This document shows, one piece after another, positions 1-64,000 of a DNA stretch of 64,000 bases. Below the pieces are notes generated by a model. That model ran no database searches and was not told where the DNA came from. It saw only the letters and a program-made list of their open reading frames with translations. Every line of letters starts with the position of its first letter. The first letter of the stretch is position 1. Origin of the DNA: Brevibacillus humidisoli (GTDB taxonomy: Bacteria > Bacillota > Bacilli > Brevibacillales > Brevibacillaceae). The stretch spans positions 2,003,970-2,067,969 of the forward strand of contig NZ_CP087263.1 of the NCBI RefSeq assembly GCF_020923435.1. The letters run 5' to 3'. The position numbers and the translations under genes are program-made.

Positions 1-270
1 CAGATCCTCTCGCTTCAGGTAAATCTGGGCACCCCCCAACGTCTCGGACAGCCGCTGCGCATAATAGAGCGGTGTGGGCCTGCCGCTATAATACGAAAAT
101 AGATGGTTCAATTGGGCCAGAAACTGAGGGTCTCTGCGTGCTTCCTCAAATGCCTCTTCCAGTTCGTTTAGCGCATTCATCAGTGTCTCCGGCACATATC
201 GTCCACCGAACGAGCCAAATCTCCCTTTTTCGTCAGGCACCGTCTGATTGGCTGCCGTCATCTTGGTCAT
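1..270 (-). CDS. trpB: Tryptophan synthase beta chain (partial, N-terminal part)
   Basis: N-terminal 90 residues of the beta subunit, which condenses indole and serine to tryptophan with PLP. The reading frame runs off the window's left edge, so the PLP lysine is not seen. The visible family signature is [16 protein letters not shown] near residues 14-29, and YLKREDL lies at the edge, just before the expected catalytic lysine. The ATG at 270 follows a GGAAAGGGTGAGAG stretch and lies 38 nt inside the end of trpF, so the two are translationally linked. It is the last gene visible of the trpE-D-C-F-B series; trpA is expected outside the window. Identity is firm; length cannot be judged. Confidence 0.92.
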
Positions 271-901
271 GCTCTCTCACCCTTTCCAGAAATGTTTGTA
301 TCTTATTGTGATCTTTCACGCCATCTGTTTCCACGCCACTGGAGATGTCAATCGCCTGCGGACCGTAGGCGTCCAGCAGTCTCCCGACGTTGACGCTGTC
401 TATTCCCCCTGCGACAAAGAACGGAACACTTCCGGCCAACTCAGCCAACTCCGGAATCCGCTCCCAGGAAAACCGACGACCCGTTCCTCCGGCTAGCACT
501 TTGTCGTATGTGTCAAACAAGAACGCATCGACACACGAACGATAGCGGTCCACTTCTGCCGCCAACTGCTCCCCGTCCTTGACACTGATTGCCTTCCACA
601 CAGCGGTATGATATCGATCTCGCACCCTTACACAATCGTCAGGCGACTCTCGACCGTGCAGTTGTATCACCTGCAGCAGGGCATGCTCGAACACGTTGTC
701 CAGCTCTTCTCGCGTCGGATTGACAAATACGCCGACGGCAGGGGGATGATCCGGAACTTGTCTCAACATCTCTCCAACCTGCTGAGGGGAGACCCGTCGA
801 CGGCTTTCGGCAAATACAAAGCCAACATAGTCAACGTTCTGTTCGGAAAGCAGCCGCAGCGTCTCCGCATCGCGCACCCCACAAATTTTGACACACGTCA
901 T
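233..901 (-). CDS. trpF: Phosphoribosylanthranilate isomerase
   Basis: Catalyses the Amadori rearrangement of phosphoribosylanthranilate to CdRP, the third step of tryptophan synthesis, in the cytosol. The 222-residue protein has the TIM-barrel signatures in order: VKICGV with the catalytic Cys7, GFVFAESRR (28-35), IQLHG (79-83), FLFDTYD with the general-acid Asp130, FVAGGI and IDISSGVE near the phosphate site. Start ATG overlaps the trpC stop as ATGA, and the 3' end overlaps trpB by 38 nt, with a short acidic tail after the barrel. Normal length, no defect seen. Confidence 0.96.
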
Positions 902-1707
902 AGGAACGATCCGAGCGGGTCAGGCGCTCTCTCTCCAACCAAACGCTGCACAGCCTGCGTAATATCCTTCTGTCTCATAAAATGTTCGCCAACCAAAACA
1001 GCCCGAACCCCTATCTGCTGCAGAAAAGCGATATCTTCCGGCTGGGAGACCCCGCTTTCGCTCACAACCGGGATTCCTTGCGGGATAAGCGGCATCAATT
1101 CCGCTGTGGTGGACAGATTGGTTTCAAAAGTATGCAGATTACGGTTGTTGATACCAAGAAGTGCAGGGTGTACCGTGTCCAGAACGAGCTCAAGTTCTTC
1201 GCGGTTGTGCACCTCAATTAATGTATCCATACCTAACTGTCTCGCCATCTGGGAAAAATGGTGCAGTTGCTCCCTATCCAGGATCGCGGCAATCAAGAGG
1301 ATGCAGTCGGCTCCGTGTGCACGCGACTGAATAAGCTGCCATTCGTCAATCAGAAAGTCTTTTCGAAGCACGGGTACCCCTGTCAACTGGGTGATCTGCT
1401 CCAGATAGGCAAGACTCCCCTGGAAGTACGTCTCGTCAGTAAGAACGGATATCGCTTCGACAGAAGCCGCGGTGTACCTGCTGGCAATCGTCAGCGGATC
1501 GAAATCGGCTCGGATCACACCCTTGGAGGGAGACGCTTTCTTCACCTCGGCAATCACGCTGACCGGCCTCGTACTCTCCAGCAAGGAACGGCGAAATGGA
1601 CGAGGTTCCGGGGCTGACTCAAGCCGACTAAGCAGTTTCTGCTGGGTGGTGGCCGCTTTCAGTCGGGCGACTTCCTCCTGTTTGGTCTCGACAATCTTAC
1701 GAAGCAT
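898..1707 (-). CDS. trpC: Indole-3-glycerol phosphate synthase
   Basis: Closes the indole ring, turning CdRP into indole-3-glycerol phosphate. The 269-residue TIM barrel shows the family motifs: IAEVKKASPSKG (about 52-63, substrate-binding lysine), LRKDFLID with the catalytic lysine, LLIAAIL, LIEVHN, LGINNRNL and VSESGV. It overlaps trpD by 11 nt and trpF by 4 nt, as expected within a tightly coupled operon. Full length, stand-alone (not fused to trpF as in enteric bacteria). Confidence 0.96.
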   Translation of the reverse strand: MLRKIVETKQEEVARLKAATTQQKLLSRLESAPEPRPFRRSLLESTRPVSVIAEVKKASPSKGVIRADFDPLTIASRYTAASVEAISVLTDETYFQGSLAYLEQITQLTGVPVLRKDFLIDEWQLIQSRAHGADCILLIAAILDREQLHHFSQMARQLGMDTLIEVHNREELELVLDTVHPALLGINNRNLHTFETNLSTTAELMPLIPQGIPVVSESGVSQPEDIAFLQQIGVRAVLVGEHFMRQKDITQAVQRLVGERAPDPLGSFL

Positions 1708-2722
1708 GCGCGATCCCTCCTGCTACCTCTCGAATCTGCTGTAATTTCCGGCTGACCTCGCCGCTGTCTACCAATTCTGCAGCCAGTGTTACTCCATCCG
1801 CAATCGAGTCCGCCCGATCAGTGAGATAGAGAATCGCCCCGGCATTGAGCAGTACGATGTCCCGGGCGGCACCGCTGTTCCCGGTAAAGATGCCCTCGAT
1901 AATCCTGGCGTTTTCCGCTGCATCCCCGCCCATCAACTGCTCACTGCGGAAACGTCCCAAACCAAACTGTTCCGGTGCGATTTCCAACTGTGTAATTTGA
2001 CCGTCCCGCAGTTCAACCACATCAGACTTTCCGGTTACGGTTAGTTCATCCAGTCCGTCTTGACCAGCCACGACCAAAGCGCGCTCGACGCCTAGCTCAC
2101 GCAGTACTTCAGCAACCGTCCGCAACAACGTCCGATCATAGATCCCCATCAACTGACGGCTGGCTCCAGCCGGATTCGTAAGCGGACCAAGCAGGTTGAA
2201 TACGGTACGAATGGCAAGCTCCCGGCGAGGACCGGCAGCGTGCTTCATCGCCTGATGGTATAACGGGGCGAACAAAAAGCAGAGATTGGTCTGTTTTAGA
2301 CAGGAAGCGGCTTCCTCCGGGGTGAGCGAGATTGGGATCTCCAACGCTTCCAGTACGTCGGCGCTGCCGCTTCTGCTAGATACAGCGCGATTGCCGTGCT
2401 TGGCGATTTTGACACCGCCGCTTGCCGCTACAATCGCCGCCGCCGTGGAGATATTAAACGTATGGCTGCCATCCCCTCCGGTACCACAGGTATCGACCAA
2501 CTCGTCAGCCTCAAGCGGCACAGCAGCCGCTCTTTCCCGCATCGCCTGGGCAAACCCGATAATTTCCTCCACTTGCTCTCCTTTTGCCCTCAGCGCTGCC
2601 AAAAAGGCCCCAATCTGGGCGTCTGTTGCTTTTCCATCCATGATCGCCCCCATTGCCTCACGAGCTGTGGCACGATCCAGATCTTCTTTGCGTATGATTT
2701 TCTCTAGTGCTGCTGTGATCAT
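1697..2722 (-). CDS. trpD: Anthranilate phosphoribosyltransferase
   Basis: Transfers phosphoribose from PRPP to anthranilate, the second step of the branch. The 341-residue protein carries the PRPP-binding DTCGTGGDGSHTFNIST motif (about 78-94), KHGNRAVSS (109-117), and the later GLDELTVTG loop. No glutamine amidotransferase domain is fused to it, and none lies beside it, so the TrpG partner of TrpE must come from elsewhere (in B. subtilis the amphibolic PabA does this). Overlaps trpE by 4 nt and trpC by 11 nt. Confidence 0.96.
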   Translation of the reverse strand: MITAALEKIIRKEDLDRATAREAMGAIMDGKATDAQIGAFLAALRAKGEQVEEIIGFAQAMRERAAAVPLEADELVDTCGTGGDGSHTFNISTAAAIVAASGGVKIAKHGNRAVSSRSGSADVLEALEIPISLTPEEAASCLKQTNLCFLFAPLYHQAMKHAAGPRRELAIRTVFNLLGPLTNPAGASRQLMGIYDRTLLRTVAEVLRELGVERALVVAGQDGLDELTVTGKSDVVELRDGQITQLEIAPEQFGLGRFRSEQLMGGDAAENARIIEGIFTGNSGAARDIVLLNAGAILYLTDRADSIADGVTLAAELVDSGEVSRKLQQIREVAGGIAHAS

Positions 2723-4236
2723 GCTTTCACCTCCGCTTGGGAAAACAGCTGCTCCGCCTTCTCCAGAGCTTGCATCAGAGCGGCTGCTTTGTTGATCGTC
2801 TCCCGATACTCCAGTTCAGGGACAGAATCAGCGACGATGCCTGCTCCTGCCTGGATATACGCCTGGTTCTCCTTAAACAAGATCGTGCGTATCGTGATAC
2901 AGCTGTCTAGATTGCCTGTGAAGCTGAGATAGCCGATTGCTCCGGCGTAAGTATGCCGGGCATCCGGCTCCAGCTCAGCAATGATCTCCATCGCCCGCAG
3001 CTTTGGCGCTCCTGAGACGGTACCAGCAGGAAACGCGGACAGCAGGGCGTCAAACGGATGAAGATCTGCTCGAAGCTGTCCTGATACGTGAGATACGAGG
3101 TGCATCACATGGGAGTACTGTTCGATCACCATTTGTTCATCGACGTTCACCGACCCATAAGATGACACCCGCCCGACATCATTGCGGCCTAGGTCGAGCA
3201 GCATGTAATGCTCTGCCCGTTCTTTCGGATCCGCGAGCAGCTCTTCTGCCATCGCGACATCCTCTTCTGCGGTAGCGCCTCGTTTGCGTGTTCCCGCGAT
3301 CGGCCGCATCTCTACTTTTCCATCCTCTACCCGAACCAACAGTTCAGGTGATGCCCCGACCAAGGTCTCATTTTCGTACTGGAGATAATACATGTACGGG
3401 GATGGGTTAAGCGTGCGAAGCACCCGGTATACGGCGAACGGATCTACTGTGGTTTCGACTGAGAAACGCTGCGACAGCACCACCTGAAAGATGTCTCCGG
3501 CAGCGATGTACTCTTTTGCCCGGCGAACGATCTCTTCGTACCGGGATCGCGGCATGTTCGGCACCATTTCCTGACGCGTCCGCCGCTCTGCGACATCCGC
3601 CTGTTTCCCTGTTTCCCTTGCCGGCAGATCACCTGCTGCCTGTGCAGCCAACTGCTGCAGTCGATCACACGCCTGATCGTATTTGCGGGCAATGAGGTCG
3701 GGCGTGTCGTCTTTGTCGATGTGCAGATTGACAATCAGTTGGATTTCCTGTTTGAGATGGTCAAATACCAGCAGCTCATCAACGAACAAAAAACGCAGAT
3801 CGGGCACCTGCAGATGTTCCTCGCGGTGTGCCGGAAGCTCTTCAAAATAGCGCAGCGTGTTGTAGCCGAAAAAACCAACTGCCCCACCTGTCAACCGCGG
3901 GAACTGAGGCAGACTTGGACTTTTGTAGCGATCCATGTACTCTCTGAGCTTCCAGACCGGATTGCCCTGGCACTGCTCACGCATGCCATCCCGTCCGTAA
4001 ATCGAGATCTGATCATCTTTTGCTTCGATTTTTAGAAACGGCCGCAGCCCAATAAACGAAAAGCGGGCCCAACGAGCGCCTCCTTCCACACTCTCCAGCA
4101 AAAAGGAATCGTCGCTGCGAAATTTCTGATAGAGCCGAATCGGGGTCTCCTGGTCGGCCAAAAGGGTCGTCCTGACAGGAATCAGCGTATACGACGGAGC
4201 AAGTCGTTGTACGTCCTCCAGGGAGGGTTGAAACAC
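2719..4236 (-). CDS. trpE: Anthranilate synthase component I
   Basis: Converts chorismate and ammonia to anthranilate, the committed step. The 505-residue protein has the N-terminal feedback region with LLESVEGG (about 46-53, tryptophan-binding LLES motif) and the chorismate-binding core: PSPYMYYLQ, GASPELLV, RPIAGTRKRG, GRNDVGRVS, AFPAGTVSGAPK and YAGAIGYLSF. The start codon is GTG at 4236, preceded by AGAGGTGA 6-7 nt upstream; no ATG fits. It is preceded by the TRAP site and terminator at 4281-4382, so transcription is likely attenuated by tryptophan-loaded MtrB. First gene of the trp segment, after its own promoter beyond aroH. Confidence 0.96.
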   Translation of the reverse strand: MFQPSLEDVQRLAPSYTLIPVRTTLLADQETPIRLYQKFRSDDSFLLESVEGGARWARFSFIGLRPFLKIEAKDDQISIYGRDGMREQCQGNPVWKLREYMDRYKSPSLPQFPRLTGGAVGFFGYNTLRYFEELPAHREEHLQVPDLRFLFVDELLVFDHLKQEIQLIVNLHIDKDDTPDLIARKYDQACDRLQQLAAQAAGDLPARETGKQADVAERRTRQEMVPNMPRSRYEEIVRRAKEYIAAGDIFQVVLSQRFSVETTVDPFAVYRVLRTLNPSPYMYYLQYENETLVGASPELLVRVEDGKVEMRPIAGTRKRGATAEEDVAMAEELLADPKERAEHYMLLDLGRNDVGRVSSYGSVNVDEQMVIEQYSHVMHLVSHVSGQLRADLHPFDALLSAFPAGTVSGAPKLRAMEIIAELEPDARHTYAGAIGYLSFTGNLDSCITIRTILFKENQAYIQAGAGIVADSVPELEYRETINKAAALMQALEKAEQLFSQAEVKA

Positions 4237-4280
4237 GGGGAATCACCTCTTCTTTTCGTAGAAGAGGAAGCAGCGGAGAG

Positions 4281-4313
4281 AAAATAAAAAAGATCCAGGA
4301 AGAGTCCTGGATC
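4281..4313 (-). terminator. Attenuator terminator ahead of trpE
   Basis: On the minus strand GATCCAGGA, a 4-nt loop and TCCTGGATC form a perfect 9-bp stem followed by TTTTTTATTTT. It lies between the TRAP-binding triplets and the trpE start, the position of the trp attenuator in B. subtilis. A competing structure is possible: GATCG at 4328-4332 can pair with CGATC at 4310-4314, with outer GAGT (4344-4347) and ACTC (4302-4305), which would disrupt the stem; TRAP binding would remove the outer strand. The competing fold is inferred, not computed. Confidence 0.9.
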
Positions 4314-4339
4314 GGTCGTTTCACACGCGATCATCCTGG

Positions 4340-4382
4340 CTCCACTCTTCTCTCCTCAACTTCACTCATCTCATCTCAACTA
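4340..4382 (-). promoter_or_regulatory. TRAP (MtrB) binding site in the trp leader
   Basis: Read on the minus strand, the 43 nt are nine triplets at an exact 5-nt period: TAG, GAG, GAG, GAG, AAG, GAG, GAG, GAG, GAG, each separated by two nucleotides. Eight fit (U/G)AG. TRAP is an 11-mer that wraps such triplet RNA when bound to tryptophan. Flanking TTG and AGG sit in the same phase and may extend it to eleven contacts. The cognate mtrB gene is in this window at 14601-14852. Confidence 0.93.
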
Positions 4383-4467
4383 GACAATCTTACACAACCA
4401 TTCAAACATTCCAACGATTCTTATGCTATCCTCTCGCGCAACCATTGCGCCTCAACTTGGTTAACAC

Positions 4468-4494
4468 TTTATAGCAACCGGTCCAAAATGTCAA
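4468..4494 (-). promoter_or_regulatory. Internal sigma-A promoter for trpE-D-C-F-B
   Basis: TTGACA (4489-4494) and TATAAA (4468-4473) are 15 bp apart on the minus strand; TAAAGT with a 17-bp spacer is an alternative -10. The -35 overlaps the aroH stop region. The start would give a leader of about 220 nt carrying the TRAP site and terminator. B. subtilis has a trp promoter at the same place within its supraoperon. Confidence 0.75.
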
Positions 4495-4863
4495 CTACCT
4501 ATTGGCCAAGTCCGGTCTCAACCGAACCGCATCCCGCAGGAAAACATGCTCCACCTCTCGCTGACTGCGTGTCGTATTGACGTGCATCATGACGCGAATA
4601 CAGCGTGGCAGGCTGCCCGGCACCGGGATTTCCCGCGCACACATCAGTGGAACGTACGTCCACCCCTCAAACGAGCGCGCTGCTTTAGCTGGAAAAGCAG
4701 CATCCAGATCTTCGGTTGTCGTGATCAGTACACTGGCCACGTCTCCGGCGGAAACCTGATTGAGCCGGATCATCTCGGCTAGCAACTCCTCTGTCGCCGA
4801 GATGATCTCCTCCGCCCCATTTTTCTCTACCGTTATTGCTCCTCTTATCCCGCGTACCATCAT
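4495..4863 (-). CDS. aroH: Chorismate mutase (AroH type)
   Basis: Rearranges chorismate to prephenate, opening the phenylalanine and tyrosine branch. At 122 residues it is the typical length of the trimeric AroH-class enzyme. Family features seen are VRGIRGAITV at the N-terminus (active-site arginine), TEELLAEMI, VLITTTEDLDAAFPAKAAR, VPLMCAREIPVPGSL and CIRVMMHVNT. It overlaps the aroB stop by 4 nt and is the last gene before the internal trp promoter. No regulatory domain is fused. Confidence 0.95.
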   Translation of the reverse strand: MMVRGIRGAITVEKNGAEEIISATEELLAEMIRLNQVSAGDVASVLITTTEDLDAAFPAKAARSFEGWTYVPLMCAREIPVPGSLPRCIRVMMHVNTTRSQREVEHVFLRDAVRLRPDLANR

Positions 4864-5969
4864 CCTGTCTGCTCCTCCTGTGCCTTGTTCATCACTTGAA
4901 GTACCAAGCTTTCCTCGATCTCTTTGACGATCTCCACGCGGCCGATCGCCCGCGGCAGGATGAGGACAAGCTTGCCGCCGACACTTTTTTTGTCACGCCG
5001 CATCACCTCAAGCACGGCTTCCGGCGTTAGCTGCTGCGGCCATGCCACAGGCAATTCAAAGCGCTGCAGCAGTTGTCTGGTTCGCTTCGCTGTTCCCTCA
5101 GGAGCCAGGCCCATCCGCTCGGCTACGTCCGCAGCCAGCCCCATCCCGATTGCAATCGCCTCGCCGTGATTCAAGGTTCCATAGTCGAGCAAGGCTTCAA
5201 AGGCATGGCCAAACGTATGTCCTAGATTAAGTGTGGCTCTCAGCCCCTGTTCCCGTTCATCTGCTGAGACCACTTCCGCTTTCACTGCGCAGCCACGCTT
5301 GATCGCCTCTCCGACGTACTCGGGATCAAGCGACTTGAGCTGCTCAGCATGTTGCTCCAACCAACCGACGAAACGCTCATCAGAGATCAGACCGTGTTTG
5401 ATCACTTCCGCAAATCCGGCAGCAACCTCCCGCTTTGGCAAACTGCGCAGTGTATCCGTATCGTACACAACCAGCATGGGCTGGTGGAAAGCACCAATCA
5501 GGTTCTTGCCCAGCGGATGATTGATGGCCACCTTGCCCCCGACGGAACTGTCGTGGGCCAATAGCGTTGTCGGAACTTGTACAAACGAGATCCCCCGCAT
5601 AAAGGTGGCGGCGACAAACCCTCCAAGATCACCGATCACACCTCCGCCAAGCGCGATCAGCAGTGATTTTCTATCAAGTCCTGCCTCAATCGCCTCCGTC
5701 ATCACCTGTTCGTAGACGGCAAGCCGCTTCGCCTGCTCTCCCGCCTCTACGATACATGCGGCGACAGCAAAACCATCCGCCTCCAGATTCCGCTTGAGAC
5801 GCTCCAGATACAACGGGGCGACGTTCTCATCCGTCAGGATGAACAACTTCCCCGCGTCAACCGCGCCGGCAGCCCTCAGCAGCGCCGGCAGTTCTGCCAA
5901 CAGTGCGGGGCCGATATGGATCGGATACGAACGCTCTGCCAACTGAACGTGCAAGGTTTTTCGTTCCAT
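4860..5969 (-). CDS. aroB: 3-dehydroquinate synthase
   Basis: Cyclises DAHP to 3-dehydroquinate, the second shikimate step, using NAD and a divalent metal. The 369-residue protein has GGGVIGDLGGFVAAT (about 107-121, NAD site), VPTTLLAHDSSVGGK, the metal-binding stretch NLGHTFGHAFE and HGEAIAIGM, and RDKKSVGGK. Its start overlaps the aroC stop by one base (TAATG) and its end overlaps aroH by 4 nt. Full length. Confidence 0.96.
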   Translation of the reverse strand: MERKTLHVQLAERSYPIHIGPALLAELPALLRAAGAVDAGKLFILTDENVAPLYLERLKRNLEADGFAVAACIVEAGEQAKRLAVYEQVMTEAIEAGLDRKSLLIALGGGVIGDLGGFVAATFMRGISFVQVPTTLLAHDSSVGGKVAINHPLGKNLIGAFHQPMLVVYDTDTLRSLPKREVAAGFAEVIKHGLISDERFVGWLEQHAEQLKSLDPEYVGEAIKRGCAVKAEVVSADEREQGLRATLNLGHTFGHAFEALLDYGTLNHGEAIAIGMGLAADVAERMGLAPEGTAKRTRQLLQRFELPVAWPQQLTPEAVLEVMRRDKKSVGGKLVLILPRAIGRVEIVKEIEESLVLQVMNKAQEEQTG

Positions 5970-7129
5970 TAGAATCGCTCCGCGTAAGCCCGGTATTGAT
6001 TGACATTCTCCAACATGTCATCTAGTGAATCGCTCGGAAACTTCTCGCACATGGCACGGGCGATTTCCCAAGCGACTACCGCTTCCGCCACGACACTGGC
6101 AGCTGGCACGGCGCAACTGTCCGAGCGTTCGATGCTGGCGGAGAAGGCCTCCTTGGTGTCGATATCCACACTTTGCAGCGGCTTGTACAGGGTAGGAATC
6201 GGCTTCATCACACCACGCACGAGGATTGGCATGCCGGTTGTCATCCCGCCTTCCAAGCCACCTGCGCGGTTTGTCTTACGGTGGTAACCACGTTCTTCAG
6301 ACCAAGCGATTTCGTCGTGAACCTGTGAACCGGGGCGGCCGGCAGCCTCAAAGCCAATCCCGATCTCCACACCTTTGAACGCCTGAATGCTCATAACAGC
6401 CTGAGCGAGACGAGCATCCAGTTTGCGATCCCACTGTACGTGACTCCCAAGGCCGACCGGAACACCTTCCACCATCACTTCGACAATGCCACCGAGAGAA
6501 TCTCCCTCTTCCTTGGCCTTATCGATTGCAGCCATCATTTTCATCTCCGCTTGCTTGTCCAGACAGCGTACAGGCGAAGCCTCTGTCTGTTCGATCAACT
6601 CGTCAATCGGCAGCTCGATGCGTTCAGCCTGAACCTCCCCGATCTGCAGCACCTGCCCCGCCACTTTGATCCCAAAGGCAGCAAGCAGTTGCCGCGCAAC
6701 GCCTCCCACTGCAACCCTTACTGCTGTTTCCCGCGCACTGGACCGCTCCAAGATATTCCGCATGTCGCGCTGGTGGTATTTGATGGCTCCGTTTAAGTCA
6801 GCGTGTCCGGGACGCGGACGGGATACACGACGCCGCTCTTCTCCCTCTTCGACTGGTTCAACGCTCATAATCTTTTGCCAATGGGTCCAGTCTTTGTTCT
6901 CCACAACCAGCGTGATCGGCGCTCCTGTCGTCAAACCATGACGCACGCCGGATAGGATGGAGACCCTGTCCGTTTCAATCTGCATGCGCCGTCCTCGGCC
7001 GTACCCTTTTTGACGGCGTGCCAGCTGCTCGTTTATTTGCTCAACGGAGATCGCCAGGTTGCTTGGCACTCCTTCGATTATCGCTGTCAGTTGGGGGCCA
7101 TGTGACTCCCCAGCAGTCAAGTATCTCAT
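5969..7129 (-). CDS. aroC: Chorismate synthase
   Basis: Makes chorismate from EPSP with reduced FMN, the final common step. Start chosen at the ATG at 7129 ([11 protein letters not shown]), because TAGGAGGAG stands about 10 nt upstream; an upstream GTG would add ten basic residues and lacks its own site. The 386-residue product has AGESHGPQ (6-13), [40 protein letters not shown] and [12 protein letters not shown]. It heads the aroC-aroB-aroH unit after a terminator and a possible extended -10 promoter. Called aroF in some Bacillus literature. Confidence 0.95.
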
Positions 7130-7170
7130 TCTCTCTCTTCTCCTCCTACCCTTTACCACTTTTATGCGTT

Positions 7171-7179
7171 ATCATATCA
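7171..7179 (-). promoter_or_regulatory. Candidate extended -10 promoter for aroC-aroB-aroH
   Basis: Minus strand TGATATGAT: TATGAT (7171-7176) with the TGn extension. No good -35 is seen at 17 bp. It lies between the terminator at 7201-7231 and the aroC ribosome-binding site, where a promoter is needed. Confidence 0.45.
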
Positions 7180-7200
7180 CACCCACCGAGGGAAGAAAAC

Positions 7201-7231
7201 CACAAAACAAAAGCTTCTCGCCAAGAGAAGC
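7201..7231 (-). terminator. Intrinsic terminator after the 55-codon gene
   Basis: Minus-strand GCTTCTC and GAGAAGC (7213-7231, loop TTGGC) are followed by TTTTGTTTTG. It separates the 55-codon gene and cheR from the aro-trp transcript. Confidence 0.8.
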
Positions 7232-7246
7232 ATCTGTCATGACTGA

Positions 7247-7414
7247 TCACAGGTTATCTGCTACTACATACGGTTTGGTTGGTACCGAACGGCGGACATG
7301 CTCAATGGTAACCAGTTCGTCCAGCTGTGACTTGTCCGCCCCGAGAATTTGCCCACATTCCTGCAGCGTAATTAAACCACGTCGATATGCTTCAATTACT
7401 TTTTGCTTCTCCAT
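7247..7414 (-). CDS. Unknown 55-residue protein between cheR and aroC
   Basis: Not recognised. ATG at 7414 is preceded by an excellent GGGAGGTACTAC site, and the frame of 55 codons ends in TGA just before a terminator, so it is very likely real. The N-terminal 35 residues look helical, with ITLQECGQILGADKSQLDEL resembling a helix-turn-helix; the tail is basic then extended (RRSVPTKPYVV). One cysteine at position 20. It could be a small DNA-binding or adaptor protein (inference). Upstream, minus-strand TACCTCC (7463-7469) is a perfect complement of its ribosome-binding GGAGGTA (7419-7425), 37 nt apart, so translation could be masked. Likely co-transcribed with cheR, whose stop is 72 nt upstream. 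Confidence 0.75.
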   Translation of the reverse strand: MEKQKVIEAYRRGLITLQECGQILGADKSQLDELVTIEHVRRSVPTKPYVVADNL

Positions 7415-7486
7415 GTAGTACCTCCCTATTGGATTCTCCTTATTTATTTTTGGAAAATTCTTGGAGGTATATACACGTTTTTCTTC

Positions 7487-8362
<876 letters not shown>

Positions 8363-8806
8363 TTAAATCCAGCGTTGGGTTGTTTTCTCGTAACTGAGGA
8401 TCTCTTCTTTAGAAAACCACAATCCCATTTCGCGCTCAGCGCTTTCCGGAGAATCCGATCCGTGGATCACGTTCATGCCCACGGAGACGGCAAAGTCGCC
8501 GCGGATCGTGCCAGGAGCCGCATCAGCAGGGTTGGTTTTACCCATCATGTTGCGAGCCGTACTGATCACGTTCTCTCCTTGCCATACCATAGCAAATACA
8601 GGGCCGGAAGTGATAAAGTCCACCAGTTCACCGAAAAACGGACGTTCTTTGTGCTCGGCGTAATGCTGCTCGGCCAATTCGCGGCTTACCTGCATCAGTT
8701 TTGCCGCCACGAGGGTAAATCCTTTTGCTTCGAAACGGGATACAATCTCGCCGACCAGGTTCCGTTGAACCCCGTCCGGTTTTACCATGATAAATGTCTT
8801 TTCCAT
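8363..8806 (-). CDS. ndk: Nucleoside diphosphate kinase
   Basis: Transfers the gamma phosphate between nucleoside triphosphates and diphosphates through a phosphohistidine. The start chosen is [12 protein letters not shown] at 8806, with GGAGGCAGGA just upstream; five extra codons upstream are not family-like. The 147-residue product shows [34 protein letters not shown] and the active-site [12 protein letters not shown] with its catalytic histidine near residue 114. Gene order hepT-ndk-cheR matches B. subtilis. Terminator follows at once. Confidence 0.96.
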
Positions 8807-8906
8807 TCCTGCCTCCATCACAACTATGTATTCAAAAGTGGTCTCACACCAAAGAACATATTATCAAAAGAGTAGGCGCCAAGCAAGCCAAACGAGCGGA
8901 AAAATG

Positions 8907-9872
8907 CTAGAAATTGCGCTCGATAATAAAATCGGCGATCTCCAACAACGAGCGTTTGGTTTTGTTGTCAGGAAGATCGCTCAAAGCTGTCCGGGCGCGA
9001 TTCAAATACCGCTGAGCCAGTGAACGGGCGTAGGCAATGCCTTCTCCTTCACGGATCAAGGCAATCGCTTCTTCTATATGCTCGTGGATAGCGTCCTGCT
9101 CCAGCCAGTCACGCAGGCGTCTCCTCTCCTGGCCGAACCACAAACTGTACAAGGCAGGCAGCGTAATATTGCCTTGACGCAAATCACTGCCGACCGGCTT
9201 GCCCAACTGCTTCTCGCTGGCCGTGAAATCGAGCAGGTCATCGGCGATCTGGAACGCCATCCCTACGTTGTATCCGTAGCGATACATCGAGCGAATCCGA
9301 TCTTCTGGCGCATTGCTGGCGATTGCTCCCAACTGACAGCTGATGGCGATCAGCAAGGCCGTTTTCCGCTTGATGCGTCGCAGGTAGTGCTTTAATCCCT
9401 GATCCCAGTTATTGAGATCGCGCACTTGTTCGATTTCGCCTTTGCACATCTCCACGATCGCTTTGGACAAGATCTGATGGATGCGTGGATTGGACAGTTT
9501 TGTGGCTATCGTAAGCGCACGCGCAAAGATGTAGTCTCCCGTATACATCGCAATCCGGTTGTCCCACTTTGCTTTTACCGTCTCACGGCCCCGCCGCTTG
9601 TCCGCATCGTCAATTACGTCATCGTGCACCAAGGTGGCCATGTGGATCAATTCCAGTGGCACAGCTACGTGCTTCAGCCGCTCAATATCGTATTCTCCCC
9701 ATTTTCCGCCCAGCAGGACAAAGACGGGACGTATTCGCTTTCCTCCCGCCTTTAACAGATGGGTAGAGGACTGATACAGTTCCCGGGTTCGCGTATCCAT
9801 CGATTGCTCCAGTGTCCGTTCGATGGATTCCACATCCCCCTTTAGTTGTACGTAAATATCTACGAGCTTCAT
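8907..9872 (-). CDS. hepT: Heptaprenyl diphosphate synthase component II
   Basis: Catalytic subunit that builds the C35 side chain of menaquinone-7 from farnesyl diphosphate and IPP, working with HepS. The start is placed at ATG 9872 (MKLVDIYVQLKGD), 5-6 nt after TTAGGGTGG; a GTG nine bases upstream is less likely. The 321-residue all-helical protein shows GGKRIRP, the first aspartate-rich motif HDDVIDDADKRRG and the second, IADDLLDFTASEKQLGKPVG. Its partner hepS lies at 12982-13815, separated by menG and the inserted ubiA-ubiX-mqnA block. Also called gerCC. Confidence 0.94.
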   Translation of the reverse strand: MKLVDIYVQLKGDVESIERTLEQSMDTRTRELYQSSTHLLKAGGKRIRPVFVLLGGKWGEYDIERLKHVAVPLELIHMATLVHDDVIDDADKRRGRETVKAKWDNRIAMYTGDYIFARALTIATKLSNPRIHQILSKAIVEMCKGEIEQVRDLNNWDQGLKHYLRRIKRKTALLIAISCQLGAIASNAPEDRIRSMYRYGYNVGMAFQIADDLLDFTASEKQLGKPVGSDLRQGNITLPALYSLWFGQERRRLRDWLEQDAIHEHIEEAIALIREGEGIAYARSLAQRYLNRARTALSDLPDNKTKRSLLEIADFIIERNF

Positions 9873-9882
9873 CCATTCCACC

Positions 9883-10752
9883 CTAACTCAAAAACGTAGT
9901 ATTCGTCTCTCGCATACCTTCCTGCCAACGCTCTACCTTTACCGTAGCCGGCAGCAGCCCCAACTCTTTCGCCAAGGCAAAATAGTACTCCAACCCCGTG
10001 CTTAGTTCAGCAGTAAAGTCGTATCGCAATCCACGGAAGTAGGTAAACCAGAATGATGGATCGCCGCCAAACTTCTCTTGTGCGTAGGCAACCACTTTAT
10101 CCAGTTCACGCAGACTTCGCTGTTTGCTCTCCAAAAAGGCAGCGTGAACCTGGCGCAAAAGCGGTCCTTGTTCCTGCACCGCCTGCTTCCGCACTGCCCA
10201 CACCGCAAACGTCATCGGATACCCGGTGTAACGATACCAAAGTTCAGCCAAATCGTACACATGGTATCGATGGTGATGATCCCGGTAAGCGACAACAGCT
10301 TCGTCGCCGATCAGCAGAGCGGCATCCGCGAAGGTCATCATTTGCTCCAGTACCGGATTATGTGCCTGATACTGTACGTCAAATGCTAAAAACTTCTGCA
10401 GGATGATCCGCAGCAGGTTGACAGAAGTAGCCGACGTGTTGGTCAAAGCGATCGTCGCCCCGTTCAATTCCTCGATAGGGCGTTTGCTGAACAGATAGAT
10501 AGAGCGGACTTTCTCTTTTGCGCTGATCGACAGGTCCGGCAGTACCTGGTACTGTCGGTGATGCTCGGCATAACTGAAGGATGAGATCGGCCCGACGTCT
10601 ATCTCCCCCTGCGCCATCGCCTGGTTTAGTTGAGCTGGATACTGCGTGATAAAATCAATGCTGTCAGCAAATCGTTCTTCTTCAAAAAAGAAATAGACCG
10701 GAAGTGTGTTGGTATAGATAATCTGCCCAATCCGCAGTTGTTTCTGACTCAT
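9883..10752 (-). CDS. mqnA: Chorismate dehydratase (futalosine pathway)
   Basis: Family function: dehydrates chorismate to 3-enolpyruvylbenzoate, the first step of futalosine-type menaquinone synthesis. The 289-residue protein has the periplasmic-binding-protein-like fold features of MqnA: IIYTNTLPVYF (12-22), GEIDVGPISSFSYA, LTNTSATSVNLLRIIL, ALLIGDEAV and DLAELWYRYTGYPMTFAVWAV. It overlaps ubiX by 4 nt and is followed by hepT 10 nt later, so it is inside the quinone operon. No mqnB, C, D or E is in the window. In B. subtilis this place holds no such gene. MqnD, a paralogous solute-binding-like enzyme, is the main alternative, but the motifs fit MqnA better. Confidence 0.87.
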   Translation of the reverse strand: MSQKQLRIGQIIYTNTLPVYFFFEEERFADSIDFITQYPAQLNQAMAQGEIDVGPISSFSYAEHHRQYQVLPDLSISAKEKVRSIYLFSKRPIEELNGATIALTNTSATSVNLLRIILQKFLAFDVQYQAHNPVLEQMMTFADAALLIGDEAVVAYRDHHHRYHVYDLAELWYRYTGYPMTFAVWAVRKQAVQEQGPLLRQVHAAFLESKQRSLRELDKVVAYAQEKFGGDPSFWFTYFRGLRYDFTAELSTGLEYYFALAKELGLLPATVKVERWQEGMRETNTTFLS

Positions 10753-11351
10753 GTTTCACTCCCCCAGCGTGTAAACAACGTATGGGGGATGTCAAAGGCA
10801 TCCAATGCCTTTCCCACGATAAAATGGACCAGATCATCCAGCGTCTGCGGTTTGTGGTAGTAACCAGGCATCGCCGGCATGATTTTTGCCCCCATGCGGT
10901 TTAGTTTCAACATGTTTTCCAGATGAATCGCGTTGAGCGGTGTTTCCCTCGGGACCAACACCAATTGCCGCCCCTCTTTTAGCACGACATCGGCTGCCCG
11001 TTCCAACAGATTGCCTGATGCTCCATTGGCTATCCCGGAGAGTGTCCCCATCGAACATGGAATGATGATCATCCCATCCGACTTAGCCGACCCGCTGGCA
11101 ACCGGCGACGAGAAATCGCGCATGGTCCAATAGTGCAGGCTGCCCGGAAACTGCTGCTGCAGCCTGTCCTGCAGCAGCTGCTCCCGATCATCGGAATACC
11201 AGTCCAACTCGTCGCGAAATACTTGCCAACCAGCTTCTGTAATCATCAGGTGAACCTTGTGCCCGGCCTTCAAAACCTCCTGTACGAAGCGCACGCCATA
11301 GATGGCGCCGCTCGCTCCGGTAATCCCAACTGCTATTCTTTTTACACCCAT
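10749..11351 (-). CDS. ubiX: UbiX-type flavin prenyltransferase
   Basis: Attaches a dimethylallyl group to FMN to make prenyl-FMN, the cofactor of UbiD-type decarboxylases. The 200-residue flavoprotein has VGITGASGAIYG (8-19), the IIPCSMGTLSGIANG stretch, LVPRETPLNAIHLENM and the C-terminal GYYHKPQTLDDLVHFIVGKA. It overlaps mqnA by 4 nt and its start overlaps nothing essential of ubiA except the last 10 nt. Beside mqnA it is likely to serve the decarboxylation of the naphthoate intermediate (inference); the UbiD partner is not in the window. Confidence 0.93.
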   Translation of the reverse strand: MGVKRIAVGITGASGAIYGVRFVQEVLKAGHKVHLMITEAGWQVFRDELDWYSDDREQLLQDRLQQQFPGSLHYWTMRDFSSPVASGSAKSDGMIIIPCSMGTLSGIANGASGNLLERAADVVLKEGRQLVLVPRETPLNAIHLENMLKLNRMGAKIMPAMPGYYHKPQTLDDLVHFIVGKALDAFDIPHTLFTRWGSET

Positions 11352-12217
11352 GTGATCACCAGGTCAATCAGGGTAAAGGTGAAGACGACGACGCTGAGAA
11401 TCCCGTTCATCGTAAAAAAAGCGACATCCAGCTTGGACAGATCCGTCGGCTTGACCAGACTATGTTCATAGAGCAGAATCAGGGAGGCCAAGATCACCCC
11501 TAACAGGAACCATACCGAGAGCGATGCTAATTGGTATAAGGCGAACAAGCCGATGACGGTAAGCAGATGACAGCTTCTTGCGATCAGCAGGGCCTTGGGA
11601 ATCCCAAACCGACTAGGTATTGAGTACAACCCCTCTCGTTGGTCAAACTCGGTATCCTGACAGGCATAGATGATGTCAAACCCAGCCGTCCAAAGCATCA
11701 CCGTTACAAACAGCAGCAGAGCCGTACTGTCCACGATGCCCGTGGTGGCAATCCACCCGCCAAGCGGTCCGAAACCGATCGCCACGCCGAGCACAAAGTG
11801 ACACGCCCAAGTGAAACGCTTGGTATACGAGTACAGGATCAGCACTAAAACGGCAAGCGGAAGCAGCTTCACGGCCAAGTCATTAAGCTGGTAGGCAGCG
11901 ATAAACAGCATGGCAAAGGACACGATAATAAAGAGAATAACTTCTCCCACTGAAAGCAGCCCTGCGGGAATCGCCCGGTTGGCCGTCCGCGGATTCTTCG
12001 CATCGATATACCGGTCAATCAATCGGTTGAGCGACATCGCGGCACTGCGTGCTCCCACCATGGCCACTGTAACCCAAAATATTTCACTCCACGTCGGCCA
12101 ATCCCCTTCAACCACGAAATTGCCGAGCACAGCGCCCATAAACGCAAAAGGAAGGGCAAAAATCGTATGTTCAAACTTAATCATTTCCAAAATAATGTTT
12201 ACTTTCCGAAAGACCAT
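11342..12217 (-). CDS. ubiA: UbiA-family prenyltransferase (probable MqnP)
   Basis: Integral membrane aromatic prenyltransferase expected to attach the heptaprenyl chain to the dihydroxynaphthoate-type ring. The start is placed at ATG 12217 (MVFRKVNIILEMIKFEHT); 24 upstream codons look non-coding and overlap the menG end. The 291-residue protein has the first aspartate motif NRLIDRYIDAKNPRTANRAI, the second, DTEFDQREGLYSIPSRFG, and about eight or nine membrane segments. Sequence style is 4-hydroxybenzoate-polyprenyltransferase-like rather than MenA-like, in keeping with the adjacent mqnA. Follows menG by 40 nt. Confidence 0.88.
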   Translation of the reverse strand: MVFRKVNIILEMIKFEHTIFALPFAFMGAVLGNFVVEGDWPTWSEIFWVTVAMVGARSAAMSLNRLIDRYIDAKNPRTANRAIPAGLLSVGEVILFIIVSFAMLFIAAYQLNDLAVKLLPLAVLVLILYSYTKRFTWACHFVLGVAIGFGPLGGWIATTGIVDSTALLLFVTVMLWTAGFDIIYACQDTEFDQREGLYSIPSRFGIPKALLIARSCHLLTVIGLFALYQLASLSVWFLLGVILASLILLYEHSLVKPTDLSKLDVAFFTMNGILSVVVFTFTLIDLVITWV

Positions 12218-12257
12218 ACCTACGCACTTCCGATCTGTATCATTACTTCCGTTCGCG

Positions 12258-12977
12258 CTACTTTTTAATCCCAATATGCAGGGCGGCAACCCCGCCGAGA
12301 AACAGTTTTACTCTGACAGGGTCCAATCCGGCCTGTTGAAACATCGCCGCCAGTTCGCGGCTGTCGGGGAAGTGGGTCAACGACTGGGGCAGCCAGGCGT
12401 ACTCTTCATACTTGTTGACGAACCATTTGGCGATATGCGGCAGGATGTTATAAAAGTACAGGTAAAATAGCTGTCGATACGGGAGGAACGGTGGTTTTGA
12501 AACCTCCAGTGAAACGACTTGTCCCCCGGGTTTCACCACCCGCGCCATCTCGTTTAATACCGTCTGAATATCTGGCACATTTCGCAGGGCAAAGCCAATC
12601 GTAGCGTAATCAAACGTATTGTCTTCGTAAGGAAGCTGCATCGCGTCCGCATTGACCAGCGCAACGTTGTCCCCCAAGCCTTCCTTGGCTACCTTGTATG
12701 CTCCTACGTCCAGCATATTCTGACTGAAGTCCAGTCCGACCACACGCCCGGTCTTCCCAACGGCATGTGCCAACTGGATCGTCCAGTCTCCCGTGCCGCA
12801 TGCGACGTCAAGAGCAGCTTGTCCAGGCTGTACGCTCATCTGTTTCATCGTGTAGTTTCGCCATAGAACATGGCATCCAAAACTGATCACGTTGTTCATC
12901 CGATCATACTGGTCGGCGATACTCTCAAACACGGAATGGACGAACTCGGCTTTTTGGCGCATCTGTTGATTGTTCAC
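12258..12977 (-). CDS. menG: Demethylmenaquinone methyltransferase
   Basis: Adds the last methyl group from SAM to make menaquinone. The 239-residue class I methyltransferase shows HSVFESIADQYDRMNNVISFG at its N-terminus in the UbiE/MenG style, ALDVACGTGDWTIQLA (about 54-69, SAM site), VGLDFSQNMLDVG, FDYATIGFALRNVPD and the late PGGQVVSLEVSKP. It lies 4 nt after hepS. In B. subtilis menG (gerCB) sits directly between hepS and hepT; here three genes intervene. Confidence 0.95.
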   Translation of the reverse strand: MNNQQMRQKAEFVHSVFESIADQYDRMNNVISFGCHVLWRNYTMKQMSVQPGQAALDVACGTGDWTIQLAHAVGKTGRVVGLDFSQNMLDVGAYKVAKEGLGDNVALVNADAMQLPYEDNTFDYATIGFALRNVPDIQTVLNEMARVVKPGGQVVSLEVSKPPFLPYRQLFYLYFYNILPHIAKWFVNKYEEYAWLPQSLTHFPDSRELAAMFQQAGLDPVRVKLFLGGVAALHIGIKK

Positions 12978-12981
12978 GATG

Positions 12982-13815
12982 CTACAACTCCTCCACTACC
13001 CGCTTCAAGCGGTCCACGCGATGGGTGTAGCGGGAGGTCAACCATGTCAGCACATTTTGCTGTTCCGACGGATACAGGTTGCCGACCAACTTTTCACACA
13101 CCCCGATCAACTCCATCACTTTCTGTTCGATCGCGTCAATCACATGAGCGATCGTCGATCCGGGCTTTTGCAGCAAATACCGGGAAAAGCCAAATGGTAC
13201 CCGCTGTTCCCACTGCAGTTGTTCCCACTCTTCGATCACCTGTTCGACAGCAGATGTTTTTTCGATCAGTGTCTGCCAGAAGGTTCGTGTTTCCGCTGTC
13301 TGTGCATAATGCTCCACAAATCCCACGTACAGGGCAGTATCAATCGTTTTGCGAAGCGCTTGATACGACTTCCAGGGCAACTTGTTCTGCTGTTCCCCTA
13401 TGTACAGCTCCATTTTTGCTTCGTTGATCACTTCAACTGCATGTGCCAGTATCCGGATCGCTTCCAACTCGCCAGCTTCGGCGAGCAGATGGTAGTAGTA
13501 GCCGCTGCAGTAATCTCCGGCCAGGACAGACAGCTGGCGGTTGCGCTCTTCAGGCAGCGTGTCGTCGTACTGCAGCCTTACCAACTCATGGATGTCCAAA
13601 CCAAGTTGGATAAGCGCAGTGGTGACACAAAGCGTTTGCGCCCGCGATCTGGCAATCCCGTTTTCGCACAAGAAAAAGTACAGGAGAGCCAGGCGGTTTT
13701 CTGCAATCGGCGGCAAGTCGACATACCGCACGATATACGTGTTACCGATCAGTCGATGAACACGATCCGCGATTTCCCTGATGTCGTTCGTAAAAACGGT
13801 TGTGTCTTTGTACAT
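12982..13815 (-). CDS. hepS: Heptaprenyl diphosphate synthase component I
   Basis: Non-catalytic partner of HepT that sets the C35 chain length. This family is poorly conserved; the call rests on size (277 residues), the helical make-up, TRYTHRVDRLKRVVEEL at the C-terminus, a central SGYYYHLLAEAGELEAIRILA stretch, and its place immediately before menG. The ATG at 13815 follows GGAGGAAGCAT. It is preceded by a 170-nt leader whose arms can mask this ribosome-binding site (see 13819-13988). Also called gerCA. Confidence 0.88.
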   Translation of the reverse strand: MYKDTTVFTNDIREIADRVHRLIGNTYIVRYVDLPPIAENRLALLYFFLCENGIARSRAQTLCVTTALIQLGLDIHELVRLQYDDTLPEERNRQLSVLAGDYCSGYYYHLLAEAGELEAIRILAHAVEVINEAKMELYIGEQQNKLPWKSYQALRKTIDTALYVGFVEHYAQTAETRTFWQTLIEKTSAVEQVIEEWEQLQWEQRVPFGFSRYLLQKPGSTIAHVIDAIEQKVMELIGVCEKLVGNLYPSEQQNVLTWLTSRYTHRVDRLKRVVEEL

Positions 13816-13818
13816 ATG

Positions 13819-13988
13819 CTTCCTCCAATGGGAAAAGCCTCATTTCCAAGACTTTTCTTCAGAAGTACTCCCTGTTGTATAAGGAAGCTTGGGCCGATAG
13901 GTCTTCATCCCAAAGCGAAAAGGTTCTTTTGACTGATTGGGCAGCAAAGCTTCCTTATGAGAGCGAATTCGTCACCTCAAAGTCACCA
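13819..13988 (-). promoter_or_regulatory. Structured leader RNA upstream of hepS (candidate)
   Basis: On the minus strand ATAAGGAAGCTT (13947-13958) and AAGCTTCCTTAT (13879-13890) form a perfect 12-bp stem around 56 nt that contain smaller stems (CCCAA with TTGGG; AAAAG with CTTTT). The downstream arm's GCTTCCT is also complementary to AGGAAGC at 13818-13824, part of the hepS ribosome-binding site, giving two exclusive pairings. GAAAAG and CTTTTC make a further hairpin nearer the gene. A direct repeat GTCACC (plus strand, 13971-13987, 11-nt period) lies near the start of transcription. No known riboswitch class or T-box sequence was recognised. Confidence 0.5.
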
Positions 13989-13994
13989 TCCCCA

Positions 13995-14003
13995 AGTATA
14001 ACA
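13995..14003 (-). promoter_or_regulatory. Extended -10 promoter for the hepS operon
   Basis: Minus-strand TGTTATACT: a TATACT -10 (13995-14000) with TGn extension. No convincing -35. Transcription would begin about 13988 and give the hepS leader. Confidence 0.5.
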
Positions 14004-14013
14004 TATTTTCTGA

Positions 14014-14535
14014 TTATCGGCTAAGCCTCTCTTCATATCCTGTCTCCAATCGGATCAGAGAGGCCACGCCGTTGATGAGTTGCTGAGGATTCTCCATCTG
14101 CTCAGGGGGCGGAAAGTGAAAAACACCTGGGGGACGATCCAGTTGTATCGCCACCAACAGCTTCACCGAACGCTCCCCCTCCGTTTCCAGCAGGCGGAAG
14201 AACAGGTGGTCCACATTGCGGGTGAGTTGGAAGGAACGATAGAGGAGTGAGTAAACGTCGCCGTAGAGCAGGTGTTCTTCCAGTCGTTCGGACGGCGTGA
14301 CAGCAATATCCACATACAAGGAATCGTTCTGCCACTTTACATGCTTTATCTTATAATGAGTTGGTAGCATTGTAAATAAATCAACCAGATTTTGCTCGCT
14401 CAAGAACAGCGGCGTATACGGGCGATAAGCCGCGATCTCGCCGCCGCTGCCGCTCCGGGGCACCGTGGGGACTAGTGAAATAATGAAGGCAAGGCAAGTC
14501 GATACAGCAATCGCCGCTAACATGTTGCGGGGCAT
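14014..14535 (-). CDS. Unknown membrane-anchored protein
   Basis: Not recognised. Start chosen at ATG 14535 (MPRNMLAAIAVS), 7 nt after AGGAGG; an earlier ATG has no site. The 173-residue product has one N-terminal hydrophobic segment (about 4-24), then an extracytoplasmic domain that includes LYVDIAVTPSERLEEHLLYGDVYSLLYRSF split over strands and helices, and a proline-rich FHFPPPEQ stretch near 133. The pattern (NDSLYVDI, then VKLLVAIQLDR) resembles GerMN-like or sporulation/germination accessory domains only loosely. It sits between mtrB and the hepS promoter and is followed by neither a clear terminator nor an operon partner. Confidence 0.75.
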   Translation of the reverse strand: MPRNMLAAIAVSTCLAFIISLVPTVPRSGSGGEIAAYRPYTPLFLSEQNLVDLFTMLPTHYKIKHVKWQNDSLYVDIAVTPSERLEEHLLYGDVYSLLYRSFQLTRNVDHLFFRLLETEGERSVKLLVAIQLDRPPGVFHFPPPEQMENPQQLINGVASLIRLETGYEERLSR

Positions 14536-14564
14536 AGACAATCCTCCTCTCCTCACCATTTTAC

Positions 14565-14592
14565 AAATAAAAAAAGCAGGCTATGCCTGCTT
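14565..14592 (-). terminator. Intrinsic terminator after mtrB
   Basis: Minus-strand AAGCAGGC, loop ATA, GCCTGCTT (14574-14592), then TTTTTTATTT. Confidence 0.9.
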
Positions 14593-14600
14593 CTGCGGAA

Positions 14601-14852
14601 CTACTCTTCTGTTGTGTCGACAATGCCGTGCCGGGTCAGAATCTCCGCTTTTCCGCGCACCTTAATCGCTGAGGTGTGCTCGGTAAACTGGGCCAGCATC
14701 ACTTCACCCTTGTCCAGCTTTTCCGTATGGTGAAAGCGGGTATCCGTTCCGCGGGTCAATCCAATCACGTGGACACCGTTTTCCTTTGCCTTGATGACAA
14801 AAAAGTCCTGATGGTTATAAACGTTTGGAGACGCATCTTTTCGCTGATCCAA
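14601..14852 (-). CDS. mtrB: trp RNA-binding attenuation protein (TRAP)
   Basis: Senses tryptophan; the 11-mer ring binds (G/U)AG-repeat RNA and terminates trp transcription. The start codon is TTG at 14852, 5-6 nt after GGGGGAG, giving 83 residues, slightly longer at both ends than the 75-residue B. subtilis protein. Family blocks are intact: [20 protein letters not shown], the [20 protein letters not shown] stretch and KVRG, which supply the tryptophan pocket and the lysine-lysine-arginine RNA contacts. Its target, nine perfectly spaced triplets, is in this window at 4340-4382. In B. subtilis it is directly co-transcribed with folE (mtrA); here four features separate them and it has its own promoter and terminator. 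Confidence 0.97.
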
Positions 14853-14887
14853 CGTAGCTCCCCCTCTTGGCTTGATTCCTATCTATT

Positions 14888-14917
14888 ACTATCGCTTAGT
14901 TTGCCTGCTGATGTCAA
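14888..14917 (-). promoter_or_regulatory. Sigma-A promoter for mtrB
   Basis: TTGACA (14912-14917), 18-bp spacer, GATAGT (14888-14893) on the minus strand, about 35 nt before the mtrB start. It supports monocistronic expression of TRAP. Confidence 0.65.
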
Positions 14918-14987
14918 ACGGTTTCTGCCACGAGGGGGGGCGATACGCTATACACGGCGATGGATGTGCCTATCGGGGTTACTCTTT

Positions 14988-15551
14988 TTAGTCGGCTTGC
15001 TGGGAAGCTTTAAATTCCTCCAGCTTTTTCATTTTCAATGGCTTCAGCTTTTTGCCAGCTTTTACGTTCTTTTTGGAGAGGGACCAGGTATTCTCCGATT
15101 CGTCTCGTTGGAACCAGTAGATGTAGTTTTTGCCGTCTTCGGTTGCCTTGAAAAGGACGAACGCCTCTTTCAGATCTTCTTTGTTGATGAACAAGCCTGG
15201 CTTGATGTCTCCTTGTTTGATGTCTTTGTCTTTTCCCAATACTTTGGAATAAACCGTGCTGAAAAGTTGTTGAGCCGAGTCTTCCGAGAGTTCTTTTATC
15301 TCCTCTGAATCAGCGTGCAAGTCATAGTATTGGTACTTCTCCTTGTCAATCCCAAATACCGCCATCCCATCGTCATACGCTTCAAACAACTTTTTGTTGA
15401 TTTCCTTGTAAACGTAATCCATCCATGCTTTCTCTTCAGCCGTCTTGGGTGTGAAGTGATCCGTATCAGCTTCTGTGGAAGATACCGCGATTCCTGTGAT
15501 GGTCAAGGCAGCAACCAGAACACCTATTATGAGATACCTATGAACTTTCAT
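14988..15551 (-). CDS. Unknown secreted protein, 187 residues
   Basis: Not recognised. ATG at 15551 follows GGAGGGATGACTG. Residues 1-29 form a signal peptide (lysine, arginine, then LIIGVLVAALTITGIAVSS, cleavage probably after the TEA region). The mature part is charged and lysine-rich, with aromatic clusters YQYYDL (about 72-77) and NYIYWFQRDE near 137, and a very basic C-terminal third (AGKKLKPLKMKKLEEF). No cysteine is present in the mature part. The gene follows a second unknown secreted-protein gene by 51 nt and they may be co-transcribed. Both are absent from the corresponding B. subtilis mtr region, so the pair looks like an insertion. A cell-surface or toxin/immunity role is conceivable but not supported. 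Confidence 0.82.
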   Translation of the reverse strand: MKVHRYLIIGVLVAALTITGIAVSSTEADTDHFTPKTAEEKAWMDYVYKEINKKLFEAYDDGMAVFGIDKEKYQYYDLHADSEEIKELSEDSAQQLFSTVYSKVLGKDKDIKQGDIKPGLFINKEDLKEAFVLFKATEDGKNYIYWFQRDESENTWSLSKKNVKAGKKLKPLKMKKLEEFKASQQAD

Positions 15552-15602
15552 CAGTCATCCCTCCATTTATCATTAATCGAATCTCGCCAAAAAATATGCC
15601 TG

Positions 15603-16013
15603 TTATATACCTGGGTGAGTTTTTTCATCACTGTCCTTATCGGAGTACTCGTATCTTCCTCCTTCCCAAACCATTCCTCGCACAGTAAGGGCCCAAGTTA
15701 TTCTATCTCCCTCCCGATCACTCTTTAAGGTTTGTGTGACAGGACTACTTGTTCCACTTTCTTCGTTAGACCCTACAAAATAAGCATCACTTGTGAAGTG
15801 AGTAACATTGACAAGCAACTGGTCTCCCGTATTGCTTCCAGACCCGTATACTTTTCCAGTACCGTTTGCGATATAATAGTCACTACCCTCCGAAAAACTG
15901 ATCGTGGCGTAGGCAGACACTCCGTCCCACGCCGCAGCTGGCAGGCTTGCCGAAAAGACAATCGTCGATGCAAGTAATGACATCCTTAATTTGGTCCACA
16001 ATTTCTGATGCAT
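15603..16013 (-). CDS. Unknown secreted protein, 136 residues
   Basis: Not recognised. Start placed at ATG 16013 (MHQKLWTKLRMSL) after GGAGGGGAGATTTCCT. A classic signal peptide ends near residue 28 (SLPAAA, then WDG). The mature 108 residues are rich in glycine, serine, threonine and aromatic residues in an alternating pattern (SAYATISFSEGSDYYIANG, TWALTVRGMVWEGGRYEY), as in a small beta-sandwich; it is acidic and has no cysteine. The end is DSDEKTHPGI. Bacteriocins of the lactococcin 972 type have a similar layout (signal peptide, W-rich small beta protein) but the motifs do not match. First gene of a two-gene unit with 14988-15551. Confidence 0.78.
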   Translation of the reverse strand: MHQKLWTKLRMSLLASTIVFSASLPAAAWDGVSAYATISFSEGSDYYIANGTGKVYGSGSNTGDQLLVNVTHFTSDAYFVGSNEESGTSSPVTQTLKSDREGDRITWALTVRGMVWEGGRYEYSDKDSDEKTHPGI

Positions 16014-16097
16014 AGGAAATCTCCCCTCCATTCACGTTCTCATGCACAAATAATGGTATAGGAAATGACAATAACCTTCAACCAAAAATATCCATGC

Positions 16098-16144
16098 AGT
16101 GAAAAAATTGAAAATCCTTAGTTGTTTCAACCAAGGATTTTCTT
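16098..16144 (-). terminator. Intrinsic terminator after the lytic transglycosylase gene
   Basis: Plus-strand AAAATCCTTAGTTG and CAACCAAGGATTTT (16117-16142 region) pair with one A-C mismatch (G-U on the minus RNA); the minus strand continues CAATTTTTTC. It may also work on the plus strand (TTTTCTTTT). Confidence 0.75.
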
Positions 16145-16192
16145 TTCATAACCTGTGATGTACTTTTCCTAAAACATGTAAAAGTGTTACAG

Positions 16193-16882
16193 CTATTGCA
16201 GCCGTTTACTAATCTTGGCCACATACCGCTGTGTTTCGCGAGGCAGCAGGTACGCCTTCTCTTCCAAGTCGGCATCCGTCCTGATCCCCAAGCGATCAAT
16301 ACGACCCGGACCGGCATTATATGCCGCGAGGGCAACCTTGACATGACCGTTGTATCTGTCGAGCAGCTGCTTCAAATAACGTGTGCCTGCCGCTATATTC
16401 TCTGCGGGATCGTACGGGTTTCGCACGCCCAGCATCTGCGCTGTGCGGTCCATCAACTGCATCAAGCCCTTTGCTCCTGCTCGTGATGTGGCAGACGGTT
16501 GGAAGTTGGACTCGGCCCAGACCACCTCACGCACCAGCTCCATCGCAACGCCAAAGCGCTGGGCGGCCTGGCGAATCAGTTGTTCAATCTGTGACCTTCC
16601 GGCAGCTACCAGTCGAGGCGACCAGGAGTCGATATGTGAGGGATGGAAAGCGCCAGTCAATCGGTCAATGTCGCTGCGAGCTGGTCTGCCATCTAGCTCA
16701 GCCAGGATCTGTTCGGCAGCGATAACCCGCTTGCCAGGGACACCACTATCCAGTTCCTCAGCGAGAAACTGAGAGAAATCTCTCAGCGATGAACTAGTCG
16801 ACATTTCACCGGGTTGAGTACCCGATGCAGCCGACTGTCCCGTTATCTGCTTCCACAAGTAGTAGCGCAAATCGATGTTCAT
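16193..16882 (-). CDS. Lytic transglycosylase, SLT family
   Basis: Probable murein lytic transglycosylase, cleaving the MurNAc-GlcNAc bond. The 229-residue protein has a low-complexity N-terminal part and a C-terminal SLT domain (about 110-225): [20 protein letters not shown] with the catalytic glutamate, [35 protein letters not shown] and [13 protein letters not shown]. No signal peptide or anchor is visible, similar to the phage/CwlQ-like YjbJ of B. subtilis, so export is unexplained. It lies between a tRNA unit and the two secreted-protein genes and has its own terminator. Confidence 0.88.
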
Positions 16883-16984
16883 TCGTACACCAGCCTCTGA
16901 GAAAGTAGAGAAAGAGCTTTTCTGTTATACCGTTATTATAAATGTCCCGAGCTGCTGCACCAAGATGGACAAAGCGACAAAGTC

Positions 16985-17017
16985 AAAAAAACTCCTCATA
17001 TCAATGAGGAGTTTTTT
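16985..17017 (-). terminator. Terminator after tRNA-Pro
   Basis: ACTCCTCAT and ATGAGGAGT (16991-17012) with loop ATCA; minus strand continues TTTTTTTGACTTTG. The plus strand also carries a T tract. Confidence 0.85.
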
Positions 17018-17031
17018 TATGTAATGGTAGA

Positions 17032-17108
17032 TGGTCGGAATGCAGGGATTTGAACCCTGGACCTCACCCACCCCAAGGGTGCGCGCTACCGGGCTGCGCC
17101 ACATCCCG
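17032..17108 (-). tRNA. tRNA-Pro (anticodon GGG)
   Basis: A 77-nt cloverleaf on the minus strand, with CCA encoded. Acceptor CGGGATG pairs with CATTCCG (one G-U). The anticodon arm is CACCC, loop TTGGGGT, GGGTG, so the anticodon is GGG (reads CCC and CCU). The T arm has GGTTCAAATCC. It stands alone, followed by its own terminator; the usual proline UGG isoacceptor must be elsewhere. Confidence 0.96.
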
Positions 17109-17223
17109 ACTACACACATGAAAGTATACACAATGACCAAAGAAAAGTCAAGATAAAACTTTACCATTACTAAACATTTTTATAAACTGCCGCAACTCCA
17201 GTAAACATCAATCTTGTTAGCGA

Positions 17224-17787
17224 TCAATCCTTGATTAAGCTGAACACTTCTGCCCTCGCTGCGCTGTCGTTGGCAAAGATACCTCGTACGGCAGACGTAA
17301 CGGTAACCGCTCCCGGCTTTTTCACGCCACGCATCGCCATGCACATGTGTTCCGCTTCGATAACGACAACAACACCATGTGGCTCCAGTTTTTTCATGAT
17401 CGCATCCGCAACCGTAGCCGTGATCCGCTCCTGCAGTTGTGGTCTGCGGGCGACCGCTTCTACAGCCCGTGCCAACTTGCTCAGTCCGACCACGCGTCCT
17501 CCCTGAGGAATGTATGCCACGTGCGCTTTGCCGAAAAACGGTACCAAATGATGTTCGCACATGGAGAAAAACGGGATGTCCTTCACCAGAACCATTTCCT
17601 CGTGTTCTTCGCTGAAAATCGTGCTGAAGTATTCTTCCTCGTCAATCCGCATTCCTTCAAACACTTCAGCGTACATTTTGGCTACCCGCTTAGGGGTGTC
17701 CAACAGTCCTTCTCGATCCGGGTTTTCCCCTACCGCTTCCAGAATCATGCGTACTGCTTGTTGGATCTTTTCCAAATCGACACTCAT
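17224..17787 (-). CDS. folE: GTP cyclohydrolase I
   Basis: Turns GTP into 7,8-dihydroneopterin triphosphate, the first step of folate synthesis. The 187-residue protein has the zinc-binding and catalytic motifs: [20 protein letters not shown] (about 72-91, zinc Cys and His), [47 protein letters not shown] with the second zinc cysteine and [13 protein letters not shown] at 17787 follows AGGAGGTAGAAAG. In B. subtilis it is mtrA, co-transcribed with mtrB; that link is broken here. Confidence 0.96.
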
Positions 17788-17934
17788 CTTTCTACCTCCT
17801 GACCCCTACAACAAACAACAAGCCCATCTTACCACATAATGCAAAAAAAACGCAAAAGAGTGGTGTGCTTTATCGCCAATGCTAACGTGCTGCTTCGATT
17901 GGATATGCTGTATTCATTGATCCGATGCGGACGA

Positions 17935-17966
17935 AGAAAAAGCACCTGATGTCTTGCTCAGGTGCT
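17935..17966 (-). terminator. Terminator after the HU gene
   Basis: Minus-strand AGCACCTGA and TCAGGTGCT (17941-17966) followed by TTTTTCTT. Confidence 0.88.
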
Positions 17967-18016
17967 TTCTTTTTCCTTACTTGCACGGTCCTATGTATAG
18001 ACCATTTTGCTACCGA

Positions 18017-18289
18017 TTAACGAATAACGTCACGGAGTGCTTTCCCTGGCTTAAAAGCAGGAACTTTGCTAGATGCGATTTCGATCTCTTCGCCGGTTTG
18101 CGGGTTGCGCCCTTTGCGAGCTGCACGCTCACGGACTTCGAAGTTACCGAAGCCGATCAGTTGGACTTTGTCACCTGCTTTCAGAGCGTCAGCAATTGCG
18201 TCAAGAACTGCGTCAACTGCTTTCGTTGCATCCTTCTTGGTGAGTTCGGTGGTTTCTGCCACTTTCGCGATCAGTTCAGTCTTGTTCAT
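18017..18289 (-). CDS. hup: DNA-binding protein HU
   Basis: Histone-like dimer that bends and compacts DNA. Start at ATG 18289 ([12 protein letters not shown]), after GGGGAGGTGAAGAAAGAC; an in-frame GTG four codons earlier overlaps that site. The 90-residue protein has the canonical [19 protein letters not shown] (about 40-58), the beta-arm [15 protein letters not shown] and [12 protein letters not shown]. Own terminator, so probably monocistronic and strongly expressed. B. subtilis hbs is likewise next to spoIVA. Confidence 0.97.
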
Positions 18290-18474
18290 GTCTTTCTTCA
18301 CCTCCCCTCAAGGAGTTGTCGACAACTGTTTCCGTTTATGGTTATTACACTGTCTTTACAGAAACGATAGATTTTATACGCTTATTGGCTGTTTTTACCG
18401 CTCTGACAAGCTAATAGTAATACACCATTTGCATAAATTCAAGCCCTTTCCTGTCGAAATCTAGGGAAATGACG

Positions 18475-18504
18475 AAAAAAAGGCTTCTAGCATCGCTAGA
18501 AGCC
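18475..18504 (-). terminator. Terminator after spoIVA
   Basis: Minus-strand GGCTTCTAGC, loop GAT, GCTAGAAGCC (18482-18504), then TTTTTTT. Confidence 0.92.
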
Positions 18505-18542
18505 TTTTGCTTTGTATGAGAATGCTGTTGATAGCCTCTCTG

Positions 18543-20021
18543 TTATAGAATAATCGCGATCAAGCCGCCTGATCCTTCGTTGATGATCCTGCCTAACGTC
18601 TCCTGCAGCTTATAGCGTGCGTTGTCAGGCATCATCGTAATCTTGGCCTGAATACCTTCCCGTACAATTGAATGCAGCGAGCGGCCAAAGATATCAGAAT
18701 TCCAGATCGAGAGCGGATCTTTGTCGAAATCTTGCATCAGGTAACGTACCAGTTCTTCACTCTGTTTCTCCGTTCCGATGATCGGAGCGAACTCTGATTC
18801 TACATCGACCCGGATCATGTGTATCGAAGGCGCGGTTGCTTTCAAGCGAACCCCAAATCGTGACCCCTGACGTATCATCTCCGGTTCATCCAGGGACATT
18901 TCATGCAGAGATGGTGCCGCGATGCCATAACCGGTGGACCTCACCATGTGGAGTGCTTCTGCCACTTGATCATACTCGCGCTTGGCATGGGAGAATTCCT
19001 GCATGATTTTTAACAATTGGTCTTTTCCTTTAATCTCGACGCCCACGATTTCCATCAGGATCTGGTCGTACAGCTCATCTGGTGCATACAGGTCGATCTC
19101 TGCCACCCCCTGCCCCATCTGCATCCCAGACAAGATGGCACGATCGACGAAATCATATTCACTGAAGAATCCCACCACGCGATCAACATCACGCAGCCGG
19201 CGGATATCCTTTACTGTTTCCCGAACCGCATCTTCATAATTCTGACGCAGCCAGTGACCATTCTCCAGCACCATCACCCAACTGGGCAGGTTCACATTCA
19301 CTTCGTGAACCGGGAACTCAAACAATACCTCGCGCATGATCAGCAGAACTTCCTGCTCCGTCATTTGATCGACGGAGAGGGCGACGACTGGCACATCGTG
19401 CTTTTCCTGGAGTTCCTGCCGCAATTGCTGGGTCTCTTCCGAACGCGGCCGGGTAGAGTTGACGAGAATTACAAATGGTTTGCCTACTTCACGCAGTTCG
19501 TTGATTACCCGTTCCTCAGCGTCGATATATCCGTGACGAGGTATTTCCGCGATGGAACCATCCGTGGTTACCACAACGCCGATCGTAGAGTGTTCCTGAA
19601 TGACCTTGCGGGTGCCTACCTCAGCGGCTTCTTCAAAAGGTACAGGCTCTTCGTACCACGGGGTATTTACCATGCGGGGGCCATTCTCATCTTCAAAACC
19701 TTTTGCCCCGACCACGGTATAGCCTACACAATCGACCAGCCGGACATTGACACTCAGTCCTTCCGTAACGTTGACAGAGACGGCCTGATTCGGAACGAAC
19801 TTGGGTTCCGTGGTCATAATCGTCCGACCGGATGCACTTTGTGGCAGTTCGTCAATCGCCCGAATCCGATCCGCTTCAGAGGGAATGTTCGGAATAACAA
19901 CCTGCTCCATAAAGCGCTTGATAAAGGTCGATTTTCCGGTACGGACCGGCCCGACTACGCCGAGATAAATGTCACCGCCGGTACGTTCCGCAATGTCTTT
20001 AAAAATATCGTTACGTTCCAC
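18543..20021 (-). CDS. spoIVA: Stage IV sporulation protein A (coat morphogenetic ATPase)
   Basis: ATPase that polymerises on the outer forespore membrane and forms the base of the coat; made in the mother cell. The 492-residue protein has DIFKDIAERTGGDIYLGVVG at the N-terminus, Walker A GPVRTGKSTF (about 24-33), the long GTPase-like domain with LVDCVGYTV and VTTDGSI, and the C-terminal anchoring end GRIINEGSGGLIAIIL. Start is GTG at 20021, 7 nt after AAGGAGG. Full length and very conserved. Confidence 0.97.
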   Translation of the reverse strand: MERNDIFKDIAERTGGDIYLGVVGPVRTGKSTFIKRFMEQVVIPNIPSEADRIRAIDELPQSASGRTIMTTEPKFVPNQAVSVNVTEGLSVNVRLVDCVGYTVVGAKGFEDENGPRMVNTPWYEEPVPFEEAAEVGTRKVIQEHSTIGVVVTTDGSIAEIPRHGYIDAEERVINELREVGKPFVILVNSTRPRSEETQQLRQELQEKHDVPVVALSVDQMTEQEVLLIMREVLFEFPVHEVNVNLPSWVMVLENGHWLRQNYEDAVRETVKDIRRLRDVDRVVGFFSEYDFVDRAILSGMQMGQGVAEIDLYAPDELYDQILMEIVGVEIKGKDQLLKIMQEFSHAKREYDQVAEALHMVRSTGYGIAAPSLHEMSLDEPEMIRQGSRFGVRLKATAPSIHMIRVDVESEFAPIIGTEKQSEELVRYLMQDFDKDPLSIWNSDIFGRSLHSIVREGIQAKITMMPDNARYKLQETLGRIINEGSGGLIAIIL

Positions 20022-20160
20022 CTTAAATGACCTCCTTGTGTTTGTCTATTTCTACTCTATGACTGTTTTTCCGATTTATCCCTCGCAGACCAGTGTTGCG
20101 GAGCGAGTCTTGTACTAGAGTCTGGACAGTACCAATATATGTGTAAATTCGATTCCTAGA

Positions 20161-20197
20161 ACAAAAAAAGCGATCTCTTTAGGAAGAGACCGCTTTT
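20161..20197 (-). terminator. Terminator after the YphF-like lipoprotein gene
   Basis: Minus-strand AAAGCGGTCTCTT and AAGAGATCGCTTT (20167-20196) with one mismatch, followed by TTTTG. Confidence 0.85.
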
Positions 20198-20205
20198 CAT
20201 GGGGA

Positions 20206-20943
20206 CTACTGCTTGTATAGAACCGGTTGGTCATTTTTCATCGTGTAAGCAAATGATTTGATCGGCACAAATAACGACTCTCTGGCCAGGATGTGACGGG
20301 GGTCGGTATTCTCCGGCACCGTAGCGTTCGTACTGCGGATCACGGCTGCAATATCAGCCCCGTAATCAATGCCGACGACTCCCTGATTACTGATTACGAA
20401 CGGCAGCAATTGATTCGTAACCAAACTTTCCACCTGCTGCTCATCACGGTTTAATTTGTTAAAGTCAACGATGTGATAACCGCTCGCTACTTCCTGTCCA
20501 ATCGGCCACTCTTCGTGGTTTCCGTAAAACCGGTTCACGGCAAGCTGCACATCGGCCACTTGACTGACAATACCGAGATGGATTAACCGCACAGTCGGTT
20601 TGGTCTCCACGTCAATCAATACGTACTTGTACATGCCGCCTTTCTCAAACGAATTGCCGGGATAATCCGGCAGGTACTTCGGGATCAGTTTTTTAAAGTC
20701 GATCTCATACTTCTCAAAGATCGGGGTATCGAACTCTTTGGTAACAATCGGCAATACCCCTTGATCTGCCTGATACTGCTCGATCGCCTTTTGTGTCATC
20801 TCCAGATAAACGGTGCTAGGCACCTGATTCTCGGCGCGACGCTCCTCTGGATAGAGGCAGCCGCCAAGCAAAAAAGAGAGGAGCAGCAGCCAAACGGCAG
20901 CGGGCAAGTATCGATTGATTGCAGCCGTCGTCATCGGGTCCAT
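20206..20943 (-). CDS. YphF-like lipoprotein of unknown function
   Basis: A 245-residue lipoprotein: signal segment about 11-28 and lipobox LLGGC (about 25-29), then an extracytoplasmic domain. The mature part has YLEMTQKAIEQYQADQGVLP, a motif like those of periodically repeated secretion-linked N-termini, and KYLPDYPGNSFEKGGMYKYV. Position directly beyond spoIVA, size and lipobox fit B. subtilis YphF (inference from synteny). It precedes two ferredoxin genes by 5 nt, suggesting one operon. Function unknown; a spore-related envelope role is possible from context. Confidence 0.82.
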   Translation of the reverse strand: MDPMTTAAINRYLPAAVWLLLLSFLLGGCLYPEERRAENQVPSTVYLEMTQKAIEQYQADQGVLPIVTKEFDTPIFEKYEIDFKKLIPKYLPDYPGNSFEKGGMYKYVLIDVETKPTVRLIHLGIVSQVADVQLAVNRFYGNHEEWPIGQEVASGYHIVDFNKLNRDEQQVESLVTNQLLPFVISNQGVVGIDYGADIAAVIRSTNATVPENTDPRHILARESLFVPIKSFAYTMKNDQPVLYKQ

Positions 20944-20948
20944 CCTTT

Positions 20949-21296
20949 CTACAGATCCTCAGATTGCTGCTGTTTCTCGCGCTCAAGCGCAGCAGCAACC
21001 ACTGATTTCAGTTTGTTCTCGTGCAGGCGAACGGTACAGTCTGTGTCCGTCAACCTGGTTTGGCAGGCTAGGCGGATGCCGGCGTTCAGGTCGGCTTCTC
21101 TCATCTTGCGCCGTTCCAGTATGGTAGGCGGAGAAACGGTGCCTTGGTCAATGCTCACTTTACACATGTGGCAGGATGCGTGTCCGCCACATCGCTGCGG
21201 AATCACAACGCGGGCCGAGCGTGCCAAGCTGATCAACGATTGGCCGCTGCGACCCTTGACTATTTTACCTGATGGAAGAAACGTTACTTTTGCCAT
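20949..21296 (-). CDS. 2Fe-2S ferredoxin (first of a tandem pair)
   Basis: Plant-type 2Fe-2S electron carrier. In 115 residues it has the CGGHASCHMC cluster loop (about 36-45) and the fourth cysteine in RLACQTRL near 78, followed by a charged helix AAALEREKQQQSEDL absent from classic ferredoxins. The spacing between the first two cysteines (CGGHASC, x5) differs slightly from the classic Cx4Cx2C pattern of its neighbour, as in HcaC/XylT-like or bacterial 2Fe-2S proteins of this type. It lies 12 nt after the second ferredoxin gene and 5 nt before the lipoprotein gene. Redox partner unknown. Confidence 0.87.
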   Translation of the reverse strand: MAKVTFLPSGKIVKGRSGQSLISLARSARVVIPQRCGGHASCHMCKVSIDQGTVSPPTILERRKMREADLNAGIRLACQTRLTDTDCTVRLHENKLKSVVAAALEREKQQQSEDL

Positions 21297-21308
21297 CTGT
21301 TGTCCCTC

Positions 21309-21605
21309 TCAATACGGCACATGGGCGAGTGTAATCTTGCCCGGCCGTTTGATCTGGATCTGACAGCCCAATCGAAACCCCGCCGACCGTTCCGTTTTCT
21401 TCAATCTGAGCTTCTCTTCTTGGGTCACATCGTTGAGGAATTCCGCTCCCTCTACCACTTTCGTTCGACACTGGGCACAGATGCCTCTCTCACAGGCGTA
21501 CCCCCACGATATCTTGTATTGTTTGGCAAGTTTCACAATCGTTTGATCGATTACCGGTGGCAGCTGCTGCGTCCCGCTACGGGTAACCAGAGTAAGTGTT
21601 TCCAC
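21309..21605 (-). CDS. 2Fe-2S ferredoxin (second of a tandem pair)
   Basis: Small electron carrier of 98 residues with ACERGICAQC (cluster cysteines about 38, 43 and 46) and GFRLGCQIQ (fourth cysteine near 81). The N-terminal LTLVTRSGTQQLP and TIVKLAKQYKISWGYACE resemble VanB/chloroplast-type ferredoxins. Transcribed together with the first ferredoxin and the lipoprotein gene. Two paralogous but clearly different ferredoxins in tandem suggests they serve a short electron chain or different partners (inference). No reductase gene is adjacent. Confidence 0.88.
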   Translation of the reverse strand: METLTLVTRSGTQQLPPVIDQTIVKLAKQYKISWGYACERGICAQCRTKVVEGAEFLNDVTQEEKLRLKKTERSAGFRLGCQIQIKRPGKITLAHVPY

Positions 21606-21616
21606 GATTCAGCCTC

Positions 21617-21805
21617 CTAAGCAAATATGACAATCACGATCATAAAAAAAACCGCTATCAGCATAAGAAAAGCAGTCGTTTTCATCAGAAATACGGCCAA
21701 TCTATTGGTAAGCTTTCGTGTAAAGATCATCAGGAAGTTGCAAAGAAACATTAAAGCAATTGCCACCATCGAAATATTCATTTTTGTCATCGGATCAATA
21801 GCCAT
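21617..21805 (-). CDS. YphE-like small membrane protein (DUF2768 type)
   Basis: Start placed at ATG 21805 (MAIDPMTKMNISM); an upstream extension would add a cysteine-rich, non-family segment. The 62-residue protein has two membrane helices (about 9-27 and 40-61), split by the short RKLTNR loop. B. subtilis YphE, a DUF2768 protein, occupies the same place between yphF and gpsA and has this design; it is tied to sporulation by regulation only. Here the two ferredoxin genes intervene between it and the lipoprotein gene. No enzymatic motif. Confidence 0.75.
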   Translation of the reverse strand: MAIDPMTKMNISMVAIALMFLCNFLMIFTRKLTNRLAVFLMKTTAFLMLIAVFFMIVIVIFA

Positions 21806-21925
21806 ACCAAACGAGCATCCTTTTCTCTTTTTGCATTTATTATAGCATACACCGGGACACGAACCTAGTATCGGACACTCGCATAAACTATTCCGATGAT
21901 GACTGGTCATTGGAGGGATGGTTAC

Positions 21926-22423
21926 ATGAACAGGCGAAAATGGCGAAACCCTTACCTACCGATTCACAAACAGAATGAACGCAGTGAGGCCGACCCCGTA
22001 AGCCCGTCGCTTGCCGGTTCACTGGCCGTTAGACCGAAGAAACCGGCGTTGGTACCGGCTGATCTACGGACGTCCGTATCACGCATGCGCTCCAACATCA
22101 AGGGGATTAGCAGCACGATCCGTCAAGTGGAAGAGACCATGGATACGATCTACGGAGCGATGGAGATGCTGGATTCACTCGGGAAGTCTGGGACGCGTCC
22201 TTCTCCTCCCGCTCAAACTGCGGCGAACCGATCAACGCCCCAATCAGATGAGGAAAAGCACCCGCTCGGTGAGTCAACGAGTTCCTCAACAGGATCACAG
22301 TCCGGCAACGGCTTGGGAAATCTTGATGTGAATCAGCTGTTGGCCATTCTGCAATCTCCGCTCGTACAAAATCTGCTCAGCCAACAATCCGGAGGCCCAA
22401 CCAAACGAAAAAAAGAGGGGTAA
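21926..22423 (+). CDS. Unknown soluble 165-residue protein
   Basis: Not recognised. ATG at 21926 is 7 nt after GGAGGGA. The N-terminal 35 residues are basic (MNRRKWRNPYLPIHKQNE), the centre has a predicted coiled coil (SRMRSNIKGISSTIRQVEET, about 54-73, then MDTIYGAMEMLDSL), the middle is low-complexity S/T/P/Q/G-rich, and the C-terminal helix is LDVNQLLAILQSPLVQNLLS. It is the only plus-strand gene for 15 kb on either side and has its own terminator. The layout resembles small spore- or coat-associated proteins of Bacillales such as the YppG-like ones (weak inference). Confidence 0.8.
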   Translation: MNRRKWRNPYLPIHKQNERSEADPVSPSLAGSLAVRPKKPALVPADLRTSVSRMRSNIKGISSTIRQVEETMDTIYGAMEMLDSLGKSGTRPSPPAQTAANRSTPQSDEEKHPLGESTSSSTGSQSGNGLGNLDVNQLLAILQSPLVQNLLSQQSGGPTKRKKEG

Positions 22424-22440
22424 AGTGCCCCCTCTTTTTT
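22411..22440 (+). terminator. Terminator after the plus-strand unknown gene
   Basis: AAAAGAGGGG (22411-22420) and CCCCTCTTTT (22429-22438), then TT; the gene's TAA stop is in the loop. Confidence 0.85.
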
Positions 22441-22554
22441 CGTCTTGCTTACTGTAGGCCAGCCATGTCCCTGTAGAGCCATGATTGTTCCTAGTCATAC
22501 TGTATGTGATTTGATGCATGAAGGAACAGGCATAACCGCCCAATTGTGTCGCCT

Positions 22555-22812
22555 TTATTTCAGTAGTTTGGCAAGTGACTGCAAGTCGTTTGGATTGATT
22601 TGTTTCTCGCGAATTAAACCGACAATTCGGTCCTCCTTCTCTTGGGAGATGGCGGTACCGCTCAAGCCTGCAATCATCTTGATCAGCTTCCGTAGTTTGT
22701 CCTCATCAGAAAAGTCCTGCATGGTAAGTCCGCTGGCAATACTGCGAATCTGCCCCTCATCTACCTTCCCCTGCAGTTTATCCAGCAACCGACGCGACAC
22801 GTTATTCTCCAC
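22555..22812 (-). CDS. Stage VI sporulation protein F-like protein
   Basis: Start is the GTG at 22812, 5 nt after AAGGAGGAG; the longer frame upstream is arginine-rich filler. The 85-residue helical protein has QIRSIASGLTMQDFSDEDKL and RKLIKMIAGLSGTAISQEKE, the duplicated helical layout of the SpoVIF family (B. subtilis YjcC/SpoVIF, 87 residues, a coat assembly factor). Call is by pattern memory, with size and sporulation context in support. It lies 76 nt after gpsA. Confidence 0.7.
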   Translation of the reverse strand: MENNVSRRLLDKLQGKVDEGQIRSIASGLTMQDFSDEDKLRKLIKMIAGLSGTAISQEKEDRIVGLIREKQINPNDLQSLAKLLK

Positions 22813-22888
22813 ACTAACTCCTCCTTCGCCTAGAGTTCTCCTTATCCTATGTGGAAAGAGGAAAGTGTGTGCAGATGTACTCGCGCTC

Positions 22889-23911
22889 TTACCCCTGATA
22901 GAGATCTTCCATCTCCATCGTCGCATCTCGAGCCATCAATTCTTCTACACCCTGGCGCGGAGATTTCTGATCGAACAAAATATGGTACAGGACCTGGGTG
23001 ATCGGCATCCGTACTTGCTCACGCCTGGAGAGGGCCATAGCTGCCTTGGTCGTTCGGACTCCCTCGACAACCATTCCCATCCGCTCCAAGACATCGTCCA
23101 GCTTTTGGCCTTCCCCGAGCAGATAACCAGCGCGCCAGTTGCGGCTGTGACGGCTTGTACAGGTCACGACCAGGTCGCCCACTCCGGCAAGACCGGAAAA
23201 AGTAAGTGGATTGGCGCCCAGCTTTACACCAAGTCGGCTAATCTCCGTCAGACCACGGGTGAGCAGCGCTGCTTTGGCATTATCACCAAACCCGAGGCCG
23301 TCCGACATCCCGGCGCCAAGCGCAATGATGTTTTTTAATGCTCCGGCAATCTCTGCCCCCACCATATCGGGATTTGTGTATACGCGAAAATATGTATTCA
23401 TCAGCAATTCCTGTGCCTGTCGGCCGCTTGCCTGACTTTCCGATGCGACGACCACGGTGGTCGGAGAACGCCTAATCACTTCCTCTGCATGACTAGGGCC
23501 TGTCAGCACCACCAGTCTGTCACCGATCTCTCTCGGCACTTCTTCACGAATGACATCCGACATTCGCTTCAAGCTATCCAGTTCCAACCCCTTTGTCGCA
23601 TGTACAATCAGTACATCTGTTCGTAAAAAAGGGGCAAGCTGTCGGACAATCTGGCGCATCGCATGAGAAGGAAGAGCGAGCAGCAGTACATCCGCGCTCT
23701 TCACGGCGGTCTCGAGATCGGTTTCCGCTTTGAGCGAAGGAGCCAGCGTCACATCAGGCAAGTATTTTTGGTTCGTCTGGTGCGTATTGATCTCATCCGC
23801 CATACGGGGGTCCCGCACCCAGAGCGTGACCTCGTGCCGGTTGTCGGCACATACCGAAGCCAGCGCGGTTCCCCAACTGCCTGCACCGATGACGGCTATC
23901 TTTTTGGTCAA
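22889..23911 (-). CDS. gpsA: Glycerol-3-phosphate dehydrogenase [NAD(P)+]
   Basis: Reduces dihydroxyacetone phosphate to glycerol-3-phosphate for phospholipids. The 340-residue enzyme has the N-terminal Rossmann motif IAVIGAGSWGTALA (4-17), LPSHAMR, HATKGLE, VLTGPSHAEEV, the catalytic GALKNIIALGAGMSDGLGFG and GLAGVGDLVVTCTS. The start codon is TTG at 23911, after GGAGGAGACGCGT; no ATG fits. It lies 16 nt after plsY, whose product uses glycerol-3-phosphate. A spore-related gene follows. Confidence 0.96.
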   Translation of the reverse strand: MTKKIAVIGAGSWGTALASVCADNRHEVTLWVRDPRMADEINTHQTNQKYLPDVTLAPSLKAETDLETAVKSADVLLLALPSHAMRQIVRQLAPFLRTDVLIVHATKGLELDSLKRMSDVIREEVPREIGDRLVVLTGPSHAEEVIRRSPTTVVVASESQASGRQAQELLMNTYFRVYTNPDMVGAEIAGALKNIIALGAGMSDGLGFGDNAKAALLTRGLTEISRLGVKLGANPLTFSGLAGVGDLVVTCTSRHSRNWRAGYLLGEGQKLDDVLERMGMVVEGVRTTKAAMALSRREQVRMPITQVLYHILFDQKSPRQGVEELMARDATMEMEDLYQG

Positions 23912-23927
23912 AACGCGTCTCCTCCGT

Positions 23928-24539
23928 TCAGTTTAGTTTTCGACTAGACCGCTCTCCCAGTTTACGCTCTTTTCCCTCGAGCAGATTGACGATATTGGAG
24001 TAGTGTCTGATGTATGCAAAAAAGGTGACCAGCAGGCTTACCCAGACGTAGGCTAATTCACTGCCGAATAGATAGAGGAATAAGGGAAATATGGTAACAT
24101 AGACCAAAGAACCAACTGATACGTAACGGGTAACATAAATGACGACGACCGTGATCAGAGCAGAAAGGAGAAATGACGTTGGAGAGAGCCCGATTGAGAC
24201 GCCGAGGGCGGTAGCAATACCCTTACCTCCCCGAAAACCAAAAAACAGCGGCCAATTGTGTCCGATGATCGCGAAAATTCCAGCGAATGCGTACACGACA
24301 GGGTTGCCGTCTGTGAGCCAATGAGCTGCTCCCATCGCGGCTAGTCCCTTTACGGCGTCCAGGATCAAAACAACAATGGCAGGACCGGTGCCCAGCACGC
24401 GCAGTGTGTTGGTAGCGCCCGCATTGCCGCTTCCCTGCGTCCGGATATCAATCCCGGCTAATTTTTTCCCCAACAGGTAACTAAAGCTGATCGACCCTAA
24501 CAGGTAGCTGATCACAAGACTGGCAAGCCAGTTCATCAT
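23928..24539 (-). CDS. plsY: Glycerol-3-phosphate acyltransferase PlsY
   Basis: Membrane enzyme that acylates glycerol-3-phosphate from acyl-phosphate. The 203-residue protein has five or so membrane segments and the family's cytoplasmic motifs: GSISFSYLLGK (15-25), RTQGSGNAGATNTLR (34-48), VLDAVKG, HNWPLFFGFRGGKGIATALG with the phosphate-binding GGKG, and RYVSVGSL. Basic C-terminal tail. It stands directly before gpsA in one unit and 11 nt after der. Confidence 0.95.
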   Translation of the reverse strand: MMNWLASLVISYLLGSISFSYLLGKKLAGIDIRTQGSGNAGATNTLRVLGTGPAIVVLILDAVKGLAAMGAAHWLTDGNPVVYAFAGIFAIIGHNWPLFFGFRGGKGIATALGVSIGLSPTSFLLSALITVVVIYVTRYVSVGSLVYVTIFPLFLYLFGSELAYVWVSLLVTFFAYIRHYSNIVNLLEGKERKLGERSSRKLN

Positions 24540-24550
24540 ATACCCTCTCC

Positions 24551-25864
24551 CTATGTCTTTTTACGCGTCAGGATGCGGATCGGCGTCCCCTCAAAAACAA
24601 ATGCCTCACGAATCTTGTTTTCGATGTACCGTTCATATGAAAAGTGCATTAATTCCGGGTCGTTGACAAAGAGCACAAACGTCGGCGGCTTGACGGCGAC
24701 CTGCGTGCAGTAGTTGATCTTGAGCCGCTTACCCTTGTCAGACGGCGGTGGTGTCCTGATGGTCGCATCGGTAACCAAGTCGTTTAACGTTGAGGTCGCA
24801 ATGCGCATAGCATGAGCTTCCGCCACTTCATTCACCTTTGGCAGGATGGTTTGGACACGCTGCTTGGTTTTGGCTGATACGTAGAGGATCGGTGCGTAGT
24901 CGAGGAACTTAAACTCCTCACGAATTAATTGGCTGAAGCGATGCATCGTTTTGTCGTCTTTTTCTACCGCGTCCCACTTGTTGACCACAATGATGACCCC
25001 TTTGCCCGCCTCATGGGCGTATCCGGCAATCTTCTTGTCTTGTTCGATAATCCCTTCTTCTCCATTGATCAGGACCAACACGACATCTGAGTCCTCGATC
25101 GCTTTGAGGGCGCGCATCACGCTGTATTTTTCCGTCGTCTCGTATACCTTGCCCCGTTTGCGCATTCCGGCGGTATCGACCAGTACATAGCGCTGTCCGT
25201 CCAGTTCAAAGGGAGTATCGATCGCGTCCCGCGTCGTTCCGGCCACATCGCTGACGATCACCCGCTCCTCACCCAGTATCGCATTGGTCAGAGAGGATTT
25301 GCCCACGTTTGGTCGTCCGATCAGAGAGACACGGATGATATCCTCGGCATTATCCTCATCTGCTTGCTGCGGAAAATGGGAGACGACATCATCAAGCAAA
25401 TCGCCAAATCCCAAGCCGTGACTGCCGGAGACCGGAAACGGGTCGCCAACCCCTAATTGGTAGAAGTCGTAGATTTCCGCCCTCATCTCGGGATTATCCA
25501 CTTTATTGACGGCCAATACGATCGGTTTCTTGGTCCTTTTCAACAGGCGGGCTACTTCCAGATCTGAATCCGTGACACCGGATCGACTATCGACGACCAG
25601 TATGATCACGTCCGCTTCGTCAATCGCCAATTCAGCCTGATGGCGAATTTGAGTCAAGATCTCGTCGCTGTCTCCGACTTCAATACCGCCCGTATCGATC
25701 ACGTGAAAATATTGGTTAAGCCACTCTCCCTTGCCGTACAGGCGATCCCGCGTAATTCCAGGCTTGTCTTCCACGATGGCGATTCGCTCGCCAACCAGTC
25801 GGTTAAAGATCGTGGATTTACCGACATTTGGCCTGCCGACAATCGCTACTACTGGCAGTCCCAT
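24551..25864 (-). CDS. der: Ribosome biogenesis GTPase Der (EngA)
   Basis: Double GTPase needed for 50S subunit assembly. Start at ATG 25864 ([13 protein letters not shown]); a TTG four codons upstream is unlikely. The 437-residue protein has two G domains: [16 protein letters not shown] (about 9-24), DTGGIE, NKVDNPE; and [16 protein letters not shown] (about 182-197), [20 protein letters not shown]. The C-terminal KH-like domain includes [19 protein letters not shown]. Typical length, and in its conserved place before plsY/gpsA. Confidence 0.97.
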
Positions 25865-25983
25865 GATTCTCAACACTCATTTCTGTATTTTTATCAGCTG
25901 AAAAAACGCCTGATCTATCATACCATAATCTACTTGTGACGAACAATGATCAGCCTGACAACACGGTCATGCCGTCATTTTCC

Positions 25984-26640
25984 TCACCGCTCCGAGGGCG
26001 GCTTGGTCCGCCAGCGGAACCACGGCACCTGAAAAAAAGCGACGGTAGTCAGTCTGCTGCGGCTGGCCAACCATACAGAAGTGATGCATACCCACATGGC
26101 AAATGAGCACCATAGCAGATCCTGTGCGGCAGGAGCACCAATCACCAACTCTGTCGCATACCCCAAAAAACTAAGGGTATAAAGTGCGTCAGACAGAGGA
26201 AACGCCAGCAGCATGATCAGGAGTTGGTCCGCCTGATGACGTGTCAGGAGCAGCATGATCAGCATCAGCAATCCCGGAACCAGCAACCACTCATCGATCA
26301 ACAGCAGAACCGGGTCCATGAAAAGTACCTTGCGAACAAAGAACAATAGAGCTAAGCATAATGCAGCGGCTGCCAACACATAAGCCCGGTTGGCACGTCC
26401 AATAGAGCGCCACACCCGTCCAGCCAGCAGCAGCGGGAGAACCGTCCCGCTTAGGTTGATTTCAACCGACAAGAAATAAAGACGCCAATCAGCAAACGAA
26501 CAGAGCATAAACGCCGCCAGCCCGGCCAATGTACTTCTGCGGGACAGCTTTACGTGATGAAGGGTACGGTCAAGGGCTCCCATCCAAACCAGACAGAGGA
26601 TACTCCACTGCAAAATCAGCGCTATAATACCTTCGTTCAT
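25984..26640 (-). CDS. YphA-like multi-pass membrane protein
   Basis: The 218-residue protein is almost all hydrophobic, with about six or seven membrane helices, starting NEGIIALILQWSILCLVWMG and ending in a basic RWRTKPPSER tail. No catalytic motif was seen. Size, topology and the place between der and fni match B. subtilis YphA (199 residues, unknown function), so the call is by synteny. It contains few charged residues, apart from basic clusters at loops, in keeping with an integral membrane protein. Confidence 0.75.
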   Translation of the reverse strand: MNEGIIALILQWSILCLVWMGALDRTLHHVKLSRRSTLAGLAAFMLCSFADWRLYFLSVEINLSGTVLPLLLAGRVWRSIGRANRAYVLAAAALCLALLFFVRKVLFMDPVLLLIDEWLLVPGLLMLIMLLLTRHQADQLLIMLLAFPLSDALYTLSFLGYATELVIGAPAAQDLLWCSFAMWVCITSVWLASRSRLTTVAFFQVPWFRWRTKPPSER

Positions 26641-26700
26641 ACTAACTCCTTGTCCTTTTTACCACGTACTCCTCTCCATTATGCCTCTAAACTGCACCTT

Positions 26701-27783
26701 TCATAACAGGCCAGCCACGTCCCGCAACGCATACTTCCTGATGTCAATCCCCCGCTGATCAGCCCAGACAGTGATCCTCTCAGAGAAAGTAAGCGGTGCT
26801 TTTTGCAGGTCAGCAAGCGTGGCAGCGCCCAAAGCTGTCATCGCAACACGAAGCTGGTGATGAAGCTGATCTACCCGGCTGAGGCACTCCTCCATCGATA
26901 CGTGCTGAACCAGCCTCAAAAAGAAGCCTGCCATCCCGACAGCCGATGCCCCAAGCGACAAGGCCTTTGCTGCATCAAGGCCGTGACGGATCCCGCCAGT
27001 TGCAACAAACGATAGCTGATCCAGTTGGCTTGCCCCTGCCTCTAACAAACTCTGCAGGGTATCAAGGCCCCATGTCTCAAACATGACAAGCGGATGTTCA
27101 CTTCGTTGATTCTCTATCCGGGCAAAATTGGTTCCGCCTGCTCCGCCTACATCGATGATGGCCACGCCAGCTTCATACAGTTGGCGCATCGTTTTGCGGC
27201 TCATCCCAAAACCAACTTCTTTTACCATTAACGGGACATGGGGTGCTTTTGCCAGCAGTTGGTTGGCGATTCGCTCGATATTTCTTCTATACTCGCTGAA
27301 ATCGCGATTCCCTTCTGGCATCAACAGTTCCTGCATCACATTGAGGTGGAGCTGCAGTCCATCGGCACAGAGCATCTCTACGGCACGCATGGCCTCTTCT
27401 GCGGAAGCCTCTGCTCCAAGGTTGGCGAACACAATTCCATCAGGATTCTCTCTTCGCACGATCTGGTAGCTGTCCGCTAGTTCCGCATTTCGCAAAGCGG
27501 CCATTTGTGAACCAACCGCCATCGCCAGCTTCTTTTCACGAGCGATCAAGGCTAGCTTTTGATTGACCGCTTTCGTTTCAGGGGAACCGCCGGTCATGGC
27601 GTTGATGATAACGGGAGAGCTTAGCTTCAATTCCTGAAGGTTGGCAGACAACACAGTGTTTACATAAGATATATTTGGTAAACTATCAGGGACAAACTGT
27701 GCCTCGTCCAAACCCTGAAGGGGGGCGTGTTCAGGAGAGAGCGCATGCTGGATATGCTCCCATTTCCGTTTTGATCGGCTCAT
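26701..27783 (-). CDS. fni: Type 2 isopentenyl-diphosphate isomerase
   Basis: FMN and NADPH-dependent enzyme that interconverts IPP and DMAPP. The 360-residue TIM-barrel protein has RKWEHIQHAL (6-15), the INAMTGGSPETKAVN stretch, AVGSQMAAL, LHLNVMQELLMPEGNRDFS, VKEVGFGMSRKTMRQL, DVGGAGGTNFARIE and ATGGIRHGLDAAKALSLGA. All flavin and substrate motifs are intact. It supplies precursors for the HepS/HepT chain and cell-wall lipids. Known as ypgA/idi in B. subtilis, in the same position. The gene upstream is the S1-domain gene, separated by a terminator. Confidence 0.96.
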   Translation of the reverse strand: MSRSKRKWEHIQHALSPEHAPLQGLDEAQFVPDSLPNISYVNTVLSANLQELKLSSPVIINAMTGGSPETKAVNQKLALIAREKKLAMAVGSQMAALRNAELADSYQIVRRENPDGIVFANLGAEASAEEAMRAVEMLCADGLQLHLNVMQELLMPEGNRDFSEYRRNIERIANQLLAKAPHVPLMVKEVGFGMSRKTMRQLYEAGVAIIDVGGAGGTNFARIENQRSEHPLVMFETWGLDTLQSLLEAGASQLDQLSFVATGGIRHGLDAAKALSLGASAVGMAGFFLRLVQHVSMEECLSRVDQLHHQLRVAMTALGAATLADLQKAPLTFSERITVWADQRGIDIRKYALRDVAGLL

Positions 27784-27816
27784 CTGATTCTCCTTCCTTT
27801 AGCTGATGAAACGATA

Positions 27817-27846
27817 GAAAAAAGGATACGCAACTGCGTACCCTTT
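27817..27846 (-). terminator. Terminator after the S1-domain gene
   Basis: Minus-strand AAAGGGTACGCA and TGCGTATCCTTT (27821-27846, one G-U pair) followed by TTTTC. Confidence 0.87.
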
Positions 27847-27862
27847 TAAACCGCTAGTTAGC

Positions 27863-29041
27863 TTATTTTAGTTTGTCGCGCAAGTCACCGAACAAATCGC
27901 CAAGCGTAACACCCAAGCCTTGGTTGTTTTCCTGCTGATACGCTTGGTGTTCTTTTCTACTCGCGCGCTCCGCCTGTTCAGTCCGCTCCTCTTCCAGTGC
28001 GCGAATGCTGAGGCTGATACGCTGCTCGGACACATTGACGTCCAGGATTTTCACCTGTACTTCTTGCCCTTCCTTCAGCACCTCGCCTGGTGTAGCAATG
28101 TGACGGTTGGCGATTTGCGAGATGTGAACCAACCCTTCCACACCAGACGCAATCTCAACAAATGCTCCAAAGCTGACCAGTCGCTTCACTGTACCAGTAA
28201 CGACATCACCCGCTTTGAACTGCTCGCCTGCTCTCTCCCACGGACCAGACTGCGTCTCTTTAATGCTAAGGCTGATACGTTCGTTCTCCTTGTCGACCTT
28301 TAATACTTTCACCTTAACCTGATCGCCTTCCTTCACCACGTCAGACGGCTTTTCGACGCGTTCCCAGGCCAATTCGGAGATGTGTACCAGACCGTCTACC
28401 CCACCGATGTCAACAAACACACCAAAATCGGTTAGACGCTGTACGGTGCCTTCCAGGATTTGTCCCGGTGCCAGATCATTCAGCACCTCTTCTTTTTTCT
28501 TGCTCACTTCGTCTTCCAGTACGGCTTTGTGAGAGAGGATCACCTTGTTCTTCTCACGGTCCAGTTCGACGACTTTGAGCGGGAGGGTGCGACCCTTGTA
28601 ATCGGAGAAATCTTCGACGAAATGGCGCTCCACCATCGATGCCGGGATAAACCCTCGCAGACCAACATCGACGACGAGTCCACCTTTTACCACTTCTTTT
28701 ACGGTTGCTTCAAACACTTCGCCCGTTTCCATTTTTTGGACCAGGTCGTCCCACGCTTTTTCTGCGTCGACAGCTCGTTTGGATACCACCAGCTCTTCTT
28801 TGTCATCGTTCAGCTTGGTAACTTTAACCTCGAATTCGTCACCAACAGAAACGACATCGGAAACTTTTTCGACGTGAAGACTGGACAATTCACTGATCGG
28901 GATAATCCCGTCGTATTTGTGTCCGACATCAACCAAAGCATGTTTATCTTCAACCTTGGTTACTTTCGCTTTTAAAATGTCGCCGACAGAGACTGTCTTC
29001 ACCTCAGTCAGGCTTGAGCTGTTGCTTGTTTCTTCCACCAT
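27863..29041 (-). CDS. S1-domain RNA-binding protein (RpsA homologue, YpfD type)
   Basis: A 392-residue protein with four S1 domains at about 15-85, 103-168, 189-257 and 274-343, each with the DVG...GxV/F...ISE style ([68 protein letters not shown]). Low-GC Firmicutes lack a true ribosomal S1 with six domains; this shorter form is called YpfD and is non-essential in B. subtilis. The ATG at 29041 follows AAGGAGG. Upstream there is an inverted repeat at 29122-29136. It sits 169 nt after the plsC gene. Confidence 0.93.
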
Positions 29042-29121
29042 TGACTAAAACCTCCTTGATACCATCCGTCACACGATAAACGATGATGAAGCGGGATAGT
29101 GTAGTTAAATTATATAAACCT

Positions 29122-29136
29122 CCGCCATTATGGCGG
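29122..29136. repeat. Short inverted repeat in the leader of the S1-domain gene
   Basis: CCGCCAT, one base, ATGGCGG: a perfect 7-bp inverted repeat beside a TATAAT-like hexamer (minus strand, 29109-29114). It could be an operator or a leader hairpin; no -35 is convincing. No further support. Confidence 0.35.
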
Positions 29137-29210
29137 TTGGTCTACGGTTTCCACTGGAGATATATCCAATCGTAGTATTCTTCCATCTCCTGTTTTCGAT
29201 ACTTCAACGG

Positions 29211-29804
29211 TTATGATTTGTTCTGATCAATCAACTGCTGTATCTGCTGCATGATTAGTTCCGTTACTTCCCGTAGTGTGTTGGAATTCGACTTCCCCTG
29301 CCTGAATCGGCTCAGATCAATCGGCTGACCGTAGACGATCTTGACGGGTCGGAACAGTCGGAATGGGCCTATGATGGCTACCGGCACAACCTGTGCTTCA
29401 GATCTGAGCGCAAACATGGCGGCGCCGGGCTGCCCTGGTTTCAACTGCCCCGTTTTGCTGCGTGATCCCTCCGGAAAGATCCCCAAAATTTTCCCTTGCT
29501 GCAGAACTTCCAGGGTGGCGCGAATCGCTGCCCGGTCACCCGCTCCGCGTCGTACCGGAAACGCCCCGAATTGGGTTATCAAAAAGGAGAGGATCGGGAT
29601 GCGAAACAGCTCTTCTTTTGCCATGAAGTGCACTTGACGCTCAATCCCGGAACCCAGCAGTGGAGGGTCGAGGTTGCTAATGTGATTGGCGCAAAGAATT
29701 ACCGGGCCTTTCTTAGGTATATGTTCGGCGCCAATAACTTGCCATCGGTAGAACACAGAAAAAAGCCATCGAAAAAATGTTCGGAAGAGTATGTAGTATT
29801 TCAC
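29211..29804 (-). CDS. plsC: 1-acyl-sn-glycerol-3-phosphate acyltransferase
   Basis: Adds the second acyl chain to make phosphatidic acid. The 197-residue protein has the N-terminal hydrophobic stretch (about 5-22) and the acyltransferase motifs in order: CANHISNLDPPLL (catalytic NHxxxxD, about 37-49), FPVRRGAGDR, GIFPEGSRSKTGQL and VVPVAIIG. It follows cmk with a 4-nt overlap, an arrangement common in Bacillales. Complements gpsA and plsY of the same window, which together give the path to phosphatidate. Confidence 0.93.
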   Translation of the reverse strand: MKYYILFRTFFRWLFSVFYRWQVIGAEHIPKKGPVILCANHISNLDPPLLGSGIERQVHFMAKEELFRIPILSFLITQFGAFPVRRGAGDRAAIRATLEVLQQGKILGIFPEGSRSKTGQLKPGQPGAAMFALRSEAQVVPVAIIGPFRLFRPVKIVYGQPIDLSRFRQGKSNSNTLREVTELIMQQIQQLIDQNKS

Positions 29805-30472
29805 GAGTCCTGTTCACCCGTCTGTTTGCAGATTTGCATCACACGGTCAACTACTTGACTCAAACCAAGTCCAGTCGTATCGATGAGATGAGCATCTTCC
29901 GCCTGCCTGAGCGGCGCTGCTTTTCGCTCACTGTCCCGCTTGTCTCGCTCTGCGATCTCCTGCTTCAAAGACTCCAGATCCGCTGAAATCCCTTTTTGCT
30001 GCAGCTCTGCCATTCGTCGCCCAGCACGCTCTTCAATCGAGGCAGTCAAAAAAATCTTGACGTCGGCGTCTGGGAGAACATGTGTCCCGATATCACGCCC
30101 GTCCATTACAACATTGCCATCAGACGCCATCGCTCGCTGCAGATGAAGCATCTGCTCCCGAACCAGTGGGTAGCTGGCGACAATCGATGCGTATTGACTC
30201 ACTCTCGGCGTACGGATCTCTGTCGTAATGTCCTGATCATTCCACAGGACAATCTGGCCCTGCTCTGTTCGCTTTAGTGCAATGGTTGATTCGCCAAGCA
30301 GTGTAGCGACAGCCGCTTCATCCTCCACGGGTATCCCGTGATGGTCAACAGCCCAAGCCAAAGCACGATACATAGCACCAGTATCGATGTATACATGACC
30401 GAGGCGCTCTGCTACCATCTGCGCCACCGTGCTCTTACCTGCCCCTGCTGGTCCGTCAATTGCAATGTTCAT
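29801..30472 (-). CDS. cmk: Cytidylate kinase
   Basis: Phosphorylates CMP and dCMP using ATP. The 223-residue protein has the P-loop GPAGAGKSTVAQMVAERLG (8-26), YIDTGAMYRALAWA (30-43), NGQ-type loop DGRDIGTHVLPDADVKIFLTA and RDKRDSERKAAPLRQAEDAH, DTTGL. ATG at 30472; normal length. It is followed by plsC with a 4-nt overlap. A perfect palindrome lies 47 bp upstream of its start. Confidence 0.96.
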   Translation of the reverse strand: MNIAIDGPAGAGKSTVAQMVAERLGHVYIDTGAMYRALAWAVDHHGIPVEDEAAVATLLGESTIALKRTEQGQIVLWNDQDITTEIRTPRVSQYASIVASYPLVREQMLHLQRAMASDGNVVMDGRDIGTHVLPDADVKIFLTASIEERAGRRMAELQQKGISADLESLKQEIAERDKRDSERKAAPLRQAEDAHLIDTTGLGLSQVVDRVMQICKQTGEQDS

Positions 30473-30518
30473 TCACGTAATCACCTACTGCTGTTCGAAG
30501 TGCCGGGAATAGGGAAAA

Positions 30519-30534
30519 CTTGGCGTACGCCAAG
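30519..30534. repeat. 16-bp perfect palindrome upstream of cmk
   Basis: CTTGGCGTACGCCAAG reads the same on both strands, flanked by AA and CTT. On the minus strand it is followed by TTTTCCC, so it may form a short hairpin in the cmk leader; alternatively it is a dimeric-repressor site. The previous gene's terminator lies 50 bp further upstream (30585-30611), so this palindrome is not needed as one. Confidence 0.5.
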
Positions 30535-30584
30535 CTTCTGCCGCTAGCAATGCAGGTTAGAACCGAATCAGATCTCCCTCAGGA

Positions 30585-30611
30585 TGAAACAAAAGCAGGA
30601 CAAGCCTGCTT
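30585..30611 (-). terminator. Terminator after ypfB
   Basis: Minus-strand AAGCAGG and CCTGCTT (30593-30611), loop CTTGT, then TTGTTTC. Confidence 0.78.
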
Positions 30612-30666
30612 ATCCGCTTGCATTGCTGTGACTAATCGTATCACAAATTGACCGCACAGGCAAACA

Positions 30667-30849
30667 CTAGCGAGGAGCTGATACGCCCTCCCATCGTTCC
30701 GTCTCAACCAGCATATGACGGATCGGAGCGACTTGATAAGCTGCCTGTCCGGCCACAAGCAGGACCGCCAAGCATACAATCAACGTGAAGAGAACTTTTT
30801 CTACACGGGCGGACAGCAGACAGAATCGACGCTCGTAGTCACCTTTCAT
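30667..30849 (-). CDS. YpfB-like small membrane protein (DUF5359 type)
   Basis: A 60-residue protein with a basic start (MKGDYERRFCLLSARVEKV), one membrane helix (about 20-40, LFTLIVCLAVLLVAGQAAYQ) and a short outside tail. Its start overlaps the stop of the PilZ gene by 4 nt. In B. subtilis ypfB is a short protein in exactly this place after ypfA; the DUF name is from memory. Function unknown. A terminator follows. Confidence 0.78.
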   Translation of the reverse strand: MKGDYERRFCLLSARVEKVLFTLIVCLAVLLVAGQAAYQVAPIRHMLVETERWEGVSAPR

Positions 30850-31556
30850 CCGCTGATCTCCTTCTGATCGGTTTCGGGAAGGATTTTATGTTTTTCCAAC
30901 TGCCGCTCAAAACAGATCCGAATGATTTTGGCGCGGTCGCTCTCGCTAATCTCCACAAACTTGATTGATATCCAGAAATGACGGCTGCTGCGTGATTCTT
31001 GTTCCTGAATCCGAGTGCATTCACCGACAGCTGCTACGTGCTCAATGACCCCTGAGCGCATAGGTAGAGCCATCCACAGCTTTAGCCGATCGCCGACGAT
31101 CAAGTGGTACGTATCAGGACAGGTGATCGCCAATCCTCCACCGCTGAGGTCGACTGTATGGGTCAGGAAGTGATAGTTGCGCGACTTGTCTTCCAGCTTA
31201 ACGGCAATCTCCACGTTTACATCCACACGTACAAAGTTTCTCCGCTGTGTTCGCGTGAATTGGTTTTTGTCAGGGATGTGGATCAACACAAGTGGAATGT
31301 TTTCATTCCGTCTTCCGACTACCTCTGTCTGAAACTCATACCGCGATCCATCCGTTCCGAAATACCAGACAAGCCACTTGGTTCCTTGTGAAAAAAAACC
31401 GGGACGACCAGTCTGCTCATCTGTCGGAATTTCCATCGCGGCGGTTGCCCCATCCACATCGGCAATCCGTGATTTGAAAGTTTGGCTGCTCTTTTGCACA
31501 TTATCAGCATGCGGACGAAGCCAGATCACTTGACCCAAGCGCGGCAGTACAATCAA
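30846..31556 (-). CDS. PilZ-domain c-di-GMP-binding flagellar brake protein (YpfA/MotI type)
   Basis: Probable cyclic-di-GMP receptor that slows flagellar rotation. The 236-residue protein has an N-terminal YcgR-like beta domain (about 5-95) and a PilZ domain (about 100-220) with the ligand motifs RRNFVR (106-111, RxxxR) and DLSGGGLAI. The start codon is TTG at 31556, 4 nt after GGGGAAGG; no ATG or GTG fits upstream. In B. subtilis the orthologue MotI binds the MotA stator. Adjacent cheR-like chemotaxis is 24 kb away. Followed by ypfB with an overlap. Confidence 0.88.
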   Translation of the reverse strand: MIVLPRLGQVIWLRPHADNVQKSSQTFKSRIADVDGATAAMEIPTDEQTGRPGFFSQGTKWLVWYFGTDGSRYEFQTEVVGRRNENIPLVLIHIPDKNQFTRTQRRNFVRVDVNVEIAVKLEDKSRNYHFLTHTVDLSGGGLAITCPDTYHLIVGDRLKLWMALPMRSGVIEHVAAVGECTRIQEQESRSSRHFWISIKFVEISESDRAKIIRICFERQLEKHKILPETDQKEISG

Positions 31557-31616
31557 GACACCTTCCCCTTTCCCTTCTCTTAATCGATATTATACACCTA
31601 TGTTTTGGAAGACGGC

Positions 31617-31651
31617 AAATGGGGAAAGCCGTTTTTGCAGCTTTCCCCATC
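31617..31651 (-). terminator. Hairpin terminator after ypeB
   Basis: ATGGGGAAAGC and GCTTTCCCCAT (31619-31650) pair perfectly over 11 bp around a 10-nt loop; the minus strand continues ATTTGCC, a weak U tract. It lies against the ypeB stop. Confidence 0.65.
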
Positions 31652-31654
31652 CCA

Positions 31655-33034
31655 TTATACACTCTCCTGCAGATTTTCCACTGCCATCTTGACGATCTCT
31701 TCTTCCTCACCGGTCAGCGCATTGATGTAGATCATGTACACGTTGTCTTCGAACTTGGTCTGAAACTCGTAGCAGAGTACCTCTTTGCCATCTCGTTTCC
31801 CTTCGATCAGGGCAAGCTGCGGCTGGTTGACCTGCAGTCGCGGGTTGATCCTTTGGCGTGCTTGCTGTGCCGTCAATTTTGGTTTCGGCAGTGCCCTTTG
31901 TTTGTGATTGTACAGGTATTCGGCAGCGTGGAAACCAACCACATTCCCGTCATCCAAGGCTACTTTGACAGTTACTGCGTCAGGATAGATGCGTACTCCA
32001 TTCTGTTGGGGGACAAAGGTAAACACGCCCAACCCTTGATAAGCATCTGTTTCCGCTGCAACCATACGGCCGTACCCGTGCGCCTGCAGAAACTTTTGTG
32101 CGCTCGTTTCCGCTTGTGCAAGCGTGAGCTTGGGCTTCTCGACATCACGTTCATTCAACAACCAGACAACTTTGCCGCCACGCTTGGTGACATCGAGATG
32201 GATGGTATCCTTGCCGTCCTTCGGCGTAAAGCGAACACTATAAGCATTATACGTTTCGCCTTTGCCGTTCTCATCAACTTCCACTTTGGCCCCTTGAATG
32301 GTTGCGATCCGCTGCTTCCCACTCAGGAAACGGCGGGCTATCTGTTCTGCTTCCTGCTTGCTGATGCGGCGTCCACTGAGACCCTTCATGCGCTCTGTCT
32401 TTTTCTTTTCCAGGTTCTGAATGCTGACTCCCCAGTCCACTTCATCAAACTCTTGCACCTGTCTGTCGATGGTACGGAAACCGTCTATGATCGTGTTATC
32501 CGACTTTTTGTCGTCGGAAGCCAGCGTTGTTTCTACGTCCATCCAACGCAACTGCTTGTCAATCACTTTCGTCTGTACGTGCTGCAACTGTTGCTGGATC
32601 TCTTTCGAATGGTTGTAAAGGCTTTTCAGTGTATTGTACTCTTGGTCAGACAAAGGCTGCTTATTCAAGTCGCGAACGGCTACTCCATATGAGAAGTCGG
32701 CGACCTTGGCCAAAAACTCTTCCGTATTATTGAAAGGCATGAGCGTGAGGGGTAGTTGCCCGACGTCGGACTGCGCCTGATAAGCCAGTCTCCAAACGTT
32801 GGTCAAGCAGGGTGTTGCCTGACGCTGTGAATTGATGACCAAGGATTTGCCCAATTCATCGTTTAATTTGTTGATTGAGTAGGATAGATCGTGAAACGCC
32901 CGCTGGTACTGGTTTTCTGCTTTGATCAAGATCGAGTTTTTCTCATTGTGCTCTTGATATCCCCAGACACCAGCGCCAACCAGTGCCACGACCGCTACCG
33001 GAAAAAGTACGCGACTCACAACTCCATAAACCAT
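31655..33034 (-). CDS. ypeB: Germination protein YpeB
   Basis: Partner that stabilises and localises SleB in the spore inner membrane region. The 459-residue protein has one N-terminal hydrophobic segment (about 5-25), a long helical region with NINDEL-type repeats, then C-terminal PepSY domains (about 245-455) with KQEAEQIARRFLSG, LTLAQAETSAQKFLQAHGYG and LTAQQARQRINP. ATG at 33034 follows AAGGAGGACATAATCA. It is immediately after sleB (21 nt), the universal pairing in Bacillales. Normal length. Confidence 0.95.
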   Translation of the reverse strand: MVYGVVSRVLFPVAVVALVGAGVWGYQEHNEKNSILIKAENQYQRAFHDLSYSINKLNDELGKSLVINSQRQATPCLTNVWRLAYQAQSDVGQLPLTLMPFNNTEEFLAKVADFSYGVAVRDLNKQPLSDQEYNTLKSLYNHSKEIQQQLQHVQTKVIDKQLRWMDVETTLASDDKKSDNTIIDGFRTIDRQVQEFDEVDWGVSIQNLEKKKTERMKGLSGRRISKQEAEQIARRFLSGKQRIATIQGAKVEVDENGKGETYNAYSVRFTPKDGKDTIHLDVTKRGGKVVWLLNERDVEKPKLTLAQAETSAQKFLQAHGYGRMVAAETDAYQGLGVFTFVPQQNGVRIYPDAVTVKVALDDGNVVGFHAAEYLYNHKQRALPKPKLTAQQARQRINPRLQVNQPQLALIEGKRDGKEVLCYEFQTKFEDNVYMIYINALTGEEEEIVKMAVENLQESV

Positions 33035-33055
33035 TGATTATGTCCTCCTTTCCAG

Positions 33056-33592
33056 TTAACGGCAGAAAATATGTTTGCCGATTTTTTTCACTTGGGGTCT
33101 GCTCCAGATCCATTTGGATGTCGCCGTTGCAGGATTGAAGTAATACGTACAGCCATCTGACGGATCCCATCCGGAGAGGGCATCCTGCACCGCTTTTTTC
33201 GCCTGGTCGTTGGGGGTTAACCAGATCTGCCCGTCAGCCACGGCCGTAAAGGCACGCGGTTCAAAAATCACCCCCGATGGTGTGTCGGGAAAAGACGAGC
33301 TCTTTACCCGGTTAAGAATAACTGCAGCAATCGCCACCTGACCTATATACGGTTCTCCCCGTGCCTCCCCGTATACGGCGTTCGCCATCAGTTTGAGGTC
33401 GTTTCCGGATATCTTGGACGGATGAAAGGTCGATTGCTGCTTTTGGGCCGGGGCACTCCACTCGATCGTCTCCACCGTCTCGTTTCTCTGTTCGCTGTAT
33501 ACCAACGAAGAGACGGGTATGTATGCGAAGCTGATCACGCCTGCCAGTCCAAGTGCAGCTAACACCCACCGTGTACATCGCACTTTGCTCAC
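33056..33592 (-). CDS. sleB: Spore cortex-lytic enzyme SleB, short form lacking the binding domain
   Basis: Degrades cortex peptidoglycan (muramic-lactam sites) during germination. Start is GTG at 33592, 8 nt after GGAGG. At 178 residues, it has a signal/anchor segment (about 8-28) and only the Hydrolase_2 catalytic domain (about 63-177: LMANAVYGEARGEPYIGQVA, ILNRVKSSSFPDTPSGVIFE, DPSDGCTYYFNPATATSKWI). The N-terminal peptidoglycan-binding domain of the about 305-residue B. subtilis SleB is missing. The pairing with ypeB still argues for SleB rather than CwlJ. Whether it is intact in function cannot be told. Confidence 0.9.
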   Translation of the reverse strand: MSKVRCTRWVLAALGLAGVISFAYIPVSSLVYSEQRNETVETIEWSAPAQKQQSTFHPSKISGNDLKLMANAVYGEARGEPYIGQVAIAAVILNRVKSSSFPDTPSGVIFEPRAFTAVADGQIWLTPNDQAKKAVQDALSGWDPSDGCTYYFNPATATSKWIWSRPQVKKIGKHIFCR

Positions 33593-33660
33593 CCACCATT
33601 CCTCCTTGTTGATGGATCGTGACTATGGGAATAGTGTTCGTGCCGCAATCGGCGTTTATG

Positions 33661-33693
33661 CAAAAAAAGAAAGACCTGGCATGTGCCAGATCT
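33661..33693 (-). terminator. Terminator after the 53-codon CxxC gene
   Basis: Minus-strand AGATCTGGCA and TGCCAGGTCT (33672-33693) followed by TTCTTTTTTTG. Confidence 0.87.
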
Positions 33694-33705
33694 TCCCTTT
33701 TTGCC

Positions 33706-33867
33706 CTATGGTTGTTCTTCCACTTCAAAGTCCTGATCATTGTCGCACAAACATTGTTTAAAACCTGTCTCTACCAACCCTTGAGTACCGCGGCGCCCTC
33801 TCAGCGTGTAGCGTTCACCACATAACTTGCAGCGAATGATTACTTTTGTTCGATCCTGTTTTGCCAC
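33706..33867 (-). CDS. Small cysteine-motif protein, 53 residues
   Basis: Not recognised. GTG start at 33867, after GAGGAGGAGACGTTTC. The product is basic in its first half with CKLCGERYTLRGRRGTQG (about 13-30) and CLCDNDQDFEVEEQP at the end; the CxxC plus CxC pair is a plausible zinc-ribbon or redox site. Between prsW and sleB, on the same strand, with a terminator right after it. Too short for most gene finders but the frame, ribosome-binding site and terminator agree. Confidence 0.72.
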   Translation of the reverse strand: MAKQDRTKVIIRCKLCGERYTLRGRRGTQGLVETGFKQCLCDNDQDFEVEEQP

Positions 33868-33889
33868 GAAACGTCTCCTCCTCAGTTGA

Positions 33890-34564
33890 TTAGTCTGGAC
33901 GAGTATTCCGGGTTTTAGAACCGAAATCGTGGGCCAGTTCTACCTTTTTCAGGCCTCTCCACCATAGAAACAGCATAAACGGCGTAATCAACCAGATCCA
34001 GTACTGGCCACTAAGCAAAATCAGATTGTAGGCAGCGTGCATCCCAGCGGGCAGCAGTAGGGCAGTAAGCAAACGTTTGAGCTGAACGCTGCGCTGCCTG
34101 GTAAACTTCCCAAGCCCCAAAGAGTAGCCCATGAAGATACCAAAGAGAGCATGGCCGGAAACGGGGAGCAACGCCCTCCAGAAAGCCATCTCCAGTCCGT
34201 TTGTGATCAGGTAAAAAAAGTTCTCCAACGTTGCAAAGCCAAGTGACACAGCAACTGCGTAGACGATTCCGTCATACGGTTCGTCAAATGCAATGTGTTT
34301 GTATGCGGTGTAGTACACAATCAGCCATTTAAAAAACTCTTCGATGAAAGCGGATGCCACAATCGCTTGAAACCAAATGTTGGTTAAGTTCCACTCTACT
34401 TGAATCACATACTGCAGCATCATGATCGGAAAGACAAGCAGAACCCCGAACAAAAAACTGCGCACCACCATCGATATCGGCTCCGGCTGCAGGTTGTCTC
34501 GAAGGTAAAAATAGCTGAGCAAGGCAACACCGGGCGCCAGTGCAGCGCCGATGAGAGCAATCAT
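33890..34564 (-). CDS. prsW: Intramembrane protease PrsW
   Basis: Site-1 type membrane protease; in B. subtilis it cuts anti-sigma factor RsiW. Start chosen at ATG 34564 (MIALIGAALAPG), after AAAGGAGCAG; the longer frame adds 32 residues lacking a site. The 224-residue protein has about seven membrane helices and the family motifs SAFIEEFFKWLIVYY (conserved EExxK, about 84-98), FATLENFFYL, PVSGHALFG (conserved histidine) and PAGMHAAYN. No RsiW or SigW gene is next to it. Divergent from ansA. Confidence 0.9.
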   Translation of the reverse strand: MIALIGAALAPGVALLSYFYLRDNLQPEPISMVVRSFLFGVLLVFPIMMLQYVIQVEWNLTNIWFQAIVASAFIEEFFKWLIVYYTAYKHIAFDEPYDGIVYAVAVSLGFATLENFFYLITNGLEMAFWRALLPVSGHALFGIFMGYSLGLGKFTRQRSVQLKRLLTALLLPAGMHAAYNLILLSGQYWIWLITPFMLFLWWRGLKKVELAHDFGSKTRNTRPD

Positions 34565-34651
34565 AGAGCGCTCTGCTCCTTTACATAAGCTAAAAATCAT
34601 CGTACCATGAAAGATACCGATTGAAAACCCGCTGTAGGAGAGGGCTTTATC

Positions 34652-35620
34652 ATGAAACATGTTCTTGTGATCAATACAGGTGGAACGATTGCCATGTCAG
34701 CTGACTCGTTGGAACGCATTAAACCGTTGGACGATCAAGCTGTAAGCAGTTTTTTGCCGCATCTTACCCGTTATGCCAAGGTGACGATGTTGAACTACGC
34801 CAACCTGCCCAGCCCGCATATTACGCCTCGTTTTATGAACGAGCTGCGCAGGCGAATCATTCAGGAAATGCAGGTAGCGCAATACGATGGGATCGTTGTG
34901 ACACATGGTACCGACACACTGGAAGAAACAGCCTACTTCCTTGATTTAACGCTGCCGTTGACTGTACCTGTTGTCGTGACCGGGGCGATGCGCAGCAGCA
35001 ACGAACTAGGTGCGGACGGGCCTGTCAATCTCATCTCTTCGGTTCGAACAGCGATTGATCCAGCAAGTTGGAACAAAGGGGTACTGGTTGTGTTTAACGA
35101 TGAGATACACGCTGCCCGACACGTTACCAAGACCCACACCAGTAATGTGGCCACTTTTCAGTCTCCCCAGTATGGACCGATCGGTACGGTCACAAAGCGG
35201 AGCGTCTTGTATCATCACGCTCCACTGGTGCGGGAGTATTACCCGATAGAAGAGTTGGATGCTACTGTGCCCGTAATCAAAGCGGTAGCCGGGATGGACC
35301 CGCGCTGGCTGTCGTTTTTATTGGATCAGCCTGTCGATGGAGTCGTCATAGAAGCACTCGGCTTAGGCAATCTGCCTCCCGCCATCCTGCCCACTCTTCA
35401 GCAGGTGCTGCAAAAGGGTGTACCGATCGTTGTCGTCTCGCGCTGTTTTAATGGCCAGGTTCAAGATGTCTACGACTACGAAGGTGGTGGACGCCAACTG
35501 CGGGAAATGGGAATGATCTTCTCCAACGGGCTCAACGGTCAAAAAGCGCGGATCAAGCTGATGGTCGCCCTGCAGGAGTCAAACAACCGCAGCCAACTGG
35601 AGCTGTATTTTGAGCGGTGA
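34652..35620 (+). CDS. ansA: L-asparaginase (type I-like)
   Basis: Hydrolyses asparagine to aspartate and ammonia. The 322-residue protein has VINTGGTIAMSAD (6-18, first catalytic threonine), VVTHGTDTLEETAYFLDLTL (second threonine motif), TGAMRSSNELGADGPVNL and FNDEIHAARHVTKTHTSNVA. No signal peptide, so cytosolic. It is transcribed away from prsW and ends against the glutamate dehydrogenase terminator. Overlaps none of its neighbours. Confidence 0.93.
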   Translation: MKHVLVINTGGTIAMSADSLERIKPLDDQAVSSFLPHLTRYAKVTMLNYANLPSPHITPRFMNELRRRIIQEMQVAQYDGIVVTHGTDTLEETAYFLDLTLPLTVPVVVTGAMRSSNELGADGPVNLISSVRTAIDPASWNKGVLVVFNDEIHAARHVTKTHTSNVATFQSPQYGPIGTVTKRSVLYHHAPLVREYYPIEELDATVPVIKAVAGMDPRWLSFLLDQPVDGVVIEALGLGNLPPAILPTLQQVLQKGVPIVVVSRCFNGQVQDVYDYEGGGRQLREMGMIFSNGLNGQKARIKLMVALQESNNRSQLELYFER

Positions 35621-35628
35621 CGACAACA

Positions 35629-35668
35629 AAAACCTCTCTGAACAGGCACTGTTCAAGAGAGGTTTTGT
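35629..35668. terminator. Bidirectional terminator between ansA and gudB
   Basis: AAAACCTCTCTGAACAG and CTGTTCAAGAGAGGTTTT (35629-35666) pair around GCA with one bulge; both strands end in T-rich runs. Confidence 0.88.
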
Positions 35669-35681
35669 TTTGTATCTATCC

Positions 35682-36974
35682 TTATACCCAACCACGAAAG
35701 CGAGACGCTTCCGCCATTTTACGGACACCGACCATGTAAGCAGCCAATCGCATGTCCACCCGCCTCGTTTGGGCGGTTTGGTATACATTGTCAAACGCCT
35801 TAACCATAACCTCTTCCAGTTTGCGCTCTACTTCCTCTTCCGACCAGTAGTATCCCTGGTTGTTCTGTACCCACTCAAAGTACGATACGGTGACTCCGCC
35901 CGAACTGGCCAAAACGTCAGGAACAAGCAGAATGCCTCGTTCAGTCAGGATCTTGGTCGCTTCCAGCGTAGTCGGTCCATTAGCCGCCTCTACCACGATG
36001 GAGGCTTTGATATTGTGTGCATTCTCAGCGGTGATTTGATTTTCAATCGCGGCCGGCACCAGGATGTCACAATCTAATTCTAACAATTCTTTATTGGTGA
36101 TGGTGTTGGTAAACAGCTTGGTAACCGTACCAAATGAATCCCGGCGGTCCAGCAAATAGTCGATGTCCAGTCCGTCTGGATCATGCAGAGCTCCATACGC
36201 ATCAGAAATCCCGACTACTTTCGCCCCGGCATCGTGCATAAACTTGGATAAATAACTGCCAGCATTACCGAACCCCTGTACGACTACGCGTGCCCCTTCC
36301 AGTTGAATCCCGCGTCGTTTTAATGCCTCTCTGATGCAGATCGTCACACCTTTGGCCGTAGCGGTTTCACGGCCGTGAGAACCACCGAGAGAGATTGGTT
36401 TTCCAGTAATAAAGCCGGGTGAATCGAATTCGCGAATCCGGCTGTATTCATCCATCATCCAGGCCATAATCTGCGAATTGGTGAACACATCAGGTGCAGG
36501 GATATCTTTCGTTGGCCCAACCAGTTGGCTAATCGCTCTCACGTAACCACGGCTCAGACGTTCCAGTTCACGGAACGACATCTCACGCGGGTCACAGACG
36601 ATGCCTCCTTTCCCGCCTCCATATGGGAGATCGACAATCCCAGCTTTTAAGCTCATCCAAATCGAAAGCGCTTTCACTTCGTCTTCTGTCACTTCTGGAT
36701 GGAAGCGGATACCACCCTTGGTCGGCCCCACTGCATCATTGTGTTGAGCGCGGTAACCGGTAAATACTTTTACCTCACCGTTGTCCATCCGAACCGGGAT
36801 GCGAACTGTAAGGACGCGTAAAGGTTCCTTTAGCAGCTCATACATCGCGTCCTGGTAACCTAGCTTCTCAAGAGCTTCCTTGATCACCCACTGTGTCGAA
36901 GTGAGCAAGTTTAAGCTCTCCTTCGGGTTGTCAAGCTCTTGGGCGTTTCCGGTTACCACTTCGTGATTTGCCAT
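35682..36974 (-). CDS. gudB: Glutamate dehydrogenase (catabolic, NAD-type)
   Basis: Deaminates glutamate to 2-oxoglutarate. The 430-residue protein has GYRAQHNDAVGPTKGGIRFH (about 74-93), SLKAGIVDLPYGGGKGGIVCDP with the catalytic lysine, DIPAPDV, TGKPISLGGSHGRETAT and VVQGFGNAGSYLSKF for the dinucleotide. Position as B. subtilis gudB (ypcA). The short duplication near the active site that silences gudB in laboratory B. subtilis is not present here, so the enzyme should be active. Promoter at 37016-37044. Confidence 0.95.
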   Translation of the reverse strand: MANHEVVTGNAQELDNPKESLNLLTSTQWVIKEALEKLGYQDAMYELLKEPLRVLTVRIPVRMDNGEVKVFTGYRAQHNDAVGPTKGGIRFHPEVTEDEVKALSIWMSLKAGIVDLPYGGGKGGIVCDPREMSFRELERLSRGYVRAISQLVGPTKDIPAPDVFTNSQIMAWMMDEYSRIREFDSPGFITGKPISLGGSHGRETATAKGVTICIREALKRRGIQLEGARVVVQGFGNAGSYLSKFMHDAGAKVVGISDAYGALHDPDGLDIDYLLDRRDSFGTVTKLFTNTITNKELLELDCDILVPAAIENQITAENAHNIKASIVVEAANGPTTLEATKILTERGILLVPDVLASSGGVTVSYFEWVQNNQGYYWSEEEVERKLEEVMVKAFDNVYQTAQTRRVDMRLAAYMVGVRKMAEASRFRGWV

Positions 36975-37313
36975 TCTTTACTCACCTCAGAATTGTTGTC
37001 GGTAATCCACCGTTTAGTATACACGCTTGTATGAGGGATGAGAAGATATAAATTCCCTTTTTCTTTGCCTGACACCATTTGTCTGGAGTGTGTTGGGGAA
37101 ACCATACGTATTCCCCTATGGGGAAAGGTTACAATACGAGTAACCAGAAAGATAGATAGTTTCAGGTTTTCCGAAATGGAGAGCTTTCATAAGCGGATCA
37201 TCCGCTCCACGAATAGCACTGCGAAAGGGAAATTGTGGCTCCCTGGCACTCGCGTTTAACGGCGGTTCGTGCGATAATCGAAGCAGAATCTGATCCTTAA
37301 CGGGAGGAGCCAA
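36975..37313. other. Divergent intergenic region between gudB and the PIG-L gene
   Basis: 339 bp without a credible gene: short frames on both strands lack ribosome-binding sites. It holds the gudB promoter on the left and, on the plus strand, TGCGATAAT (37270-37278), an extended -10 (TGnGATAAT) some 35 bp before the deacetylase start. Between them no other repeat or motif stands out. Confidence 0.6.
37016..37044 (-). promoter_or_regulatory. Sigma-A promoter for gudB
   Basis: TTCTCA (37039-37044), 17-bp spacer, TATACT (37016-37021) on the minus strand, 42 nt before the start. The -35 matches TTGACA in four positions. Confidence 0.6.
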
Positions 37314-38060
37314 ATGATGAAAAAACAGCTATTGTTCGTATTTGCCCACCCTGACGATGAATCCTTCACCTCTGGGGTGACCATTGCCAAATACAGCAAT
37401 TCTGGGGCGGCTGTTGCCCTACTCTGTGCGACCCGCGGTCAGGCCGGAAGCGCTGGCGATCCCCCTCTATGCAGCCCAGGTGAACTGCCTCAGGTGCGGG
37501 AACGGGAAGTACGACAAGCCGCTGAGATCCTAGGAATCCATTCCGTGGATGTACTTGACTACGAAGACAAACACTTGACCAACGTACCGCAGGAGGAGCT
37601 GGTCGAAAAGATTCAACAGGCCGTCAAAGCGTATCAGCCCCAGATTGTGGTTACCTTCGCGCCACATGGGATCTCCGGGCATCCTGATCATCACGCTATT
37701 TCACAAGCCACTACAGCAGCAGTTAAGCATTTGCCCGAAAACTCGCCTGTGAAAAAACTTTACTACTGTACCATTCCGTCCACCTCGCCGATGCCTGCAG
37801 GCCGCACCCTTTATACGGACCCTTACGAAACGATCACGACCGAAATCTCGGCACCGGAGTACATACCAATCGCGGCCCGTGCCCTGCTTGCCCACCGTAC
37901 ACAGCATCAGTCTGTCGAAAGTGTCTTTCCAGGAATTACGCAAGGAGATTTCCATCAGGTGCGTCATGTCAATCATTATATCCTAGCGTGGCACAATCTG
38001 CCCGAATACACGGTAACCGGGAAAGAGAACGACTTCTTTGCTGGGATTGCCTCGCCATGA
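37314..38060 (+). CDS. PIG-L family deacetylase (BshB-like)
   Basis: Zinc-dependent N-deacetylase of the LmbE family, members of which make bacillithiol (BshB) or act on lipids. The 248-residue protein has FVFAHPDDESFTSG (9-22, zinc motif AHPDDE), LLCATRGQAGSAGDPP, REREVRQAAEILG and [21 protein letters not shown] (second histidine). ATG at 37314 follows GGGAGGAG. It is single, with its own extended -10 promoter and terminator. BshB2-like function is plausible but other GlcNAc-type substrates cannot be excluded. Confidence 0.85.
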   Translation: MMKKQLLFVFAHPDDESFTSGVTIAKYSNSGAAVALLCATRGQAGSAGDPPLCSPGELPQVREREVRQAAEILGIHSVDVLDYEDKHLTNVPQEELVEKIQQAVKAYQPQIVVTFAPHGISGHPDHHAISQATTAAVKHLPENSPVKKLYYCTIPSTSPMPAGRTLYTDPYETITTEISAPEYIPIAARALLAHRTQHQSVESVFPGITQGDFHQVRHVNHYILAWHNLPEYTVTGKENDFFAGIASP

Positions 38061-38177
38061 GTCGTCTTGCCATTCCTTGCCGCATGACCTGTCATTTTAT
38101 GTTGACGAGCACGGAATAGCTGGAGCCTCTCATTGAGGGCAGGTTAGCAAACAGCGTTGTCCACAACAGAACAAAAA

Positions 38178-38225
38178 CACCCGGTCAGCTGGGGTCAGTT
38201 CCGTCCCGCTCGCACCGGGTGCTTT
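38178..38225. terminator. Bidirectional terminator between the PIG-L gene and the MecA-family gene
   Basis: CACCCGGT (38178-38185) and ACCGGGTG (38214-38221), followed by CTTTT on the plus strand and TTTTTG on the minus strand. Confidence 0.75.
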
Positions 38226-38230
38226 TCTGT

Positions 38231-38827
38231 TTACAAAAAATGCCTACAGATCTCTTTTACAGCGTCATCCTGAATGACAACCTTGCCGCACTCCTCCAAC
38301 ACGTAAACGGTCGTAGGAGTTGCCTCACCGTATTCGGACAGGATGGCAATCAAGCGTTGATAACGCTCTTGATCCAGATCAACCTCTTCCAGAACGAGGA
38401 AATACTTGCCCTGGTAGAAATAGCAGGTGCCGCCACTGGTCAGCATCGCATTGATCCGATGAGCAGCTTCCACCATATGTTCAAAATCGCGGAAGGCATA
38501 TATGATTAAATCGCTTTCTTCAAGCGTCACTTCCATTTCATATACGTCATCGTCGTACTCATCTTCCTTGTCGCTGGTTGAGCCGGTCTTGCCTCTGGTT
38601 ACGATCACGACCATTCCCTGTGCTGGCAAGGCGAATACCTCAACGGCGACTGGTCCCGATACTTCAAAGCCCAACTCCTGATAGGCCTGTTCCATCATAT
38701 CGTTGAACAGCTCATGAACTTTTGGAATATCACGCCACATATCTTCTTTCTCTATGCCTCGTTCCGATAGATCGTCAAATGTAAGAAAGATCCGTATCTT
38801 GTCTTGGCCAAGGCGCTCTACACGCAT
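38231..38827 (-). CDS. MecA-family Clp adaptor (YpbH/MecA)
   Basis: Adaptor that hands substrates such as ComK-type regulators to ClpC. Start placed at ATG 38827 (MRVERLGQDKIRIFL), 6-7 nt after GAGGAGGG; the longer frame is untranslated leader. The 198-residue protein has the N-terminal substrate domain (FDDLSERGIEKEDMWRDIPK, about 17-36, MEQAYQELGFE) and, after an acidic linker rich in D/E (STSDKEDEYDDDVYEME, about 90-106), the C-terminal ClpC-binding domain (LIIYAFRDFEHMVEAAHRI, YLVFLEEVDL-type end). By position it is YpbH; it may serve as the main MecA. Preceded by a hairpin-rich leader (38855-38932). Confidence 0.9.
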   Translation of the reverse strand: MRVERLGQDKIRIFLTFDDLSERGIEKEDMWRDIPKVHELFNDMMEQAYQELGFEVSGPVAVEVFALPAQGMVVIVTRGKTGSTSDKEDEYDDDVYEMEVTLEESDLIIYAFRDFEHMVEAAHRINAMLTSGGTCYFYQGKYFLVLEEVDLDQERYQRLIAILSEYGEATPTTVYVLEECGKVVIQDDAVKEICRHFL

Positions 38828-38854
38828 GACTGTCCCTCCTCGCCATCCAGTCGT

Positions 38855-38932
38855 ATTACAGGGTATGATGCACAGCCTGTAATGGTGCTCCGCACCGCTC
38901 CATCCGCCACCCTTGCAAATCAACCGATTTGC
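38855..38932 (-). promoter_or_regulatory. Three-hairpin leader of the MecA-family gene (candidate)
   Basis: Reading the minus strand downstream: GCAAATC, GGTT, GATTTGC (38915-38932); GGTGC, GGA, GCACC (38884-38896); ATTACAGG, 12 nt, CCTGTAAT (38855-38883). All three are perfect. They fill the 140-nt leader between the promoter (38973-38981) and the start at 38827. No known riboswitch class was recognised. The intergenic region up to 39195 contains no other gene. Confidence 0.5.
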
Positions 38933-38972
38933 AGGAAAATAGGCGAAAAGAAGCAGGCGGTTTCTATGTATT

Positions 38973-38981
38973 ATCATACCA
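38973..38981 (-). promoter_or_regulatory. Extended -10 promoter for the MecA-family gene
   Basis: Minus-strand TGGTATGAT: TATGAT (38973-38978) with TGn extension, and no clear -35. Confidence 0.5.
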
Positions 38982-39195
38982 CATATTTGGGACAAGAATA
39001 TAGTCTATCGCGTACCGGAATAGGCTTTTCCGCACATCTCGACAGAAGTATGCAACTTCCAGCAGGATGGTGTCAGATTGTGCGCTTTCCCAGGAAAGTT
39101 TTTGACCACATAGGGCCAAAGCAGCAGGAGAAAATAAGGATTCACCCCGTTTACCGTATCACCGATACTATAAGTAACATCTGGAGGTGACATCC

Positions 39196-40086
39196 TTGCA
39201 CAAACTAGTCATGACAGCCTGCTCCATCCTGCTGCTCACCGCCTGCTCTACTCCCCCGGCGGTCAGTCAACCGCCGTCCACGGATCAAAAGTCGGCGGAT
39301 TCGAGCTCCCCGGTTTCGCAAGATCAAGAAGGTGGCCGACAATCTGAACCAGATGCGGAGCCTGCACGCTTCTACGGACCACCCGCTGATATAAAGCCCA
39401 GTCCCGTCGACGAAACACCATCGGGGAATTATATCATTAATCCAACCAATTATACAATTGTTAATCAAGACCTGCCAGAAGATAAGATCGTCCTGCTAAC
39501 GTTTGACGACGGTCCAACAGGAGAGGCCACCATGGACTTACTAGACGTTTTGGATCGCCATCAGGCCAAATCTATCTGGTTTGTCAACGGATTGCAGTTG
39601 GCCACCAAGAAAGAAGACGGAAGCTTTACCATAAAAGAGGAGAAGGCAGCACTGCTAAAAGAGATCCATAAGCGCGGCCATTTGATCGGTAATCACACTT
39701 GGTGGCACGAAAACTTGCGGAAATTGCCCCCGGAACGTCAACAGGAGGAAATCCTCAGTACCAGTGCGGTGATTGAACAGATTATCGGTGAAAAACCGAA
39801 ATACTTTCGTCCGCCGTTTGGAGCCTATACCGATGTTTCCAAAACGGTCTGTGCCCAACAAGGCATGCAGTCGATGAATTGGTCGGTCGGCTCATTGGAC
39901 TGGGATGCAGCTGTCTACAAACATCCTGGTCAAATCACCCAGCAAGTACTGTCCAACGTCCACCGTGGTGGAAACATCCTGTTCCACGATCGAACCTGGA
40001 CGGCACAAGAACTGGACAACGTACTGAGCGGGCTGACGAAAGCAGGGTACCGTTTTGTCATCCCGACAGACGATAAGCCATCCTAA
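39196..40086 (+). CDS. Polysaccharide deacetylase lipoprotein
   Basis: Probable cell-wall or exopolysaccharide deacetylase with a NodB domain. Start is the TTG at 39196, 8 nt after GGAGGTGA; the GTG nine bases upstream overlaps that site. The 296-residue precursor has a lipoprotein signal with LLLTACSTPP (lipobox, cysteine near 17), a proline/serine/glutamine-rich linker (about 20-80) and the NodB domain (about 95-290): VLLTFDDGPTGEATMDLLD, GHLIGNHTWWHENLRKL (zinc histidines), YFRPPFGAYTD and SVGSLDWDA. Convergent with the next gene, 4-nt overlap. Confidence 0.9.
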   Translation: MHKLVMTACSILLLTACSTPPAVSQPPSTDQKSADSSSPVSQDQEGGRQSEPDAEPARFYGPPADIKPSPVDETPSGNYIINPTNYTIVNQDLPEDKIVLLTFDDGPTGEATMDLLDVLDRHQAKSIWFVNGLQLATKKEDGSFTIKEEKAALLKEIHKRGHLIGNHTWWHENLRKLPPERQQEEILSTSAVIEQIIGEKPKYFRPPFGAYTDVSKTVCAQQGMQSMNWSVGSLDWDAAVYKHPGQITQQVLSNVHRGGNILFHDRTWTAQELDNVLSGLTKAGYRFVIPTDDKPS

Positions 40087-40550
40087 TGCCCTCTACGGTA
40101 TTCTCGCAGGATCTTGCGGCGCAGCGTCCGTTGTCTCAACCATTTGCTGGACGCTGTCGCTCCCCATATAAGCAAGCCCAGACCAACCCCCAACGGAACT
40201 TTTGACGATAGAATGACAAGCAGCACAAGAGCATACAGCAGTAAAATCACGTGCAGCAGGTAGTGCCGATCGGGTATCGCACGTCTCCGCAGCAAATGTC
40301 TGGCATGGATTCCCGCAATGTGGAAGGCCAGCCACAAGCTGAGCGATAGACAGAGGCCCACCAAAACGAGCGTAGCAGGCCGAAAGATAGCCAACGTGAC
40401 CCAATCTGACAACTGATCCATCTGAAGCTGTGGCCAGGAGGACCCGATTTCCTCCACGGGTTCAGGCCAGGACGTAGCAACCTGGACGGCGACTTTGCCG
40501 CTTGCCCATGCGAGCAGCCCTAGAAGCAAGTCGCGCCAAAAGATTGCCAT
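40083..40550 (-). CDS. Unknown membrane protein, 155 residues
   Basis: Not recognised. Start ATG 40550 follows a GGGAGCG-like site. Two to four hydrophobic helices: about 6-24 (LLLGLLAWASGKVAVQV), 58-85 (VLVGLCLSLSLWLAFHIAG), 100-120 and 122-136; the C-terminal 20 residues are strongly basic (LRQRTLRRKILREYRRGH). An acidic loop EPVEEIG (30-36) would lie outside. It overlaps the deacetylase stop by 4 nt on the opposite strand. It could be a small membrane accessory of the neighbouring genes; no motif supports a function. Confidence 0.72.
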   Translation of the reverse strand: MAIFWRDLLLGLLAWASGKVAVQVATSWPEPVEEIGSSWPQLQMDQLSDWVTLAIFRPATLVLVGLCLSLSLWLAFHIAGIHARHLLRRRAIPDRHYLLHVILLLYALVLLVILSSKVPLGVGLGLLIWGATASSKWLRQRTLRRKILREYRRGH

Positions 40551-40655
40551 GACACGCTCCCTCCATTACACGCAGCCATTTTTGACAGACGATTCTCTGC
40601 CTGATACATATATACGGCTGGCAGCCATTGGAGAGACGTAGGAGCGGGATGTTTT

Positions 40656-41579
40656 TTACGCGAGAGATACTGCTTCTCGCTTCTGTTCCAGCAGGCGTTT
40701 GTGAATCCAGACCGCTGCTTGCGTCCCATCTCCCATAGCGATGGCAACCATCTGGGAGTGAGCCGCTACATCACCAACCGCCCAGACATTACGACAACTC
40801 GTTTCTTTGGTACGAGCGTCGACCAGGACATGTCCGTTGGGCAACATCGATGCTTGCAGAGGTTTTATCAGCTCATTGTTCACCTGGCTCCCACTAAAAG
40901 CAACAAATGCTTTATGGGCTATAATCCGCTTTCCCGAGGCAAGAACCACAGCCTGAAGTTGTCCGCCCACCTGTTCGATCTGCCGGATGCTCTCTGCATG
41001 CCAAGGAAAACCGGAGCGTTCCAGCTTGTCGCGCAGCGCATCATCTGGCGCAGGTTCTCCCCAGAGAACCAACGTTTGTCGCTGCGTAAAATAACGAAGC
41101 CGTTCTGACATGTGGATCAATTCGTCTCCTGTACCGATAACCAGTGTGTTCTGATGTTTTACTTCATAACCATCGCAATCCGGGCAGATGTAGATGCTCT
41201 CTCCCAGGCAGTCAACCAATCCGGGGATATCTGGTACAGCATCCGTCATGCCGGTTGCGATCAAAACGGTATGCGCCTGGTACTGGCGTCCGTCCTGAAG
41301 CGTTGCCAGAAATCTATCCTCTGCTTCCCGGACGAGAGAGGCCACCTCTCCATACGCTAGTTCCACTCCTACCCTTTGCGCCTGCTCAATGCCCAAATCA
41401 CGCAGACCGGGACCGCTTATACCGTCAGGAAAGCCAAGAATGTTGCGATAGTTTTTGGCTGCAACCGATCGGCCCGTCTGTCTGTCGATCACAACGACAC
41501 GGCGGAGACTGCGTCCAAGTTGGATAGCCGCTTGCAACCCGCCGATTCCCCCACCAATTATGATCGTATCGTAGAACAT
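40656..41579 (-). CDS. Thioredoxin reductase-like FAD/NAD(P)-dependent oxidoreductase
   Basis: Two-domain pyridine nucleotide flavoprotein. Start chosen at ATG 41579 (MFYDTIIIGGGIGG), after GGAGGGACGATC. The 307-residue protein has the FAD motif IIGGGIGGLQAAIQLGRSL (7-25), VLIATGMTD, the redox motif SIYICPDCDGYEV (CPDC, around 135-138) in place of the CATC of classic TrxR, the NAD(P) motif LVIGTGDELIHMSERL, and the second FAD motif NVWAVGDVAAHSQMVAIAMGDG. The position lacks ypdA-type genes. Substrate is unknown; a thioredoxin-like or bacillithiol-linked partner is possible. Normal length for a TrxR-like enzyme. Confidence 0.88.
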   Translation of the reverse strand: MFYDTIIIGGGIGGLQAAIQLGRSLRRVVVIDRQTGRSVAAKNYRNILGFPDGISGPGLRDLGIEQAQRVGVELAYGEVASLVREAEDRFLATLQDGRQYQAHTVLIATGMTDAVPDIPGLVDCLGESIYICPDCDGYEVKHQNTLVIGTGDELIHMSERLRYFTQRQTLVLWGEPAPDDALRDKLERSGFPWHAESIRQIEQVGGQLQAVVLASGKRIIAHKAFVAFSGSQVNNELIKPLQASMLPNGHVLVDARTKETSCRNVWAVGDVAAHSQMVAIAMGDGTQAAVWIHKRLLEQKREAVSLA

Positions 41580-41638
41580 GATCGTCCCTCCAACGGACCG
41601 GTTGTCCGTCTCCATAGCGTACCCCGCGGCTTGCCCAA

Positions 41639-42340
41639 TCATGAACGGGTGGGTGATGGGATGGACAAAACCTTGCCAATCGGCAGGGAATCATCAGGAT
41701 CCAGACCATTGTATCGGGCAATTCGCTTCCAGCCTTGATTGTTCCCGTAATAATGGCGGGACAGTTTAAACAAGGTATCCCCCTTCTGCACCGTATGCTT
41801 CACGACGTTGGGTGCGGGGGTCGACTTGGTCGGTAGTTGGTTGACTGAGCTGCCCTCCACCTGCGGATTCGCTGCCGCAGATGGAAAATTTTCTTGATTT
41901 TCCACTTGTTCTGTCGGGTGACTCCCTGCGGCTGACAGCTGTTGTGAGTCGGTCCCCGTCTGTACAGATTTTTCTCGGGTCGAGGAGCGATCATCGGATG
42001 GACCCAATGATTTACTCTCCTCAGGTTTCTGGTTTTCAAATGACGTCGAGTCTAATGTACTTGATTCACTCTTCTGCTGGTTCGTGGCAGGACTTGTCTC
42101 GATATTTGCCGTATCTGTAGGGATTGATCGTGTTATCCCGAAGATGACGGCTATGATCAACAGTAAAGCAAAGCATGAGGCCCAAAGGACGATCCATGAT
42201 TTACGCGACCGACCTTCCGGTTTTCGGGCATGCCGCGTTCTGCGAGGCGGCAAACCGCTTGTGGTCAAGGCCTGTCCGGTTTGCTGGTGGGTGCGAGTCT
42301 CCCTTTTTATGTCCGGCAAGAGGCCCTTCCTCCTTTCCAT
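41639..42340 (-). CDS. YpbE-like membrane-anchored LysM protein
   Basis: The 233-residue protein has a basic cytosolic N-terminus (ETRTHQQTG, RKPEGRSRKS), one membrane helix (about 48-70, IVLWASCFALLLIIAVIFG), a long low-complexity S/T/P/E/Q linker and a C-terminal LysM domain (about 182-230: HTVQKGDTLFKLSRHYYGNN, ARYNGLDPDDSLPIGKVLSI) for peptidoglycan binding. Start placed at ATG 42340 after GAAAGGCCGA. Place beside recQ and ypbD fits B. subtilis YpbE. Probably a cell-wall tether; no catalytic domain. Confidence 0.85.
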   Translation of the reverse strand: MERRKGLLPDIKRETRTHQQTGQALTTSGLPPRRTRHARKPEGRSRKSWIVLWASCFALLLIIAVIFGITRSIPTDTANIETSPATNQQKSESSTLDSTSFENQKPEESKSLGPSDDRSSTREKSVQTGTDSQQLSAAGSHPTEQVENQENFPSAAANPQVEGSSVNQLPTKSTPAPNVVKHTVQKGDTLFKLSRHYYGNNQGWKRIARYNGLDPDDSLPIGKVLSIPSPTRS

Positions 42341-42387
42341 TCGGCCTTTCGATGCAGGTATTGGCAAATCTTTCTCCCATTGTACCC

Positions 42388-42942
42388 TTATCTATTTTTC
42401 CGGCGGTATTCTTTTTGCATCAAGATTGCAGAAAAGAAGTTGATCAACGCGTGTGCTGTTATCGGCGGAATCAGACTGCCTGTCTGGTCAAATAGCATAC
42501 CGAGCACATAGCTGGTCACAAAGACGCTGATCAGCAGAACTGGTTTGCCAAAATAGCGAAAGTGAATCACGGTAAACACAAGACTTGTCCAAACATTCCC
42601 GATCAGCGGCTGTACAACACCGCGAAAAAGCCACTCTTCCGCCGCACCGATAGACAGGCAAAGCGCAGCGGTGGGAAGCAGCGGAAGTCCTTGAAAGATT
42701 CGCTTGTTGATTTCCCCATCATCCGTCCAGTGATGAGGGAGCCAGCGATCCATCAAAAATCCGATCGCCGCCACAAGTGCTGCAACGACGATCGCCATCA
42801 AAAATGACTGCCAGCCGGGCATTTGCAGGATGGCTACAAATTCGGGCCATTCATAAAGAAAAATGGAACCCGCCATGGCGATCAACGCCACTACCACCTG
42901 GGTAAAGTAGAGATGCTTGCGAAGGGTGCGCTCATCAAACAT
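42388..42942 (-). CDS. CPBP-family intramembrane protease (YpbD-like)
   Basis: Start at ATG 42942 (MFDERTLRKHLYF), after CAGGAGTGGGA. The 184-residue multi-pass protein has the CAAX/CPBP motifs GAAEEWLFRGVVQPL (EExxxR, about 103-117), FTVIHFRYFG and ITAHALINFFS (conserved histidines near the C-terminus), consistent with type II CAAX prenyl-protease-like metallo-/glutamate proteases. About five membrane helices. It follows recQ by 14 nt. B. subtilis ypbD is in the same spot. Substrate unknown. Confidence 0.85.
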   Translation of the reverse strand: MFDERTLRKHLYFTQVVVALIAMAGSIFLYEWPEFVAILQMPGWQSFLMAIVVAALVAAIGFLMDRWLPHHWTDDGEINKRIFQGLPLLPTAALCLSIGAAEEWLFRGVVQPLIGNVWTSLVFTVIHFRYFGKPVLLISVFVTSYVLGMLFDQTGSLIPPITAHALINFFSAILMQKEYRRKNR

Positions 42943-42956
42943 TTCCCACTCCTGTC

Positions 42957-44540
42957 TCACTTTTGACCACCTATCGCCATTTTTTCTCCTAGCAGCTCTG
43001 CCAATGCCTGCTCCAAGCGCCACTCCTCCACCGGTTCCCGTACGTCCGCTTGGGTTGGAAGGCAGAAAAACGAACGATCCAGCCCACAAGAAGAGCAGCA
43101 GCTGATGTCGTAATCAGCTGCACCATCCTCGCCAAAGTAGCCGCTGATCTGCTGCCGCAAACAGCTTTCCTGCTGCAGCCAGGAAACAATCGCACCTAAT
43201 TTTTCCTGTTTGGATTGTTGGATGTTTGAGAGGTGTCCAGTAATCTGGCGAACCGCGTCCGGAAGGCTGACGGGACAGGAATGAAACTGGAAGCTCTCTC
43301 TGATCTGTACAACCTGCTCCACCACTCCGACCCGCTCAGCGTAAAAGAACAGCGCCCGCATCTGATTCTCACCAACGCCCAGAATCCCGTGGAGTTCCTC
43401 GAAAGAGATTCTGCCACCTCTTTCTCCCGCTGCAGCAACCAGTTGGACAAATCTCTCAACATCATCGCCAGATAAGGTCTCACCAGCAATCAGTCGTTGA
43501 TGGATCATGACGTCCTCCGGCAAATAAAGCAGTCCGGCATACCCCGGTTGGCCATCCCTCCCGATCCGCCCTACCTCCTGCACATACGCTTCCAGACTAG
43601 CCGGAAAATGATAGTGAAGGACAAAGCGAATGTCCGGTTTGTCGATGCCCAGCCCAAATGCATTGGTCGCGATGATCACACGAAGCTTGTTGCGGAGGAA
43701 CTGTTCTTGAATCAGTGCCCTCTCCATCGCCTCCATCCCGCCATGATACCCGTGCACGCTGGTGAACCCCGCTTCCCGGCAACACGCCACCACTTGTTCC
43801 ACCGCCTGACGGGTGCTGCAGTATACGATTCCAGACCCGTGCAGTCCGGAAATCAGCGATAACAGATGTTCCTGTTTCTCCCGCTCCGACTGTACATCAA
43901 GCACATCATAAGCAATATTGGTACGGTTTAATTCCTGTTTAACCAGATGGTTGGGAGAAATCTGAAACAGCCGACAGATCTCATCCGAAACCTCGGTTGT
44001 GGCAGTCGCCGTCACTGCCAGGACAGGCGGCGAGCCAAGCGCTTCCACCACCTCAGGAAGCCGGAGGTAATCCGTACGAAAGTCATGACCCCACTGCGAG
44101 ATACAATGCGCTTCGTCGATCGCCACCAAAGAGACACCTCGTTCCTTTAGAATTCTGATCACCGCAGTGTGCTGCAGTTTCTCTGGTGAGATGTATAGCA
44201 GCTTGTAACGTCCCGCCCTGATCTCCTGCAACTGCTGCCTGATTTCCTCGGGCCGCAATGTGCTGTTGATGTAGGTCGCGTCTCGTCTTCCCCGTTGGCG
44301 CAGTTTTTGCACCTGATCGATCATTAAAGAGATTAACGGGGTGACCACCAGCGTCAGCTGGGGCAGAATCAGGGAAGGCAGTTGATAGGTTAACGATTTG
44401 CCACCACCGGTCGCCAATAATCCCAATGCGTTTTCCCTTTTTAGAATGATTTCGATCAATTCCCGCTGACCCGGTCGAAATGAAGAGTGGCCATAGTGAC
44501 GGGCAAGAGTTTCGATCAGCAAGTCGGCATCCTTCCCCAT
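42957..44540 (-). CDS. recQ: ATP-dependent DNA helicase RecQ
   Basis: 3'-5' DNA helicase for repair. Start at ATG 44540 (MGKDADLLIETLARHYG), after GGGGGGAG; the upstream frame overlaps ypbB. The 527-residue protein has LLATGGGKSLTYQLP (Walker A), DEAHCISQWGHDFR (DEAH), VTATAT, GIVYCSTRQAVEQVV and NAFGLGIDKPDIRFVLHYHF, ending EVGRIGRDGQPGYAGLLYL. C-terminal zinc-like cysteines (SCCSSCGLDRSFFC) follow; no HRDC domain is present, as in the short B. subtilis RecS. One base after the ypbB stop. Confidence 0.93.
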   Translation of the reverse strand: MGKDADLLIETLARHYGHSSFRPGQRELIEIILKRENALGLLATGGGKSLTYQLPSLILPQLTLVVTPLISLMIDQVQKLRQRGRRDATYINSTLRPEEIRQQLQEIRAGRYKLLYISPEKLQHTAVIRILKERGVSLVAIDEAHCISQWGHDFRTDYLRLPEVVEALGSPPVLAVTATATTEVSDEICRLFQISPNHLVKQELNRTNIAYDVLDVQSEREKQEHLLSLISGLHGSGIVYCSTRQAVEQVVACCREAGFTSVHGYHGGMEAMERALIQEQFLRNKLRVIIATNAFGLGIDKPDIRFVLHYHFPASLEAYVQEVGRIGRDGQPGYAGLLYLPEDVMIHQRLIAGETLSGDDVERFVQLVAAAGERGGRISFEELHGILGVGENQMRALFFYAERVGVVEQVVQIRESFQFHSCPVSLPDAVRQITGHLSNIQQSKQEKLGAIVSWLQQESCLRQQISGYFGEDGAADYDISCCSSCGLDRSFFCLPTQADVREPVEEWRLEQALAELLGEKMAIGGQK

Positions 44541-44541
44541 A

Positions 44542-45651
44542 CTACTCTCCCCCCTCCTGTGCCAACGCCAGTCGAATCTGCAGGTAGGAACAGCTTTCAC
44601 CCAGCAATTCCTTGATCACGCGTAGTCTTTTGGTGCCTGCCTGTCTGCTCGTCATTAGGATCAATTGTTTTTGCTCTTGGGAGAGGTACGGCGTCACATC
44701 CCACTCCGGACAGTGCAAGGCGATCTCAACCAGATGATCCTCCACCGTTCCCTGCTTGAGGCCGCGCCGCCTAACAATCCCCTCCATATTTACCCCTTTT
44801 TGCAGCAGCCGAAAGGTCTCCGCTGCACTTGCAGAGAGCCGCGGGTCTCGTCCCGATTCGATCGTAGCGAGCCTGGACAGCAGGGGATATCGCCCTTCCT
44901 CATTCTCCAGCACTTCCCGGTAGATCCTGGTCAAAAGGTACTTCATCTTGATCTGAACCAACAGCAGCGGTTCGTCCATATGATAGGCGATCTGCTCCTG
45001 TGTATAGCCCACCTGTGTCACACCCGACAACTGGTCTGCAAAGAGACGCTGCAGAGTTACGTCGTAGGAGGCAAGCACGGCGAGCAGTTCATGGTATAGC
45101 TGGCTGGACGACAAGTGTTCTCTCGTCTGGGGATGATGCAATTGACGTTTCACCCACGCTTGAATCTGCCGGCGCTGCACTACCGGGTAAAACGAAGGCT
45201 GTCGATAGCGCAAGTGAGAGATCGTCTGGATCAGCAAGTGCAGCCGCATCCAAAATGTATCCACCCTCTCGGCGTAAGCGATGCCATTCAGCGGCTTCAA
45301 CCAGCGCTCAAGCTGGTAGCGCTGCCTGCCTGAAAGCCACTGTTCGCGTCCGTCTGAAGTAATCTCAAACGTGAACTGGCGACTTCGACTGCCTGTCTTT
45401 TTTAACGACATCCAACCCATTCTTAAAAAATATGTAACAAAATCTTGCCAGTTCTCTTTCAAAAAACTTGGAATCAGCCGATAATAGGGATGAAGTCGAT
45501 AATGATGAACATCCTGAATGGTTTGGTTTGCTTTTCGGCCAACCAGTATATAGTAAAGCGACTGGGGTGTACGTTCCCCCATCAGCGGTAGAAGACCGCC
45601 CAGCACCACCGTAGCCAGAACATCAAACTCACGTTCAGACAGTTGTTTCAT
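44542..45651 (-). CDS. YpbB-like helix-turn-helix domain protein
   Basis: The 369-residue mostly helical protein ends with the region that pairs with RecQ operons in Bacillales: LLQKGVNMEGIVRRRGLKQG and TVEDHLVEIALHCPEWDVTP, a helicase-associated helix-turn-helix motif, and KRLRVIKELLGESCSYLQIRLAL. N-terminal half has AERVDTFWMRLHLL and many basic residues. ATG at 45651. Sits directly upstream of recQ, 1 nt apart. Likely a RecQ partner or regulator (inference from conserved coupling). Function unproven. Confidence 0.83.
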   Translation of the reverse strand: MKQLSEREFDVLATVVLGGLLPLMGERTPQSLYYILVGRKANQTIQDVHHYRLHPYYRLIPSFLKENWQDFVTYFLRMGWMSLKKTGSRSRQFTFEITSDGREQWLSGRQRYQLERWLKPLNGIAYAERVDTFWMRLHLLIQTISHLRYRQPSFYPVVQRRQIQAWVKRQLHHPQTREHLSSSQLYHELLAVLASYDVTLQRLFADQLSGVTQVGYTQEQIAYHMDEPLLLVQIKMKYLLTRIYREVLENEEGRYPLLSRLATIESGRDPRLSASAAETFRLLQKGVNMEGIVRRRGLKQGTVEDHLVEIALHCPEWDVTPYLSQEQKQLILMTSRQAGTKRLRVIKELLGESCSYLQIRLALAQEGGE

Positions 45652-45735
45652 CCTTGACTCCTTTCCTGCATGTACATGTACAGAAATGATCGCAGCATCT
45701 GCAAAACCGAACGAGTTCCGAGACGGAGGCGAATC

Positions 45736-46659
45736 ATGGCAAGATTGAAAAAATCAGATTACTTACTTACCTACATGATCATCATAACATTTGCCTGTTT
45801 TGTCGGAGGATTTTTTTTGGGCGCAAATGTGATGAAAGCGAGAATGAGCACAGAACTGGAAACAGCGACGAAAGCAGAACGAGAAAAGGCTTTTCGTGAA
45901 TTGATGCTAAAAGAACAGAAGCTGTATCGCGAACAAGATTTTGTCAGCTTTTATTATGGTGTCTATCTTCCGTTGGAAGAGTTTCGCAATTCCCATTTCC
46001 GCTATCTGGCCAACCTGCAGGACAAGCCTCGCGCCGAACAGCTTGAGATAAGCGAAGAGATGAAAAAAGTGGTTGAAAAGCACCGTAAGGAAGCAGAAAA
46101 CGGGCTGGTTCCCAGCACCTCTCCTCTGCTGGTAAAAGCCAAAACGGAGTATATCAACAGCTTGAAGGCATATAATGATGGTATTGAACAAGTATTGGAC
46201 AAAAATAATCTGCATGCTTTTAGCGCCGAGGAGATAGCAGCCGGACGTCATCTGGCTCCATTTTATTCACTGTGGCTGCGAGGACAAGCTGATCTGTACA
46301 AAGCAATAGCCTTATGGGAGTCAGCGTACATCACCAACAAGGAAATCCCGGATACCGTACCCACTGCTATCGATCTCAATCAATGGAAGTCGTACTCTTT
46401 CCACTTCCGCAATTATTTGGCTGCCGAGTATCTGACCAAACAGCCTGCGATTACCAGCTATAACCCAGAGGACTTGACGGCTCGCCTCGATTCTGTCATA
46501 CTCACCAATCAGGCAGTATCTCTCGGTTGGGATGACATCCCCTATGCCATTCGTGTTCTAAACGCGACAAATGCGGTACGCAAGGGTGACTACCGCTCGC
46601 TGCGGGATCGCCTTTACTCAGATGTAAGAACACCAGAGATGCCGATTTTCACAGAATAA
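45736..46659 (+). CDS. Unknown membrane-anchored coiled-coil-like protein
   Basis: Not recognised. Start placed at ATG 45736 (MARLKKSDY), 8 nt after GGAGGCGA. The 307-residue protein has one membrane helix (about 12-32, MIIITFACFVGGFFLGANVM) and a large extracytoplasmic, mainly helical part with amphipathic stretches (ATKAEREKAFRELMLKEQKL; LEISEEMKKVVEKHRKEAEN) and a charged QA/E-rich pattern. No cysteines in the outside part. Divergent from ypbB, upstream of fer by about 100 nt; it may share regulation with fer. It resembles sporulation membrane proteins in layout only. Confidence 0.75.
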   Translation: MARLKKSDYLLTYMIIITFACFVGGFFLGANVMKARMSTELETATKAEREKAFRELMLKEQKLYREQDFVSFYYGVYLPLEEFRNSHFRYLANLQDKPRAEQLEISEEMKKVVEKHRKEAENGLVPSTSPLLVKAKTEYINSLKAYNDGIEQVLDKNNLHAFSAEEIAAGRHLAPFYSLWLRGQADLYKAIALWESAYITNKEIPDTVPTAIDLNQWKSYSFHFRNYLAAEYLTKQPAITSYNPEDLTARLDSVILTNQAVSLGWDDIPYAIRVLNATNAVRKGDYRSLRDRLYSDVRTPEMPIFTE

Positions 46660-46721
46660 GTTCATTTTTAGATGGGATTCATTCTTGAAATCTTGGTTCG
46701 CAATGAATAAAATGAAGATGA

Positions 46722-46970
<249 letters not shown>

Positions 46971-46980
46971 CGATAACGAG

Positions 46981-47020
46981 AAAGGCCACTCATCGCGATC
47001 AACGATTGAGCGGTCTTTTT
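46981..47020 (+). terminator. Terminator after fer
   Basis: AAAGGCCACTCATCG and CGATTGAGCGGTCTTT pair with one mismatch and one bulge, followed by TT. Confidence 0.8.
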
Positions 47021-47130
47021 CATTGTACCCCTTGATGTTTGCACCAGATCACAGCTTTTCAACCTTTCTTGTTCTTGTTATAATGGGGAAGGTTTTAACA
47101 GTCGACCGCAAAATGAAGGAGGAGGATTCC

Positions 47131-47628
47131 ATGTCGTTTTCCAACAAAGTAGTTGATGCGTTTATTGAGATCCCTACCGGGAGCCAAAACAAGTACGAGT
47201 ACGACAAGGAAGCCGGTGTTTTCCGTCTGGATCGAGTGCTCTTCTCCCCTATGCACTATCCCACGGAATACGGTTATCTTGATCAAACCTTGGCCTTGGA
47301 CGGCGACCCGTTGGACATTCTCGTACTAACCACGTTCCCGACGTTCCCCGGCTGCGTGATTAAAAGCCGTGTGATTGGTGTACTGGTCATGTCCGATGAC
47401 AAAGGACAAGATGAGAAACTGCTCGGCGTACCGGTAGACGATCCCCGTTTCGACGGTGTGCAGTCGATCGATGATGTCTCCCCGCACGTATTGAAAGAGA
47501 TTTCCCATTTCTTCGAGCGGTACAAAGACCTGGAGAACAAAGAAACCAAAATCGAAGGATGGCAAGGTCCAGAACAAGCGGCCAAGTTAATTGACGAATG
47601 CCTGGCCCGCTATCAGGAGAACAAGTAA
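47131..47628 (+). CDS. ppa: Inorganic pyrophosphatase (family I)
   Basis: Hydrolyses pyrophosphate. Start at ATG 47131 (MSFSNKVVDAFIEIP), after GGAGGAGGATTCC. The 165-residue protein has GSQNKYEYDKEAG (19-31, active-site lysine and tyrosine), HYPTEYGYLDQTLALDGDPLD split by the metal-binding aspartates (DGDPLDILV) and DDKGQDEKLLGVP. This is the small family I type rather than the manganese-requiring family II used by B. subtilis. Between fer and the serine operon; followed by a weak terminator. Confidence 0.95.
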   Translation: MSFSNKVVDAFIEIPTGSQNKYEYDKEAGVFRLDRVLFSPMHYPTEYGYLDQTLALDGDPLDILVLTTFPTFPGCVIKSRVIGVLVMSDDKGQDEKLLGVPVDDPRFDGVQSIDDVSPHVLKEISHFFERYKDLENKETKIEGWQGPEQAAKLIDECLARYQENK

Positions 47629-47649
47629 CGTTACATACGAAAGCAAAAA

Positions 47650-47676
47650 GACACGGGGTTGCCCGTGTCCGTTTAT
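47650..47676 (+). terminator. Terminator after ppa
   Basis: GACACGGG, GTTG, CCCGTGTC (47650-47669), then CGTTTATT. Confidence 0.7.
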
Positions 47677-47823
47677 TAGCTGGCGACTATCCTCCATTCT
47701 TGTAAGCTTGGACCACTTGGCAAAAACCGAAAGTAGAAATAAGAAAACAGAGAAGAAATGCATGATTCCCGAACGATAAAATTATATTTCTTGATAACGT
47801 TCCTGTTTTTCCATCATTCTCTC

Positions 47824-47852
47824 TTGACGGCACAAAAAACGCATGATAAAGT
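47824..47852 (+). promoter_or_regulatory. Promoter of the serine-biosynthesis T-box operon
   Basis: TTGACG (47824-47829), 17-bp spacer, TAAAGT (47847-47852) preceded by TGn, so both -35 and extended -10 are present. Transcription starts near 47860. Confidence 0.7.
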
Positions 47853-47879
47853 AAGTAGCAAGTTTCCTTTATTACACAT

Positions 47880-48161
47880 AACGAACGACGATGATGAAGA
47901 TAAGCTGTTTCAAGGGAAACCCTCAGAGAGCCGGTGGTCGCTGCAAACCGGTGGTTCCCGAAACAGATGAGCCCTTCGGAGTTGCCAGACTGAACGGAAC
48001 AGTGTTCCCAGTAGGTTTGCTCGGTTGATCCGTTATCTCGCAGGTCTTTGACCTGACAAGGTTTCCTTCTGTGAAGAGGGAAGCAAATGAGGGTGGCACC
48101 ACGAAAGCAATGCCTCTCGTCCCTCACTACAGTGGTAGTGGGCGTACGGGAGGCTTTTTAT
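47880..48161 (+). promoter_or_regulatory. T-box riboswitch (probably serine tRNA) upstream of the aminotransferase and serA
   Basis: Canonical T-box sequence AGGGTGGCACCACG at 48090-48103. Stem I features: ATGATGAAGA (47890-47899), CTGTTTC pairing GAAACAG (47904-47910 with 47960-47966), CAGAGAGCCGG and the distal CCGGTGG region. Possible specifier AGC (Ser) lies in GATGAGCCC, near 47969-47971. A strong terminator stem GCCTCTCGT... to GGGAGGC and TTTTTATTTTTTT ends at 48161 and can compete with the T-box antiterminator. Downstream genes make serine, so tRNA-Ser sensing is inferred; the specifier was not proved. Confidence 0.9.
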
Positions 48162-48191
48162 TTTTTTCACATCCGATAGGAGGTAGAGAGA

Positions 48192-49346
48192 ATGTTTCCA
48201 GACAAACAAATTTTGCGAATTCCGGGTCCAACCCCCATCCCGCCTCGTATTCAACAGGCGATGAACCGTCCGATGGTCGGACATCGCAGCGGTCAATTCT
48301 CCGCCCTGTTGGCAGATACGGCGAAACGACTGAAGCCCTTGTTCGGCACAGAGCAAGATGTCTACATCCTGACCGGAAGCGGCACCAGCGCCTTGGAAAT
48401 GGGTGTAGTCAATACCGTGCAACCCGGCGAAGAAGCTGCCGTACTAGTCAGCGGTGCTTTCGGAGACAGGTTCGCCAAAATCTGCGAACGGTATGGCATC
48501 ATTGTTCATCGCCTGGAGGTCGCTTGGGGTGATGCGGTTACTCCGGAGGCACTTGACACGTTCCTGGACAAACACCCGGGGGTCAAGGCAGTATTTGCCA
48601 CATACTGCGAAACGTCTACCGGCGTCCTCAATCCGATACGTGAACTGACGCAGGTGATCCGCAATAAAACAGAAGCGTTGTTTATCGTTGACGCTGTCAG
48701 CTGCCTGGGAGCCGTCCCTTGTGAGATGGACGAATGGGGTATTGACATCCTCGTCACCGGCTCCCAGAAAGCCCTGATGCTCCCAACCGGACTCGCTTTC
48801 CTGGCAGCCAGTGAGAGAGCCTGGCAGGTTATCGAAAACATGAAGCCGCTCGCCTTTTATCTGGATCTGAAGGCTTACCGCAAAAGTCTGGCTGACAAAA
48901 CCACGCCGTACACGCCAGCCGTCTCACTCGTGTACGGGCTTGCCGAAGCTTGCTCGATGATTGAAGAAGAAGGCTTGTCCAACGTTATCGAGCGACATGA
49001 GCGGATGCGGGACATGACCCGTGCAGCCATGCGTGCACTGGGGCTTCCATTGATGACTGAAGATGCTTACGCCTCCCCTACCGTCACCTCGATCGATCCG
49101 CAGGGCAGATTTGATGCGGAGGAACTGCGCAAGGTGCTTCGCACCCAACACAACCTGGTCGTGGCCGGCGGACAGCAGCATTTGAAGGGGAAAATCTTCC
49201 GAATCGGACACATGGGGTATTGCGAGCCTTTGGATGTAATCACGGTTGTTGCAGCCATTGAGATGGCTCTTCGTCAGATTGGATACGACGTGCCACTCGG
49301 TGCAGGCGTAAAAGCTGCTCAGGAGGTAATGATCAACCATGTATAA
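48192..49346 (+). CDS. Class V aminotransferase (serine/phosphoserine type)
   Basis: PLP transaminase of the serine-glyoxylate/alanine-glyoxylate family. The 384-residue protein has RIPGPTPIPPRIQQAMN at the N-terminus, YILTGSGTSALEMGV, AVFATYCETSTGVLNPI, FIVDAVSCLGAVPCEMDEWG and TGSQKALMLPTGLAFLA with the PLP lysine. ATG at 48192 follows GGAGGTAGAGAG. It overlaps serA by 8 nt and sits behind the T-box, so it very probably supplies the transamination step of phosphoserine synthesis (3-phosphohydroxypyruvate), replacing SerC; no serC is nearby. In enzymology it could also be serine-pyruvate transaminase. Confidence 0.87.
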   Translation: MFPDKQILRIPGPTPIPPRIQQAMNRPMVGHRSGQFSALLADTAKRLKPLFGTEQDVYILTGSGTSALEMGVVNTVQPGEEAAVLVSGAFGDRFAKICERYGIIVHRLEVAWGDAVTPEALDTFLDKHPGVKAVFATYCETSTGVLNPIRELTQVIRNKTEALFIVDAVSCLGAVPCEMDEWGIDILVTGSQKALMLPTGLAFLAASERAWQVIENMKPLAFYLDLKAYRKSLADKTTPYTPAVSLVYGLAEACSMIEEEGLSNVIERHERMRDMTRAAMRALGLPLMTEDAYASPTVTSIDPQGRFDAEELRKVLRTQHNLVVAGGQQHLKGKIFRIGHMGYCEPLDVITVVAAIEMALRQIGYDVPLGAGVKAAQEVMINHV

Positions 49347-50922
49347 AGTATTGATTAGCGATCCGTTAAGCGAACAAGGGATTCAGAAACTGCTGGATGC
49401 ACCTGACGTAGAAGTGGTAAGACAGACGAACCTCTCCCCCAGCGATCTGCTGGCAGTAATCGGCGAGTACGACGCACTGCTGGTGCGGAGCCAAACCCAG
49501 GTGACCGCCGAAGTGCTTGCCGCCGGCAAGCGGCTCAAGGCGGTCGGACGAGCCGGGGTTGGAGTGGACAATATCGACCTGGCAGCCGCAACCCAAGCAG
49601 GTATTGTCGTGATCAATGCACCGGATGGAAATACGATCTCTACAGCAGAACACTCCTTTGCCATGCTGATGGCGGTTGCTCGCAACATCCCGCAAGCCCA
49701 CAAGAAGCTGGTGGACGGAACGTGGGACCGCAAGAGCTTCCAGGGTGTCGAGCTGAACGGAAAAACGCTCGGTGTCATCGGGATGGGGCGGATCGGTTCG
49801 GAGGTTGCCAAGCGAGCCAAGGCATTTAACATGAAAGTGATTGGGTACGACCCCTTCTTGACGGATGAAAGGGCCCAAAAGCTGGGAGTGATCAACGGCT
49901 CCATCGACGACATTCTTCGTGAAGCCGACTTCATCACCGTACACACCCCGCTCATCAAAGAGACACACCATCTGATCAGCTCGGCTGAGTTTGCCAAGGC
50001 TAAAACCGGCCTCCGCATTGTCAACTGCGCTCGCGGCGGGATCATCGACGAGAAGGCGCTCTATGAAGCGATTCTCAGCGGCAAAGTCGCCGGTGCGGCC
50101 CTTGATGTGTATGAAGAAGAACCGCCCGTGGACAACCCGCTGATCGGTTTGCCGCAAGTGGTAACGACACCCCACCTAGGGGCATCTACGGTTGAAGCAC
50201 AGGAAAACGTAGCCATCGATGTCTCCGAAGAACTGCTGAAGGTACTTCGGGAACAGCCCTTTAAAAATGCGGTCAACCTCCCGTCTATACCTGCACACGT
50301 CATGGAACAGGTTCAGCCATACTTCGATCTCGGCGAAAAACTGGGCAGCTTTCTCGCTCAAGTGACGGTAGGTTCTCTGCAGGAAATTACGATTACGTAC
50401 AGTGGGGAACTGGCAGATGTGGATACTTCTCCGCTTACTCGAACAATATTAAAAGGAATCCTCGCATTCCGCCTGGGTGACGAGGTAAACTTCGTCAACG
50501 CCCCTCATCTGGCCAAAGTGCGCGAAATCAATGTAACCGAACAGAAATCATCGCAAAGCCGCGGGTTTACCAACTTGCTGACAGTGGCGATTACCACCAA
50601 TCTGGAAACGCGAATCGTGGCCGGAACCCGCCTGAACGGTTATGGCCCACGAATCGTAAAAATTGACAACTACACGATCGACCTGGCCCCTGAAGGACAA
50701 CTGCTCTATATCCACCACAATGACCGACCAGGGGTAATTGGACGGGTCGGGAGTATTCTCGGCTCCAACGAGGTTAACATCGCTACGATGCAGGTTGGCC
50801 GACGTGATGTAGGCGGAGATGCGATCATGGTTCTCACCGTTGACAAGGCGCTCTCTGCAGAATTATTGGATACGCTAGGAGAACTTGGTGAGATCACCAG
50901 TGTTACCCAGATCGAACTGTGA
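49339..50922 (+). CDS. serA: D-3-phosphoglycerate dehydrogenase
   Basis: First step of serine synthesis, oxidising 3-phosphoglycerate. The 527-residue long type has LLVRSQTQVTAEVL, GRAGVGVDNIDLAAATQAG, NTISTAEHSFAMLMAVARN, GVIGMGRIGSEVAKRAKAF (NAD site), NCARGGIIDEKALYEAIL (catalytic region), TPHLGAST, an intervening domain (about 320-445), then a C-terminal ACT domain (about 452-527; LLYIHHNDRPGVIGRVGSIL), the usual serine feedback site. ATG at 49339 overlaps the aminotransferase stop by 8 nt. Full length. Confidence 0.96.
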   Translation: MYKVLISDPLSEQGIQKLLDAPDVEVVRQTNLSPSDLLAVIGEYDALLVRSQTQVTAEVLAAGKRLKAVGRAGVGVDNIDLAAATQAGIVVINAPDGNTISTAEHSFAMLMAVARNIPQAHKKLVDGTWDRKSFQGVELNGKTLGVIGMGRIGSEVAKRAKAFNMKVIGYDPFLTDERAQKLGVINGSIDDILREADFITVHTPLIKETHHLISSAEFAKAKTGLRIVNCARGGIIDEKALYEAILSGKVAGAALDVYEEEPPVDNPLIGLPQVVTTPHLGASTVEAQENVAIDVSEELLKVLREQPFKNAVNLPSIPAHVMEQVQPYFDLGEKLGSFLAQVTVGSLQEITITYSGELADVDTSPLTRTILKGILAFRLGDEVNFVNAPHLAKVREINVTEQKSSQSRGFTNLLTVAITTNLETRIVAGTRLNGYGPRIVKIDNYTIDLAPEGQLLYIHHNDRPGVIGRVGSILGSNEVNIATMQVGRRDVGGDAIMVLTVDKALSAELLDTLGELGEITSVTQIEL

Positions 50923-50943
50923 TGCTTCAAATAAAATAACCCG

Positions 50944-50980
50944 GAAAGTGCCCGGTCGGTGGACTGAGCACTTTTCTTTC
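50944..50980 (+). terminator. Terminator after serA
   Basis: AAAGTGC (50945-50951) and GCACTTT (50968-50974), followed by TCTTTC. Confidence 0.65.
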
Positions 50981-51034
50981 GTCGACAATACGATATAATG
51001 GTACAAGACACCATATCATTGAGAGGAGTTCGCT

Positions 51035-52312
51035 ATGACAAACCAAGCAATCTTAGCCATTGGACTTTTTCTGCTAACGTACGCTTTTATCATCAGTGAA
51101 AAAATTCACCGCACCATTGTTGCCATGGCTGGTGGGCTGCTCATGGTCCTGTTTGGCGTTGTCACCCAGGAGGAAGCGCTGCACCACGTCGATTTTAACA
51201 CTCTCGGACTGCTTGTCGGGATGATGGTGCTGGTCGCGATCACCGCCCAGACCGGAGTGTTCAAATACATGGCGATCAAAGCGGCCAAACTGGCGAAGGG
51301 CAATCCCTTGCAGGTATTGATTTATCTCTGCCTGATCACAGCCGTTGCCTCTGCCTTTCTTGACAACGTCACAACAGTTTTGTTGATGGTACCGGTTACA
51401 TTTAGTATCGCTCGACAGTTGAGGGTGAACCCGCTCCCCTTTCTGATCAGCGAAATCATCGCCTCCAACGTCGGCGGTACCGCTACACTGATCGGTGACC
51501 CGCCAAACATCATGATTGGCAGTGCCGTTCCGGAGCTTGATTTTATGGCCTTTATGGTTAACCTCGGCCCCATTGCCGTATTGATCCTCGCGGTTACCAT
51601 TGCCTTGCTGGCGCTGATCTACCGAAAAGATATGAAATCATCCCCAGAGTTGCAGGCAAAACTGATGGATCTCAACGAACGGGACGAGATCACCGATGTC
51701 ACCCTGCTGAAAAAATCGTTAACCGTACTCGCTCTGACGATTCTCGGATTCATGCTGCATGGCGTGTTCCATCTTGAATCGGCCACCATCGCTCTGACCG
51801 GTGCCTTCTTGCTGTTGCTGCTAACGGGAGAGCACTATCTGGAGGATGCATTGGGTAAAGTAGAGTGGAATACGATTTTCTTTTTCGTCGGCCTGTTTGC
51901 CCTCGTCTCCGGACTGGTGGAAACCGGGGTGATTGCCCGGATGGCAGAGGCGGCAATTGAATGGACCGGCGGGGATTCGATGCTGACATCGATCCTGATC
52001 CTCTGGTTGAGCGCAATCGCCTCTGCCTTCGTAGACAACATCCCGTTTGTGGCGACGATGATCCCAATGATCCAGGAGATGGGCAGTCTGGGGATCCACA
52101 ATCTCGAACCCCTCTGGTGGAGCCTTGCACTTGGTGCCTGCCTCGGTGGAAACGGCACGATTATAGGCGCCAGCGCCAACGTAATCGTAGCAGGTATGGC
52201 AGCCAAGGAAGGGCATCACATCAGTTTCCTTGGGTTTATGAAAATCGCATTTCCGCTGATGATCTTGTCCATTCTGATTGCCCATGGATACGTCTACCTG
52301 CGGTACTTCTGA
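51035..52312 (+). CDS. ArsB/NhaD-type anion or sodium/proton transporter
   Basis: Twelve or so membrane segments in 425 residues. The family pattern of the ion transporter (IT) superfamily is visible: VTQEEALHHVDFNTLGLLVG (first), AFLDNVTTVLLMVPVTFS, NVGGTATLIGDPPNIMIGS, then in the second half FVDNIPFVATMIPMIQEM and GGNGTIIGASANVIVAGMA. These repeat motifs (DNVTT/NIPF and GGTATLIGDPPN/GGNGTIIG) are the substrate-binding hairpins. Substrate cannot be told (citrate, arsenite, sodium). Own TATAAT at 50994-50999. Not in an arsenic cluster. Confidence 0.88.
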   Translation: MTNQAILAIGLFLLTYAFIISEKIHRTIVAMAGGLLMVLFGVVTQEEALHHVDFNTLGLLVGMMVLVAITAQTGVFKYMAIKAAKLAKGNPLQVLIYLCLITAVASAFLDNVTTVLLMVPVTFSIARQLRVNPLPFLISEIIASNVGGTATLIGDPPNIMIGSAVPELDFMAFMVNLGPIAVLILAVTIALLALIYRKDMKSSPELQAKLMDLNERDEITDVTLLKKSLTVLALTILGFMLHGVFHLESATIALTGAFLLLLLTGEHYLEDALGKVEWNTIFFFVGLFALVSGLVETGVIARMAEAAIEWTGGDSMLTSILILWLSAIASAFVDNIPFVATMIPMIQEMGSLGIHNLEPLWWSLALGACLGGNGTIIGASANVIVAGMAAKEGHHISFLGFMKIAFPLMILSILIAHGYVYLRYF

Positions 52313-52356
52313 TCCTGCAGTAAGATCGGTGCACACCACAAGAAGGAGGTTTCAAT

Positions 52357-52632
52357 GTGGTCAGCTATACGTACGATGATGCGCAAATCGAAGTAAGTGA
52401 ATCGAAAAATGACGAGGATGTAACATTCAACGTTATCGTGAAGACGGATGAGATGCGGGAGCGGGTCAAGGAACTGCGATCCTACTTCGAGGAAAACAAA
52501 GACTACACCGACGCGATGTTTTACTCGCATCAGGACGGTCACTACGAAGTCATCGTCCGCAATAAATTCTATCTGGTCTTCTTGCTGCATGCCTTCCGTT
52601 TTCGCTGTATCCAATCGCTTTCTTGGGAGTAA
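52357..52632 (+). CDS. Unknown small protein, 91 residues
   Basis: Not recognised. GTG start at 52357, 9 nt after AAGGAGG (an ATG two bases earlier is out of frame). Predicted alpha-beta: YTYDDAQIEVSESKNDEDVT, MRERVKELRSYFEENKDYT, DGHYEVIVRNKFYLVFLLHA and a C-terminal FRFRCIQSLSWE. Acidic N-terminal half, no cysteine motif beyond one. It is 44 nt after the transporter and ends against a bidirectional terminator. Could be a small regulator or a domain similar to Bacillus DUF proteins; no function proposed. Confidence 0.7.
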   Translation: MVSYTYDDAQIEVSESKNDEDVTFNVIVKTDEMRERVKELRSYFEENKDYTDAMFYSHQDGHYEVIVRNKFYLVFLLHAFRFRCIQSLSWE

Positions 52633-52654
52633 GGCTTGCGATCGTACCTGAAAA

Positions 52655-52697
52655 ACAAAACCGGCGCTGATTTAATCCAGCGCCGGTTTTGTTTTTA
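52655..52697. terminator. Bidirectional terminator
   Basis: AAAACCGGCGCTG and CAGCGCCGGTTTT (52657-52690) are perfect over 13 bp; plus strand ends GTTTTT and minus strand AAAA/TTTTTG. Confidence 0.92.
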
Positions 52698-53828
52698 CGT
52701 AAAAAGATCGAGAATCTGACTGACGTCATCTAAAATGTAATCCGCTTGTTCCTCCTCAAACTTGCTGCGTGCCGCTTGGCCGGAGAGACCGGTCAAGGTA
52801 GCAGCAAAACGGCAGCCAATGGCTCGGGCGGCCAGCAGATCAGCTAGTGAATCGCCGACGATCAGTACTTCATTGCCATTGGAGATCGGCAGTGGGTGAA
52901 ACAGTGCCTGCTGAATCTCTGTATGCAAACCTAGCAGTCCCTTTACGTAGCAATACGGATGGGGTTTGGCCAGTGGAGCGTGTTCAGGAAATGCCCTCTC
53001 TGCCTCCAGTACATCGCTCGCTGTCACGATGCGATCCGATTCAAAGAGATCGAGCAGGTTTAATTCCGCCAACGGTACATGTGTCTCGATCGTCGGACGT
53101 CCTGTGCCGATCCCCAAGGTCAGTCCTTTTTCTTTTAACTTCAGCAAGATCTCTCGCAGTTTGGCCGGTTCCACAATCGGTATCTCGTCTTTCAGAAAGC
53201 CTTTTTTCCCCGGCTGTGCCGTCTCCCTGCCAATCGATGCGGCGACCCGTTCGTCTCCCAGATACCACTCTTGGAAAGTCTCCTGACACAACTTCCACAG
53301 TTCACTGTTGCGCGAAAAACTCTGCGTCTCTACACCGCAGCGTTCTTTGGCAATATGGTTGAGGTAGGTTAACAACTCAGCTTTTTGTGCTTTGCCTTTG
53401 GCAAAGTCTGCGGTAAATCCGGCGTAGTCCAGCGGTGTACTGACGGCTGAACCGACTGCTTCTCCAAGCTGTCTCAATCTCTGTTGATCTACCTGTCCGC
53501 AGAGCAACTCGTTCACAAGTTCCGGTCTTTCGCCTTGGAGCTGTTCGCAGATGCGAATCAGTTGATAGGAAAAGGCCAGAAACACCATGTCCCAGTTGGA
53601 GTTGATCCCCCTGGACTTGATAAAGTTGAGTACGTCATCAGTAGCAAAAACGGTCTCTCGCACTCTGCGGATCGTCTGTTCATCGGGAGAAGGGGTAAAC
53701 TGGTCCCCTGCCAACCCCACATAAAGTGGATTGTGCAACAATTCCCAAACGGTCAGCGCCGACGCGTCAAAATAACGTTCCTCACTCAGCATTACACCGT
53801 CAACGTCAAATAAAATAGTCTTGATCAT
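52695..53828 (-). CDS. HAD-superfamily hydrolase with a long insert
   Basis: Start chosen at ATG 53828 (MIKTILFDVDGVMLSEERYF), 8 nt after GAGGAG; the GTG nine bases before is less likely. HAD motifs: DVDGVM (motif I, about 8-13), GIGTGRPTI (motif II), ALAKPHPYCYVKGLLG (motif III lysine) and IVGDSLADLLAARAIGCRFA (motif IV). The 377 residues include about 200 extra between motifs I and II, rich in helices, as in an elaborate cap domain. Alternative: a phosphoglycolate-phosphatase-like or pyrophosphatase-type enzyme. Starts opposite the resE gene, separated by 58 nt. Confidence 0.85.
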   Translation of the reverse strand: MIKTILFDVDGVMLSEERYFDASALTVWELLHNPLYVGLAGDQFTPSPDEQTIRRVRETVFATDDVLNFIKSRGINSNWDMVFLAFSYQLIRICEQLQGERPELVNELLCGQVDQQRLRQLGEAVGSAVSTPLDYAGFTADFAKGKAQKAELLTYLNHIAKERCGVETQSFSRNSELWKLCQETFQEWYLGDERVAASIGRETAQPGKKGFLKDEIPIVEPAKLREILLKLKEKGLTLGIGTGRPTIETHVPLAELNLLDLFESDRIVTASDVLEAERAFPEHAPLAKPHPYCYVKGLLGLHTEIQQALFHPLPISNGNEVLIVGDSLADLLAARAIGCRFAATLTGLSGQAARSKFEEEQADYILDDVSQILDLFT

Positions 53829-53886
53829 CTCGTCCACTCCTCTCTTCTCTCATCGCCACTGTATTTCAACGCTGTCTCCTCCTTCT

Positions 53887-55650
53887 TCAGGATGACAGTT
53901 TAATCGTAAAGGTTGTCCCCTCACCCGGCTTGGAATGTACCGTAATCGTACCCCCATGCGCCTCGATAATATTTTTGGCAATCCCCAGGCCCAGCCCGGT
54001 TCCCGCTCTGCCCCGTGTCCGTGCCTTGTCCGCCTTGTAAAAGCGCTCAAACACAAATGGCAAATCTTCCTGTGGGATCCCGCTTCCTGTGTCGCTCACT
54101 TCGATCAGCGGTCCTTCACCGCGCACACTCAGCTTTACGGTTCCATGAGCCGGAGTATGGCGGAGTGCATTGTCGATCAGATTGGTCAGCACTTGTTCCA
54201 TCCGATCCGGATCAAACCATGCCTCTTCGACCGGTGTCTTCATTTCCAATTGAAGCGCAATCGATCGTTCACGGGCAATGTTGGCAAACTTGCGCTGTAT
54301 CCGTTCAAAATAAGGACGAATAGTGACCTGCTCCCGCTGCAGTTCGACGTGTCCTGCCTCCATCCTGGCCAGGTCAAGCAGTTCATTGACCAGTTTGGTC
54401 ATGCGCACTGACTCGTCGTAAATGATTTTCGCCAGTTCCTTGTGTTCTTCCGGCGTCGCAGCAATGTCATCGACGATCGCTTCGCTGTATCCCTGCAGCA
54501 TCGAGAGCGGCGTACGAAGCTCATGTGACACATTGGCAACGAAATCCTTGCGCAGTTTGTCCAGTTTACGCTCTTTGGTCATGTCGCGAAGCACTGCCAC
54601 CGCTCCACCGATGTGCTCCTTTACATAGAGGGGGGCGACGACGACTGACCAGATCCTCCCCTGTAGCGGGATGTCCTCTGTCACCTCATACTCACTCTCC
54701 AGCACCCGCTGGTAGAGTGAAAAGATGGGGCTGGGGACGCTGTTTTGTTCGTATTCCCAGTCGCGCAGGAACTGTTCGGCAGGGGGATTGGTGACAGCAA
54801 TCCGTCCTTCCGCATCGATCATAATCACACCGTCAACCATACTGCGCAGCACACTGGCCAATTGCTCCTTTTCCCGCGAGACGGCGTGTACCAACCCATC
54901 CAGTCTGCTCGCCATCGTGTTGAATGAAGAAGCCAACTCCCCGATCTCGTCACTGGTGCGGATCGGAATCTCGGCATGGAAATCCCCTTCCGCGATCCGG
55001 TGTGCCGTCTGCTTCATCTGGCGGAGCGGAAAGGTGATCCGGGATGAGAGAAAGAAAGCAAATACGGTCGTCGAGATAAAACCAAGGACGCCGACGACAA
55101 AAATCAGTTTGCGCACTTCGGCTACTGTCCCGTTAAAGTCTTCCAGTGCCTGATACATGACGATAGCGCCGGTTTGACCGGCTCCGATCACAAGCGGTAC
55201 CGTTACCGCCAAGATCTGGGTGCGGTCATTGCCATTAGATGATTCGCTGTGAAAGATCATTCTCGTTGGCTCTGGATGGGCGCCGCTCAGGGCTTCTTCT
55301 AGCGGCAGCTGCGGATGACGCAGCAGTTCGTCCGCATCCACATGCGGCAAGATAGACTTATCCGGCGATTGGGTGATGAGTCTGGACTGCTCGTCAACCA
55401 CGAGCAGTCCGGTACGGTACACAGACCCCAGTTTCGTCGCCAATTCAACCATTTGACGCTTGTCTTGCTCCTCATCCAGGCTGGCCGACAAACGTTCCGC
55501 CAAGGCGCGCAGATCGTCTGTTTGCTTGCGGAGATAATACGTGTCAAACGATTGAACAATCAGCAGGCTGAAGATGGTCAGAACGAGTGCAAACAAAGCA
55601 ATGATCGTCATCCAAAGCTTGCCGACGACGCTGCGGAATAACATCTCCAC
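53887..55650 (-). CDS. resE: Sensor histidine kinase ResE
   Basis: Membrane kinase that phosphorylates ResD under oxygen limitation or nitric oxide (family role). Start is GTG at 55650, 9 nt after GAGGTG, and follows the resD stop directly. The 587-residue protein has two membrane helices (about 10-35 and 175-195) around an extracytoplasmic sensor domain, HAMP (about 195-250, ITFPLRQMKQTAHRIAEGDF), a PAS-like region (about 260-345) and the kinase core: VSHELRTPLSMLQGYSE with the phospho-histidine, NLIDNALRHTPAHG (N box), DTGSGIPQEDLP and GTGLGLGIAKNIIEAHGG. Last gene of the res series. Confidence 0.92.
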   Translation of the reverse strand: MEMLFRSVVGKLWMTIIALFALVLTIFSLLIVQSFDTYYLRKQTDDLRALAERLSASLDEEQDKRQMVELATKLGSVYRTGLLVVDEQSRLITQSPDKSILPHVDADELLRHPQLPLEEALSGAHPEPTRMIFHSESSNGNDRTQILAVTVPLVIGAGQTGAIVMYQALEDFNGTVAEVRKLIFVVGVLGFISTTVFAFFLSSRITFPLRQMKQTAHRIAEGDFHAEIPIRTSDEIGELASSFNTMASRLDGLVHAVSREKEQLASVLRSMVDGVIMIDAEGRIAVTNPPAEQFLRDWEYEQNSVPSPIFSLYQRVLESEYEVTEDIPLQGRIWSVVVAPLYVKEHIGGAVAVLRDMTKERKLDKLRKDFVANVSHELRTPLSMLQGYSEAIVDDIAATPEEHKELAKIIYDESVRMTKLVNELLDLARMEAGHVELQREQVTIRPYFERIQRKFANIARERSIALQLEMKTPVEEAWFDPDRMEQVLTNLIDNALRHTPAHGTVKLSVRGEGPLIEVSDTGSGIPQEDLPFVFERFYKADKARTRGRAGTGLGLGIAKNIIEAHGGTITVHSKPGEGTTFTIKLSS

Positions 55651-56367
55651 TTACTTTGGCACCTCAAGCTTGTACCCCACACCCCATACGGTGGCAATCA
55701 TCTGTGCGGCCTGGGGAGAAACCTTGTTCAGCTTTTCCCGCAGCCGCTTGATATGGGTATCGACCGTCCGCAGATCACCGAAGAAGTCATAATGCCACAC
55801 GTCTTTCAGCAGTTCTTCACGCGAGAACACCTTGTCCGGGGACAGGGCCAGGTAGTGCAGCAGTTCGTACTCTTTTGGCGTCAGGTTAACCTCCTGCTGA
55901 TTGGCAATCACTTTGTGAGCGTCGTGGTCAATGGTCAGGTCGGGAAAGACGATGATCGAATGACTTGGCACGTTGTCTGTCTTCAGATACGCAGTAGCAG
56001 ACGAGCGGCGCAAGATCGCCTTTACCCGAAACACCACCTCGCGCGGGCTGAACGGTTTTACCACGTAATCATCCGCTCCCGCCTCAAAACCGTGAACACG
56101 GTTCGCCTCTTCTCCTTTTGCCGTCAGCATGATGATTGGTGTCGCCTTGTGCTCACGAATCTTTTGGCAGACCTCAATACCATCCATGCCTGGCAGCATC
56201 AGATCGAGCAAGATAATGTCGTAATCGGTTGTCATCGCCATTTCCCAGGCCTGCTCTCCCTGCTCCGCTTCATCAATCTGATAGTTTTCTCTCTCCAGAT
56301 ACATCCTAAGCAGTCGGCGAATCCGTTCTTCATCATCCACCACAAGTATCCTTGCTTCTTTTTCCAT
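55651..56367 (-). CDS. resD: Response regulator ResD
   Basis: OmpR-class DNA-binding regulator that controls cytochrome c biogenesis and anaerobic genes. Start at ATG 56367 (MEKEARILVVDDEERI), after AAAGAGGTGAATAAG. In 238 residues: receiver domain with VVDDEERIRRL, IILLDLMLPGMDG with the phospho-aspartate (about 55), TAKGEEANRVHGFEAGADDYVVKPF split over the switch region, then the winged helix (about 140-236) with LTPKEYELLHYLALSPDKVF and REKLNKVSPQAAQ, ending GVGYKLEVPK. Directly before resE. A hairpin lies between it and resC. Confidence 0.95.
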   Translation of the reverse strand: MEKEARILVVDDEERIRRLLRMYLERENYQIDEAEQGEQAWEMAMTTDYDIILLDLMLPGMDGIEVCQKIREHKATPIIMLTAKGEEANRVHGFEAGADDYVVKPFSPREVVFRVKAILRRSSATAYLKTDNVPSHSIIVFPDLTIDHDAHKVIANQQEVNLTPKEYELLHYLALSPDKVFSREELLKDVWHYDFFGDLRTVDTHIKRLREKLNKVSPQAAQMIATVWGVGYKLEVPK

Positions 56368-56403
56368 CTTATTCACCTCTTTCGGGAATCCGCAACTAAT
56401 ATG

Positions 56404-56431
56404 CCAAAAAGCTGGTCGCACAACCAGCTTT
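56404..56431 (-). terminator. Hairpin with U tract between resC and resD
   Basis: Minus-strand AAAGCTGGT and ACCAGCTTT (56408-56431), loop TGTGCG, then TTGGC. A fair terminator; only partial termination is likely, as resD has little room for its own promoter (37 bp to its start). Confidence 0.65.
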
Positions 56432-56447
56432 CAAGCTTATATCCTAC

Positions 56448-57674
56448 CTACACCCCAGCATACGAGTGAAGCCCGGCAATGACGAGGTTAACCACAACCA
56501 GCGTGATCAAGATGATCACAAAACCGATTACGGACATCCAGGCCGAACGGGTCCCCACCCATCCCCGGGACAGACGCAGGTGGAGATAGGCACTGTAAAA
56601 CAGCCAGACGATCAAGGCCCAGACCTCTTTGGGATCCCAGCCCCAGAACCGTCCCCACGCTTCTGCAGCCCAAATCATTGCAAAGATGAGCGCCCCCAGC
56701 GTAAACACGGGGTAGCCGATGGCGATCGCTCGGTAGCTGATTTCATCCAGCAGATCAGGTTCGATGTCTGCCACCGTCGGCTGCAGCACGGCTGCCAGCC
56801 GTCTGCGAAAGGTCAGCCGCAGCAGGCCGTATAGAACCAATCCGGAAAAAACAGACCAAATCATCGTGTTTAGCTTGCGGGCAGCATCTTTTCCTTCCAT
56901 CCAGACCGGCGCTTCAAACCAGGGTGTCATCGGCCCCGGTTTCGTAATCGTCGACTGGTAGGGGGCAACGATCGCGGGCAGTACATATTCCACTTCATGT
57001 GTTGATTCCACATTGCCCTCCGCATCAAACTGCGGGAAACTGAACGAGGTCTTTTGATCCAGATTGGCATAGGCGCTTACCATCAAGATAAATCCGAGCA
57101 GCATTAGGACGACGGCAAGCACAGTTTCCAACCAGAACGTGCTTTTACTGGGCCGATCCTGCGGAACTGTGCGAACCAGATACATCAGACCCGCGGCAAA
57201 CCCGACCGCCAGGATTCCTTCCCCCAAAGCAGCGGTCGTCACGTGAATATGCAGCCAGTAGCTCTGCAGTGCAGGAATCAGCGGTGTCACCTCGGAGGGA
57301 AAAACACTGGCGTAAGCAAGCATGATGATCCCTGTCGGTATGACGAACACACCCAGTACGGTAAGCCGATAGATCCGATAGATAATCAAAAAGGCAAGAA
57401 CAATACAGAATGACAGGAACGCCATAAACTCAAACATGTTGCTGGTCGGGCTGTGTCCCCCGGCTATCCAACGAGCAATGACGTAGCCAAGTTGGGCAAC
57501 AAAACCAATCACGACCAGGACGAAGCCGCTCCGGCCGTAGGCTCGTTCGTGTTCTTGCGGGTCGCGGTTGGCCCAGCGTTTGCCTGTGATCGCCAACACA
57601 AAGACGATCGTCGCTACTACGTAGAGAATAAAGGACACCAACAGCATCCATTCGCTGATTGTGATGAGTGACAA
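56448..57674 (-). CDS. resC: Cytochrome c biogenesis protein ResC (CcsA)
   Basis: Heme handling channel of the system II cytochrome c maturation pathway, in the membrane. The 408-residue protein has about ten membrane helices and the signature tryptophan-rich motif WGRFWGWDPKEVWALIVWLF (about 320-339; WWD motif), with histidines around SYWLHIHVTTAALGEG and YLHLRLSRGW. Start ATG at 57674, in the res order C-B-A. Works with ResB. Follows resB by 46 nt. Confidence 0.94.
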   Translation of the reverse strand: MSLITISEWMLLVSFILYVVATIVFVLAITGKRWANRDPQEHERAYGRSGFVLVVIGFVAQLGYVIARWIAGGHSPTSNMFEFMAFLSFCIVLAFLIIYRIYRLTVLGVFVIPTGIIMLAYASVFPSEVTPLIPALQSYWLHIHVTTAALGEGILAVGFAAGLMYLVRTVPQDRPSKSTFWLETVLAVVLMLLGFILMVSAYANLDQKTSFSFPQFDAEGNVESTHEVEYVLPAIVAPYQSTITKPGPMTPWFEAPVWMEGKDAARKLNTMIWSVFSGLVLYGLLRLTFRRRLAAVLQPTVADIEPDLLDEISYRAIAIGYPVFTLGALIFAMIWAAEAWGRFWGWDPKEVWALIVWLFYSAYLHLRLSRGWVGTRSAWMSVIGFVIILITLVVVNLVIAGLHSYAGV

Positions 57675-57720
57675 GGTCCCAAGTCCCTCCTTTAGATGAG
57701 ATTCGCCAAGCTGCAGTCGA

Positions 57721-59394
57721 TCAAGTTTGCCTTACCTGCTGCTTGGTCCGCTTGCCAGAAGCTTTTTTCTTCTCCTTTGACTCCAAGACAAGCGACACCG
57801 GCAAGGAGAGCTGATCGATCAGGAACTCTGCCTCCCGCTGCAGACCGAACCAGTTTTTGTTGGTGTGGCCTGCTACATACAGGCATCCCTGTTCCACATG
57901 CACCCAGATTCTGCGATGCTGCCAGTAGAAGCCCATCACTAGTCCGACCATCACGACAAAACTGCCAAAGTAGATCAGCGGCAGCATTTTGTCTTTCCGC
58001 ACCATCAGCCCTGTAATATCGGTAAAGTCCGGCATCTTGATTTCAAGCGTATACCGGCCGTTTTCCTTTTCAGGAATAATTCTGCCGGAGACGTAGATCA
58101 GTTTTTCAGCTGTACCGTCTGTCATAGATTTGACTTCCACAGCAAACATCGGATTGTTGGGCGTAGGTGACAGGGTGGCCGGTTCACCGCTTTCATCCAG
58201 GTAGAAGTCTGGAAAGTAATCGATGACACGAACGGTAACATCATCGGCGATAGTTTGTTCCGTGTCCGGCGCGTAGAGATCCAGTTTCAACTGGCCCAAC
58301 TGCTTGTTGCCCGCCTGTTTGTCAACTACGGTAAAGTTGAGTGCTTTTAGCTGCATCTCCTGTTTGGATGCCTGATAGAGATAAAGGTCTTCGTATACAA
58401 ATGGATGGTTGACCGTAATCGGGCCGGATTTCACTTCTTTCAGTTTCGGTTCGGCCCCAGGCAGGTCGGCATTTTGGTTCAGATACAGGATCGCGTCTGT
58501 CTGGAAGTTTTTTGCGACGACTCCACCATCCAGGTCGACTTGTTCCGGGAATTCGTGTTCCTCGTAATACTCGGTTTTGTACTCCACATTCTTGATGTAA
58601 TACGGGGTCTCAGGTACAGGCACCGTCTGCCCCTCCCGAACCCAGACAAACTCGTCCAGATACATGCCAGGCAGCCCTCGCAGCAGGACACCGAGCAGGA
58701 ACAGGATCAGTCCGATATGATTGATATAAGGACCCCATCGGCTGAAGCGGGCCTTCTCCCCGAGCAGGGACGTGCCTTCGCGGTATATCCGATACCCTTT
58801 CTTGCGCAGCACGCCAGCCGCTTGTTCCAGTGTCTCATCAGGAGACGAGATCGCCGCTTCACTCTCCCCATGCAGTCTCTGCCCCTGTAAAAAAGAGAGA
58901 TGGGGATTTACGCGTGGTTTGTTCAACGCCTTGTACAGCGGAACAATCCTGTCAAGGCTGCATATCACCAGTGACATCCCGATCATCACCAGAAGCGTGA
59001 TAAACCACCATGAGGAATACAGGTTGTGGAACCCCAACAGGTAGTAGATCTGCCCCAGTATCCCGTACGTATCCTCATAAAAGGCAGCCACTGCGCTCTC
59101 AGTGGGTACCGGCACAGGGATGTAACGTTCCTGTGGAAAGATTGTCCCGACCGCCGAGGCGATCAGGGTGATCAGGATTAGAACAACCGCGATTTTGACA
59201 GATGAAAAAAAGTTCCAAATCCAATCGATCACGGATTTCGTATGGGTTTTGGAGCGTCTGGCCATCCCTTCGTAGCGCATGCTGGGAAAGCTGTTTTGCT
59301 CGTTATCCCCTTCCACCGGCTTTCCGCACGATTCGCAGAGCAGAGTGCCAATCGGATTGGTATGTCCGCATTCACATTTCCGTTGGTCTGTCAT
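57721..59394 (-). CDS. resB: Cytochrome c biogenesis protein ResB with N-terminal zinc ribbon
   Basis: Partner of ResC in heme export and ligation. The 557-residue protein has four membrane segments (about 50-75, 117-140, 215-235, and 480-500), a large loop between helices 3 and 4 on the outside (about 240-470), and an N-terminal zinc-ribbon-like CECGHTNPIGTLLCESCGKP (CxC-x10-CxxC, residues 7-26) that the basic B. subtilis ResB lacks. The C-terminal tail is strongly basic (KEKKKASGKRTKQQVRQT). ATG at 59394. Directly between resC and resA; 4 nt after resA's stop. Confidence 0.93.
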   Translation of the reverse strand: MTDQRKCECGHTNPIGTLLCESCGKPVEGDNEQNSFPSMRYEGMARRSKTHTKSVIDWIWNFFSSVKIAVVLILITLIASAVGTIFPQERYIPVPVPTESAVAAFYEDTYGILGQIYYLLGFHNLYSSWWFITLLVMIGMSLVICSLDRIVPLYKALNKPRVNPHLSFLQGQRLHGESEAAISSPDETLEQAAGVLRKKGYRIYREGTSLLGEKARFSRWGPYINHIGLILFLLGVLLRGLPGMYLDEFVWVREGQTVPVPETPYYIKNVEYKTEYYEEHEFPEQVDLDGGVVAKNFQTDAILYLNQNADLPGAEPKLKEVKSGPITVNHPFVYEDLYLYQASKQEMQLKALNFTVVDKQAGNKQLGQLKLDLYAPDTEQTIADDVTVRVIDYFPDFYLDESGEPATLSPTPNNPMFAVEVKSMTDGTAEKLIYVSGRIIPEKENGRYTLEIKMPDFTDITGLMVRKDKMLPLIYFGSFVVMVGLVMGFYWQHRRIWVHVEQGCLYVAGHTNKNWFGLQREAEFLIDQLSLPVSLVLESKEKKKASGKRTKQQVRQT

Positions 59395-59398
59395 GATG

Positions 59399-59929
59399 TT
59401 ACCTCTCTTGTGGCAATAGTTTTGCCAACTTTTCCTCTATCATCTGCTCTGTTAGTTGAACGACGAGGATGTCCGTGATCGTCCCATTCTGGTCAATGAA
59501 GTAAGTGGTTGGAATCGGTCCGATATTGTAGAGCTTGGTAATTTCTCTCTCTCTGTCAAGCAGGATCGGGAATGTCACGCCAACCTGTTCGATAAACTTC
59601 TCCACCGTGATTGGTGTCTGACCGATATTGACGCCAATAAACGCCACATCGTCCCCGTACTTCTGATATTGCTTTTCCAGTTCCGGCATCTCTGCTTCAC
59701 AGGGCTTGCACCAGCTTCCCCAAAAATTGAGTACAACCGGCTTGCCTCGCAAGTCATCAAGTGTTATCGTACCGCCACCTAATTGCTCCAATTGAAAGTT
59801 GGGCGCGGCATCTCCGGCTTGCAGTACAGACTCCGAAGCAAAGCTGGAGTATACCGCAAAGACCAGCGCAGCCAAAAGTACGCCGAGAATGGCGATACGA
59901 ATAGGTGTGCGATTCTGTCTGCTCATCAC
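59399..59929 (-). CDS. resA: Thiol-disulfide oxidoreductase ResA
   Basis: Extracytoplasmic reductant that keeps apocytochrome c cysteines reduced for heme attachment. The 176-residue protein has one N-terminal membrane helix (about 9-29, [19 protein letters not shown]) and a thioredoxin fold with the catalytic [19 protein letters not shown] (CKPC, about 75-78), a conserved ResA glutamate (CEAE) and [13 protein letters not shown] (cis-proline). No lipobox. First gene of res; its promoter probably lies at 59990-60052, which also has inverted repeats. Complete. Confidence 0.95.
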
Positions 59930-59963
59930 ACATTCTCCTGTTCAATCGAAAGTATTCTAGATT

Positions 59964-59989
59964 GCCGACATAGTCATGATCATGTCGGC
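59964..59989. repeat. Inverted repeat in the resA upstream region
   Basis: GCCGACAT, 10 nt, ATGTCGGC: perfect 8-bp arms in the 184-bp stretch between rluB and resA. No U tract follows on either side, so it is not a typical terminator. Could be an operator or a leader hairpin, 40 bp before the resA start. Confidence 0.5.
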
Positions 59990-60034
59990 CTGTCCGTTCA
60001 CGTCGGCTTCGCACTTTTTCCGTTCTCGACTCTA

Positions 60035-60052
60035 ATTATAACGTTGTTACAA
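60035..60052 (-). promoter_or_regulatory. TATAAT element with overlapping imperfect palindrome ahead of resA
   Basis: Minus-strand TATAAT at 60035-60040; no strong -35. TTGTAAC, AAC, GTTATAA (60036-60052) forms a palindrome with one mismatch in seven pairs, overlapping the -10, in the style of a redox-repressor operator. Candidate only. Confidence 0.45.
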
Positions 60053-60088
60053 AATAGGCCAGCACACCATTTATGAACAGATTTTGAA

Positions 60089-60118
60089 CGATCCTAACCG
60101 ATCCTAACCGATCCTAAC
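60089..60118 (+). repeat. Three tandem copies of a 10-bp unit at the rluB stop
   Basis: CGATCCTAAC occurs three times head-to-tail, followed by CG; the rluB TAG stop lies inside the last unit. 10 bp is not a multiple of three, so copy-number changes would alter any read-through tail but not the protein. Likely slippage-prone. Confidence 0.9.
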
Positions 60119-60869
60119 CGCCGAATCGCCGTGCAGATGCTGACAGTTCTCGTCTGAGGCGGGCCAGTTCCTGACTGGTTAGATGACGATACTGACCGGG
60201 TGACAATCCGTCCAATGTAAGAAAACCAAGGCGAACCCGTTTCAAAGACTCGACCGGATGACCGATCGCCTCGCACATCCTCCGAACCTGGCGATTGCGT
60301 CCTTCGTGAATCGTGAGCTCTAGCAGCGAACGTCGACCTGGCGGGTCGGTAGTCAGCAATCTGGCCTGCCCTGGGGCAGTGAGTCCATCTGTTAACTGTA
60401 CGCCTTCGGCAAGCATCCGCACACGTTCCGAGGTGGGGACACCTTTTACCCAAGCCTGGTACACTTTATCGATCTCAAATGAAGGATGGGCAATTCGATT
60501 TGCCAGCTCCCCATCATTCGTCAGCAGCAGCAGACCAGACGTATCGTAGTCGAGGCGGCCCACCGGATACACACGTTCTTTTACCCCAGACAGCAGGTCT
60601 GTCACAACTCGACGCCCTTGTGGATCATGCAAGCTTGTGATCACTCCGGTCGGTTTGTGCAGCAGCAGGTAGACGAACGCTTCTCGCTGGATCGCTTTTC
60701 CATCCACGAGAATCACATCCTGTGCGGGATCAACTTTGGTACCTGCCTCGCTCACTGTTACGCCGTTTACCTGTACCCGCCCCTGGCTGATCAACTCTTC
60801 ACATTTGCGGCGAGAGGCGACACCCGCCTGGGCGAGCACTTTTTGCAGCCGTTCCATACGCTGTTTCAC
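60114..60869 (-). CDS. rluB: 23S rRNA pseudouridine synthase (RluB/RsuA family)
   Basis: Isomerises a specific uridine of 23S rRNA. The 251-residue protein has the N-terminal S4 domain (MERLQKVLAQAGVASRRKCE, about 4-23, after MKQR) and the catalytic motif VGRLDYDTSGLLLLTNDGEL (about 102-121, with its aspartate), then LTIHEGRNRQVRRMCEAIG and LKRVRLGFL. ATG 60869. C-terminal tail LARLRRELSASARRFGG reaches into the tandem repeat. In B. subtilis rluB (ypuL) is also next to resA. Confidence 0.93.
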   Translation of the reverse strand: MKQRMERLQKVLAQAGVASRRKCEELISQGRVQVNGVTVSEAGTKVDPAQDVILVDGKAIQREAFVYLLLHKPTGVITSLHDPQGRRVVTDLLSGVKERVYPVGRLDYDTSGLLLLTNDGELANRIAHPSFEIDKVYQAWVKGVPTSERVRMLAEGVQLTDGLTAPGQARLLTTDPPGRRSLLELTIHEGRNRQVRRMCEAIGHPVESLKRVRLGFLTLDGLSPGQYRHLTSQELARLRRELSASARRFGG

Positions 60870-60910
60870 CTCTCCCTCATGATACCCATTTCTACCAGTG
60901 TGGACAAGAA

Positions 60911-60943
60911 AAACGAAAAAACTTCCCTTTGTCGAAGGGAAGT
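60911..60943 (-). terminator. Terminator after spmB
   Basis: Minus-strand ACTTCCCTT and AAGGGAAGT (60921-60943), loop CGACA, then TTTTTCG. Confidence 0.88.
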
Positions 60944-60962
60944 GATCAGGAAGTGAGACAGG

Positions 60963-61496
60963 TTACAAAAAAACAAGATAGACAACAAGGATGGAGGCAA
61001 TGACTCCGACCAGATCAGACCATAGCCCTACTTTCAACGCATAAGCACCGTTGCGTATACCGACCGCACCAAAGTAAACAGTAAGGACGTACAGAGTCGT
61101 ATCGGTACTTCCCTGCATCGTAGAGGCAAGGCGGCCGATCAGCGAATCAGGACCGTACTGAGCAATCATATCCGTAGCAACTGCCAGCGACCCGGTGCCA
61201 GACAATGGTCGCAGCAAAGCCAACGGGACGATCTCCGCCGGAACGTGCAGAAAGTTCAGAAGCGGTTGAATGGTGTTCAACACCAACTCAAGCGCACCCG
61301 ATTCACGAAACAGCGTAATGGCCACCATCATCGCTACCAGGTGGGGCATGATCTTGATCGTTGTAATAATGCCTCCTTTTGCGCCATCGACAAAGGTCTC
61401 GTAGACCGGCACCCGCCTGTACCATCCGTATACCAGGATAAACGACAGAATAATCGGAATAGCCCAGAGCGAGACGAGCGAGATCCATTGGTACAA
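60963..61496 (-). CDS. spmB: Spore maturation protein B
   Basis: Membrane protein for spore core dehydration (nucleoside-recognition Gate domain). The 177-residue protein has about four helices; family motifs VDGAKGGIITTIKIMPHLVA (37-56), FRESGAL, VPLALLRPLSGTGSLAVATD and STMQGSTDTTLYVLTVYFGA. Start ATG 61496. Follows spmA by 11 nt in the order dacB-spmA-spmB, same as B. subtilis. Works with SpmA. Confidence 0.94.
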   Translation of the reverse strand: MYQWISLVSLWAIPIILSFILVYGWYRRVPVYETFVDGAKGGIITTIKIMPHLVAMMVAITLFRESGALELVLNTIQPLLNFLHVPAEIVPLALLRPLSGTGSLAVATDMIAQYGPDSLIGRLASTMQGSTDTTLYVLTVYFGAVGIRNGAYALKVGLWSDLVGVIASILVVYLVFL

Positions 61497-61507
61497 TCCA
61501 TTCCCCC

Positions 61508-62098
61508 CTAGCGGCTGCGGTGTAACTGTACATGACGGTTCCAGCGGTCAAGAAGCAGTGCGACGACCGTAGCGACAAACGAGGCAGCCAGTGTGGTACC
61601 GACGATCTCCATCGGATTAGCTGATCCGTACTGCATGCGAATCGCGATCATCGTCGTTGGAATCAGCGTGATACTGGCCGTGTTGATGGCCAAAAGCGTG
61701 CACATGGCCGGTGACGCCACCTGTTTGTTGGGGTTAAGCTTCTGCAGCTCCTCCATCGCCTTGATGCCCATCGGAGTGGCTGCATTGCCCAGTCCCAGCA
61801 GGTTGGCGCTGATATTGGACAAGATGTAGCCCAGTGCAGGATGCCCCTTGGGTACATCCGGAAACAAACGCTGCACGACCGGCGACAATCCCCTGGCCAA
61901 GAGATCCAGCAGTCCCGCCTTTTCCGCGATTTTCATCATGCCCATCCAGAAAATCAGTACGCTTAACAAGCCAAAACAAATGGTAACCCCTGTTTTAGCC
62001 CCCTGAAACGACGCTTGACTGATCACTTCGATTTTACCGTTGACAGCGGCTACCCCGATGCTGAACAGAATCAAGATCAGCCAGATGAGATTAAGCAT
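61508..62098 (-). CDS. spmA: Spore maturation protein A
   Basis: Gate-domain membrane protein acting with SpmB and DacB in spore dehydration. The 196-residue protein has SFQGAKTGVTICFGLLSVLI, MKIAEKAGLLDLLARGLSPV, FPDVPKGHPALGYILSNISANL and NAATPMGIKAMEELQKLNPNK. It overlaps dacB by 8 nt and is followed by spmB. Start ATG 62098; full length. Confidence 0.94.
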   Translation of the reverse strand: MLNLIWLILILFSIGVAAVNGKIEVISQASFQGAKTGVTICFGLLSVLIFWMGMMKIAEKAGLLDLLARGLSPVVQRLFPDVPKGHPALGYILSNISANLLGLGNAATPMGIKAMEELQKLNPNKQVASPAMCTLLAINTASITLIPTTMIAIRMQYGSANPMEIVGTTLAASFVATVVALLLDRWNRHVQLHRSR

Positions 62099-63272
62099 CC
62101 AGGATCCCTCCCGCCATGATCTTCCAGATCATCTGCCAGATGGATTTGTCGGGGGAGACGGATGATTCCACTTTAAGGGTCGGTTTCGCTTCCTGGACGG
62201 AGAGTGGAATTTGGCCGATTCTCTGATTGCCCAAGAAGATCTGCAGGTAGCCAACATGCTGATCGATCATCGAACGATCCAAGTGATGTTTGAACAAATA
62301 GACTCGTGAAGAGATTGCTGCCACTTCTTCCTCTTTTAACGGGTACGTAAAATCAGCTTGACTGGTCAGAATAAGGTTCTGGTCGCGTTGATCAATGGTC
62401 ACATCTGGATCAACTGTATCACCTTTGTTTGCAATCTTAACCGGCTGAAACTGTTCAAATCCCCAGTTCATCAGACTCATCGAATCGTTCCAATCATCTG
62501 GTGCGTTAAGGGTGACCACAGCCAACTGTCGTCCGTCTCTGGTCGCGGACGAAGCAAGGCAGCGTTTGGCCAATCGGGTGTATCCCGTTTTGATGCCATC
62601 CGCCCCTTTGTAGAGAGTCAGCATCTTGTTTTTATTCTGCAGACGACGCCCCCACTCTTCTCCTTGCCAGGGAATGTTCTTTACCTTTGTGGCTACGATC
62701 TTTTGAAATTCCGGATGTTTCAAAGCGTACGCAGACAGCTTCACCATGTCCTCCGCCGTAGAGTAATGCTGGTTGCTATTGTCGAGGCCATGTGGATTCA
62801 TAAAGTGGGTATGTGTCATCCCGATCATGGCTGCTTTCTCGTTCATCATGTAGACGAATCCTTCCAATGATCCACCCACGTGCTCGGCGATTGCGACTGC
62901 CGCGTCGTTTCCCGACCGCAGCATGAGACCATACAGCAGGTCTTCCAAGGTGAGGCGTTCCTCTTTTTTGAGATAGATCGAGGAGCCTTCCACGCCAACC
63001 GCATGATCAGGGACGAGGACGATATCTTTCAGGTTTCCTGACTCAATCGCAACAATCGCGGTCATAATCTTCGTCAAGCTGGCAATCCGCATTTTTTTGT
63101 CGGCATTTTTCTCATACAGAATACGCCCCGACTGTACGTCGATCATCGCTGCCGTCTCAGCCGACACGTGCGGAGGGGCGGCTGCTGCCAGACCAGCATC
63201 TGGGGAGGCGAGCAGCCACTGACAAAACAGAAAAACGACCAGTACGCGGGACAAGCGCCTTCGGAACATCAT
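62091..63272 (-). CDS. dacB: D-alanyl-D-alanine carboxypeptidase DacB (PBP5*)
   Basis: Sporulation-associated penicillin-binding carboxypeptidase that sets spore cortex cross-linking. Start placed at ATG 63272 (MMFRRRLSRVLV), 6 nt after GGGGGAG; the longer frame would extend into leader. The 393-residue precursor has a signal peptide (about 5-28), active-site SLTKIMTAIVAIE (SxxK near 65), SGNDAAVAIAEHVGG (SGN), KTGYTRLAKRCL (KTG) and a C-terminal membrane-associated amphipathic region. Head of the dacB-spmA-spmB operon, as in B. subtilis. 84 nt after scpB. Confidence 0.94.
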   Translation of the reverse strand: MMFRRRLSRVLVVFLFCQWLLASPDAGLAAAAPPHVSAETAAMIDVQSGRILYEKNADKKMRIASLTKIMTAIVAIESGNLKDIVLVPDHAVGVEGSSIYLKKEERLTLEDLLYGLMLRSGNDAAVAIAEHVGGSLEGFVYMMNEKAAMIGMTHTHFMNPHGLDNSNQHYSTAEDMVKLSAYALKHPEFQKIVATKVKNIPWQGEEWGRRLQNKNKMLTLYKGADGIKTGYTRLAKRCLASSATRDGRQLAVVTLNAPDDWNDSMSLMNWGFEQFQPVKIANKGDTVDPDVTIDQRDQNLILTSQADFTYPLKEEEVAAISSRVYLFKHHLDRSMIDQHVGYLQIFLGNQRIGQIPLSVQEAKPTLKVESSVSPDKSIWQMIWKIMAGGILDA

Positions 63273-63356
63273 CACGTTCTCCCCCATATCCTTTGTTTCG
63301 GCGGAATACTTGGTTTGTACAAAGTATATGGGGACGAGACGTCTGATATACCGCAA

Positions 63357-63953
63357 CTAATCCTGCGTCTGGTCGTTTCTGTCTGCTTCTGCTTTGGCAA
63401 ACAAGGCTGCCGCTTCGAGATGAACCTCATCCAGATTAATGTTGACAGGAGGTTCCGGCAAATCGCTCAACTCGCGCAAACCGAAATACTCCAGAAACTC
63501 CTTTGTCGTGCCGTAGAGGATCGGACGTCCGATTCCCTCCGCCCGTCCTACCTCACGGATCAGCAGCTTGGACAAGAGGGTATGAATGGCCTTTTCACAC
63601 TTTACGCCGCGGATCTCTTCGATATCGGAACGGGTAATCGGCTGTTTGTAGGCGATGATCGCCAAGGTCTCCAGCGCTGCCTGAGAGAGAGAACCGTGAC
63701 TCGGTGATGAAGCCATCCGTTCAAAGTACGGTGCATGCTCGGGAAGCGTGGTAAACTGATATGCCTTTGCGACTTCAACGATTTGCATCCCCCTGCCAGA
63801 ACGGCGAAAGTCGGCTTTCATATCTTCGATCAAATCGATTACGGTAGGCTCGTCCAATTCGACAATCTCCGCGATCTGTTTCGCTTCGATTCCCTCGTCG
63901 CCGGCAAGAAACAGCAGTCCCTCAATGACTCCCTTCAACTTGTCGTAATCCAT
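63357..63953 (-). CDS. scpB: Segregation and condensation protein B
   Basis: Kleisin-associated subunit of the SMC condensin complex. Start at ATG 63953 (MDYDKLKGVIEGLLFLAGDEG), after GGAGGAGG; the longer frame has nine extra, non-family residues. The 198-residue protein has two winged-helix domains (about 1-85, 90-170) with LAGDEGIEAKQIAEIVEL, SQAALETLAIIAYKQPITRSD and LYGTTKEFLEYFGL. Its start overlaps the end of scpA by 32 nt. In B. subtilis scpAB is beside the spmAB-dacB operon too. Confidence 0.94.
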   Translation of the reverse strand: MDYDKLKGVIEGLLFLAGDEGIEAKQIAEIVELDEPTVIDLIEDMKADFRRSGRGMQIVEVAKAYQFTTLPEHAPYFERMASSPSHGSLSQAALETLAIIAYKQPITRSDIEEIRGVKCEKAIHTLLSKLLIREVGRAEGIGRPILYGTTKEFLEYFGLRELSDLPEPPVNINLDEVHLEAAALFAKAEADRNDQTQD

Positions 63954-64000
63954 CGCTCTCGCCTCCTCCTGCCTCAGCATACGTACAGATGAGAATATCG
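63922..64000 (-). CDS. scpA: Segregation and condensation protein A (partial, C-terminus)
   Basis: Only the last 25 or so codons are in the window: the frame reads DILICTYAEAGGGESDGLRQ, ending in TGA at 63922-63924. DILIxx at the edge matches the C-terminal winged helix of ScpA, and the position directly before scpB, with a 32-nt overlap, supports it. It rests on few residues and synteny. Confidence 0.6.
   Translation of the reverse strand, partial: DILICTYAEAGGGESDGLRQVEGSH

What the first reader, a model, noticed from the sequence alone, without database searches (positions are those of the whole stretch)
13818..14003. hepS leader RNA with two mutually exclusive pairings, one masking the ribosome-binding site
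The minus-strand leader has a perfect 12-bp stem (13947-13958 with 13879-13890). The downstream arm contains GCTTCCT, which is also complementary to AGGAAGC at 13818-13824, that is, the hepS ribosome-binding region. The upstream arm and the ribosome-binding site share AGGAAGC, so they compete for the same partner. This is the layout of a translational switch. Smaller stems sit inside the main loop. If real it would regulate menaquinone side-chain synthesis by an unknown ligand, protein or temperature. Sequence complementarity is observed; switching is inferred.
Basis: partly seen in the sequence, partly recalled or inferred. Interest (0 to 1): 0.68.

Follow-up and report, generated by a model that had tools for sequence, protein, structure and literature searches.

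The report
Two-way folding leader of hepS mRNA
The messenger RNA of hepS, a menaquinone side-chain gene of a Brevibacillus-type bacterium, begins with a stretch that can fold in two competing ways, one of which hides the ribosome-binding site; close relatives keep this, so it is probably a real but untested translation control of an otherwise familiar kind.

Summary
The perfect 12-bp inverted repeat is where stated. Its downstream arm holds GCTTCCT, complementary to the upstream arm and to AGGAAGC of the hepS Shine-Dalgarno (SD) region. Both complementarities survive in all 3 held genomes of the genus, although the loop has diverged (14 of 55 columns identical, against 9 of 9 for AGGAAGCTT). 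At E <= 0.001 the leader occurs only at hepS of these 3 among 39 family genomes; no Rfam family matches. An upstream promoter is found in 39 of 40 hepS upstream regions, so the leader is very probably transcribed. One leader of another genus (L031) has the same layout with other letters (0 of 1000 shuffles). Forced into either fold, the four leaders differ by 1.2 to 4.6 kcal/mol. Against: no two-sided compensatory change in the repeat; ordinary total folding energy; 35 of 39 scored leaders lack the design; the SD is predicted mostly paired in either fold. Best reading: a lineage-restricted SD-masking leader of unknown trigger. Switching is unproven.

The parts
13995..14024 (-). hepS promoter: TTAGCC (14024-14019), 18 nt, extended -10 TGTTATACT with TATACT at 14000-13995; start of transcription expected near 13989-13986
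   Evidence: promoter of this form in 39 of 40 hepS upstream regions, with a pattern written after seeing them; the generic promoter scan did not list it. Start site not mapped
13979..13993 (-). segment 1: GGGGATGGTGACTTT, 5' end of the leader; its CTT(T) can pair with the first bases of segment 2 in the masked-SD fold
   Evidence: constrained folds of three congeners; alignment A2. Inferred
13947..13958 (-). segment 2: upstream arm ATAAGGAAGCTT, shares AGGAAGC with the SD region
   Evidence: AGGAAGCTT identical in 3 of 3 congeners
13891..13946 (-). loop between the arms, 56 nt, not conserved
   Evidence: 14 of 55 alignment columns counted as loop identical in three congeners; these columns include two bases of the upstream arm
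13879..13890 (-). segment 3: downstream arm AAGCTTCCTTAT, complementary to segment 2 and (GCTTCCT) to segment 4
   Evidence: GCTTCC and TTAT identical in 3 of 3 congeners, with one A to G in L004 and one extra T in L003
13861..13866 (-). ACTTCT, local partner of the SD in the predicted stem fold
   Evidence: identical in 3 of 3 congeners; predicted folds
13832..13857 (-). hairpin B, GAAAAGTCTT/GAGGCTTTTC, directly 5' of the SD
   Evidence: similar hairpins at the same place in genera g1, g2 and g5, two-sided changes at three pairs, rows matched by hand
13818..13826 (-). segment 4: SD region GGAGGAAGC
12982..13815 (-). hepS (277 aa), heptaprenyl diphosphate synthase subunit 1
   Evidence: Pfam PF07307, E 3.2e-37; next to menG 12258-12977 and near hepT 8907-9881

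Best explanation
The roughly 175-nt 5' leader of hepS is a cis-acting translational control element built from competing helices. In one fold segment 2 pairs with segment 3 (the 12-bp stem) and the SD is held only by a weak local helix that a ribosome may open. In the other, segment 3 pairs with segment 4 (SD), with hairpin B lying between them, while segment 1 pairs with the first bases of segment 2; translation of hepS is then blocked. Segments 2 and 3 are transcribed before the SD, so the stem should form first and the default should be 'on'; whatever holds segment 2 away would switch it off. Shown: the complementarities and their conservation in three congeners, the upstream promoter sequence, the comparable predicted energies. 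Inferred: both folds in the cell, the effect on translation, the order of events. Unknown: the trigger. A sensor in the 56-nt loop is unlikely because its sequence is not conserved.
For: Exact repeat and SD complementarity. AGGAAGCTT 9 of 9, and GCTTCC and TTAT identical, in 3 of 3 congeners, against 14 of 55 loop columns. 0 of 20000 column shuffles (62 of 20000 block shuffles) reproduce a shared 7-bp repeat. Double-use score 7 in the three congeners (4, 0 and 2 of 1000 shuffles reach it) and 8 in L031 (0 of 1000) with different letters; 3 of 339 other ORFs of the genome reach 7. Ensemble energy, stem fold minus masked fold, at 37 C: -4.6, +1.2 and -2.0 kcal/mol for L002, L003 and L004, -1.3 for L031. 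Minimum folds of growing transcripts (steps of 4 nt) contain the 2:3 stem in all four before the SD is made. Hairpin B has two-sided changes at three pairs. Promoter form in 39 of 40. At E <= 0.001 the leader lies only at hepS of the genus.
Against: Only three congeners are held, and no pair of the 12-bp stem shows a two-sided change. The SD GGAGGAAGC is also present in L005, whose 62-nt leader has no arms, so SD conservation is not by itself evidence for the 3:4 pairing. Leader folding energy is not unusual (z -1.41, 0.20, 0.14; L031 -1.52). In the window species the stem fold is favoured by 4.6 kcal/mol, so the masked fold would be rare without help; in L004 the minimum fold contains neither helix in full; in growing transcripts the masked fold appears only in L003 and, briefly, in L031, and the stem comes and goes in L003 and L004. 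The SD is predicted paired in all three congeners whichever fold wins (mean unpaired 0.05, 0.04, 0.15). L031 is one hit among 36 leaders outside the genus, and its genome is listed with 9% contamination. No transcript or translation data.
Confidence: 0.5

Rival explanations
1. Only the 12-bp stem and hairpin B matter, as static structures (transcript stability, an RNase barrier or a spacer for the ribosome); the match of segment 3 to the SD follows from purine-rich sequence and is not used.
For: The stem is favoured by 4.6 kcal/mol in the window species and appears first in growing transcripts. Conservation of the arms is explained by the stem alone. Hairpin B is the part with compensatory change.
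Against: The invariant core of the arms contains the 7 nt shared with the SD; in L003 the masked fold is the predicted minimum; L031 repeats the same logic with other letters.
Confidence: 0.27
2. Chance: a purine-rich segment repeated upstream, of no regulatory meaning.
For: 3 of 339 other SD-bearing ORFs of the genome score as high. 20 of the 23 other inverted repeats listed for the window are as long or longer. The bare pattern AGGAAGC-N30-60-GCTTCCTT occurs somewhere in 31 of 39 family genomes, and in the window genome the reversed control pattern is as frequent. Leader folding z-scores are ordinary.
Against: Arms kept in 3 of 3 congeners while the loop diverged to 14 of 55 columns; column shuffles 0 of 20000.
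Confidence: 0.13
3. Leader-peptide attenuation: a short ORF at the 5' end is translated and the ribosome's position decides which helices form, as in ermC-type leaders.
For: A start-like codon sits just after the expected transcription start in the congeners: ATGGTGACTTTGAGGTGA in the window, and ORFs from TTG (L003) and ATG (L004) that run over segment 2 (read by eye). The four-segment layout is like that of ermC (recalled).
Against: Read by eye, the ORFs are 5, 19 and 27 codons long without conserved length or end, have no SD, and one begins with TTG.
Confidence: 0.05
4. A DNA element: the arms are half-sites of a DNA-binding regulator downstream of the promoter.
For: Inverted arms near a conserved promoter; in two congeners each arm contains the palindrome AAGCTT.
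Against: The palindrome is lost in L004's downstream arm while RNA pairing is kept by G-U; in L031 the shared 8-mers of the two arms are only 2 nt apart; the pattern of the two arms has one place in the window genome, though its reversed control does too.
Confidence: 0.05

Closest known systems
ermC-type translational attenuators (recalled)
   Same: Four leader segments with 1:2 + 3:4 against 2:3, and the SD in segment 4
   Different: No conserved leader peptide with its own SD was seen; segment 1 pairs with only the first bases of segment 2; the controlled gene is a biosynthetic one
TRAP-controlled trpE leader of Bacillus (SD-blocking hairpin; recalled)
   Same: Bacillales leader in which a helix can hide the SD; the TRAP gene mtrB lies upstream at 14601-14852
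   Different: No run of (G/U)AG repeats in the hepS leader (longest run 1), so it is not a TRAP target by sequence
Translation-controlling riboswitches with anti-SD / anti-anti-SD platforms (recalled)
   Same: Same expression-platform logic
   Different: No Rfam match and no conserved aptamer-like core: the loop is not conserved
RNA thermometers (recalled)
   Same: SD paired in the predicted folds
   Different: Two competing folds rather than one melting helix; between 37 and 60 C the predicted balance moves by about 2 kcal/mol and not in the same direction in the three species

Membership tests
SD-masking leader with competing helices (general kind) | A segment complementary both to the SD region and to another leader segment | tested here: met
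SD-masking leader with competing helices (general kind) | Both pairings conserved in relatives | tested here: met
   met within the genus, 3 of 3, and in L031 with other letters; 35 of 39 scored leaders lack it
SD-masking leader with competing helices (general kind) | Compensatory changes in the competing helices | tested here: inconclusive
   only one-sided changes in the repeat; two-sided changes only in hairpin B
SD-masking leader with competing helices (general kind) | Measured change of translation between folds | not testable with these tools
   needs reporter and probing work
ermC-type translational attenuator | Conserved leader peptide with its own SD | tested here: not met
   5'-end ORFs of 5, 19 and 27 codons without SD, read by eye
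TRAP target leader | About 9-11 (G/U)AG repeats spaced by 2-3 nt (recalled) | tested here: not met
   longest run 1 in the window leader
Any Rfam 15 family (riboswitch, T-box, ribosomal-protein leader) | Covariance-model match at the gathering score | tested here: not met
   Searches (window; 15 hepS loci): none at hepS
RNA thermometer | SD helix that opens with rising temperature | tested here: inconclusive
   stem minus masked fold at 37/50/60 C: L002 -4.6/-3.4/-2.4, L003 1.2/0.0/-0.7, L004 -2.0/0.0/0.4; mean unpaired SD 0.15, 0.12, 0.19 at 50 C

The most novel reading that the evidence does not exclude
hepS leaders of this family are a fast-evolving set of competing-helix regulators that sense the menaquinone or isoprenoid state of the cell (by a protein or metabolite acting on segments 1-2 or hairpin B) and gate translation of a first enzyme of the menaquinone side chain; the pairing logic is kept while the letters are exchanged between genera.
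Probability: 0.13. Interest if true: 0.75.

Novelty: new member of a known kind. Interest (0 to 1): 0.45.

Why it matters
If it works, it would be a translational control point on the menaquinone side chain, for which two searches of the held literature listed no report of leader-RNA control. The leaders of three congeners and L031 give ready-made natural variants for testing how an SD-masking layout is kept while its sequence changes.

Tried and rejected
TRAP control: rejected, no (G/U)AG run. Known RNA family: none at the gathering score. Mobile or repeated element: no second copy of the leader at E <= 0.001 in 39 family genomes; below the three hepS leaders come short matches at E 0.003 or worse, one of them the SD end of the L005 hepS leader (25 nt, E 0.0052); the list is cut at its weak end. 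Terminator or attenuator: in 13700-14900 the scan lists one, after mtrB (14594-14572), none in the leader; it also lists one minus-strand promoter-like site inside the 175-aa ORF (14376-14348), within the number expected by chance. Consensus structure of 19 leaders of genus g7: 6 pairs, none with a two-sided change, so no structure shared by that genus was found. hepS upstream regions outside the family (32 loci, L041-L052 and L081-L100): no score of 6 or more in a rough automatic ORF scan, but hepS itself may have been skipped there when its start could not be called, so this is weak. Leader peptide: see rivals. A covariance model of the leader was not built.

Full report
Where it is. On the minus strand the window carries folE (17787-17224), then, after other ORFs and a tRNA, mtrB/TRAP (14852-14601), a 175-aa ORF without family match (14541-14014), the hepS leader, hepS (13815-12982), menG (12977-12258) and further on hepT (9881-8907). 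hepS is named by Pfam PF07307 (E 3.2e-37); NCBIfam gave it no name.

The observation. The inverted repeat is exact: 13947-13958 against 13879-13890, 12 of 12, 56 nt apart. On the minus strand AGGAAGC at 13824-13818 overlaps the SD and is complementary to GCTTCCT in the downstream arm. A score for this double use (longest k-mer of the SD-to-ATG stretch that is present upstream together with its reverse complement) is 7 for hepS. Other SD-bearing ORFs of the same genome reach 7 in 1 of 53 (window) and 2 of 286 cases (400 kb). The layout alone is therefore about a one-in-a-hundred event per gene.

Conservation. Three genomes of the genus are held. Their leaders align over about 180 nt. AGGAAGCTT is identical in 9 of 9 columns; in the downstream arm GCTTCC and TTAT are identical, with one A to G in L004 and one extra T in L003; the 18 columns around SD and ATG are identical in 17; the loop in 14 of 55, a count that includes two bases of the upstream arm. 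The changes in the arms are one-sided; those next to the core keep a G-U pair, some further out break it. Shuffling alignment columns never reproduced a shared 7-bp repeat (0 of 20000); shuffling blocks of 6 columns, which keeps parts of the arms intact, did in 62 of 20000. A 7-mer complementary to the SD region in all three arose in 2 and 1358 of 20000 respectively. A search of 39 family genomes with the leader finds it, at E <= 0.001, only at hepS of the three congeners (E 2.6e-92, 7.1e-29, 1.9e-16).

Other genera. Of 40 hepS upstream regions (39 genomes of the family plus B. migulae, L037), 39 match a promoter pattern (TTA[G/T][T/C]C, TTATTCC or TTTATCC, 13-20 nt, TAT[A/G]NT; written after reading the sequences; L058 is the exception). 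From the end of the -10 hexamer to the start codon the leaders printed are 44 to 195 nt long; those of L006 and L037 were misparsed there and are left out. I scored 39 of the 40 for double use (37; L006 and L037; L058 not scored). Score 7: the three congeners (4, 0 and 2 of 1000 shuffles). Score 8: L031, of genus g5, with AGGCTTCA instead of AGGAAGC (0 of 1000). The remaining 35 score 5 or less. In L031 the arms form a tight hairpin near the 5' end, and the same downstream arm can pair with the SD and the first two bases of the start codon. L014, of the same genus, scores 5 (271 of 1000 shuffles). With 36 leaders outside the genus scored, many of them near-identical, the L031 hit is suggestive, not proof; its genome is also listed with 9% contamination.

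Hairpin B. Directly upstream of the SD lies GAAAAGTCTT/GAGGCTTTTC in the congeners; L005 (g2), L031 and L014 (g5) have hairpins at about the same place. Listed pair by pair, the sixth pair is G-C or A-U, the seventh U-G, C-G or G-C, the eighth C-G or U-A; L014 lacks the two outer pairs and L003 the innermost. I matched the rows by hand by their distance to the SD; the automatic alignment sets L005 and L014 differently. This part has the compensatory changes that the 12-bp stem lacks.

Energies. With seven pairs enforced, the ensemble energy of the stem fold minus the masked fold at 37 C is -4.6 (L002), +1.2 (L003) and -2.0 (L004) kcal/mol; for L031, with eight pairs, -68.2 against -66.9. The folds are thus comparable in three leaders, while in the window's own the stem is clearly favoured. 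The unconstrained minimum is the stem fold in L002 and L031, the masked fold in L003, and in L004 neither helix in full but the stem fold on the slightly longer stretch. In minimum folds of growing transcripts, in steps of 4 nt, the stem appears in all four before the SD is made; the masked fold appears in L003 at the end and in L031 for one step; the stem comes and goes in L003 and L004. In the window's minimum fold the SD GGAGG is paired with CUUCUGA. Mean unpaired probability of GGAGG is 0.05, 0.04 and 0.15 in the congeners, 0.10 in L005 and 0.18 to 0.91 in the other 33 leaders computed: in this genus the SD is predicted to be held in either fold. Total leader energy is not lower than in shuffles (z -1.41, 0.20, 0.14); the first fold, on a slightly longer stretch, gave z -1.80.

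What it is not. No Rfam family matches the leader or 15 hepS loci at the gathering score. It has no TRAP-type repeats. The scan lists no terminator in it. The 5'-end ORFs are not conserved in length (by eye).

Literature. Searches for 'heptaprenyl diphosphate synthase' with 'leader RNA' (0 papers) and 'hepS', 'menaquinone', 'riboswitch' (5 papers) found no title on a hepS leader. Searches listed 1, 0 and 16 papers. Only listings with the starts of abstracts were seen; no paper was opened. The ermC, TRAP, riboswitch and thermometer comparisons are recalled.

Verdict. A conserved and very probably transcribed leader with two mutually exclusive pairings, most likely an SD-masking control element restricted to this genus with a possible analogue in a neighbouring one. 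The trigger and the switching itself remain open.

Noticed in passing
window 4382-4340 (-): Run of nine triplets (eight G/UAG, one AAG) spaced by exactly 2 nt, followed by a terminator-like hairpin with a T run, upstream of an ORF (2719-4236) that reads as anthranilate synthase component I (trpE, named from memory): looks like a TRAP target, with the TRAP gene mtrB in the same window.
   Followed up: partly
window 47882-48127 (+): T-box leader (Rfam RF00230, 102.8 bits) ahead of an aminotransferase-like ORF (48192-49346) and a SerA-like dehydrogenase ORF (49339-50922), the two named from memory.
   Followed up: no
window 14594-14572 (-): Terminator-like hairpin with a T run right after mtrB, which may separate mtrB from the 175-aa ORF and hepS.
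   Followed up: no
window 14014-14541 (-): 175-aa ORF between mtrB and hepS without NCBIfam or Pfam match; its end lies next to the hepS promoter.
   Followed up: no
L031, leader of hepS (G010): Same competing-helix logic with AGGCTTCA/TGAAGCCT; the downstream arm is also complementary to the A and T of the start codon.
   Followed up: partly
window 15603-16013 (-): Second ORF of the window with a double-use score of 7 (TTTCCTA); no Pfam match.
   Followed up: no
L005, leader of hepS (B. massiliensis): The ATG near the expected 5' end of the transcript is in frame with hepS across the SD, without a stop; read by eye.
   Followed up: no
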